A DNA stretch of 41,859 bases from Fidelibacterota bacterium (GTDB lineage Bacteria; Fidelibacterota; Marinisomatia; Marinisomatales; SCKK01): contig SCKK01000029.1 in NCBI GenBank assembly GCA_004124475.1, forward strand, positions 1 to 41,859, in the 5' to 3' direction. Shown here piece after piece: positions 1 through 41,859 of this stretch. A program made the position numbers and the translations under genes. Numbering within the stretch: position 1 is the first letter of the stretch; every line of letters begins with the position of its first letter. The notes under the pieces are model-generated. The model saw nothing but the letters and a program-made list of their open reading frames with translations. It ran no database searches and was not told the origin of the DNA.

Positions 1-145
1 GAGACTTTAGAACCATCACAGATGATGAAATAATCAGAGTTATTAAAAAGCTAAATAACCGTCCGAGAAAATGTCTTGGGTTCAAAACCCCCAATCAGGT
101 ATTTTTCGGGGAACTTTCAAATGTTGCACTTACTACTTGAATCCA
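1..145 (+). mobile_element. Right end of an IS30-family insertion sequence
   Basis: The window opens inside the 3' end of an IS30-type transposase reading frame. The stop codon lies within a segment around 123-145 (GTTGCACTTACTACTTGAAT and following bases) that resembles the terminal inverted repeat which commonly overlaps the transposase stop in IS30 elements. The exact outer boundary cannot be fixed because the other terminus is outside the window. No target duplication can be tested. Confidence 0.6.
3..140 (+). CDS. IS30-family transposase, C-terminal fragment (partial)
   Basis: The frame starting at base 3 is open to the TGA at 138-140 and encodes 45 residues. They contain the signature of the end of the IS30 DDE transposase: KLNNRPRKCLGFKTPNQVF, then a VALTT tail. 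In this family the NxRPRKxLGxxTPxEVF segment follows the catalytic glutamate of the DDE domain, so only the last part of the RNase-H-like fold is present here. The rest of the gene lies upstream of the window, so it cannot be said whether the element is intact. The next gene is on the opposite strand and not functionally linked. Confidence 0.8.
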   Translation, partial: DFRTITDDEIIRVIKKLNNRPRKCLGFKTPNQVFFGELSNVALTT

Positions 146-212
146 GCCAATAAGTATACACAAGTTCTTTAATAATTGGCATAAAATCACTCAACTTAGA
201 TAAGAGTTTTTT

Positions 213-755
213 TTATTTAATAATTTGTGAGATTGCCTTAAAGGTTTCCCCTTTTGCTCTTTGCTGTAATTCGAACAAAGCCATTTCCACGGATGTTAAT
301 TGGGCGCCAAGGTCTCTTAATTTGTTCAGCGCAAGATGATAGTTTGATTCTTTCCGGGACATCACGGCATCCGTCACAATGTGAACATCATAATCATCCC
401 TCAAAAGATCTCTCGCTGTTTGGTAAACACATACGTGAGTTTCAATTCCGCATAACAAAGCTTGGTTTCTTTTTAAAATACCTATGCTTTCTTTAATTGT
501 TTCATCTCCGAAACAGCTGAAGAATAATTTCTCCTGATGATCAAATCCCTCAAGATTTTCACGCACACTCGATATGGTTGGTCCCAAACCTTTTGGATAC
601 TGTTCCGTCCAAACGATAGGCAAACCAAGAACTTTTGCACCTTCAATAATTCGATTAATGTTTTGTTCTGTATCAACTTGTTCGTGCATCGTAGCAAATA
701 TTTTTTCTTGAACATCTATGACCATTAAAAATGAATTGTCTGTTATTAATTTCAC
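213..755 (-). CDS. Isochorismatase-family cysteine hydrolase (YcaC/nicotinamidase-like)
   Basis: A 180-residue protein with the alpha/beta fold of the isochorismatase-like cysteine hydrolases. The expected catalytic triad is visible: Asp14 in MVIDVQEK, Lys76 in QEKLFFSCF, and Cys109 in LCGIETHVCV, which also supplies the usual cis-peptide region just before the nucleophile. Length is typical of the YcaC/hydrolase branch. Members cleave amides or vinyl ethers (nicotinamide, isochorismate, N-carbamoyl compounds); nothing in the sequence singles out one substrate. The start at 755 is GTG with a weak ribosome-binding site; an alternative ATG at residue 11 would remove the strand before Asp14 and is less likely. 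It lies 12 bases downstream of the peroxiredoxin gene and is probably co-transcribed with it. Confidence 0.85.
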   Translation of the reverse strand: MKLITDNSFLMVIDVQEKIFATMHEQVDTEQNINRIIEGAKVLGLPIVWTEQYPKGLGPTISSVRENLEGFDHQEKLFFSCFGDETIKESIGILKRNQALLCGIETHVCVYQTARDLLRDDYDVHIVTDAVMSRKESNYHLALNKLRDLGAQLTSVEMALFELQQRAKGETFKAISQIIK

Positions 756-767
756 AAATGTTCTGGT

Positions 768-1226
768 TTATCCGTGCAGGTTCATTATCTGAAAAATCTC
801 GTCCTGGTGCTTTTTGGGAGAAACTTTTTTAAAAACATGTAACACTATATTGTCTTTATCTAAAATAAAAGTGCTTCTGATAATTCCTATATACTCTTTC
901 CCATACAGCTTCTTTTTACCAAAAGCTCCAAATCGTTTGATGACTCTTTTTTCTTCATCACATATCAGTGGATAAGTTATCCCAAGACGGTCTGCAAATT
1001 TCCTTTGTGCAGTAGGAGTATCAGCTGATATACCTATTACCTCAATGTTGGCTTCTTTGTAGATATAAATATTAGACTGGAACCCAGCCGCTTCTGTTAT
1101 TCAGCCGGGCGTATTTGCTTTAGGAAAGAAAAAAACGATTTTCTTCTTTTTTCCCCCAACAGCAATATCTTGCCCATTATAATCCTTGAGAATTATTGTT
1201 TCTATTCTTTCTCCCAATTCAACCAT
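768..1226 (-). CDS. Bcp/PrxQ-type peroxiredoxin, probable selenoprotein with in-frame TGA (Sec42)
   Basis: Reading through one TGA (1101-1103) gives a full-length 152-residue thioredoxin-fold peroxiredoxin of the Bcp/PrxQ type. Before the TGA comes VFFFPKANTPG, after it ITEAAGF. In E. coli Bcp the aligned motif is TPGCT, so the TGA sits exactly at the peroxidatic cysteine (codon 42). The rest of the fold continues normally: ISADTPTAQRKFADRLG, YPLICDEE, YGKEYIGIIRSTFILD. The resolving cysteine five residues later is Ala47, so this would be a one-selenol/one-Cys enzyme reducing hydroperoxides in the cytoplasm. The ATG at 1226 follows a strong AAGGAGGTG (1238-1246). A SECIS-like hairpin follows the TGA. 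Peroxiredoxin-family selenoproteins are established; selenocysteine insertion here is inferred. Alternatives are a nonsense mutation or a base error. No sel genes are in the window. Confidence 0.8.
1075..1089 (-). promoter_or_regulatory. Bacterial SECIS-like hairpin downstream of the in-frame TGA
   Basis: On the mRNA strand the sequence GGCTGG-GTT-CCAGTC forms a 6-bp stem (one G-U pair) with a three-base loop beginning with G. There are 17 bases between the TGA and the loop. Known bacterial SECIS elements sit just inside the coding region after UGA, with a small stem, a G in the first two loop positions and a loop roughly 16-37 bases from the UGA. This hairpin meets those rules. It would recruit SelB carrying Sec-tRNA. 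Short hairpins also arise by chance, so the position next to a catalytic-site TGA is what gives it weight. Confidence 0.6.
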
Positions 1227-1233
1227 TGTATCC

Positions 1234-1673
1234 TTAACACCTCCTTAAAATTCCAACAATTACACCTTGCACTACTACAGATTCTGCGTTGAACAAATCA
1301 CACTGTTTCTTGTCATTTACAGATCGTAGCTCTATACTCCCATTTTTCTTATAGAATTTCTTTATAGTAACATTTTTGCTGGCTTAAAAGCGTTTTCCTT
1401 AGACACTGAGCCTAAAACTAGCAGAACTGTCAACTTCTTCTCTAAAGGATCTAATTCTATTGCCCGGGTTCGATTCCATTTATGTTTAATTAACCCTTTT
1501 TCCTTAAGTGTTTTAATGTGTTTATATACCGTTCCTTTTGATTTAAAACTAAAATGGTCGGCGATCTCCTTAAATGTGGGAGCATACCCCTTTTGAGAGA
1601 GATATGTTATTAAATATGTTAGTATTTCTTTTTGCCTTTTAGTTACGTACATAAGAACACCAGGCGCATTCAA
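1234..1673 (-). pseudogene. lexA: lexA remnant: HTH domain and C-terminal tail, protease core deleted, frameshifted
   Basis: The N-terminal part is a clear LexA winged-helix domain: TKRQKEILTYLITYL, GYAPTFKEIADHF, TVYKHIKTLKEKGLI and the closing RTRAIEL. The likely start is the ATG at 1652; a TTG at 1673 also fits. After LLVLGSVSKENAF, which aligns with the segment around the Ala-Gly self-cleavage site but lacks Ala-Gly, the frame ends at 1362. Shifting one frame at a run of five A's (about 1374) reveals the genuine LexA C-terminus, NVTIKKFYKKNG to VVVQGVIVGILRRC, ending at 1234-1236. About 55-60 residues that should contain the catalytic serine are missing between the two parts. This cannot be an SOS-cleavable repressor as written. 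The truncated product could still bind DNA. Its end overlaps the ribosome-binding site of the peroxiredoxin gene. Confidence 0.75.
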
Positions 1674-1857
1674 TTTATATCATTCAATTGGTGGTAAAAA
1701 GAAATTATTTATGTGGGTATCTTCTAATTAGTAGTCCGTTTCGCAAATAACATTAAAATGAAGGATGATGGTATTAATTTGTTTATGTATTAACGTGTTA
1801 TGGTACCCATCTCGACAGGAGAACGTGAACATTTTAACACAAGAACACTTATAAGCA

Positions 1858-3243
1858 TTATACTATTATATAATTTTTTAGATTCTTTACTTTCCTTGAA
1901 AATTCAGGGTTCTCCTTCATTTTCTTTTTAACTGTTTTACAAGCATGAATGACCGTGGTGTGATCTCTACCCCCAAAATGAAGACCAATATTTACCAAAG
2001 AAGCTCCAACCATGTCCCTACTAAGATACATTGCAACCTGCCTGGCTATTACGATTTCCATTTTTCTTCCTTTGCCAATTAATTTCCCTTCGGGCACGTT
2101 TAGTGTTGCACTAACCCTTTTGATTATATCATCAATTGTCAGGTTGTTAAAAGCCGAATTTCCAAGAGTTTCTTTGAGAGCTTTTTGAGCCAATTCCATG
2201 GTAATGTCGGATCGATATAAGGATGAATAAGCCAGAATTTTGATCAGAGCCCCTTCCATTTCACGTATATTACTTTTGATGTTTATTGCTATAATTTCAA
2301 GTATCTCATACGGAATTTCCAAGTCGTCCATATCCGCTTTTTTCTGTAGAATTGCAATCCTTGTTTCAAGGTTAGGTGCTTGGACATCAACAATTAACCC
2401 TGATTGAAAACGAGACAACAACCTGTCTTTTAGTCCATACAACTCGTTTGGATGGCGATCCATGGTTAATACAATCTGTTTTCCTTGTTGGTAAAGCTCA
2501 TTAAATGTATGAAAAAACTGCTCTTGAGTCTGTTCTTTCTTTTGCAAAAATTGAATGTCGTCTACAAGTAAAATATCTACATTTCTGTATTTTCGTGAAA
2601 ATTCTGCGGTGCTACTTTTTTGAATAGAGGTTATAAAGTCTAATGTAAATTTTTCACTTGTCATATAATTAATTTTATTTTCATTCTGGGTATTTAACAC
2701 ATGATTTCCTATTGCTTGCAATAAGTGCGTTTTTCCTAACCCAACACCTCCATAAATCAACAAAGGGTTGAAGGACGTCTGTCCTGGTGATTCTGCGACT
2801 GCAATTGCTGCAGCTTTTGCGAATTGATTATTAGATCCTTCTACAAAACTTTCAAATGAATACCTTTTGTTAAGCTTGCTGCCGCTGTCATATGATTTAG
2901 AAATGCTTGTGGTGTTTTGCTTTAATTTTGTGGTTTCATTTTCCTGTCTTGTTTCACCAACGACAACGCTATAACGTAAATTAATAACCTCACCGGTTGC
3001 CTCCTTTAAACTTTCAACTATCAATGGTTGATAATGACTGTCGATCCACTCGTAATAGAATTGGCTGGGTACTTCTAATGTAAGAACTTTATCCTCTATG
3101 GTTACAGGATGTATTGGTTCAATCCAAGTAGAGAAAGCCTGTTCCGTGATTACATCACGAATGTCATCCTTTAGATTATCCCAGATTTTTTTTAAAGAAG
3201 AGTTCAAGTTATCCACAAATTGCCCACACCCATATGTTTTCAA
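1858..3243 (-). CDS. dnaA: Chromosomal replication initiator protein DnaA
   Basis: 461 residues with all four DnaA domains: domain I (about residues 15-90, with TEQAFSTWIEPI), a linker, the AAA+ domain with Walker A GGVGLGKT (165-172) and Walker B ILLVDDIQF, and the DNA-binding domain IV with the signature FGGRDHTTVIHACK. It binds DnaA boxes at oriC, opens the duplex and loads the helicase. The start is uncertain: the frame opens at a TTG (3243) without a good ribosome-binding site; a GTG at 3216 is an alternative that still leaves domain I intact. A perfect DnaA box (3209-3217) overlaps this 5' end, suggesting autoregulation. The gene is divergent from rpmH and, unusually, about 11 kb away from dnaN and in opposite orientation to it. 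Confidence 0.97.
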   Translation of the reverse strand: MKTYGCGQFVDNLNSSLKKIWDNLKDDIRDVITEQAFSTWIEPIHPVTIEDKVLTLEVPSQFYYEWIDSHYQPLIVESLKEATGEVINLRYSVVVGETRQENETTKLKQNTTSISKSYDSGSKLNKRYSFESFVEGSNNQFAKAAAIAVAESPGQTSFNPLLIYGGVGLGKTHLLQAIGNHVLNTQNENKINYMTSEKFTLDFITSIQKSSTAEFSRKYRNVDILLVDDIQFLQKKEQTQEQFFHTFNELYQQGKQIVLTMDRHPNELYGLKDRLLSRFQSGLIVDVQAPNLETRIAILQKKADMDDLEIPYEILEIIAINIKSNIREMEGALIKILAYSSLYRSDITMELAQKALKETLGNSAFNNLTIDDIIKRVSATLNVPEGKLIGKGRKMEIVIARQVAMYLSRDMVGASLVNIGLHFGGRDHTTVIHACKTVKKKMKENPEFSRKVKNLKNYIIV

Positions 3244-3379
3244 AATTTATTATCATTTTCTTTGCCTATCAAACTATTATCTTAAATAAATATCCTTTTT
3301 CCACAAAAAATATCGTTAGATATTCATTGTTTTGCTTGTCATAGCTTTGTAAAATCGTCGGTTAAAAAGTGAGTTATTA
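3209..3379. promoter_or_regulatory. dnaA-rpmH divergent region with DnaA boxes; candidate origin/autoregulatory site
   Basis: A perfect DnaA box TTATCCACA lies at 3209-3217, inside the first codons of dnaA, and a second site TTTTCCACA matching TTWTNCACA lies at 3297-3305. The 136-bp gap between the divergent genes is AT-rich. All genes left of it are on the minus strand and nearly all to the right are on the plus strand, which is what a bidirectional origin or a switch of leading strands looks like. A possible rpmH promoter is TTGTTT (3328-3333) and TAAAAT (3350-3355) with a 16-base spacer. Two boxes are few for a complete oriC, so this may be only the regulatory region of dnaA. Confidence 0.45.
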
Positions 3380-3514
3380 ATGAAAAGAACATATCAGCCA
3401 CGAAACAGAAAAAGGAAAAATAAACACGGTTTCAGAAAACGTTCTGAGACAGTTTCTGGTCGTAAGGTACTACAAAGGCGCCGCAGGAAAGGCCGTAAAA
3501 AGCTTTCTGTTTAA
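3380..3514 (+). CDS. rpmH: 50S ribosomal protein L34
   Basis: A 44-residue very basic protein, too short for most ORF callers. It starts [18 protein letters not shown] and ends GRKKLSV, which is diagnostic for bacterial L34 (MKRTYQPSxxKRxRxHGFRxR). L34 is a small component of the large ribosomal subunit. It is divergent from dnaA, as in many bacteria. The gene normally downstream, rnpA (RNase P protein), is not present: only 37 bases separate rpmH from yidD. Confidence 0.97.
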
Positions 3515-3551
3515 TTATTTTTTTCTCCCATTAATTACGAATAAAATTTCT

Positions 3552-3854
3552 ATGAAGAAAACGACCGCAAAAGAATCGGTGCGGCGAACGAACAAAACCA
3601 AGTACAGCTTCTTTGTAAATTACAAAAGTATTGTGGGCAAAGTATTTTCAATAAGTGTGATATTTATTATCCACATTTATAGAATTATTATTTCTCCTAT
3701 TCTTCCTCCTTCTTGTCGATATTTGCCTACTTGCTCAGAATATGCCATTCAGGCTCTCAAAAAACATTCGATTGTCACTTCATTGAAGTTAATAATCCGC
3801 CGCCTATCTCGCTGTCATCCCTTGTCTCCTTTCGGCTATGATCCTGTTCCCTAA
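3552..3854 (+). CDS. yidD: Membrane protein insertion efficiency factor YidD
   Basis: 100 residues. The YidD domain runs from about residue 35 to the end: IYRIIISPILPPSCRYLPTCSEYAIQAL, with the two conserved cysteines, and the terminal CHPLSPFGYDPVP signature. YidD is a small amphipathic protein at the inner membrane that assists YidC-dependent insertion. An N-terminal extension of about 30 basic residues precedes the domain; start codons inside the frame are scarce, so the ATG at 3552 is kept, but the extension may be longer than the native protein. The stop is immediately followed by yidC, so the two are translationally linked. Confidence 0.93.
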   Translation: MKKTTAKESVRRTNKTKYSFFVNYKSIVGKVFSISVIFIIHIYRIIISPILPPSCRYLPTCSEYAIQALKKHSIVTSLKLIIRRLSRCHPLSPFGYDPVP

Positions 3855-3857
3855 TTG

Positions 3858-5585
3858 ATGATGGACAAAAAAACACTCCTGGCATTTCTCCTGATAGCAT
3901 TAATTTTAATGCTGACTCCTTATTACTATCAGAAAACAAATCCTCCCAAGCCCCGGGAAGAACATGAAGCTCTTAAAGAAGTAAAGGATCGTTATTCAGA
4001 AACAGAAACAACAGCTTATCCAACAAAGAAAATTATAAAACAAACTCCTTACGATATCCAATTAGGTGGTCCTATAGAAGCTGTAAAAGAAGAAGTCATT
4101 ATTGTTTCTACTCCCCTGTACATTGCCTCCATTTCTACTATAGCGGGAGGATCAATAAAATCATTCAAATTAAAAGAGTATGTTTTTAATTCTGGGGGGT
4201 TAGTGAATCTCGTACACGAAGGTATAAATGACCGCAACCTTGTTGTCTCATTCAAAACCCAGGAAGGAGAAACAGTTTTTCTAAACCAAAATTTTTTAGT
4301 TTCATCGTATATCATCTTCAGCGATACAATTACAGTAGACTTTGATGATACTAAAATTGACTTTAAAACAGAATATGCTGGTCAGACTATTACCAAAACG
4401 TTGACATTTCACCCCGAGTCTTACGTGATTGATGTGGATATTGATCTTACCAATATCAGTAGAAATAATATTTCTCAAGAACGTTTACAAATAAACTGGA
4501 ATGGGGGCCTTCCTTTAACAGAAAAAAACCAGAAGGATGATGTTACCTATTTTGCAGCACATTTGTATCAAGGTGGAGAACTCTCAAAACACAGTGGTAA
4601 ACCTGAAAAACCTTTATCAGGATCTGGTCAAACCGCGTGGACAGCAATTCGCTCAAAATACTTTACATCAGCGCTTATTTCAAACGGTGACGGTAATTTT
4701 GGATCTATTACAATGGATCCAAAAAACATATTAAACAATAGGATTATTGTTGAGCCTAAATACAATATGTCTATCGGTTTTCCTTCAAACAAACCAATCA
4801 CGCTTAGTTTATACCTTGGTCCTCTTAAATACAATTATATTAAAGCTCTTGGAGTTGATCTTGATAAAATTATGAACTTTGGCTGGGCGTTTATTAAACC
4901 TATAAGTCATGGTATACTCTTTTTACTAACTTTTATGCACAAATATATTCCCAATTATGGTGTATTACTTATTATTTTTTCAGTAGTTGTAAAAATTGTT
5001 GTATACCCTCTCACTAAAAAGAGCTACCAATCAACAAAAGAAATGCAGGCTCTTCAACCGTTAATAGCAAGCATGCGTGAAAAGTTTAAAGGCGACCCCC
5101 AAAGATTAAACAAGGAAACAATGAAATTATATAAAGAGCATGGGGTTAATCCCCTGGGCGGGTGCTTGCCAATGCTCCTTCAAATGCCGTTGCTTTTTGC
5201 TCTTTTTATTATTTTCCGTACTACTATTGAGCTTCGGGGCGCCCCTTTTATATGGTGGATAACAGACCTTTCTGCTCCAGATACTATATACCAGTTTCCC
5301 CCTGGTTTTCAAATTCCTATATATGGTGATCAAATTAGTCTCCTTCCCATATTTATGGGGGTTTCCATGTTTGTTCAACAAAAAATGATGGGGACTCAGT
5401 CTACAGGTCAACAAAAATATATGATGTACTTTATGACCGGCTTTTTCTTGTTGCTATTTAACAATTTCCCATCCGGACTAAACCTGTATTATACCCTTTT
5501 CAACGTACTCACTATTCTTCAACAAAAATACCTGGTTCACCCTAAACAAGCAGAACCTTCCCTTAAACCCTTAAAATCCCGATAA
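3858..5585 (+). CDS. yidC: Membrane protein insertase YidC
   Basis: About 575 residues with the Gram-negative YidC architecture: an N-terminal transmembrane helix (TLLAFLLIALILMLTPYYY), a large periplasmic beta-supersandwich domain (about 60-330), and a C-terminal insertase core of five transmembrane segments with NYGVLLIIFSVVVKIVVYPL and GGCLPMLLQMPLLFALF. It inserts proteins into the inner membrane alone or with Sec. There are TTG (3855), ATG (3858) and ATG (3861) candidates in a row; no ribosome-binding site decides among them, and coupling to the yidD stop at 3852-3854 is likely. The stop overlaps the mnmE start by one base. Confidence 0.96.
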   Translation: MMDKKTLLAFLLIALILMLTPYYYQKTNPPKPREEHEALKEVKDRYSETETTAYPTKKIIKQTPYDIQLGGPIEAVKEEVIIVSTPLYIASISTIAGGSIKSFKLKEYVFNSGGLVNLVHEGINDRNLVVSFKTQEGETVFLNQNFLVSSYIIFSDTITVDFDDTKIDFKTEYAGQTITKTLTFHPESYVIDVDIDLTNISRNNISQERLQINWNGGLPLTEKNQKDDVTYFAAHLYQGGELSKHSGKPEKPLSGSGQTAWTAIRSKYFTSALISNGDGNFGSITMDPKNILNNRIIVEPKYNMSIGFPSNKPITLSLYLGPLKYNYIKALGVDLDKIMNFGWAFIKPISHGILFLLTFMHKYIPNYGVLLIIFSVVVKIVVYPLTKKSYQSTKEMQALQPLIASMREKFKGDPQRLNKETMKLYKEHGVNPLGGCLPMLLQMPLLFALFIIFRTTIELRGAPFIWWITDLSAPDTIYQFPPGFQIPIYGDQISLLPIFMGVSMFVQQKMMGTQSTGQQKYMMYFMTGFFLLLFNNFPSGLNLYYTLFNVLTILQQKYLVHPKQAEPSLKPLKSR

Positions 5586-6973
5586 TGGGTGCAATGCCTC
5601 GCTCAGTAATGGGTTCTACTATTGTTGCCTTAGCTACACCAACAGGCGTTGGAGGAATTGCCGTAATACGTGTAAGCGGTGTTACTGCTCTAAAAGTAGC
5701 AATGAAATTAACGGGTAAACCAATACAGTCGTTTAAGCCACGCCTTGCAGTACATTGTCCCTTGTTAAATAAAGATCAAGTTGAAATAGATATAGGAATC
5801 GTTACATATTTTAAGGGACCAAATTCTTATACCGGAGAAGATATCATCGAAATTTCTTGCCATGGAGGGTATGTGCTTCCGGGCAGGATAATCAATTCTT
5901 GTATGAAAGCCGGTTGTGTTCCTGCCGCTCCCGGAGAATTTACGAAACGGGCATTTTTAAATGGCAAAATAGACCTATCCCAAGCTGAGGCAGTTGCAGA
6001 AATAATTTCTTCAAAATCCGAATTGAGTCAAGACATTAGTTATAAATACCTTAGTGGTAAGTTTTCTAACTTAATAAATAATATGAAAGATAGTTTGCTT
6101 AGTATAATCACTTTAATTGAGGCAGAATTAGATTTCAGCACGGATGAAATTAGTACCACTCCCAATAAAACTAAAATTAGAATGATTGATAAAGTAATTG
6201 AAAAAGGGAACGCGTTAATTAGTACATATTCTACGGGTCGATTGCTAAAAGAGGGGGCTATTGTTACGATTACCGGCAATCCAAACGTGGGCAAATCAAG
6301 TCTTTTAAATGCAATTATTTCTGAAGATAGGGTAATAGTAACAGATATACCCGGGACTACAAGGGATGCCATAGAAGTTTTTTATAAAATTAACGGTTTG
6401 CCTGTGCGTTTTGTGGACACTGCCGGTATCAGAGATTCCAATGATAAGATAGAAATTCGCGGCGTGGAAATTTCCAGAGAATTTATCGACAGATCTGACC
6501 TGGTGTTGTGGGTCTTTGATGTTGGTTTCTCGCTTGAGGAAATAGAAAACCAAATTTCAGATCCTTTTTTCGATGCTCCTTTTATACCTGTTTTAAACAA
6601 AACAGATCTTTTGGAACCTCGGGATAATACTTCTTATTGTTCAACAAATTCGCTTCCCCACATTTATAATACCTCTGCCTTAAAAGGAATGGGAATAAAA
6701 GAATTAATTAAGAGAGTATATAACACGCTAGTTTCAGACACACTCATTACTGAACCGGAAATGTTGTTAACAAATTCAAGGCATCGAGATGCCATAGAAA
6801 AGTGCTTAGAAGCAATCACCGAAACAAAGGTTTTATTAGTCGAAAACATTGAAAGCGATTTAATTGCATCTCGGTTAAGAGACGGTTTGTTTGAACTTGA
6901 TAAAATATTAGGCATTACTACTGCGGACGATATTCTTGAGAACATTTTTTCCAAATTCTGCGTGGGGAAATAG
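5585..6973 (+). CDS. mnmE: tRNA uridine-5-carboxymethylaminomethyl modification GTPase MnmE
   Basis: 462 residues. The N-terminal formyl-tetrahydrofolate-binding domain begins at STIVALATPTGVGGIAVIRV. The G domain has all motifs: G1 GNPNVGKSS (231-239), G2/G3 region DIPGTTRD (254-261) and DTAG, G4 NKTD. The C-terminal end FCVGK is the conserved CxGK motif needed for modification. With MnmG it makes the cmnm5 modification at the wobble uridine of several tRNAs. The ATG at 5585 overlaps the yidC stop (ATAATG arrangement); ATG codons at residues 4 and 9 are also possible. The TAG stop overlaps the GTG of mnmG (TAGTG), so the pair is translationally coupled, matching its function as a heterocomplex. 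Confidence 0.97.
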   Translation: MGAMPRSVMGSTIVALATPTGVGGIAVIRVSGVTALKVAMKLTGKPIQSFKPRLAVHCPLLNKDQVEIDIGIVTYFKGPNSYTGEDIIEISCHGGYVLPGRIINSCMKAGCVPAAPGEFTKRAFLNGKIDLSQAEAVAEIISSKSELSQDISYKYLSGKFSNLINNMKDSLLSIITLIEAELDFSTDEISTTPNKTKIRMIDKVIEKGNALISTYSTGRLLKEGAIVTITGNPNVGKSSLLNAIISEDRVIVTDIPGTTRDAIEVFYKINGLPVRFVDTAGIRDSNDKIEIRGVEISREFIDRSDLVLWVFDVGFSLEEIENQISDPFFDAPFIPVLNKTDLLEPRDNTSYCSTNSLPHIYNTSALKGMGIKELIKRVYNTLVSDTLITEPEMLLTNSRHRDAIEKCLEAITETKVLLVENIESDLIASRLRDGLFELDKILGITTADDILENIFSKFCVGK

Positions 6974-8865
6974 TGTTTCACGTGAAACATTTGCCTAAAA
7001 ACAATTCTTTTGATGTAATCGTTGTTGGTGGTGGTCACGCCGGGCTAGAAGCAGCTCTCGCATGCTCTCGAATGGGGGGGTCCAATGTTGCACTTATCTC
7101 CCTGGACAAAAGAGCCATAGGAAGAATGTCTTGTAACCCCGCTATTGGTGGATTGGCTAAAGGTCATCTTGTGCGGGAAATAGACGCTCTCGGGGGGGAA
7201 ATGGGCAGGGCTGCAGATATTACGGGCATTCAATTCAAAACCTTAAACAAATCGAAAGGGAGGGCTGTCTGGTCTCCGAGAGCACAAATTGATAAAAAAG
7301 AATATGAACGTTATATACAACAACTCGTCTCTTTTTCTAACGTTATGGTTATTGAAGCGGAAGTTGTAAAAGTATTGGTTAAAAATTATACTTTTTATGG
7401 GGTCATTTTAAGAGGTGGTGAAAAATTATTCTCAAGAGCTGCCATTCTAACATGTGGGACATTTCTCAACGGTTTGATTCATATAGGACGCCGAAAAATC
7501 AGGGCAGGTCGAATGGGGGAGGAAGCCAGTGCTGGTCTCACTGAGTCTCTAATATCTTTAGGTTTCACTTCCGGTCGTTTAAAAACAGGCACTCCACCAA
7601 GATTAAATAGAGACTCAATTAATCAAGAAAGTCTAAAAAAAATATTTGGTGATATTAAACCCACTCCCTTTTCTTTTCGAACCAAAAACTTCACTCCGCC
7701 GAATGAGCCCTGTTTTCTTGCGACCACAAACGAAGAAACACATGAGATCATTCGATCCTCCCTCCATGAATCTCCGATATACAGTGGAGAAATTAAGGGC
7801 ATAGGTCCAAGATATTGCCCATCGATAGAAGACAAAGTTGTTCGTTTTTCAGACAAACCTTCTCACCAACTGTTTCTTGAGCCCGAATGGATGGGGGCAG
7901 AACAAATTTATACCAACGGTTTCTCAACCAGTCTTCCGGAGAATATACAATTAAAAGCATTGAGATCCGTAAAAGGCTTAGAAAGGGTTAAATTTATCCG
8001 GCCTGGTTATGCCATTGAATATGATTTTTTCCCTCCCTCCCAGTTAAAAGCTTCTTTAGAAACAAAAGCTGTGAAAGGGTTGTTTTTCTCCGGACAAATT
8101 AATGGGACTTCCGGATATGAAGAAGCAGCAGCCCAGGGTCTAATGGCGGGAATAAACGCTTTTCTTTTTACAAAAGGAAAACCCCCCATTATACTTCGGC
8201 GAGACCAAGCTTATATCGGTGTATTAATTGATGATTTAGTAACAAAAGATACCAGCGAGCCGTACAGAATGTTTACTTGCAGAGCTGAACACCGACTCGT
8301 GTTGCGCCACACTAATGCAGATAGACGTTTGTCAGAAATCGGAAACAGCATTGGTTTAATTGACGACCTTGATTATAAAAAAACTGTTAAGAAACTTCGA
8401 GTTATTGATAAAATGGTGTCCTTTTTTAATTCAACAAATTTGACTCCAGACGAAATAAATGAATTTCTAATTATGAAGGGGCAGTCGCCAATTAATGAGC
8501 CTACAACCATTTCAAAGATCTTGTCACGCCCAACTATTTATATTAAGGATTTATACAACTTTTTACCGAAAAACGCCTTTTATTCAGACCACCAAAACAT
8601 AGATGATGTGATGTACGAAGTGGAAACTACAATAAAATATAAAGGTTATATCCAGCGCCAACAATCCCGGTTGGAGTTTCTTTCCAGAAACGAGTCAACC
8701 GGGATTCCTAATGATTTTGATTATACAGCCGCTGTGGGACTGTCCTCCGAGTCTAAAGAAAAATTGTCGTTAATTCGCCCTGAAACACTCGGTCAAGCTT
8801 CCAGGATTTCCGGAGTTTCTCCTTCAGATGTTGCGTTGCTTTCCGTACTGCTTACCGCTTTTTAA
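6973..8865 (+). CDS. mnmG: tRNA uridine-5-carboxymethylaminomethyl modification enzyme MnmG (GidA)
   Basis: 630 residues, full length. The FAD-binding Rossmann motif is DVIVVGGGHAGLEAALA near the N-terminus; CNPAIGGLAKGHLVREIDALGG, GTFLNGLIHIG and GTSGYEEAAAQGLMAGINA are family signatures, followed by the C-terminal helical domain that contacts MnmE. It uses FAD, NADH and methylene-tetrahydrofolate with MnmE on tRNA wobble uridines. The start is a GTG overlapping the mnmE TAG. Its first codons, MFHVKH, are dictated by an embedded parS site (6974-6989). In many bacteria parA/parB follow mnmG; here mfd follows instead. Confidence 0.97.
   Translation: MFHVKHLPKNNSFDVIVVGGGHAGLEAALACSRMGGSNVALISLDKRAIGRMSCNPAIGGLAKGHLVREIDALGGEMGRAADITGIQFKTLNKSKGRAVWSPRAQIDKKEYERYIQQLVSFSNVMVIEAEVVKVLVKNYTFYGVILRGGEKLFSRAAILTCGTFLNGLIHIGRRKIRAGRMGEEASAGLTESLISLGFTSGRLKTGTPPRLNRDSINQESLKKIFGDIKPTPFSFRTKNFTPPNEPCFLATTNEETHEIIRSSLHESPIYSGEIKGIGPRYCPSIEDKVVRFSDKPSHQLFLEPEWMGAEQIYTNGFSTSLPENIQLKALRSVKGLERVKFIRPGYAIEYDFFPPSQLKASLETKAVKGLFFSGQINGTSGYEEAAAQGLMAGINAFLFTKGKPPIILRRDQAYIGVLIDDLVTKDTSEPYRMFTCRAEHRLVLRHTNADRRLSEIGNSIGLIDDLDYKKTVKKLRVIDKMVSFFNSTNLTPDEINEFLIMKGQSPINEPTTISKILSRPTIYIKDLYNFLPKNAFYSDHQNIDDVMYEVETTIKYKGYIQRQQSRLEFLSRNESTGIPNDFDYTAAVGLSSESKEKLSLIRPETLGQASRISGVSPSDVALLSVLLTAF
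6974..6989. other. parS centromere-like site (perfect 16-bp palindrome)
   Basis: TGTTTCACGTGAAACA is an exact match to the ParB-binding consensus TGTTNCACGTGAAACA and is a perfect palindrome. It lies over the mnmE/mnmG junction and encodes the MFHVKH start of MnmG. ParB binds parS near the origin and spreads to build the segregation complex, so the site supports an origin-proximal position. No parA or parB is in the window. Confidence 0.93.
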
Positions 8866-8886
8866 CTACCAATTGCTTTTTATACA

Positions 8887-11800
8887 GTGAATGCTATGAA
8901 TGGATTTTCCTCTTTATTACACTATCTCTCTATCCAAAAACCTTTTCGAAGTTGGAAAAAAGAACTATTACAGGGTTCACTTATCAGTATAAATAATGTA
9001 AATATATCCTTAATCTCTTTTCTTTTGGCTGTTGTGAGAGTAGAATCAAAAAAATTTATTCACATAGCTAGTGATGATTTTTTGTTAAATGATATGTTGT
9101 TTGAACAGCTTAACACAATGTTTCCAGAGAAGATTGGTCTTATTTGTTACCCTGACTTTAGTGAGCAAGAAATAGAAAACGAACTACAATATAAAATGTT
9201 AGGACAAAAGTCTGTCGAGCTTTTGCAAAGTAAAAAGTTGTGGATTCTGCTTACTACAAAGTATGGGGGCGATACTTTTTCAGGAGGGTCTTACATCTAC
9301 TCCGGTAAACCTCTATCTTTAAAAATTGGATGTAACTTACAATATCATCATTTTATTGAAACCTTTGATCAATGGGGTTACGACCGTGTTTCTGCGACAA
9401 CACACCCGGGATCATATGCCGTTCGCGGGTGTATTTTCGACGTTTTCCCTTGGGGTTACGACTATCCTGTTAGAATAGAATTAGTTGAAAATACAATAAA
9501 TTCATTGAGAACGTTTGATCCTATTACTCAAAGGAAAGTGCAAACAATAGATACCCGTATAATTAGTCTGTATCCACCATATTTTAAAAAAACTTCTTCT
9601 TATTTTTCTATAGAATCCATTATCCCATCCAATGCTATTACATTTTCTATTGCTCATAGTAATTTTAACAGCACCTATAATCTGGTCCCAATTAGTAGAA
9701 AGTCTTTGGGTACAAGTAATTTCATCAATCTAAATTGTCTTAAACGTGGGCCGTGGAACGTAAAAGTGTTATCACAACAGACTGTTTTAAAAGAACTTAT
9801 TAATAATTTTCAATATAAATCGTTTCTTTTTGTTGAAAACATAGATGATATAAATAAAATCTCAGATACTTTTGGAGAAAAAGTTTGTGTGGTCAGCTTC
9901 CCAGTCCACGATTCATTTGTCTGTGACACCCTCGGTCTGTTTTTTATCACTCATAGGGATATAAAGGGGTTTCCGTTTAGTTATAGGTATAGGAAATCCA
10001 CACAGAAAAATGTTTTGAAGATTAAATCATATGAAGCGTTTGAGTTTGGTTGTTTTCTGGTTCATGAAAATTATGGAATTGGTAAATACATGGGTTTAAT
10101 AAAATTAAATACGACTTGGGGCAACCAGGATTGTATTAAAATCGAATACTTGGGCAACGACGTTATATATGTTCCCATTTATAACCTTCATTTGGTTGAT
10201 AAATATGTTGGTTCAAAAAACAGTCAACCCAGATTATCAAGATTAGGTTCGGCTTCTTGGTCAAAACTTAAACAGCGTACCAAAAGATCTTCAGAGTCTA
10301 TTATACAGGCATTTATTGAATTATATGCAAAGAGAATTTCTCTAAAAGGTTTTCAATTTTCCCCTGATTCTTTCCTGCAAAGGTATTTAGAAAACACTTT
10401 TCCTTATATAGATACTGTTGGTCAAAAAACAGCGTTAAAAGAGATTAAATCTGACATGGAGTCTGAGAAGCCTATGGATAGAATGTTGTGCGGTGATGTT
10501 GGTTTTGGCAAAACAGAAGTATCTATTCGAGCAGCCTTTAAAGCTGTTTATGATAATAAGTTAGTAATAGTCCTTGTTCCAACAACTATCCTTGCGTTCC
10601 AACATTATTCATCTTTTTCTACTCGGCTTTCGCCCCTGGGTGTACGTGTATCATATCTTTCAAGGTTTACGCCCCTATCTAAACAAAAGAAAATATTAGA
10701 AGACTTGAAAACAAATAAAATAGATGTTTTAATTGGAACACATCGGTTGCTCTCGAGAGATGTTGTTTTTCCAAACTTGGGGTTATTAATAATAGATGAG
10801 GAACATCGGTTTGGTGCTAAGCACAAGGAAAAAATAAAATCGTTAAAATCTTTGGTTGATGTTCTTTCTATGACAGCAACTCCCATACCCAGAACGCTTC
10901 AACTATCCCTGATGGGAATCAGAAACATATCAACGATTGATACTCCTCCAATAGAAAGACTTCCTATAAAAACTTCCATTTCACACTTCAATAAAAATAT
11001 AATTACTGATGCTATGAACAGGGAAATTAAACGTGGCGGTCAAATATATTTCGTTCATAATGATATAAAATCGATAGATAAAATGGCAAGAACATTAAAA
11101 CTGTATATGCCTGATGTACGAATAAGAATTGCTCATGGAAAACTCAAAACCGCACTTTTAGAATCTATCATGTTGGATTTTATGAAAAACGATTTTCAAC
11201 TTTTACTGTGCACAACCATTATTGAAGTAGGTATAGATATTCCAAACGTCAACACAATTTTTATTAACAATGCCTATTCTTTTGGTCTATCCCAACTATA
11301 TCAAATGCGCGGACGTGTCGGTCGCAGCGATCGGCAAGCACATTGTTACTTGTTGTTACCATCAAATAAAAACGTTACCAAAGAGGCTATGACAAGATTA
11401 AAAACAATAGAATATTACTCCTCATTAGGATCGGGGTATTCGATAGCAATGAAAGATTTAGAATTAAGGGGTGCCGGCAATTTGTTTGGAGTTGAGCAAA
11501 GCGGACACATTTCCTCTATAGGTTTACATATGTATTATAAAATATTAAAGGAAATGGTGGAAAAAATTTCATCGGAGAAACGGAATAATTACCTTCCAAC
11601 AACACCCGTTGAAATAACATTTGAAGGAGAAGCAATTTTACCTAACAGTTATATGCTGGAAATATCAGATAGGCTCTTTTTCTATCGAACATTAACAGAC
11701 ATCGAAAGCGAAGAAGACGTTATTGATGTTTCTGATGAGATAAGAGACAGGTTTGGTCCTTTACCAAATGCTGTAAAAAATTTAATTTCTATTTCACATA

Positions 11801-12069
11801 TCCGCCTTCTTAGTAAAAACATTTCTGCTAAACGTTTACACGTTGGCACCAATCAACTACAAATCCTGTTTAATAATCAAGGGCATAACATTAGCGATGA
11901 CGATTCCATAAAATCACTTATAAGCAGAATTGAAACATTGGGCTTAAATTTCACAATTGACCAGACAACTGATAAAAGTATTAGACTTGTTATAAAATCT
12001 GATAGTAGTAAAGCTAATGGTATAGAATTGTGCAATCACTTGTTTGGTTCAATATTAATGAAAAGTTAA
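8887..12069 (+). CDS. mfd: Transcription-repair coupling factor Mfd
   Basis: 1060 residues, somewhat shorter than the 1148 of E. coli Mfd. Domains in order: an N-terminal UvrB-homology region (with GSYAVRGCIFDVFPWG, about 175-195), the RNA-polymerase-interacting domain (FGCFLVHENYGIGKYMGL, about 390), the SF2 translocase with Walker A GDVGFGKT (536-543), DEEH (637-640), SMTATPIPRTLQ, and the QMRGRVGRSDRQAHCYLL motif VI, then the C-terminal TRCF domain. Mfd removes RNA polymerase stalled at lesions and recruits UvrA. Start is GTG at 8887, with ATG at 8896 as an alternative. It follows mnmG by 21 bases and precedes two chaperone genes with short gaps, so all may be one operon. Confidence 0.96.
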   Translation: MNAMNGFSSLLHYLSIQKPFRSWKKELLQGSLISINNVNISLISFLLAVVRVESKKFIHIASDDFLLNDMLFEQLNTMFPEKIGLICYPDFSEQEIENELQYKMLGQKSVELLQSKKLWILLTTKYGGDTFSGGSYIYSGKPLSLKIGCNLQYHHFIETFDQWGYDRVSATTHPGSYAVRGCIFDVFPWGYDYPVRIELVENTINSLRTFDPITQRKVQTIDTRIISLYPPYFKKTSSYFSIESIIPSNAITFSIAHSNFNSTYNLVPISRKSLGTSNFINLNCLKRGPWNVKVLSQQTVLKELINNFQYKSFLFVENIDDINKISDTFGEKVCVVSFPVHDSFVCDTLGLFFITHRDIKGFPFSYRYRKSTQKNVLKIKSYEAFEFGCFLVHENYGIGKYMGLIKLNTTWGNQDCIKIEYLGNDVIYVPIYNLHLVDKYVGSKNSQPRLSRLGSASWSKLKQRTKRSSESIIQAFIELYAKRISLKGFQFSPDSFLQRYLENTFPYIDTVGQKTALKEIKSDMESEKPMDRMLCGDVGFGKTEVSIRAAFKAVYDNKLVIVLVPTTILAFQHYSSFSTRLSPLGVRVSYLSRFTPLSKQKKILEDLKTNKIDVLIGTHRLLSRDVVFPNLGLLIIDEEHRFGAKHKEKIKSLKSLVDVLSMTATPIPRTLQLSLMGIRNISTIDTPPIERLPIKTSISHFNKNIITDAMNREIKRGGQIYFVHNDIKSIDKMARTLKLYMPDVRIRIAHGKLKTALLESIMLDFMKNDFQLLLCTTIIEVGIDIPNVNTIFINNAYSFGLSQLYQMRGRVGRSDRQAHCYLLLPSNKNVTKEAMTRLKTIEYYSSLGSGYSIAMKDLELRGAGNLFGVEQSGHISSIGLHMYYKILKEMVEKISSEKRNNYLPTTPVEITFEGEAILPNSYMLEISDRLFFYRTLTDIESEEDVIDVSDEIRDRFGPLPNAVKNLISISHIRLLSKNISAKRLHVGTNQLQILFNNQGHNISDDDSIKSLISRIETLGLNFTIDQTTDKSIRLVIKSDSSKANGIELCNHLFGSILMKS

Positions 12070-12078
12070 TTACATTAA

Positions 12079-12942
12079 ATGTTTTTGCAGTTCATACAAA
12101 CATTAAAACAATACAATACGGTGTACAAACCGACAGGGCAACTAACCAAGATAATAACGGTTTTATTTTGTGTTTTTTATGTATCGTGTTCTGACACACA
12201 ACCCCAGGAAGGTGTTATTGCCCGGGTTGGAAATACAGTTTTAACAAAAACCGATTTGGAGGCTATGTTACCATACGTCCCTTTTCCTCTCAGTCAAAAT
12301 AATCTTCAAATAACCGTTAACACTTGGGTTGAAAATGAGTTGTTATATCAAGAAGCCATTAAAATGGGCCTGGATAAAGACGCCTTGTTAAAGGGAAAAA
12401 TGAAACGCTACAAAAAATCCGTTTTTAGTACGACATTTATTGATATGTATTTGTCTGATCGAATATTAATCACAACAGATGAAATACGTGATTACTACCG
12501 TCAAAACCGAAATTCCTTTATTCGGCAACAAGACAACGTAAAAGTCCTCCATTTTTTATTGAAGACAAAAGAAGAAGCAAACGAAGTAAAAAACAAACTG
12601 TTGCTCTATGAAGGAACAACCAGACAAGAACTGTTGTCAAAATACAATGCCGAAACAAAAATCGTCTCCAAGGGTACTCTCCTTCCGGAAATTGAAAGTT
12701 TACTATTTAAATCTAAGAGTTTTAAAGGTGTTGTTGGACCCGTTAAATCCAAAACCGGATATCACATTTTACAAATTCTTGGTTGGTATCCCGCTCAAAC
12801 TATTCGAGGAATAGACGAAGTTATTGAAGAAATATCACAACATCTCTCCAGACAAAAAGTTGATATATTGACCGCTGCTTTGATTGATAGTTTAATAACA
12901 GAATATGAAGTGGAAATAAATCTCGGAGCATTACATGAATAA
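12079..12942 (+). CDS. Parvulin-type peptidyl-prolyl isomerase/foldase lipoprotein (PpiC/SurA-like)
   Basis: 287 residues. The N-terminus has a hydrophobic segment followed by a lipobox-like FYVSC with the cysteine at about residue 37, so a lipoprotein is likely; the segment before the hydrophobic core is long, and the native start may be internal. After it comes a SurA-type N-domain (VIARVGNTVLTKTDLEAML), and from about residue 155 a parvulin fold: VKVLHFLLKTKEEANEV and GPVKSKTGYHILQILGW. The parvulin domain is degenerate: the usual SxxxxGGxLG block is reduced to VSKGTLLPEIE, so it may act as a chaperone more than an isomerase. It overlaps the next gene, a full SurA homologue, by eight bases, and both probably help outer-membrane protein folding. 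Confidence 0.8.
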   Translation: MFLQFIQTLKQYNTVYKPTGQLTKIITVLFCVFYVSCSDTQPQEGVIARVGNTVLTKTDLEAMLPYVPFPLSQNNLQITVNTWVENELLYQEAIKMGLDKDALLKGKMKRYKKSVFSTTFIDMYLSDRILITTDEIRDYYRQNRNSFIRQQDNVKVLHFLLKTKEEANEVKNKLLLYEGTTRQELLSKYNAETKIVSKGTLLPEIESLLFKSKSFKGVVGPVKSKTGYHILQILGWYPAQTIRGIDEVIEEISQHLSRQKVDILTAALIDSLITEYEVEINLGALHE

Positions 12943-14239
12943 CAAATTGGCTTTGATTCTTTATAAATGTCTTATGTTGGCAATTTTATGTTCTTCTATC
13001 TCGAGTAAACCCCAAGACAGTGATGAGATAGATGGGATAGCTGCAGTTATCGGTGATCAGATTATATTAAAAAGCGAAGTTGCCCAATTAATTCAAATGG
13101 CAGCTCTTGATTTACAACTCGATCCCATTTTAGATGAAGACAAATTATTGTTGTTGAAAAACCAAATGTTGGAGAACCTAATTAATCAAAAAATTATTCT
13201 TGAAATTGCAGAGGTCGAAAGCATAGAAGTAAAAGAATCAGACGTTGACAGAGCATTAGACAATCAAATTAATTCAATGATAGCCCGATTAGGCTCAGAA
13301 GAACGTGTGGAACAAGCATTTGGAAAAACTATTAAGCAAATTAAGCGTGAATACTGGCCAGAAATGCAAAATCAAATAGTCAGTGAGCAATTCCAAGGTA
13401 TACTTATGAGAGATATCACAGTTACCAGAAAAGAAATAATCGACTTTTACGAACAATATAGAGATAGCCTTGGACACTTTCCTGAAATGTATAATATGAG
13501 CCATATTTTAATCCCAGTTACTCCCGGCTCAAAAAGTAAGAAAGAAGCATATAATTTGTTATCATCACTCCGTAATGAAATAATAAATGAAAACAAATCG
13601 TTTGAAGTAATAGCACGTGAGTATTCTAATGATCCCGGGTCAGCAAAACATGGTGGCAAATTGGGTTTGGTTGGTCGAGGTACTTTTGTTCCTGAATTTG
13701 AGGCGACAGCTTTTACCTTAAAAGAAAGTGACATTAGCAATATTGTATCCACAGAATTTGGGTATCATCTTATTGAACTCATTGAAAAAATAGGTGAAAA
13801 AATCAGTGTTAGACATATACTAATAACTCCGAAGATTAGTGATGTAGATGAAGATAGTGTTTACCAATTTGTGTTAGCACTTCGAGATAGTGTAATGTCA
13901 GGTATTAGTTTTGCAGCTTTGGCAAAAAAACATACTAAGGATGAAACTTCAAAGTCTGCCGGAGGAAGACTTGGGTGGGTTAATCCAAAATCTTTATCTG
14001 TTCCTGAAATACCTCAAGTACTTCCATCTTTAGAAGTTGGGGTTGTTTCCCAGCCAATCAGGGCAAGCGATGGATATCATCTTATTCTTGTTCATGGTAT
14101 AAAAGAGGCTGGAGTTCCTTCGTTAAAAACCCATTGGACTGAAATAGAAAAAATAGCACTATCAAAAAAACAGTCTGACTTCTTTAGTAATTGGATTGAC
14201 AATTCCAAGTCCTCTGTTTTTATTAAAATCATGGATTAG
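12935..14239 (+). CDS. surA: Periplasmic chaperone SurA-like with two parvulin domains
   Basis: 434 residues. A signal peptide (LALILYKCLMLAILCSSISS) precedes a SurA N-domain beginning IDGIAAVIGDQIILKSEVAQ. Two parvulin domains follow: the first from MSHILIPVTPGSKSKKEA to FGYHLIELIE with the conserved FEVIAREYSNDPGSAKHGGKL region, the second from ISVRHILITPKI to DGYHLILVHGI with SAGGRLGWV. This matches SurA, which holds and folds outer-membrane beta-barrels in the periplasm. The gene overlaps the preceding foldase by eight bases, indicating co-translation. The outer-membrane receptor and barrel encoded later in the window are the kind of clients it would serve. Confidence 0.9.
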   Translation: MNNKLALILYKCLMLAILCSSISSKPQDSDEIDGIAAVIGDQIILKSEVAQLIQMAALDLQLDPILDEDKLLLLKNQMLENLINQKIILEIAEVESIEVKESDVDRALDNQINSMIARLGSEERVEQAFGKTIKQIKREYWPEMQNQIVSEQFQGILMRDITVTRKEIIDFYEQYRDSLGHFPEMYNMSHILIPVTPGSKSKKEAYNLLSSLRNEIINENKSFEVIAREYSNDPGSAKHGGKLGLVGRGTFVPEFEATAFTLKESDISNIVSTEFGYHLIELIEKIGEKISVRHILITPKISDVDEDSVYQFVLALRDSVMSGISFAALAKKHTKDETSKSAGGRLGWVNPKSLSVPEIPQVLPSLEVGVVSQPIRASDGYHLILVHGIKEAGVPSLKTHWTEIEKIALSKKQSDFFSNWIDNSKSSVFIKIMD

Positions 14240-14591
14240 GATGTCTTAACATTTTTTCCACTACTTACACACAAAATATTAATTGAAGACATAAAAAAAA
14301 TAAAAACTGGTGTTCCCAAACGTTACCCACAAGACGTTCACATAAAGTATTTAATGAAGTTGTTGGTGAATCTTTTTGTAAATTGAGTAATTAATACATG
14401 GAGACTTAAACAAAAATTATTTATCAACAGCTCTTATTAAATAATAAGTAATCTAATACAAAATAATAAAATTATTTTACAAGTACAATCTTCAAAAACT
14501 TGTTGTTAGAAAGTCAATTTTTCTCTAACATAAAACAGACAAAAAGACACACAAATTTTACAACATCACTACAAATCTCGGGTTAAATAAT
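14240..14591. other. AT-rich 352-bp gap before dnaN with DnaA-box-like sites; second oriC candidate
   Basis: No gene is visible. The stretch is strongly AT-rich and has four sites one mismatch from TTWTNCACA: TTTTCCACT (14254-14262), TTACACACA (14265-14273), TTACCCACA (14323-14331) and TTATCAACA (14421-14429). The last is followed by a very AT-rich tract (about 14430-14480) that could unwind. Origins often lie immediately upstream of dnaN. The region also must hold the dnaN promoter, which I cannot place. No terminator hairpin for surA was recognised. Confidence 0.4.
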
Positions 14592-15707
14592 ATGAAATTT
14601 TCTATTTCCCAATCAGTACTTCAAACTGCCTTACAACACTTATCTAAGGCAACTCCTACAAGATCTACAGTTCCAATATTAAGTAATGTCTTATTTACAA
14701 CGGAAAACGAGTTATTAGTTCTTCGAACCACTGATTTGGAAATAACGATGATTTCCACACTAAAGGCTCAAATTGATGAGGCAGGATCTATCGCAATAGA
14801 TTTTCGGACATTAATGGATATTACGAACGCATTACCAGAGACAACAATTGGTTTCGACGTTAGTGACGATTATAAGATCAAAATACACACTAATTTTGGA
14901 AGCTATGATATATCGGGAACAAGCTCTGAGGAGTTTCCCTTATTACCCGAGGTTGACAACAAAAAAGAGATACGCCTTCAATCTGAAACATTAGGTAGAT
15001 TAATTGGGAAAACAATTTTTGCAATCAGTAGAGATGAACTAAAGCCAGCATTAACAGGTGTACTCATTGAAATCGGTGAAAACCAAATTTCTGCAGCGGC
15101 GACAGATGGACACCGTCTTGTTGTCTGTTTGAGGACTGACTATACATCTACCGGATATATTGGGGAAGTAGTAATACCAAGAAAATTTTTGGCACTTCTA
15201 CAGCAATATTTAAGTAATCAGGGGGAGGTTATCCTGTGGGTTGGTGATAACCACTTGACGGTGTCCATTGAAAACATAACGATATACTCAAGAATTATTG
15301 AAGAAAGGTATCCTGATTATAAGAGTGTCATACCTCAAGACAATGATAAAACAGTTAAATTGAATAGAATAGAATTCCTTTCATCGGTAAGAAGGGTTGC
15401 AATTTTTTCGAACAAATCCACCAAACAAATAAATTTGCACCTTGCTCAAAATAGTGGCACAATTACAACAGAGGATCCTGAAAGCGCCACCAGTGCGCGA
15501 GAAGATTTCTCTGTTGATTATACTGGAGAAGATATTGTTATTGGATACAATGCCAACTATCTGGGCGATATGCTGTCCCATATTGACACTGATAATGTAT
15601 TAATGAAACTTAATACTCCAGTTAGTGCTTGTCTTGTTCTACCTGAAGAACAAGCCGAAAACGAGGAATTAACAATGCTTCTTATGCCCATGCGAACCAG
15701 TGGGTAA
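14592..15707 (+). CDS. dnaN: DNA polymerase III beta sliding clamp
   Basis: 371 residues, normal length. It starts MKFSISQSVLQTALQHLSKATPTRSTVPILSNVLF, the standard clamp N-terminus, contains SRDELKPALTGVLIEI and AATDGHRL in the middle domain, and ends LLMPMRTSG, matching the VMPMR C-terminus that interacts with clamp loaders and polymerases. Three repeated clamp domains of about 120 residues are expected. The ring tethers DNA polymerase to the template. recF, the usual next gene, is absent; a 144-bp gap leads to the dciA-like gene. Confidence 0.97.
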   Translation: MKFSISQSVLQTALQHLSKATPTRSTVPILSNVLFTTENELLVLRTTDLEITMISTLKAQIDEAGSIAIDFRTLMDITNALPETTIGFDVSDDYKIKIHTNFGSYDISGTSSEEFPLLPEVDNKKEIRLQSETLGRLIGKTIFAISRDELKPALTGVLIEIGENQISAAATDGHRLVVCLRTDYTSTGYIGEVVIPRKFLALLQQYLSNQGEVILWVGDNHLTVSIENITIYSRIIEERYPDYKSVIPQDNDKTVKLNRIEFLSSVRRVAIFSNKSTKQINLHLAQNSGTITTEDPESATSAREDFSVDYTGEDIVIGYNANYLGDMLSHIDTDNVLMKLNTPVSACLVLPEEQAENEELTMLLMPMRTSG

Positions 15708-15851
15708 TAATGAACGGCGTTTGGGTTATCAAAACAATCGACCAGAATTTTTGTTATTCATAAAGACATATCTTAATCATCAACAGATAGAATTTAATGG
15801 TATTGGTTTAATAAAATGTAAATTCACCTCTGAATGTTAAAATAAATAATA

Positions 15852-16127
15852 TTGGAAGAATTAAAAAAATCAATTGAAATCTTATTAAAAAATGTAGGCA
15901 TAGAAATTCCCATCCTACAGAACAAAGCACTATTAATTTGGGAAAATGTTGTGGGCACGCCTATTTCCAAGAATACATTACCTGAAGAAGTAAAACACGG
16001 AATACTATTTGTAAAAACAGCCACCCCTGTTTGGAGAAATGAGCTTATAATGAAGAAAGAAGAAATAATAAAGAACCTTAACAAGGCTATTGGGAAAAAA
16101 GTGATAAAGGATATTAGGTTTATATAG
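15852..16127 (+). CDS. dciA: DUF721/DciA-family protein (likely DnaB helicase loader/operator)
   Basis: 91 residues. The segment KALLIWENVVGTPISKNTLPEE followed by GILFVKTATPVWRNELIMKKEEIIKNLN is the DUF721 pattern (W..vVG..i..ht.p..l..g.L.V.v.s..W..eL...k..ii..ln). DciA proteins assist loading of the replicative helicase in bacteria lacking DnaC/DnaI. The position between dnaN and gyrB is the classical one for this family. The start is a TTG at 15852 without a strong ribosome-binding site; the hydrophobic KH fold begins almost at once, so a later start is unlikely. Confidence 0.85.
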   Translation: MEELKKSIEILLKNVGIEIPILQNKALLIWENVVGTPISKNTLPEEVKHGILFVKTATPVWRNELIMKKEEIIKNLNKAIGKKVIKDIRFI

Positions 16128-16169
16128 AGAATTCTTCGATAACACTGCTTATGAAAACAGCATGTTTAA

Positions 16170-18161
<1,992 letters not shown>

Positions 18162-18177
18162 AAGTTAAGCGTTAATT

Positions 18178-20679
18178 ATGGCAGAGTTTATTAGAGATAT
18201 TACAATCAACAGAGATATCGTTGATGAAATGAGGGAAAGTTATCTCAACTATTCCATGTCGGTGATTGTCTCACGTGCTTTACCTGATGTGCGTGACGGA
18301 CTGAAACCGGTTCACAGGAGAATTCTCTTTGGCATGCATGAACTTGGTGTACACTGGAACAGATCGTATAAAAAGTGTGCTCGTATAGTAGGAGATGTAT
18401 TAGGTAAATATCATCCCCATGGAGACTCATCGGTTTATGATGCTCTTGTGAGAATGGCACAAGACTTTTCTATGAGACATCAATTGGTGGATGGGCAAGG
18501 CAACTTCGGTTCAATTGATGGTGATAATGCTGCCGCAATGCGATATACAGAGGCGAGGATGTCAAGGTTTGGGGAAGAAATGCTCCGCGATCTGGAGAAA
18601 GAAACGGTGAGATGGGCACCAAACTTTGATGAAACCCTGGAAGAACCGACGGTTCTGCCTTCAGTCATTCCCACATTGCTCGTAAACGGATCTGAGGGAA
18701 TTGCGGTTGGAATGGCGACAAAGATCCCACCACACAATCTTAAGGAAATTTTAAATGCGGTGATTACCCTGATTGATAATCCTGAAATGACCGTAGATGA
18801 ATTACTTACCTATGTTGAAGGCCCGGATTTTCCCACAGGAGCTATTATTCAAGGCAGACAGGGAATAAGAGATGCGTATGAAACAGGAAGGGGAAAAGTG
18901 TCAGTGCGCGCTCGAGCTTTTATCGAAACCACAAAACAAGGAAGGTTTAATATCATTATAAGTGAAATTCCTTATCAGGTAAACAAGTCTAACCTTTTGG
19001 AAAAAATGGCTCAACTTGTTAGAAGTAAGAAAATTGTAGGTGTTTCAGATATTCGTGACGAGTCAGACAGGGAAGGTATTCGTATCGTAATCGAAGTAAA
19101 GCGCGATACAGTACCTGAGGTTATACTAAATCAACTCTATGTGAACACCCAACTTAAAGACACTTTTGGAATTATACTTCTTGCTTTGGTGAACGGGATT
19201 CCAAAGATCATGCCTCTTATTGAAATGATGCAACACTTCATTGATCATCGTCATGTGATTGTAGTTCGCCGAACTGAGTTTGATCTAAAAAAGGCGGATG
19301 AAAGGGCACATATTTTAGAGGGATTAAAAATTGCCCTGGACAATATTGATGAAGTAATCGCTATTATTCGTGGAAGCAAAGACCCAACGCATGCCAAAGA
19401 AGGGTTGATGAATAATTTTGATCTTTCCGAAAAGCAGGCTCAGGCAATTTTAGATATGCGGTTACAGAGACTTACAAGCCTGGAGGTTGACAAGGTTGTT
19501 CAGGAATATCGGGAAATCATTCAAGTGATTTCTAAACTGAAGAGCGTACTTGAAAGCCGTCCTCAGCGGATGGCAATTATAAAAGGTGAGTTGGAAGAAA
19601 TCCGTGAAATGTATGGCGAAGAAAGGCGAACGGAAATTATTGCTGAGGATAAAGGGTATTCTGTTGAAGATATGATTGCTGAAGAGGACATGGTTATAAC
19701 GGTTACCCACAACGGGTATATAAAAAGAACTGCTACCTCGACTTATCGCCAGCAGCGTCGTGGAGGTCGAGGGCTTCAAGGCGCCGCAACAAAAGAAGAA
19801 GATTTTGTAGAAAACATGCTCATAGCAAACACTCACGATTATATGTTGTTTTTTACAGACAGGGGAAAATGTTATTGGCTAAAAGTACACGAAATTCCAC
19901 AAGGCGGTCGAGCAGCAAGGGGTAGAGCAATAGTCAATTTGATAGGCTGTGAATCCGGTGAGAAGGTCGAAGCTTTTGTCAGTGTTAAAAAGTTTGATGA
20001 AGACAAATTTATCGTGATGGCGACCCAAAAAGGGTTGGTCAAAAAAACAAAACTATCTGCCTATAGCCGTCCAAGGCGTGGTGGTATATATGCTATTGAG
20101 ATTAAGGAGGATGACAAACTTATAGAAGCGAAAATTACCGATGGTAATAATGATATTGTTTTGGGAACTCGAGAAGGTAAATCGATACGTTTTTCTGAGG
20201 GAGATATTCGTCCAACAGGGAGAAAAACGATGGGTGTTAGAGGCATCCGCCTATCATCTAAAGAGGACAAAGTCATTGGTATGGTGATTGTTAAGCGTGA
20301 AGGCACACTTTTGGTTGCAACAGAGAAAGGTTATGGAAAAAGGACAGATGTCATGCAATACCGTGTACAGAAGAGGGCAGGAAAAGGTGTAATGACGATG
20401 CGAACCACAGAAAAAATAGGCAAAATGATTGGAATAATGGAAGTTGTGGATAGTGATGATTTAATGATAATTACTGATAAGGGTGTATTAATTCGACAAT
20501 CCGTGGAGAGTATTCGATCAATTGGTCGCGTAACCCAGGGAGTTAAACTCCTTCGCCTTGATGAGAATACAAAAATTTCTTCCATTACCAGAGTTATTCG
20601 AGAGGAGATGGAACCTCCTCAAGATGATGAGAATGAAATAAAAACTCCTGGGGAGCCGCGACCAACCGAATACCCGTGA
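18178..20679 (+). CDS. gyrA: DNA gyrase subunit A
   Basis: 833 residues. The breakage-reunion domain carries the quinolone-region motif [19 protein letters not shown] and the catalytic tyrosine Tyr123 in [10 protein letters not shown]. The C-terminal beta-pinwheel begins near residue 510 and contains the GyrA-box QRRGGRG, which marks a gyrase and not topoisomerase IV. The tail is acidic and proline-rich ([20 protein letters not shown]). Its TGA stop overlaps the GTG start of the next gene by four bases (GTGA). Confidence 0.97.
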
Positions 20680-21407
20680 TTGATTTTGGCGCCCTTGAAC
20701 AAGTTCGGGAGAATATTGAAAACGCCCGAGTAAGATCTGGCTTTGATTCTGAATCTCCTGTTGAAATTATTGCGGTTACAAAGACTTTTCCCGCTAATGC
20801 TATTATTAGCGCTTATAATGCAGGCATCTTTTCAATTGGAGAAAACAGAGTACAGGAAGCTGTTGAAAAATTTCCCCACTTACCTGTCCTCCCAAAGCTA
20901 ATTCGCCGCCTTATTGGTCATCTACAATCCAACAAAATTCGGACAGTCGTAAACATCTTTGATGCGATCGACGCGATAGATACACTTAAACTAGGTAGAA
21001 AAGTGTCTCGATTTGGCGTTGACAGGGGAAAGTCTATTCCTGTTTTACTTCAGGTAAACACGTCTGGTGATTCCAAAAAATATGGGTTTGATCCTATCGA
21101 AATTGATAAGATGTTGGCTCTGGTGGAGGAGCCAGGACTGCGAATTGAAGGATTATTTACACTTGGTAGGTTTACTGAAGACAAGGCCGTGATTAGAAAA
21201 ACCTTTAGAGACCTCAGGAAATTAAAGGAGAGTTTGAACGAACAGATTAGTCGGGTTAGTCGGGACATACAGCTTTTCCAATTGTCTATGGGGATGACTT
21301 CGGACTATGAAATTGCAGTAGAAGAGGGGGCTACGATGGTACGCCTTGGAACTGTATTATTTGGCAAAAGGGGAAAACAACATCGCTACGACCCGTCCGT
21401 CAGCTGA
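20676..21407 (+). CDS. yggS: PLP-binding homeostasis protein, YggS/PROSC family
   Basis: 243 residues with the fold-type III PLP-binding barrel. The PLP lysine is Lys36 in [14 protein letters not shown]; other signatures are [46 protein letters not shown] and [21 protein letters not shown]. The family balances free pyridoxal phosphate and has no known turnover. The GTG start overlaps the gyrA stop. The last codons (PSVS, then TGA) lie inside a 16-bp palindrome of a repeat element, so the C-terminus was probably altered by insertion of the repeat. Confidence 0.93.
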
Positions 21408-21510
21408 CGGATACTTTGGGATAGGGCATCTCCGTGGGAATCCATTGTGACCTTCGTCCCGACGCGTCGGGATGGAGAAATTCACTGCCTGACAGCAGGT
21501 AGGCGATAAA
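21396..21510. repeat. Palindromic REP/MITE-like element (copy 1)
   Basis: The stretch holds two perfect 16-bp palindromes, TCCGTCAGCTGACGGA (21396-21411) and TCCCGACGCGTCGGGA (21457-21472), and an imperfect hairpin CCTGACAGCAGG flanked by GC-rich bases (about 21484-21500). The second palindrome differs by one base from the core of the element at 24027-24105. It lies between yggS and the next gene and supplies the yggS stop codon. No coding capacity. Confidence 0.65.
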
Positions 21511-21520
21511 TCGAGATAGA

Positions 21521-22117
21521 ATGATTATATATTTACCTCTGGGATTGAGCGCATATAAAGATGCTTTTAAAGATGTGCAGGACAAGGAAAAAAGCATGTG
21601 CACAGCATCCAATGGAAAAGCCAGACACCACATTTATCATTCAGAAAAGAATTGCTTTCTTATTCCGGAGTCTCTGGATAAAGAAGTAATTTGCCCCGAG
21701 AATTTTTTTGATCTTATATCAATACTTACCGAGAATGAGCTTTGGATAATAGACAGGGTCAAGTTTTCAACCTCAATAGATGAATCGACCATTCAAATTG
21801 TTGACCATAGAAATCTGACTGGGTGGAACCCGTTAATCGGAAAAACACCCTTGCATGGAAAGCCTTATTTTCCTGATGTTAGCATGATTTACAACAAGAC
21901 GAACATAGGATTACAGCAGGTTGAAGTATCAACCGTGGGTTTAAGCTATTTTAAAAACGTAACAAAAACTGTTTATGGGTCGTGTGTCTCTGAGTTGGCA
22001 GCATTGTTGGTTCTGGCAGCGGGATATGCAGGGTTTCGTATATATGCCATTGGTTGGAATCAGAAAAATGATCCTATGGGGCTTGGGCTCGCAGATTTTT
22101 TAAATACTTGCAATTGA
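21521..22117 (+). CDS. Purine nucleoside phosphorylase-like protein, probably non-catalytic or degenerate
   Basis: 198 residues. The centre, IVDHRNLTGWNPLIG followed by PYFPDVSMIYNK, matches the PNP/MTAP signature (TDHINLxGxNPLxG ... RFPDMSxAYD). The later ELAALLVLAAGYAGFRIYAIGWNQ resembles the segment GMSTVPExxxARHxGxxVLGxSLxTN. The first 60-70 residues do not resemble PNP: the GSGLG phosphate loop and the GRFHxYEG motif are missing, and where GPSFETPAE is expected the sequence reads VGLSYFKNV. The usual catalytic residues therefore seem absent, so a binding or structural role, or decay, is possible. Shorter than PNP (about 270). The start at 21521 is ATG but no strong ribosome-binding site is seen. 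The family call is moderate. Confidence 0.5.
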   Translation: MIIYLPLGLSAYKDAFKDVQDKEKSMCTASNGKARHHIYHSEKNCFLIPESLDKEVICPENFFDLISILTENELWIIDRVKFSTSIDESTIQIVDHRNLTGWNPLIGKTPLHGKPYFPDVSMIYNKTNIGLQQVEVSTVGLSYFKNVTKTVYGSCVSELAALLVLAAGYAGFRIYAIGWNQKNDPMGLGLADFLNTCN

Positions 22118-22193
22118 CAAAATTTATGGTAAGAATTGACGACCAATGATTTCGTTGTAAATATGCCGAAAAACAGTCAAAAAGGAGATAATT

Positions 22194-23972
22194 ATGGCTG
22201 GTCACACTATTCCTCATAGATTATTAGACCGGGCAAAAAACCAACCAGAGGTGGTTGCAATCAGGTATAAAGAAGGGAATGTCTGGGTGGATGTAACGTG
22301 GAAGGAATATGCCGAAGCCACACAAAGAGCCGCCAGGGCACTAATATCACTTGGGGTAGAAAAAGGGAGTAAAACGTGTATACTTGGATTTAATCGATTC
22401 GAATGGGTTGTTTTTGATGTGGCTGCAATAATGGTTGGCGGTATCCCTGCTGGAATTTATGAAACCTGTTCATCTGAGGAAGTCGCTTATATTATTGCTC
22501 ATTCAGAGGCGGCTGTGGTGTTGGTTGAGAACGAAAGACAACTTGCCAAGATAATGAAAGAAAAGGAAAAATTACCCCACTTGAAACACATAGTGTTGAT
22601 GCGTGGTGCAAAAAGCAATCAAGATGCCGTTTATACTTGGGAGAATTTTTTATTGGAGGGTGAGAGTATACCAGAGGAAGAAGTTCAAAATCGAATGAAA
22701 TCCCTGAAAGAAAGCGATGCAGCGACGTTTATTTATACCTCCGGAACAACAGGTCCTCCTAAGGCAGTAATGCTTTCTCACCGCAATTTGACTTGGACCG
22801 CGGATGTTTCTATTGATATGCTATCAATAACAGAGAATAAAGAGAGTAGTGTTTCATACCTACCCTTGTCTCATATCGCAGAGCAAATGTTTACTATTCA
22901 TACTCCCATTAGTGTAGGTTGGTCTGTAGCGTTTGCTGAGAGTAAAGAAAAGTTGCTTGACAATTTGAAAGAAATTCAGCCGACTATTTTGTTTGGTGTA
23001 CCAAGAGTTTGGGAAAAGTTCCAAGCAGGGGTATCAATGAAGCTAAAACAGGCAACAGGTATAAAAAAGCTCATTTTGAATTGGGCAAGAAAGACAGCAA
23101 CACAGTATCATGCCGTGCTGAACGCAGGGAAAGAGCCAGATAAGAAATTGAAAAAACGATATAACAGGGCAAAGAAACTTGTATTTACAAAACTAAAAAC
23201 TGCTCTTGGTTTGGTTAATGCACGATATTGCATCAGTGGTGCTGCACCCATTTCAGCCGAAATATTAGAGTTTTTCGCCAGCCTTGACATACCAATTTTG
23301 GAAGTATATGGACAGTCTGAGGATTGTGGCCCTACATCTTTCAACCAGCCCGGAAAAACTCGATATGGTTCTGTAGGCCCACCGTTGCCGGGAATGGAAA
23401 TCAAAATTGCTGAGGATGGAGAAGTGCTGGCAAAGGGACCCAACGTGTTTCTTGGATATTACAAAGAGAAAGCCGCTACAGCCGAGACGCTTGTAGACGG
23501 ATGGCTTCTTTCAGGAGATATAGGCTATTTTGACGATGACGGGTTTTTGTGGATCACAGGACGGAAAAAAGAGATTATTGTTACATCAGGGGGTAAAAAC
23601 ATTTCACCATCGAACATAGAAAATGCCTTAAAAAACATAGAGCTTATTTCTCAAGCAGTTGTGATTGGAGATCAAAGAAATTTTCTAACAGCTTTGTTGA
23701 CTTTGGATAAAGAAACGGCGAGGGCTTTTGCGGAAAAGAATAGTATAAGTGAAAACGATTTGCATAAAAATGCAACTATCTGGAGTGAAATTCAAGCTGG
23801 TGTAGATGAGGTGAATTCACACATTTCACGCGTGGAGAATGTTAGAAAGTTCCAAATTCTCCCACGAGATTTAACCATTAGTGACGGCGAGTTGACACCG
23901 ACTCTCAAAGTAAAAAGAAGAATTGTGTATAAAAACTGGGCAGATGTAATTGAGGAGATGTATGCCTCATAA
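22194..23972 (+). CDS. Long-chain acyl-CoA synthetase (AMP-forming)
   Basis: 592 residues of the ANL adenylating superfamily, long-chain fatty acid branch (FadD15/FAA-like). The P-loop is FIYTSGTTGPPKAVMLSHRN (about 180-200), the second core motif YGQSEDCGPTSFNQPGKTRYGSVG, and the hinge GDIGYFDDDGFLWITGRKKE is followed by VTSGGKNISP. It activates fatty acids to acyl-AMP and then acyl-CoA at the cytoplasmic membrane. The start has a good ribosome-binding site AAGGAG (22182-22187) six bases upstream. It stands alone: repeat elements and non-coding DNA flank it. Confidence 0.94.
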   Translation: MAGHTIPHRLLDRAKNQPEVVAIRYKEGNVWVDVTWKEYAEATQRAARALISLGVEKGSKTCILGFNRFEWVVFDVAAIMVGGIPAGIYETCSSEEVAYIIAHSEAAVVLVENERQLAKIMKEKEKLPHLKHIVLMRGAKSNQDAVYTWENFLLEGESIPEEEVQNRMKSLKESDAATFIYTSGTTGPPKAVMLSHRNLTWTADVSIDMLSITENKESSVSYLPLSHIAEQMFTIHTPISVGWSVAFAESKEKLLDNLKEIQPTILFGVPRVWEKFQAGVSMKLKQATGIKKLILNWARKTATQYHAVLNAGKEPDKKLKKRYNRAKKLVFTKLKTALGLVNARYCISGAAPISAEILEFFASLDIPILEVYGQSEDCGPTSFNQPGKTRYGSVGPPLPGMEIKIAEDGEVLAKGPNVFLGYYKEKAATAETLVDGWLLSGDIGYFDDDGFLWITGRKKEIIVTSGGKNISPSNIENALKNIELISQAVVIGDQRNFLTALLTLDKETARAFAEKNSISENDLHKNATIWSEIQAGVDEVNSHISRVENVRKFQILPRDLTISDGELTPTLKVKRRIVYKNWADVIEEMYAS

Positions 23973-24026
23973 TGGATAGCATTTATTCATAAACAACATT
24001 AGGAAAAGAGAGTTAATTGAATAGTA

Positions 24027-24105
24027 CCTGCCCGCCCTCATTCTTCGCCTGCCAGTTACCCATCCCGACGTGTCGGGAGGGCAGACTGGGGAACAGGCGG
24101 GTAGG
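24027..24105. repeat. Palindromic REP/MITE-like element (copy 2)
   Basis: An inverted-repeat element: outer arms CCTGCCCGCC (24027-24036) and GGCGGGTAGG (24096-24105) pair with one G-U wobble, and the centre is the near-perfect palindrome TCCCGACGTGTCGGGA (24063-24078). Inner arms CCAGT/ACTGG and CTGCC/GGCAG can also pair, giving a long nested hairpin. The core is one base different from the palindrome at 21457-21472. It sits in the 300-bp non-coding region (23973-24272) after the acyl-CoA synthetase. Confidence 0.7.
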
Positions 24106-24203
24106 AATTTTCATTTTGTTTGTCGCCAAGTGCGTGGCACTTTTAGATTTAATTGTTTGTTATCTTTTTGAAATCAGTTATTTCTTCCACCTTGGTTTAA
24201 GTC

Positions 24204-24242
24204 AAAAAAACCTCCCATTGCGTGTAAGCAACAGGAGGTTTT
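24204..24242 (-). terminator. Rho-independent terminator of hsp20 (possibly bidirectional)
   Basis: Arms AAAACCTCC (24207-24215) and GGAGGTTTT (24234-24242) enclose an inner TTGC/GCAA stem with a six-base loop and a small CA/CA internal loop. Read on the minus strand it ends in a run of seven T's (24204-24210), 31 bases after the hsp20 stop. On the plus strand it ends in TTTTC and could also stop transcripts from the acyl-CoA synthetase. Confidence 0.85.
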
Positions 24243-24272
24243 CAGGAAATGCGTAATAGAAATATGAACGCT

Positions 24273-24737
24273 TTAATTTATAGCTACTTCATATTGCTTT
24301 GAATTCGCATTTTTTTTCTTAGGTACTGATACGATTAAAACACCGTTTTGATAATCCGCCTTGATCTTTTTCTCGTTGATATCATCTGCAAGATAAAAAG
24401 AGCGGGAAAAATGACCGTAAGCAGATTCCCTTTGTATGTAATTCCCCTGTTTGGTGGAATGTTTGGTTTTCTTTTCACAGGAGATGGTTAGCATACCCTC
24501 CTTTACAGTAACATGTAAGTCGGTCTTATCCATTCCCGGGGTCTCAACGTGGATAGTATATTCTTTATCGTTTTCAGTGACGTCGAATGCGGGTGTCCAT
24601 TTCTTAGGCTGAAAGCTCGCATCGTTAAGGCGCCTGCCGAAAAAAGAATCGAAAAGCGTATCGATGGTATCTCCAAGAGGGCCGTTTGAATAGGGTATTA
24701 AGTTCGATCTGATTGGTGTCCATTTTATGAGTGACAT
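24273..24737 (-). CDS. Small heat-shock protein, Hsp20/alpha-crystallin family
   Basis: 154 residues. The alpha-crystallin domain spans about residues 45-142: WTPAFDVTENDKEYTIHVE, PGMDKTDLHVTVKEGMLTIS, FSRSFYLADDI and the closing NGVLIVSVPKK (A-x-x-x-NGVL type). Such proteins are ATP-independent holdases for unfolding proteins in the cytoplasm. The start has a strong ribosome-binding site (AAAGGAG, minus strand, about 24747-24753). No CIRCE operator was found upstream. It is monocistronic, with a clear terminator downstream. Confidence 0.95.
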   Translation of the reverse strand: MSLIKWTPIRSNLIPYSNGPLGDTIDTLFDSFFGRRLNDASFQPKKWTPAFDVTENDKEYTIHVETPGMDKTDLHVTVKEGMLTISCEKKTKHSTKQGNYIQRESAYGHFSRSFYLADDINEKKIKADYQNGVLIVSVPKKKNANSKQYEVAIN

Positions 24738-25172
24738 GTTTATTTCTCCTTTGTTTTAAGCTTCATGATTATTTGTTCACCAAACCTGAAACAACAGAAG
24801 TGCCAAAACATGAAGGCTGCCACATATTCAGAGATTATTTTAATATTGTACGAATTGGCAAAACCTGTTTGTTACATTGGCAGAAAAGAATGTTTACTCG
24901 GTGCTTAACGCTCCAGAATCACATTTCTGATTATAAGCAACTTAGAAGTGTAGAACACAGATTTGATGGATTTATACTAAAAAACCCCCTCAACATAAAA
25001 ATATGTGACACAGGTCAAATTTTTCTTGACTTTCACTGAAAATATGTAGCAAACTAACAATGTTTCTGGGCACATAGTGTCAGAAAGTTAAGGAATTGAA
25101 TAAAAATATGAGCCCAACAACCAATAATCATCTACAAAAGTAATTAAGAATATTAATGATGGAGGTATCAAT
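24738..25172. other. 435-bp non-coding region between hsp20 and the TonB receptor gene
   Basis: This holds the divergent upstream regions of hsp20 and of the receptor gene. A 102-codon frame in it shows no signal peptide, domain or codon bias and is not believed. I see GGAGGT (25161-25166) as the receptor ribosome-binding site but no convincing promoter pair. Base composition changes here: AT-rich to the left, clearly more GC-rich from 25173 on. Confidence 0.6.
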
Positions 25173-28100
25173 ATGCGAGTCCTTAAAATTATTCTTACAT
25201 TAAGTTGTGCGTCAACACTTCTTTTTGCCGGTCAGAACGGGAAGATCTCGGGAACCGTTGTCGCCGAAGACGGGACGCCGTTGTCAGGTGCCAACGTAAT
25301 CGTAGAAGGGACATCCTTTGGCGCGGCATCTGATGAGGGTGGAAAATACTACATCCTCGCGGTTCCTACCGGCACCTACGCTGTTCGTGTAGACTACATA
25401 GGATACAGGAGTGTGACCGTGACTAACGTGAGAGTGTCCAGCGACCTAACGACGGACCTCGACTTTCAGCTTGCCGTGGCAGCCGTTCCGGGAGAAATGG
25501 TAGAAATTGTAGCTGAAAGACCTATTATCAACAAATCGGCGACAAATACAACCCGTATCATAGACTCAGAAATTATTGGGAGCGGTCAGATTCGTGAGGT
25601 AGAAAACTTTGTTGCTCTTCAAACGGGGACAGTATCCAGTGGAGGTGGTCTCTACGTTCGCGGATCTCGCGTTGGCGATATTGCCTACTATGTGGATGGT
25701 GTTTATACCGTGAATCCCTTCACATTAGGGAATACGTCTGTCATGAGTATCCGGGCCATGGAGGAACTTTCCTTTCAGTCAGGTGGGTTCAACGCGGAAT
25801 TCGGCAATGCCAATGGAGGTATCGTGAACACAATCAGTAAGAGCGGTGGAAATAGACTGTCCGCTTCAGCCGAATTCCTGACAGACCTGGGCGGAGAAGC
25901 AAGCGAAGACAAAGATGCTCTCCACAGCTACGGTAACCGTATTTTTAATTTCACACTGGGTGGGCCTTTGGGAAGTAAAATCCGATATTTTGCTGCTTTT
26001 GAGCAGAGAAACTCAGATGATGCAAGCGCCTCAACCTCGTATTATCCGAGCATTAGCCGCACCGAAGTTGCGGATTCAGCAGCGTTGGCTAATGTGTTAG
26101 GCACAGATCCCAAAGGAATCTTTCTGGTGGATACGGTCTTCACTTTCGCGGGTTTTGAGGCCGGTGCGTTGCAATCCGACACGAGTACGATTGTTTATCA
26201 TGATTACAAGCGGCTGTACGGGGCGAAGCCAAACGCTGGATTGACCCGGAACGTATTCACGGGTAATCTTCTCCTGGACTTGAAGCCCCTTCGGATCAAG
26301 GTTGGAGGGTCTTTTTCAAATAAAAACTCACGGGGCGACCTGGGAGAAAGTATTACCATGAGCCAGGGTGACTATCCATTTATTGATGTGCTGACCAACA
26401 CCGAATTTGCGCCCAGGTGGGAGTCATCTTCGTTGTCGGCATATGCGAATTTTACTCTTTCTCTTACGCCAAAATCCTTCATTAAACTTAACCTGAGCTA
26501 CTACGTTTATAAGTATGAGTACGGTGATGATCGGCATTGGGATAACTTCCTGGACTATGGAGATCCTAAGGCAGAAGGGAACGAGTGGCTCCGGGACTGG
26601 GGGGCGAATCCTCTGACTATCAACGAATTCGCTTCCTTTAACGCCTTTGGTGACGTGTTTGATGAATACCGTAAAGGCGAGACCGATCACCTGAGCCTAA
26701 GGGGTGATTATTTGAACCAGATTGGAACCCACGAGGTGAAAGTGGGCGTTGAAATCCGGAATCACACCATCAGAGATTATCGGCTTGCTCAACCTATGGA
26801 GATTGGTACGAGATATTTTATCGCGGACAAGAATAATTGGGGTCTCGATGCTGAACCTAATACCGCCGACGATCTAAAAAAAGGAGATGAGGGCTTCATA
26901 GATGTCACAGATCCCGACTGGATCTATAAGATCTATCGGAACGCCTACACCATGAACATTGGCTACGATCAGCAGGGGGTTAAGACAGAAAACTATAAGA
27001 AGCAGACGGCTGCTCAGGCTCCTGGAAAGCCCTTTATCATGGGGGCCTATCTTCAGGACAAAATCGAGCTGGATGACTTGATTTTGAATGTGGGTGTTAG
27101 ATTGGATTATTATGATTTTAATACGGAAGCTCCGAAGACGTACGATAATCTGTTCTTGACGAAAGGTCGGATTGATCGTGATAAGGCCGAGTTCAAGGAA
27201 GTGGAGACGTATACCTATATCTCCCCGCGCATTGGGTTCTCCTTCCCGGTAACGGACAGGACGGTTTTCCATGCCCAATATGGACAGTTTGTGCAGCACC
27301 CCATTCTGAACCGGCTCTACCTTTCTGACTCGCGCCTGGCCGCAAACCTGACTCAGGGTAACATGACAGAATCTCCCAACGCCACACTCAAGCCGGAGAG
27401 GACCACTCAATACGAAGTGGGCTTTGCTCAGCAGATAGGTGATTTTGCCGCCGTGGACGTGACGGGGTACTACAAGGAAATCCGCGATTACACCTTGCTG
27501 GCAAATCGTCTGGGCGCCACCATCGACGGGGCTGAGTTCATCTGGGCACAGTTCATGAACGGGGACTACGGAGTGGTGAAAGGCGTATCGGTGGGCGTGA
27601 AATCACGACGCGTACTGGGTATTCTTGCTGACGTGAACTACACTTCAATGTGGGCCTCGGGTACCGGTTCTGATCCGAGCACCAACTTTATCATTGCGTG
27701 GATAGGTGAGAATTATCCAAAAGCAATTAATCCATTCGATTACGACCAGCGTCATACCGGTTCTGTTATGGTGGATTACCGGGGAGCCAAAATGCTGGGG
27801 CTGTTTGACTTGGGTGGGAATGTACTCTACACCTTCGGGAGCGGTACCGCCTACACGCCGTCCGTCATCCAATCGGCAGTGTTTGGACGTGATTGGTATC
27901 AACCTGTTGCGGCTGTGAACTCCTCTTACCGGCCGTGGACGTCTTCCCTGGACCTTAAGATAGATTTCGAGCGTATTCTTGGGACGGGAGTATCTGCATT
28001 CATCCAGGTCAAGAATGCCCTGAACACGGAGAACGTTGTCTCTGTCTATCCGGGTACCGGGCAGGTTGACTCAGATGGTTGGCTCAAGACGGCTGAAGGA

Positions 28101-28220
28101 CAGGTATACCTGAAAGCAGACCCCACCACGCGTGAGACGTTCTATACGGATAGACTGTCGAACCAGGGTCGGTGGTCGAGCCCACGGATGGTGTTATTTG
28201 GCCTAACCTACAACCTGTAA
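25173..28220 (+). CDS. TonB-dependent outer-membrane receptor with N-terminal CarboxypepD_reg-like domain
   Basis: 1015 residues. Signal peptide MRVLKIILTLSCASTLLFAG; then a carboxypeptidase-regulatory-like beta-sandwich (about 24-107: GKISGTVVAEDGTPLSGANV ... YAVRVDYIGYRSVTV), a plug domain (about 125-225, with GGGLYVRGSRVGDIAYYVDG and NAEFGNANGGIVN), and a 22-strand-type barrel to the end (final strand PRMVLFGLTYNL). This is the SusC/Cna-extended class typical of FCB bacteria. It imports large substrates or metal complexes across the outer membrane; the substrate cannot be told, and no SusD is present. Good ribosome-binding site GGAGGT. It is followed after 24 bases by a giant secreted protein and then a PorV-like barrel, apparently one operon ended by the terminator at 32804. 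Confidence 0.9.
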   Translation: MRVLKIILTLSCASTLLFAGQNGKISGTVVAEDGTPLSGANVIVEGTSFGAASDEGGKYYILAVPTGTYAVRVDYIGYRSVTVTNVRVSSDLTTDLDFQLAVAAVPGEMVEIVAERPIINKSATNTTRIIDSEIIGSGQIREVENFVALQTGTVSSGGGLYVRGSRVGDIAYYVDGVYTVNPFTLGNTSVMSIRAMEELSFQSGGFNAEFGNANGGIVNTISKSGGNRLSASAEFLTDLGGEASEDKDALHSYGNRIFNFTLGGPLGSKIRYFAAFEQRNSDDASASTSYYPSISRTEVADSAALANVLGTDPKGIFLVDTVFTFAGFEAGALQSDTSTIVYHDYKRLYGAKPNAGLTRNVFTGNLLLDLKPLRIKVGGSFSNKNSRGDLGESITMSQGDYPFIDVLTNTEFAPRWESSSLSAYANFTLSLTPKSFIKLNLSYYVYKYEYGDDRHWDNFLDYGDPKAEGNEWLRDWGANPLTINEFASFNAFGDVFDEYRKGETDHLSLRGDYLNQIGTHEVKVGVEIRNHTIRDYRLAQPMEIGTRYFIADKNNWGLDAEPNTADDLKKGDEGFIDVTDPDWIYKIYRNAYTMNIGYDQQGVKTENYKKQTAAQAPGKPFIMGAYLQDKIELDDLILNVGVRLDYYDFNTEAPKTYDNLFLTKGRIDRDKAEFKEVETYTYISPRIGFSFPVTDRTVFHAQYGQFVQHPILNRLYLSDSRLAANLTQGNMTESPNATLKPERTTQYEVGFAQQIGDFAAVDVTGYYKEIRDYTLLANRLGATIDGAEFIWAQFMNGDYGVVKGVSVGVKSRRVLGILADVNYTSMWASGTGSDPSTNFIIAWIGENYPKAINPFDYDQRHTGSVMVDYRGAKMLGLFDLGGNVLYTFGSGTAYTPSVIQSAVFGRDWYQPVAAVNSSYRPWTSSLDLKIDFERILGTGVSAFIQVKNALNTENVVSVYPGTGQVDSDGWLKTAEGQVYLKADPTTRETFYTDRLSNQGRWSSPRMVLFGLTYNL

Positions 28221-28244
28221 TCCATATTATGAGGTAACCAAACC

Positions 28245-31200
28245 ATGAGAAACTATTCACGTTCAAGATTTGGAAGTTCTATTATTGCCATCTCTATTAC
28301 CATCGGCCTGATCGCTTCAGTCCTCTCCTCCGCTGAGAGAAAAGGACAGGGGCCCCGGCGTCTCTACAAAGCAGATACGGGGCAGTTCGATGGCAACCGG
28401 ATCCGGAATGACCTGGAAAACAACGGCATGATTGTGTCTCATCGTATCACAGGGCATTCGGGGATGGAATGGCCTAAAGGCACGAATCTCTTCATCAACT
28501 TTGCTTCTGGCATCTGGATTGCCGGCAAAGTTGGGGCCGATATCCGTACCGCTGTTGGTGAATATGGGCCGGAATTTGTAGCAGGTCCTTGGGGCAGTGA
28601 TGCTGGTGCGTCTGAACACCAACTTTACATCGTAAACAAGAGTGACCTGGCCGATCCGTTGGCAAATGATGATTTTCAGAACTGGCCGGTTGATCTGGGT
28701 GCCCCTTGGGTAGATGCGGATAACAGTGGTCACTATAACCCTCTAGGGCCGCCTGGAGGAACAGATTATCCCGAGTTTATCGGTGATCAGGTGCTCTGGT
28801 ACGTCATTAACGATGGAGACGTGGATGAACACGGCAATATATTCGGGACCCTCCCCCTGGGCATTGAAGTTCAGATGACCATTTGGGGGTATGATCGCCC
28901 CGATGCTTTTGGCGATATGATGTTTGTTAAAGCGCTCATCATTAACAAGGGTGGAGTTGACGTTACGGAGACGATTATTGGACTATGGTCCGACCCAGAT
29001 CTGGGCGATGCCGGTGATGATTTTGTGGGCTGCGACACGCTACTCAGCCTTGGTTTTTGCTATAACGACGGAGCCGACCGAGATTATGGGAGTGACCCGC
29101 CTGCCATTGGGTATGACTTCTTTCAGGGGCCCATTGTCCCATCACCCGGTGATACGGCCTTCGCCTTTGGCAGGTTTATTCCGGACTTCAAAAACCTGCC
29201 TATGAGTTCCTTTTCAAAATATATTAACACCGAAGACCCCAACTGGTCCGACCCAAACACTGCCATAGAGATGTACAACCTGATGTCGGGGCTGACCAAG
29301 GCTGGTGGCGACTTCATAAATAGTGAAACGGGCCAACCCACCAAATTTGTCCTTGCGGATGACCCGAACGACAATACCGGCTTTGGCGATGGTGTATGGG
29401 TGGATTCAGACGACCACGCCTCCGGGGACCGCCGCTTCCTAATGAACGCTGGCCCCTTTACGCTTGCTGACGGTGATTCACAGGAGGTGGTATTTGGGAT
29501 CATTATCGCTAGGGGCTCTGACGCGCTGTCGTCGATAACCGCGCTGAAGGAAGTGGACAAACTCGCACAGTTGGCCTATGATATCCAGTTTGCGCTACCG
29601 GAAATACCAACCAATCCCAAAGTTACGGTGAGTACCCTGGCCGATGCCATTGTGCTTAACTGGGACGATGGCGTGAATGTGGTTGAGAGTTATGAAGCTA
29701 TAGATATCATTGATAAACTCCCTGTTCCTGTCGCTTTTGATACGACCTGGGTGACGGATATTGTTGATATCATAACGGTAACCTATGACACGACAATTGT
29801 TGGAACGGATACCACTATAACAGCAACCTATGATACAACCTTCAATTACATACAGGTCATTGATCAAATTGACACCACATTTGAAGGCCAAAACACAAAA
29901 TTCACCTTCCAGGGATTTAACGTTTATCAGCTTGAAACACTTGCTGGACAAGGGGCAAAAAAGCGTATCGCCACCTTCGATCTTATAGATGGAGTTACAG
30001 AAATATTCGATATCGTATTTAATCCGACACGGGGAGAAAACGTGGAAGTGAGGGTTCAGTTTGGGACTGATAGTGGAATAAAGCGGAGCCTAGTGATTGA
30101 TACGGATGGCTTGAATGGGGGGATTCCTCTTAAAACCAATCGGGCCTATTACTTCGCTGTGACGGCTTATGGCTATAATCCCTACGGCATTCCAAGGACT
30201 CTGGAAAGCTCCCTAAAAATTCTGACGATCCGACCCCAGATTAGTACTAGAGTTGATCAGGATTCGGTGGCAGAGGCCGGCATTAGCGGTCTTGCCGCCA
30301 CACACAGTGCTGGTGGCTCGGACGGTTCCGTCAGTATTACGGTGATTGATCCTCTAGCCGTCACCGGGGATAATTACGAAGTGACCTTCCGCTGGAACGC
30401 GGACAGCTCCTCCATTATCTGGGACCTGACAAACACGACCACCAATACGATGCTGGTTTCGGGCAATCCCATTCAGGGTGGGGTTGATCTGGAAAGCGGA
30501 GATGTAGTGGGTGTGGAGGCCAGCCCCATCGTTGAGGGGATCCAGGTTATGGTAAGTGGGCCCGCCCTTGATTTTAAGAATTTCCAGGTTGTGGCCAATG
30601 CCGCCGGGGCGATCGATCCACCCGAAGGGGCAGCTGCAGATTTTCAAGGCTTTCCTACTCTAAGACCAACCGATGGCCAACAGGTTGGTGGGGGTCATTG
30701 GATGTTCCATACCGGTGGCGGGGGACGTAGCTCTTATGAGACTTTCTTAGCCAGGAGTATGCGCGGCAGCAATTTTGACAGGCTGGTCCCCTACGATTGG
30801 GAAATGCGTTTTACTGCGGAGGGAAGCTATGCCGTGCGGGCCTTCGAAGACGGACTTATTGTGTCTGTGCCGTTCGAATTGTGGAACGTTGGTATTGCTA
30901 CCTATGATGATCCGAGCGATGATTATCGCTTGATACCGTGGTTCCTGTCGCTTGCAGGTCTCGGAGAGAATGACCTTGATGACTTTGTGTACCAGGTGGA
31001 AGCTAATGACCATGCCACCTCTGGCGGGTCTAATGATCCCTATACCGATTGGATATATTGGAGAATCCCAGAAGACAACTCAGCCGGTACCGCAGGGTAC
31101 GATGCATTCGTGGCATCAATAGACTTCACGACGGATCCGCCTAACGAGGGCAGCTATGCCTATGATGGAGCGGAGGTTATTGCCCGGTCAGTACTTGTAA

Positions 31201-31685
31201 ACTGGAATGGGGGCGATGTAGATGATCCAACATGGCCAGCAAACGTAAATCAACTCGTGCCGGAAGAAGGGACGATTTTCAGGTTAATCAGCACCAAGCC
31301 CAATGCGATTGTGGATGTCTTCACCTTTAGCACGAGTACCTTTAAGGCAGATATAGTTGTATACGACCCAGAAAATATAAATGTGTGGCCGAATCCATAC
31401 TTTGGCTTCAATCCTGAAGAGAGAACGCCTCTTGAAAGGAAGATGGTATTTACTCATCTGCCCGAAACCGGTAAGGCGACAATACGTATCTTCAATTTGG
31501 CTGGAGAACTGGTGAAGAAGTTAGAGCATTCAGATGGGACGCAGTTTGAGACCTGGGATTTGACGAATAATTTCGACGTCCCGGTAGGTAGTGGAATGTA
31601 TATTGTTCATATTGAAACGGATAAGGGCGACAAGGTTCTCAAATTAGCGGTTATTCAGCCTGAAGAACGTTTGGATGTTTACTAA
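28245..31685 (+). CDS. Giant secreted protein, paralogue 1, with fibronectin-like and C-terminal sorting domain
   Basis: 1146 residues, function unknown. A signal peptide (SIIAISITIGLIASVLSSA) is followed by a conserved block shared with the genes at 34175 and 38146: TGQFDGNRIRNDLENNGM, ITGHSGMEWP, FASGIWIAG, GDQVLWYV, DDFVGCDTLLSLGF. A possible calcium loop is DADNSGHYN. A fibronectin-III-like domain (about 460-665) carries an insertion with repeated TYDTT that paralogue 2 lacks. The C-terminus, VWPNPYFGFNPEE ... TIRIFNLAGELVKKL ... GSGMYIVHIE, is a FlgD-Ig/type IX-like sorting domain, so export to the surface is likely. Good GAGGT ribosome-binding site. Positions 30345-31390 are almost identical to 36095-37140 (gene conversion). 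It lies between the TonB receptor and the PorV-like gene. Confidence 0.75.
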   Translation: MRNYSRSRFGSSIIAISITIGLIASVLSSAERKGQGPRRLYKADTGQFDGNRIRNDLENNGMIVSHRITGHSGMEWPKGTNLFINFASGIWIAGKVGADIRTAVGEYGPEFVAGPWGSDAGASEHQLYIVNKSDLADPLANDDFQNWPVDLGAPWVDADNSGHYNPLGPPGGTDYPEFIGDQVLWYVINDGDVDEHGNIFGTLPLGIEVQMTIWGYDRPDAFGDMMFVKALIINKGGVDVTETIIGLWSDPDLGDAGDDFVGCDTLLSLGFCYNDGADRDYGSDPPAIGYDFFQGPIVPSPGDTAFAFGRFIPDFKNLPMSSFSKYINTEDPNWSDPNTAIEMYNLMSGLTKAGGDFINSETGQPTKFVLADDPNDNTGFGDGVWVDSDDHASGDRRFLMNAGPFTLADGDSQEVVFGIIIARGSDALSSITALKEVDKLAQLAYDIQFALPEIPTNPKVTVSTLADAIVLNWDDGVNVVESYEAIDIIDKLPVPVAFDTTWVTDIVDIITVTYDTTIVGTDTTITATYDTTFNYIQVIDQIDTTFEGQNTKFTFQGFNVYQLETLAGQGAKKRIATFDLIDGVTEIFDIVFNPTRGENVEVRVQFGTDSGIKRSLVIDTDGLNGGIPLKTNRAYYFAVTAYGYNPYGIPRTLESSLKILTIRPQISTRVDQDSVAEAGISGLAATHSAGGSDGSVSITVIDPLAVTGDNYEVTFRWNADSSSIIWDLTNTTTNTMLVSGNPIQGGVDLESGDVVGVEASPIVEGIQVMVSGPALDFKNFQVVANAAGAIDPPEGAAADFQGFPTLRPTDGQQVGGGHWMFHTGGGGRSSYETFLARSMRGSNFDRLVPYDWEMRFTAEGSYAVRAFEDGLIVSVPFELWNVGIATYDDPSDDYRLIPWFLSLAGLGENDLDDFVYQVEANDHATSGGSNDPYTDWIYWRIPEDNSAGTAGYDAFVASIDFTTDPPNEGSYAYDGAEVIARSVLVNWNGGDVDDPTWPANVNQLVPEEGTIFRLISTKPNAIVDVFTFSTSTFKADIVVYDPENINVWPNPYFGFNPEERTPLERKMVFTHLPETGKATIRIFNLAGELVKKLEHSDGTQFETWDLTNNFDVPVGSGMYIVHIETDKGDKVLKLAVIQPEERLDVY
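30345..31390 (+). repeat. 1046-bp near-identical block, copy A (gene-conversion tract)
   Basis: Aligned without gaps to 36095-37140 (offset 5750) it has 10 mismatches by direct comparison; the run 30427-30787 is fully identical. Immediately outside the block the two genes are much less similar. It encodes roughly residues 700-1049 of paralogue 1. Four of the mismatches or mismatch pairs change the protein (Ser/Pro, Asp/Glu, Ala/Thr, Asp/Gly). Confidence 0.95.
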
Positions 31686-31707
31686 TTAGGAAGAGGAGAA
31701 AATAGAT

Positions 31708-32775
31708 ATGAAAAAGAGATTTAAACTCACAAGTTTATTCCTAATGACTGTGTTGGTAGCAACATCGTATGCCGGGACAATTAAATCCCGAGGGACTGCG
31801 GGTGCCTATCAACTCTCCATTCCTGTGGGTGCCAGGGGAATTGCTTTGAATGGCGCCAATTTGGGCAGTGTCTCCGGTGTGGAAGCGATCTTTTACAACC
31901 CGGCAGGGGCATCAAACTTTGGTGGATCAGTGGAAGCTCAGTTCTCGAATATGTCATACATTGCGGATATCGATGTAAATTATGCTGCATTTGTCACTAA
32001 GTTGGGTGGATTCGGAACGTTTGGACTAAGTGTCAAATCTTTGGATTTCGGGGATATCCCAAGGACCTCGGCGGAAAATACGGAAGGGACGGGGGAAACA
32101 TTTTCTCCTAACTTCATCACTGCTGGGGCTACTTGGTCGAAAGCATTCACGGATCGCCTCAATTTTGGCGTGAATTTCAAGTTTGTTTCGGAACAGATTT
32201 TGAGAACCAGTACGTCAGGTATTGCCGTTGACTTAGGCGTTCAGTATAATTTCGTTACTATACCGATACGTGTGGGAGTTGTCCTAAAAAATCTGGGATC
32301 GAGAATGCAGTATGCGGGTTCTGACCTCGAGCAAAAACTTAAACCGTTGGATACAGGAGAAGGAACTCTCAATGAAGGTTACCAGATAGTATCAGAGGGG
32401 TTTGAAATGCCCGCGGAACTGAACATTTCAGTCTCATACACAGTAATTCCTGGCTTATCACTTATGAGTGTCTTCCAGAACAATAGCTTTTCAAACAACG
32501 AATTGCGTTTTGGTGGTGAGTATAGCCTTTCATTTGGCTCTGCTTCAGCCTGGGCTGGGGGAGCAATAGCTACGGGTTTAATCGACGATGATCAACCAGA
32601 TGATATAGAAAATTCGGACTGGGATGAGTATGGCGGATCAATTTTTGGTATAACGTTTGGCGCTGGAGTGTCTTATCCTGTAGGAAATATGGTTGTTAGT
32701 TTGGAAGTAGCCCAACGGTCAGTCACGGATTACTTTAATAACAACATGGTTTGGTCTCTAAAGTTGGCCTTCTAA
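31708..32775 (+). CDS. PorV/PorQ-family outer-membrane barrel protein
   Basis: 355 residues. Signal peptide KLTSLFLMTVLVATSYAG, then the family start GAYQLSIPVGARGIALNGAN and GVEAIFYNPAG (compare SARGxALGGAxxA ... xExxFxNPAG), and beta-barrel strands to the terminal MVWSLKLAF ending in Phe, as expected for BamA-dependent insertion. PorV is the type IX shuttle that accepts cargo with C-terminal signals; PorV/PorQ-like proteins often sit beside such cargo in FCB genomes. Located 22 bases after a protein with a sorting-type C-terminus, so a link in export is inferred. Strong GAGGAG ribosome-binding site. It ends the operon at a strong terminator. A FadL-like transport role is an alternative. Confidence 0.8.
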   Translation: MKKRFKLTSLFLMTVLVATSYAGTIKSRGTAGAYQLSIPVGARGIALNGANLGSVSGVEAIFYNPAGASNFGGSVEAQFSNMSYIADIDVNYAAFVTKLGGFGTFGLSVKSLDFGDIPRTSAENTEGTGETFSPNFITAGATWSKAFTDRLNFGVNFKFVSEQILRTSTSGIAVDLGVQYNFVTIPIRVGVVLKNLGSRMQYAGSDLEQKLKPLDTGEGTLNEGYQIVSEGFEMPAELNISVSYTVIPGLSLMSVFQNNSFSNNELRFGGEYSLSFGSASAWAGGAIATGLIDDDQPDDIENSDWDEYGGSIFGITFGAGVSYPVGNMVVSLEVAQRSVTDYFNNNMVWSLKLAF

Positions 32776-32803
32776 GGCTTGACCGGCAGAGGCAGATAGA
32801 AAT

Positions 32804-32840
32804 GAAAAGCCCCCCTGGCCAGCCAGAGGGGCTTTTCTAT
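32804..32840 (+). terminator. Strong Rho-independent terminator after the PorV-like gene
   Basis: GAAAAGCCCC pairs perfectly with GGGGCTTTTC (32804-32837), with an inner CTGG/CCAG stem separated by one mismatch. The hairpin is followed by TATTTATT. Because the arm begins with AAAA it also reads as a terminator on the minus strand. It ends the receptor-secreted protein-barrel operon. Confidence 0.88.
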
Positions 32841-32990
32841 TTATTACCTAAATGTGAAGAGAAGAGCAAAATGTCGAAGTGAAACTTCTGGGAACACTCA
32901 CTATGAAGAAGTCGATTTAATATATTTATCTATATTTTAAATAAAATAAAAAAATCAAATCTGTTATCTTCTTGCAAATAAAAGAATAAA

Positions 32991-34031
32991 ATGAAAAGTA
33001 CAGCCAGTTCTTTGATATGGGTAATCGGTTTTATCCTTTTTATGGTGATTATTTTTAATTGTAATAAGAACCCGACTAATGCTGATAAATTTGTAGTAAC
33101 ACAAATTGTATTCCATTCGGAAAGGGACGGCAATAGGGAAATTTATATGATGGATTCTGACGGTGGAAATACGGTGAAATTAACTGTAAACCCTGCTATG
33201 GATTTAAACCCAAAATGGTCGCCGGCGGGTGACAAAGTAATATTTACATCAAATCGAGGAGGTAATTGGGATATTTATATTTTGTATCTAGAGGAGGACA
33301 CTCTCGTCAGGCTTACTTCATCAATTGGAGATGACCTTGAACCTGATTGGTCTCCCGAGGGGAATCGGATAGTCTTTCAGTCAGACCAGAACGGAAATAA
33401 TGACATTTATATTATAGATATCAACGGCGAAAACCAGCAACAGCTTACAGAAAGCTCTTTTGCAGATATAACACCTCAATGGTCACCAAATGAAGATCTA
33501 ATTGCTTTTGTCTCCTACCGGGATGGTAATGCCGAGATTTATACGATGGACAGTGATGGTGATAACGAGTTAAAACTAACCAACAGCTTCAGGGAGGATT
33601 TGGAACCTCGATGGTCTCCCGATGGATTAAAGATAGCTTTTTCAACCCATAGAAGTGATGATGAAGACATCTACGTCATGAATGCTGACGGCACGGGGCA
33701 GGTTAAGATATCTGATAGTCCATCGGATGATTGGAATCCCTGCTGGTCGCCAGATGGGAAAAAGATTTTTTTCTATTCCTTTGTGGACGGTGAAATTTAC
33801 AGAGTGGATGTTACCGGAGAAAACCTTGTGCGTTTAACCGATAGTTCAGGAAGCAACGTTGATTTGTCTGTTTCTCCTGATGGTCAAACTATCGTCTTTG
33901 CCTCTGATCGGGATGGAGATACGGACATTTATACTATGGATATTAATGGTGGCAACATTTCACGCCTGACATATATCTCCGGTCTTGATCGAGCGCCAAA
34001 GTTTCGGCCACGGTTGGAAGGAGCACTTTAA
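32991..34031 (+). CDS. PD40/TolB-like beta-propeller lipoprotein
   Basis: 346 residues. The N-terminus has a membrane segment ending in a lipobox-like IIFNC (Cys24), so a lipoprotein is likely. The rest is a series of about seven WD40-like PD40 repeats with the pattern WSPDG..I.F.S.R.G...IY.M, for example NPKWSPAGDKVIFTSNRGG, EPDWSPEGNRIVFQSDQNG, EPRWSPDGLKIAF and SVSPDGQTIVFASDRDG. This is a beta-propeller like TolB's, used for protein binding in the periplasm or outside; the TolB N-terminal domain is absent, so it is not TolB itself. It is monocistronic between the terminator and the next paralogue; the ribosome-binding site is weak. Confidence 0.85.
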   Translation: MKSTASSLIWVIGFILFMVIIFNCNKNPTNADKFVVTQIVFHSERDGNREIYMMDSDGGNTVKLTVNPAMDLNPKWSPAGDKVIFTSNRGGNWDIYILYLEEDTLVRLTSSIGDDLEPDWSPEGNRIVFQSDQNGNNDIYIIDINGENQQQLTESSFADITPQWSPNEDLIAFVSYRDGNAEIYTMDSDGDNELKLTNSFREDLEPRWSPDGLKIAFSTHRSDDEDIYVMNADGTGQVKISDSPSDDWNPCWSPDGKKIFFYSFVDGEIYRVDVTGENLVRLTDSSGSNVDLSVSPDGQTIVFASDRDGDTDIYTMDINGGNISRLTYISGLDRAPKFRPRLEGAL

Positions 34032-34174
34032 TAAATGAATATTGACACCTGTTTTTTGCTTTAATTTTTCTTATCTTCAGTAAGTGTTTGACTGTTATCA
34101 TAAAGGGAGACTTTAAAACTGAGGTAAAAATATTATTATTTACTTCAGATACTTTAAAGAAAAACCAAAACAAT

Positions 34175-37100
34175 ATGATTTTTAAATCAATTCTTATAAT
34201 ATTCACCGCTACTATTTTTACCGGGATTTTTAGTTCAGATGTGCTCGCTGCTGAAGTGCCGGAAGTGAGAGGTAATCCTAATCGTCTGGCGAAGATAAAA
34301 ATTGCTGATACCGGACAATTTGACGGTAACCGAATACGTAATGATCTGGAAAACAACGGCATGATCGTATCCCACCGCATCACCGGTCATTCGGGAATGG
34401 AATGGCCTAAAGGTTCAAACCAATACATCAACTTTGCTTCGGGTATCTGGATAGCGGGATTTGTGAATGGTGATCTTCGTATTGCAGTGGCAGAATATAG
34501 ACCGGAGTTTGTACCGGGACCCTATGGCAGTGATCCTGATGATCCCGCCTACCGCATTTATAAACTCAGCTACCTTAATCCTCATAGTGAGGACTATACC
34601 GAATGGCCCGTAGAGCAAGGAGCTCCCTGGATCGATGCCAATGGGGATGGTGTTTATAACGTGGAGGACGGTGATAAGCCTGATATGCTGGGCGACCAGA
34701 TGTTATGGTATGTGATGAACGATGGTGATGTAGCTGAACACGGTAATATATTTGGGACGCTTCCCTTAGGTGTCGAAGTTCAAATAACCATTTGGGGATA
34801 TGTCCGGGCCAGCGTCGTGGGAGATATGATGTTTGTAAAGATCCTGATTATAAATAAAGGGGAAGACACTATTGATTCTACGTTCATTACTCTGTGGGAT
34901 GATCCGGACCTTGGTAATGCTGGTGATGACTTTGTGGGGTGTGATACAACTTTGAGCCTTGGTTTCTGCTATAACGATGGGGCAGATCATGATTATGGTA
35001 GCGATCCCCCGGCAATTGGCTATGACTTCTTCCAGGGGCCTATAGTTCCATCACCCGGTGACACCGCATTTGCATTTGGGGGATACATTCCCAACTTTAA
35101 AAACCTTCCCATGACTTCGTTCATAAAATATATTGGTACGAGTGACCCAAACTGGTCAGATCCAAGCAATGCCCGAGATGCTTACAATCTAATGCAGGGC
35201 TTGCACAAGAATGGTGACCCTTTCATAAATAGTGAAACGGGTGTAAGCACCAAATTCGTGTATGCTGATGATCCTAATGACAATACCGGTGCGGGTGATG
35301 GTGTTTGGGTAGATTCGGATGACCACGCTTCTGGAGACCGTCGATTTATGATGAATTCAGGTCCTTTCACGATGGCTCCTGGCGATTCACAGGAGGTTGT
35401 TTTCGGCATTATTATTGCTCGTGGAACGGATGCCTTGAACTCGGTCACCGTTTTGAAGGAGGTAGACGTGATGGCACAATCGGCCTTTGATCTTGGTTTC
35501 AAAATGCCAAAACCTGAATTCATAAGCAATGTGGCTGTTACGGCTCTTGAAGATGCCATAATCCTGAATTGGGACGATGGATTTAATGCGATTGAACAGT
35601 TTACCGAAGAGGCTCTCTTTGAAAAAGATTCGCTGGGGCAAAAAGCCTGGTACCGGTTCCAAGGATACAACGTATATCAACTGGAGACGGCTTACGGTCA
35701 GGGAGATATTAAGCGGCTGGCAACATACGATATTATAGATGGGGTGACAGAGATATGGGACGACATCTACGATCCTGACTATGGAAGTGTTGTCAATGTT
35801 CGAGTTCAGTATGGTTACGATAGTGGTGTTAAGCGGAGTATTGTTATTGATCGTGATGCTCTCAGGAATGATATTCCGCTCAAAACCAACCGGGTATACT
35901 ATTTTGCTGTTACTGCATATGGTTATAATCCGAATGGGGAGCCGAAGACGGTGGAAAGTGAGATGAAGATCATTGAGGTGCGACCACAAGTGTCCACAGC
36001 GCAGATTGTGTCTGAGGAGATACAACCGGGTATCACTTCCATTCCCATAATTCACATTTCAGGCAACTCAGACGGATTAGTTAAAGCTGTGGTCATTGAT
36101 CCTCTAGCCGTCACCGGGGATAATTACGAAGTGACCTTCCGCTGGAACGCGGACAGCTCCTCCATTATCTGGGACTTGACAAACACGACCACCAATACGA
36201 TGCTGGTTTCGGGCAATCCCATTCAGGGTGGGGTTGATCTGGAAAGCGGAGATGTAGTGGGTGTGGAGGCCAGCCCCATCGTTGAGGGGATCCAGGTTAT
36301 GGTAAGTGGGCCCGCCCTTGATTTTAAGAATTTCCAGGTTGTGGCCAATGCCGCCGGGGCGATCGATCCACCCGAAGGGGCAGCTGCAGATTTTCAAGGC
36401 TTTCCTACTCTAAGACCAACCGATGGCCAACAGGTTGGTGGGGGTCATTGGATGTTCCATACCGGTGGCGGGGGACGTAGCTCTTATGAGACTTTCTTAG
36501 CCAGGAGTATGCGCGGCAGCAATTTTGACAGGCTGGTTCCCTACGATTGGGAGATGCGTTTTACCGCGGAGGGAAGCTATGCCGTGCGGGCCTTCGAAGA
36601 CGGACTTATTGTGTCTGTGCCGTTCGAATTGTGGAACGTTGGTATTGCTACCTATGATGATCCGAGCGATGATTATCGCTTGATACCGTGGTTCCTGTCG
36701 CTTGCAGGTCTCGGAGAGAATGATCTCGATGACTTTGTGTACCAGGTGGAAGCTAATGACCATGCCACCTCTGGCGGGCCTAATGATCCCTATACCGATT
36801 GGATATATTGGAGAATCCCAGAAGACAACTCAGCCGGTACCGCAGGGTACGATGCATTCGTGGCATCAATAGACTTCACGACGGATCCGCCTAACGAGGG
36901 CAGCTATGCCTATGATGGAGCGGAGGTTATTGCCCGGTCAGTACTTGTAAACTGGAATGGGGGCGATGTAGAAGATCCAACATGGCCAGCAAACGTAAAT
37001 CAACTCGTGCCGGAAGAAGGGACGATTTTCAGGTTAATCAGCACCAAGCCCAATGCGATTGTGGATGTCTTCACCTTTAGCACGAGTACCTTTAAGACAG

Positions 37101-37429
37101 GTATAGTTGTATACGACCCAGAAAATATAAATGTGTGGCCCAATCCTTATTTTGCTTACAATCCTGAGGAAAGGACACCCTTTGAGCGGAAGGTGATGTT
37201 TACACACCTTCCCGGAATAGCGACGATTCGTATATTCAACCTAGCAGGTGAATTGGTGAGGATAATCAGGCACACCGATGGGACACAATTCGAGACATGG
37301 GACCTGACGAATATGGTGGGCCGCTCTGTAGGAAGTGGGATGTATATTGTTTACATAGAGACGGAATTCGGTGCCATGGTACTGAAGCTTGCGGTCATCC
37401 AGCCTCAAGAACGTTTACACATTTACTAA
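34175..37429 (+). CDS. Giant secreted protein, paralogue 2, with C-terminal sorting domain
   Basis: About 1084 residues if started at the ATG 34175, which puts a signal peptide (ILIIFTATIFTGIFSSDVLA) at the N-terminus; an upstream frame to 34088 exists but would bury it. Architecture as in the gene at 28245: conserved block (TGQFDGNRIRNDLENNGM, HSGMEWPKGSNQYINF), EF-hand-like calcium loop DANGDGVYNVEDGD, DDFVGCDTTLSLGFCYNDG, fibronectin-like domain (FQGYNVYQLE ... YYFAVTAYGYNPNG), then the conversion block and the sorting domain VWPNPYFAYNPEE ... IRIFNLAGELVRI. It lacks the TYDTT insertion. Function unknown; surface export is inferred. First gene of a likely operon with a small lipoprotein and paralogue 3. 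Confidence 0.75.
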   Translation: MIFKSILIIFTATIFTGIFSSDVLAAEVPEVRGNPNRLAKIKIADTGQFDGNRIRNDLENNGMIVSHRITGHSGMEWPKGSNQYINFASGIWIAGFVNGDLRIAVAEYRPEFVPGPYGSDPDDPAYRIYKLSYLNPHSEDYTEWPVEQGAPWIDANGDGVYNVEDGDKPDMLGDQMLWYVMNDGDVAEHGNIFGTLPLGVEVQITIWGYVRASVVGDMMFVKILIINKGEDTIDSTFITLWDDPDLGNAGDDFVGCDTTLSLGFCYNDGADHDYGSDPPAIGYDFFQGPIVPSPGDTAFAFGGYIPNFKNLPMTSFIKYIGTSDPNWSDPSNARDAYNLMQGLHKNGDPFINSETGVSTKFVYADDPNDNTGAGDGVWVDSDDHASGDRRFMMNSGPFTMAPGDSQEVVFGIIIARGTDALNSVTVLKEVDVMAQSAFDLGFKMPKPEFISNVAVTALEDAIILNWDDGFNAIEQFTEEALFEKDSLGQKAWYRFQGYNVYQLETAYGQGDIKRLATYDIIDGVTEIWDDIYDPDYGSVVNVRVQYGYDSGVKRSIVIDRDALRNDIPLKTNRVYYFAVTAYGYNPNGEPKTVESEMKIIEVRPQVSTAQIVSEEIQPGITSIPIIHISGNSDGLVKAVVIDPLAVTGDNYEVTFRWNADSSSIIWDLTNTTTNTMLVSGNPIQGGVDLESGDVVGVEASPIVEGIQVMVSGPALDFKNFQVVANAAGAIDPPEGAAADFQGFPTLRPTDGQQVGGGHWMFHTGGGGRSSYETFLARSMRGSNFDRLVPYDWEMRFTAEGSYAVRAFEDGLIVSVPFELWNVGIATYDDPSDDYRLIPWFLSLAGLGENDLDDFVYQVEANDHATSGGPNDPYTDWIYWRIPEDNSAGTAGYDAFVASIDFTTDPPNEGSYAYDGAEVIARSVLVNWNGGDVEDPTWPANVNQLVPEEGTIFRLISTKPNAIVDVFTFSTSTFKTGIVVYDPENINVWPNPYFAYNPEERTPFERKVMFTHLPGIATIRIFNLAGELVRIIRHTDGTQFETWDLTNMVGRSVGSGMYIVYIETEFGAMVLKLAVIQPQERLHIY
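36095..37140 (+). repeat. 1046-bp near-identical block, copy B (gene-conversion tract)
   Basis: Partner of 30345-31390, same orientation, no gaps, 10 mismatches. Starts at ATTGATCCTCTAGCCG and ends at AATGTGTGGCC; the base before and the sequence after differ between the copies. Lies wholly inside paralogue 2 and keeps its frame. Confidence 0.95.
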
Positions 37430-37446
37430 GGAGATTCAGTGCGTCA

Positions 37447-37890
37447 GTGCGGTGGCTACTGATATTCACGTCTGCAATCTGTTTGATCTCCTGTAGAGAA
37501 CCCATGGAATACGTTACTCGCGACCTCACCATTTGGAACAAATACGTCAGTAACGGCTACGATAATTACGACGATGAGATTGAGATCAACTTACGCCACG
37601 AAAGTCAGGGATGGCTGTGGTACTACGGACCGGGAGAGCGATCTAAGATTTATGCCAATTCCAGCATGAGGTGGCGCTTTGAATTTCCCGCAGAATTTGA
37701 TAGTCTATACGTTCACGCCCGCTTCTTTTATACAAAAGATATAACCATTCAGATTGTAGCCGCAGACACCACAATTAAAATGGACTCTGATAAAACACTC
37801 ATGTTTTGGAACTGTGGAGATACAACGGTGACGGAGTATCCGTTTCCAGCTTGCCTAATTGAAATCGATACGTTAGCTAACCAAGTTTAA
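37447..37890 (+). CDS. Small lipoprotein of unknown function
   Basis: 147 residues from a GTG at 37447, chosen because it gives a compact lipoprotein signal, MRWLLIFTSAICLISC, and because GGAG (37430-37433) lies upstream; the frame is open further upstream but only inside paralogue 2. The mature part is acidic and aromatic, with IWNKYVSNGYDNYDDEI, GWLWYYGPGERSKIYA, RWRFEFPAEFDSLYVHARFF and a beta-rich end; no known domain is recognised. It starts 17 bases after the stop of paralogue 2 and is probably co-transcribed, so it may be an anchor or partner of the secreted protein; that is a guess. Confidence 0.65.
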   Translation: MRWLLIFTSAICLISCREPMEYVTRDLTIWNKYVSNGYDNYDDEIEINLRHESQGWLWYYGPGERSKIYANSSMRWRFEFPAEFDSLYVHARFFYTKDITIQIVAADTTIKMDSDKTLMFWNCGDTTVTEYPFPACLIEIDTLANQV

Positions 37891-38120
37891 TATCAACCAA
37901 TGTTTATTTGGTACAGGAATCGGATTTCATGCTTACTATTTACGATATCCTCGGAAGAGAGGTCATGCACTATGATAATAAACAACACCCCCTTGGGTAT
38001 TACTCAGTTCAGTGGAATGGACGAAACTGGTTGGGGAAGAGAATGCCTAAGGGGGTGTATATCGTGTTTATGCAGGCGTGCGGGTTTAAAAAAGTAAAAA
38101 AGACTCTACTGTTAAAGTAA
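37881..38120 (+). pseudogene. Orphan C-terminal sorting-domain fragment
   Basis: A frame open from 37881 encodes a tail closely similar to the end of the gene at 38146-41319: LTIYDILGREVMHYDNKQHP, SVQWNGRNWLGKRMP and GVYIVFMQACGF ending TLLLK. In paralogue 3 the equivalent is LTIYDILGRELIHYDIKQHP and so on. It has no signal peptide, no good start (TTG 37908 at best) and no ribosome-binding site, and begins within the 3' end of the lipoprotein gene. It is most simply the remnant of a deleted secreted-protein gene or a partial duplication of the sorting domain. Fusion to the lipoprotein by readthrough is not possible because the frames differ. Confidence 0.7.
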
Positions 38121-38145
38121 ATTAGCGTATATAAGGAAGGCTGTT

Positions 38146-41100
38146 ATGTTTATTTCTTTTCTAAAACGGATTATTCGTCATTACTACTTTTTTCTGCCTT
38201 GGGCACTATGGCTTTCAGGCCTCATGGCCAAGACCCCCTCCGGTCACCGCTTGCAAGCTCCTACTACTTTTCTAAGCCATGGTTACTTTGATGCAAACCG
38301 TATTGGCTGTGACTTTGAGAATAATGGAATGTTTGTGTCTTACCGCATCACGGGTCACAGCGGGATGGAGTGGCCACGATTAATGGATACTTATGTCAAT
38401 TTCTCATCGGGCATCTGGATTATCGGAAAGATAAATAACGGTTATGGCATTCTCAGATCGGCGATAGCAGAATACGGTTCTGAATTTACACCGGGACCGG
38501 CCTATATCCCTCACGACCCACTCATCCATAAAATCTATAAAATAACACGTTCGGACTTTCAATATCCTAATTTCAATCCTGACTTTGAAAACTGGCCCAT
38601 AGATGATGGTGCTCCATGGATCGATGCCAATGGTGATGGAATCTATAATGTTGCCGATGGCGACCACCCTGAAATGCTGGGGGATCAAATATTCTGGTAT
38701 GTGGCGAATGATCTGGATACTGTAAACCATGGCAACATTTTTAGTACCTATCCCCTAAATATTGAAATACAAACCACTATCTGGGGTTACAATGGCGCAT
38801 ATGGTGGACAGTCACTACAGGACATGATGTTTATGAAGGTGCTCATTATTAACAAAGGTTCAGAGATTATTGAGGATGCTTATATCGGTTTGTGGGATGA
38901 CCCAGATCTGGGTTATGCTGATGACGATTTTGTTGGGTGTGATACATTGCTCAATTTGGGTTTTACTTACAATGACGGTCCTGATATGGAATTCGGTGTT
39001 AATCCGCCATCCCTGGGATATGTACTCTTACAAGGACCCATTTTCGAATCTCCCGGGGACACTGCCCGAGCATTTGGTAGATTAATCCCCAATTTTTCCA
39101 ATCATGGCATGACCGGTTTTGAATCAAACGCTCCTATTTATCCTTTCTGGGGTACTTATGACGTAATCGATGCTTATAATCAATTACGGGGTTTAAGGAA
39201 AGACGGTACTCCAATAATCAATCCAGAAACTAACACAATTACCAGATTCATGTATTCTGGAAACCCTGATGATAATACCAGTATTGGAGACGGGATCTGG
39301 GTCGATTCTGATACACGCACGTCCGGTGACCGCACCTTTCTAATGGGTAGTGGACCTTTCACTATGGCGCCGGGAGATTCCCAGGAAGTAATTGTTGCCA
39401 TCGTTATTGCCCGGGGAACTGACCCTTTAGATTCGGTTACCAAACTGAAATCAATCGTTCCCATCACCCATACCATGGCTGAGCAGTTTTTTAACATTGA
39501 TATAAGCCCTGTACCCGTACCGGGAGTTGACTTGGAAAATCTGTTTGTCACTGCTGACAATATCAACGATGACCGGATTATCAATAATGGTGAGACTGTG
39601 CGGTTAAGTTTATCCCTTACAAATACAACCACGTATACGATTCCAAATCTCAGGATCGGGTTCTCAACCAATACCGACCAGGTGACTGTTGACTTGGGGA
39701 GCCCAATTGCGTTACCCCCGTTGCCACCGGGAGGCACGTACGTTATCCAGGGTGATGCTTCTCCACAGTTGACGGTTGCAGCCGATTACACCGAACTTCA
39801 ATTTACCCTTTTAGTCACCATATATGATCCGGATAATGACCTGCTTTCGGTAGAAATTTTTTTGCTTCCTGTAGAACAATTGTATTTCACACCTAGGGAT
39901 ATCAACGCAGCTACACAAATCGCTGGATATGGCGATGCGTTTGTTGCATTTAAATATGTTTTACCCCATGAAGCCACAGCAGACATTTATCGTGTAGACA
40001 TTACCCCTCAGTTCTATAATTCGAGTGAACAACTTGTAGATGGACTGGGTGTAGTACTGACAAACGTAACCAATTCTACGGTGCTTTTGGATCATTACGC
40101 CCTTCCCAATGAATACGGTTTTGGTTATCCTGTAACGGAAGGCTTTAAGCTAATTTTCCGTGATGTTTTAGAAGATTTCAAATCCCTCGAGTGTGTAGCC
40201 AATGCTGCTGGTCCTATTGATCCTCCCACCGGAGCGGCGGCTGACTGGTATAGCTACCCGGTTCCAGAACGTCCCGGAAGGGATCAGCAGGTAGGTGAAG
40301 GAACATGGTTCATCGCTACCTGGCCTAACGGGTCTAGGGCATCCTACGACGCCTTCTTCGCTCGTACTGTTGAATATACAGGGGGTGCCAATAATCCTGA
40401 TAGTATCGGCATAAAGTGGTTGTGGCCAAGCGATTTTGAAATCCGTTTTACCGAGGAGGGTGGTAAGGCGTTTCTGCCTGATGGCTGGCCTGGCGGACCA
40501 ACAGTTATTAGCGTTCCCTTTGAGTTATGGAATATTGGAACAACTGACGATATTGATGACGATTATCGTTTGGTACCCTATCTCTACGATGTAGACGGGA
40601 ATGGTGAATTCAACCTGATGTATGATGCTGCTGATACAACAAGCGACCAAGGTTGGGCTGACCATGAAGTGTCCGGTGGGGAGAACGACCCATGGACAGA
40701 CCCGTTCTACTGGATCCACCCGACCGATAATACCCCTGGAACCCAGGGATATGACAATATGATTGCTGCCCTTGAGTCAGATCCCACCGGCGCCGCATCC
40801 TGGGATTCACAGCCGGGTGAAGCAGAAAGTCCCTATGATGGCTGGGCGGGTATGCACCACATGGTATTGGTGTTGTGGAATGGCGGTGACGTGACGTGGG
40901 TAACTTCTCCAGGTGAGTATGACATGGAGATGCCGGAAGTCGGGACTGTGTTCAGGATAGTAACGAACAAACTCCTGAATACTACAGATGTATTTGCCTT
41001 CCGTACTGAAAAGCAAAATGTGAAAGACCCCACCAATCCGGACCAATATGCTCTTTACCAGAATTATCCGAATCCTTTCAATGATAGAACCAATCTGAGT

Positions 41101-41319
41101 TTTTACTTAGCCGAAGAATCGGATTTCACCTTAACTATCTATGACATTTTGGGTCGGGAACTCATTCACTACGATATCAAGCAACACCCCCCGGGGTATA
41201 ACTCGGTTCAGTGGAATGGACGGAACTGGTTGGGGAAGCGCATGCCCACGGGAGTGTACCTCGTATTAATGCATGCGCGCGGGTTTAATAAGACAAAAAA
41301 GATTCTACTTTTAAAGTAA
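38146..41319 (+). CDS. Giant secreted protein, paralogue 3, with type IX-like C-terminal sorting domain
   Basis: 1057 residues. A hydrophobic N-terminal segment (HYYFFLPWALWLSGLMA) acts as signal. The conserved block is diverged but clear: FDANRIGCDFENNGMFVSYR, ITGHSGMEWPRL, FSSGIWIIG, calcium-type loop DANGDGIYNVADGD, DDFVGCDTLLNLGFTYNDG. In place of the fibronectin domain it has a CARDB-like segment (INNGETVRLSLSLTNTTTY). VANAAGPIDPPTGAAADW corresponds to the region converted between paralogues 1 and 2. The C-terminus is a textbook sorting domain: LYQNYPNPFNDRTNLSFYL, LTIYDILGREL, GVYLVLMHARGFNK. Good ribosome-binding site AAGGAAGG. Unknown function; secreted surface or matrix protein by inference. 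Confidence 0.78.
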   Translation: MFISFLKRIIRHYYFFLPWALWLSGLMAKTPSGHRLQAPTTFLSHGYFDANRIGCDFENNGMFVSYRITGHSGMEWPRLMDTYVNFSSGIWIIGKINNGYGILRSAIAEYGSEFTPGPAYIPHDPLIHKIYKITRSDFQYPNFNPDFENWPIDDGAPWIDANGDGIYNVADGDHPEMLGDQIFWYVANDLDTVNHGNIFSTYPLNIEIQTTIWGYNGAYGGQSLQDMMFMKVLIINKGSEIIEDAYIGLWDDPDLGYADDDFVGCDTLLNLGFTYNDGPDMEFGVNPPSLGYVLLQGPIFESPGDTARAFGRLIPNFSNHGMTGFESNAPIYPFWGTYDVIDAYNQLRGLRKDGTPIINPETNTITRFMYSGNPDDNTSIGDGIWVDSDTRTSGDRTFLMGSGPFTMAPGDSQEVIVAIVIARGTDPLDSVTKLKSIVPITHTMAEQFFNIDISPVPVPGVDLENLFVTADNINDDRIINNGETVRLSLSLTNTTTYTIPNLRIGFSTNTDQVTVDLGSPIALPPLPPGGTYVIQGDASPQLTVAADYTELQFTLLVTIYDPDNDLLSVEIFLLPVEQLYFTPRDINAATQIAGYGDAFVAFKYVLPHEATADIYRVDITPQFYNSSEQLVDGLGVVLTNVTNSTVLLDHYALPNEYGFGYPVTEGFKLIFRDVLEDFKSLECVANAAGPIDPPTGAAADWYSYPVPERPGRDQQVGEGTWFIATWPNGSRASYDAFFARTVEYTGGANNPDSIGIKWLWPSDFEIRFTEEGGKAFLPDGWPGGPTVISVPFELWNIGTTDDIDDDYRLVPYLYDVDGNGEFNLMYDAADTTSDQGWADHEVSGGENDPWTDPFYWIHPTDNTPGTQGYDNMIAALESDPTGAASWDSQPGEAESPYDGWAGMHHMVLVLWNGGDVTWVTSPGEYDMEMPEVGTVFRIVTNKLLNTTDVFAFRTEKQNVKDPTNPDQYALYQNYPNPFNDRTNLSFYLAEESDFTLTIYDILGRELIHYDIKQHPPGYNSVQWNGRNWLGKRMPTGVYLVLMHARGFNKTKKILLLK

Positions 41320-41343
41320 ATTGCTTTTGAAGGATTTGTTTAT

Positions 41344-41748
41344 ATGAAAACAGGGATCACGATTTACAAGGTAATAATAGTTGTTTTACTTTTATCTTTG
41401 TCCATGGGGTACTTTTCCTGTGATGACCCGGATCCAAAAGAAGATAATGATGATCCATCCCGTTGGTCACGTTATGGGATGGAAGATAAGGCTATTCATA
41501 AGCTACGATTATTTGACGATCAACTTTACGCCGTAACAAGACAGAAGGGGTTATACCGCAGAAACATTCGAGAGGAATCATCAGAATGGGAATACCTGGG
41601 GTTTGAAGATACTCTGAATCAATGGCCGTATACTGAAGGTGTGGCGGACGTATATATCAACACGAACAAACCCCACAGAATCATGGTTTCCATGTATCAA
41701 TCAGGGTATAAGACAGATCCGGCAATTCATACGTGGCGAATCTCATGA
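41344..41748 (+). CDS. Lipoprotein, probably truncated by a mobile element
   Basis: 134 residues. Lipoprotein signal VIIVVLLLSLSMGYFSC with the cysteine followed by an acidic stretch DDPDPKEDNDD. The mature part (RWSRYGMEDKAIHKLRLFDD, QLYAVTRQKGLYRR) looks like the first blades of a beta-propeller such as those in glycosidase-like or Sortilin-like repeats, where much longer proteins are the rule. The stop TGA at 41746-41748 falls at the first of two direct repeats that look like a mobile-element end. So the gene has probably been cut short. It follows paralogue 3 by 24 bases, with an AAGGA ribosome-binding site. Confidence 0.65.
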   Translation: MKTGITIYKVIIVVLLLSLSMGYFSCDDPDPKEDNDDPSRWSRYGMEDKAIHKLRLFDDQLYAVTRQKGLYRRNIREESSEWEYLGFEDTLNQWPYTEGVADVYINTNKPHRIMVSMYQSGYKTDPAIHTWRIS

Positions 41749-41859
41749 CATCGTACACACTATTTGTTCCATGAGATCGTACACACATGTTGTAATTTAC
41801 AGAAAAAGGATAATGAACGATGTTGAAAAAAAAGTAGAACTGCTTCAAATGAAATTGAA
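41744..41859 (+). mobile_element. Probable left end of an insertion element (partial)
   Basis: Two 17-bp direct repeats, CATGACATCGTACACAC (41744-41760) and CATGAGATCGTACACAC (41770-41786), differ at one base and are 26 bases apart. Spaced short repeats of this kind are typical of transposase-binding sites at the ends of insertion sequences. A new reading frame starts just after, at 41813. The family cannot be named from this fragment. Confidence 0.45.
41813..41859 (+). CDS. Start of an unidentified gene, possibly transposase (partial)
   Basis: ATG at 41813 after AAAAAGGA begins a frame of 15 full codons, MNDVEKKVELLQMKL, which runs off the window. The residues are charged and helical, as at the start of many helix-turn-helix transposase proteins, but this is far too short for identification. 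The repeats upstream suggest it belongs to a mobile element. Confidence 0.4.
   Translation, partial: MNDVEKKVELLQMKL

Follow-up and report, generated by a model that had tools for sequence, protein, structure and literature searches.

A predicted selenocysteine-containing peroxiredoxin of the Bcp/PrxQ type encoded across an in-frame TGA in an uncultured marine Neomarinimicrobiota bacterium

In an uncultured marine Neomarinimicrobiota bacterium, a peroxiredoxin gene appears to be interrupted by a stop codon. Is this gene decaying, or is the stop codon read as selenocysteine (Sec)? The gene lies near one end of the window, by which we mean the whole 41,859 bp stretch of contig SCKK01000029.1 analyzed here (Table 1). 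We addressed the question by sequence analysis of its homology, the site of the UGA, the Sec machinery of the host, conservation among relatives, covariation in a SECIS-like hairpin, and co-occurrence with selA. From these comparisons the gene almost certainly encodes an intact Sec-using, peroxide-destroying enzyme, and we consider it very probable that it is a functional selenoprotein gene specifying a peroxidase of the Bcp/PrxQ fold, with UGA-42 decoded as Sec.

The minus-strand frame from 1226 to 768 has a single internal TGA (1103-1101) among its 152 codons, and translates as MVELG...FFFPKANTPG*ITEAAGF...NLHG*. The read-through product matches the Pfam AhpC-TSA domain (PF00578/COG1225-type; 91 bits against a cut-off of 26, E 5.5e-26), and Bcp structures are among its best PDB matches. 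In the alignment the TGA falls on the peroxidatic Cys of solved Bcp/PrxQ chains (TPGCTTE), and it supplies the U of the PxxxT/SxxU motif (PKANTPG-UGA). Translation, Pfam and the structure alignment thus agree with the first-pass annotation, which described a Bcp/PrxQ gene intact except for one TGA at the peroxidatic Cys. The match to NCBIfam PRK09437 (thioredoxin-dependent thiol peroxidase, the Bcp equivalog) scores 115.5 bits, below the curated cut-off of 140, and the protein is therefore only related to that group. The ribosome-binding site had been described as strong; a Shine-Dalgarno-like AAGGAGGTG is indeed present, although 'strong' is a fair description rather than an ideal one because of its 11-nt spacer and a second, weaker AAGGA closer to the ATG, 4 nt before it.

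Table 1. Features of the window at and around the predicted selenoprotein gene.
Feature	Position	Strand	Remarks
Predicted Sec-containing Bcp/PrxQ-type peroxiredoxin gene	768..1226	-	152 codons, UGA as Sec; translation, domain match, TGA-bearing orthologues
TGA codon 42, predicted peroxidatic selenocysteine (P35-xxx-T39-xx-U42)	1101..1103	-	translation and Bcp structure alignment
SECIS-like hairpin, type A (GGCUGG-GUU-CCAGUC)	1075..1089	-	fold; covariation compared with synonymous-codon shuffles
Shine-Dalgarno-like AAGGAGGTG	1238..1246	-	11-nt spacer; GGAGG core 13 nt
Isochorismatase-family hydrolase (PF00857)	213..755	-	directly downstream of the peroxiredoxin gene; neighbor conserved in the type-A lineage
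lexA-type repressor gene	1240..1673	-	upstream of the peroxiredoxin gene; lacks about 178 bp, out of frame; conserved type-A neighbor

The TGA is widely conserved. In 81 of 101 genomes of the order there is a best homologue at an E value of about 1e-20 or better, and 60 of these homologues contain exactly one TGA while the other 21 have no stop. The TGA is at the peroxidatic codon in all 59 TGA rows that were aligned and read directly, Pro35, Thr39 and Arg117 (window numbering) are invariant in the same 59 rows, and the 11 no-stop homologues of the order whose sequence was read all have Cys at this codon; the column, proposed earlier as a check on the Sec reading, is therefore Sec/Cys across the order. 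A genome of the same genus (94% identity) retains the TGA and an intact 152-codon frame, as expected from the earlier claim that the rest of the protein shows no decay; the frameshifts in sister strains that had been named as grounds for rejecting it are absent from this relative. Between these two genus members dN/dS is 0.26 before the TGA and 0.46 after it, values based on few changes and of low power. The TGA form is also common in other families of the class, and most other parts of the phylum have the no-stop form. A plasmid search gave distant homologues only, with none at 60% identity or more.

The first-pass annotation had also held that a lack of Sec machinery would count against it, and in the host genome (3.15 Mb in 77 contigs, 95% complete) all four components are present: selB, selA (530 bits), selD (387 bits), which has its own in-frame TGA at the usual Sec site (GSGUASK), and a tRNA-Sec with anticodon TCA (Rfam, 58.7 bits against a cut-off of 47). 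The tRNA-Sec sits on a different contig from the selA and selB loci, where ARAGORN finds no tRNA. Two further AhpC/TSA-family (thioredoxin/peroxiredoxin-like) genes of the host each have a single TGA inside the domain, at the active site: a TlpA-like domain gene on contig 65 (L151, 631-2199, minus strand; SWUPVC) and a Prx-like gene on contig 46 (L152, 846-1592, minus strand; YYUPKD). Other TGA-interrupted frames within the window are mostly antisense to coding genes and appear to be fortuitous.

Across the order, selA scores over the family cut-off in 55 of the 60 TGA genomes and in 6 of the 21 no-stop genomes (Fisher p 6.5e-8, a significance that is overstated since the test takes genomes as independent). 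All but one of the 15 no-stop genomes without selA belong to a single family (f15), whose genomes are of 1 Mb or less, lack selA and have the no-stop form. This co-occurrence is the pattern that Sec loss predicts. The five TGA genomes without selA above the cut-off (G017, G040, G049, G085 and G091) are drafts, 81-93% complete, one of which has a selA fragment, and they are probably incomplete assemblies.

Bacterial SECIS elements have an apical loop about 16-37 nt from the UGA, with a G early in the loop. The hairpin in the window has a six-pair stem (1089-1084/1080-1075) and a GUU loop (1083-1081) that starts 18 nt after the UGA, in agreement with the G-first loop claimed previously. Support for it is comparative and comes through its relatives: in single-sequence folding the window hairpin is no better than shuffled sequence (z -0.57), and an Rfam search with it gave no meaningful match, only a chance snoRNA match. 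The relatives have hairpins of two types. Type A, in families f1, f4 and f7 and including the window, has a stem around CUG[G/A]-GUU-[C/U]CAG in which a change of the closing pair from G-C to A-U is accompanied by a synonymous change in a Phe codon. Type B is found in most other families (GG[G/A]UUC-CGGGAU-GAA[C/U]UCC) and has exchanges between G-C and A-U and between U-A and C-G. Of the pair cells, 98% in type A and 90% in type B are standard pairs, compared with 95% and 81% in shuffles that deal synonymous codons among the sequences. Both the pairing level and the number of compensatory changes were reached in 7 of 500 shuffles for type A (nine sequences) and in none of 500 for type B (44 sequences), counts that are not strict probabilities because the hairpin rows are related, and that apply to structures picked from the very sequences tested. 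The hairpin that follows the TGA thus shows more covariation than synonymous-codon shuffling produces, which is what a bacterial SECIS element should show. Best-fit pairing is also higher in Sec genes (0.91) than in Cys genes (0.59; p 6e-10). Three Cys forms in family f6 (L120, L126 and L130) retain the type-B hairpin, which is expected if their change to Cys is recent and the hairpin degenerates once Sec has gone. Two Sec homologues in family f5 (L135 and L149) have neither type and instead show an apparent third hairpin, CCGC-AGTTT-GCGG.

These observations bear on other explanations for the TGA. A decaying gene in which a TGT or TGC Cys codon has mutated to TGA needs only one substitution, and the neighboring lexA gene carries a frame-breaking deletion. 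However, the identical TGA is present in 60 genomes of the order and in many more of the class, the homologues displayed have no other lesion, the downstream protein and hairpin are under constraint, and the host has the full machinery; conservation of the TGA across families refutes decay, to which we give almost no credence. A one-base sequencing or assembly error might be suspected in a draft, metagenome-type assembly where the adjacent lexA deletion may itself be an assembly fault, but independent assemblies from the same genus and from other families have the same codon. An error is refuted by the recurrence of the TGA in these independent genomes, and is the least credible explanation of all. 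Reading of the UGA as another residue (Trp, or Cys via a suppressor tRNA) under an alternative code has slightly more to recommend it, as UGA is reassigned in some bacteria and bioinformatic Sec calls alone cannot exclude Cys insertion at UGA. Nonetheless, it too is highly improbable: the standard code gives normal long open frames for other genes in the window, Rfam identifies the tRNA with the UCA anticodon as tRNA-Sec, and the TGA occupies the Cys/Sec catalytic column and is followed by the covarying hairpin.

Taking the codon as Sec, we infer its actual insertion, peroxidase activity and a one-Sec recycling route. UGA-42 would be decoded by the cell's own SelA, SelB, SelD and tRNA-Sec, with the short hairpin guiding insertion through its loop 18 nt after the UGA. 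Sec42, held by Pro35, Thr39 and Arg117 in an arrangement consistent with the usual active site of peroxiredoxins (PxxxTxxU), would attack hydroperoxides and become a selenenic acid, for which an external thiol (thioredoxin, glutaredoxin or a small thiol) is the most likely reductant. The resolving Cys had been reported as absent, and this holds for both canonical PrxQ positions, CP+5 and helix-3, which are Ala47 and Ala78, such that the protein does not qualify as a two-Cys PrxQ/Bcp; it does contain one other Cys, C89. The helix-3 site is Cys in 30 of the 59 Sec homologues, the lineage of the window lacking it. Because there is no canonical resolving Cys, the protein is predicted to be a one-Sec peroxidase with an outside thiol as reductant. 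An alternative in which Cys89 serves as the resolving residue for recycling, in an atypical two-Cys-like manner, seems unlikely; the protein has no other Cys and the sister genome also has C89, but this position is Ser in 42 of the 59 Sec homologues and the known PrxQ resolving sites lie elsewhere.

The history of Sec in the order is less clear. A tree built from the proteins yields two strongly supported groups (100/99), one made up of the type-A sequences plus two Cys sequences and the other of the type-B sequences plus nine Cys sequences; the Cys members branch at roughly five points within these groups. Support for the deeper connection of A with B is weak, and a single Sec origin and two origins are therefore indistinguishable. 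Tentatively, the two lineages, which differ in SECIS hairpin and in location (A adjacent to lexA, B elsewhere), could have arisen through two separate changes from Cys to Sec, with several later reversions, one of them in a family that has lost selA, although we regard this as somewhat doubtful.

All nine type-A loci are flanked by an isochorismatase-like gene and, on the opposite side, by lexA. In the window, the segment missing from the lexA-type gene relative to its same-genus version lies between two GCAAAAATG copies, and only the DNA-binding half remains open; the loss is either genuine or an artifact of assembly collapse. Elsewhere, two 1.35-kb stretches (30341-31685 and 36091-37429), each forming the 3' end of a long ORF (28245-31685 and 34088-37429, respectively), are 93% identical and may represent a duplication or gene conversion. 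The contig starts inside an apparent transposase end (window 1-140; RPRKCLGFKTPNQVFFGELSNVALTT), as judged by eye.

The analysis recovers a genuine antioxidant gene, which standard gene-calling software would give as truncated or as two fragments. Within the order the same enzyme occurs naturally in Sec and Cys versions, in genomes that have the machinery and in genomes that lack it, which makes the group suitable for study of Sec gain and loss. In the open-licence literature we found no paper on Marinimicrobia/SAR406 selenoproteins, other than a 2016 listing of SAR406 single-cell genomes of this phylum as having 'orphan' SelD (PMC5029168); the present comparison shows Sec use to be widespread in Neomarinimicrobiota. 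The family itself is well known, as the earlier caution about novelty anticipated. PrxU of Eubacterium acidaminophilum was described in 2001 (Soehling 2001, as cited in PMC13188914), and there are 43 Sec peroxiredoxin sequences from the Sargasso Sea (PMC1088965) and 253 from Global Ocean Sampling (GOS; PMC2398784). The window protein has the same domain and COG as these PxxxTxxU proteins and Sec at the peroxidatic position, its TPGU corresponding to their TxxU, and the Sec machinery and post-UGA hairpin are likewise common to both. It differs in lacking both canonical PrxQ resolving cysteines, in its location between lexA and the isochorismatase-like gene, and probably in its host phylum. Compared with Cys-type Bcp/PrxQ proteins (Xanthomonas PrxQ, PDB 5iph/3gkk series), it is homologous and conserves the catalytic Pro, Thr and Arg, but has predicted Sec in place of the peroxidatic Cys and no Cys at CP+5 or helix-3. 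What is new is the host phylum, the pair of lineages that differ in SECIS hairpin, and the lexA-peroxiredoxin-isochorismatase cluster.
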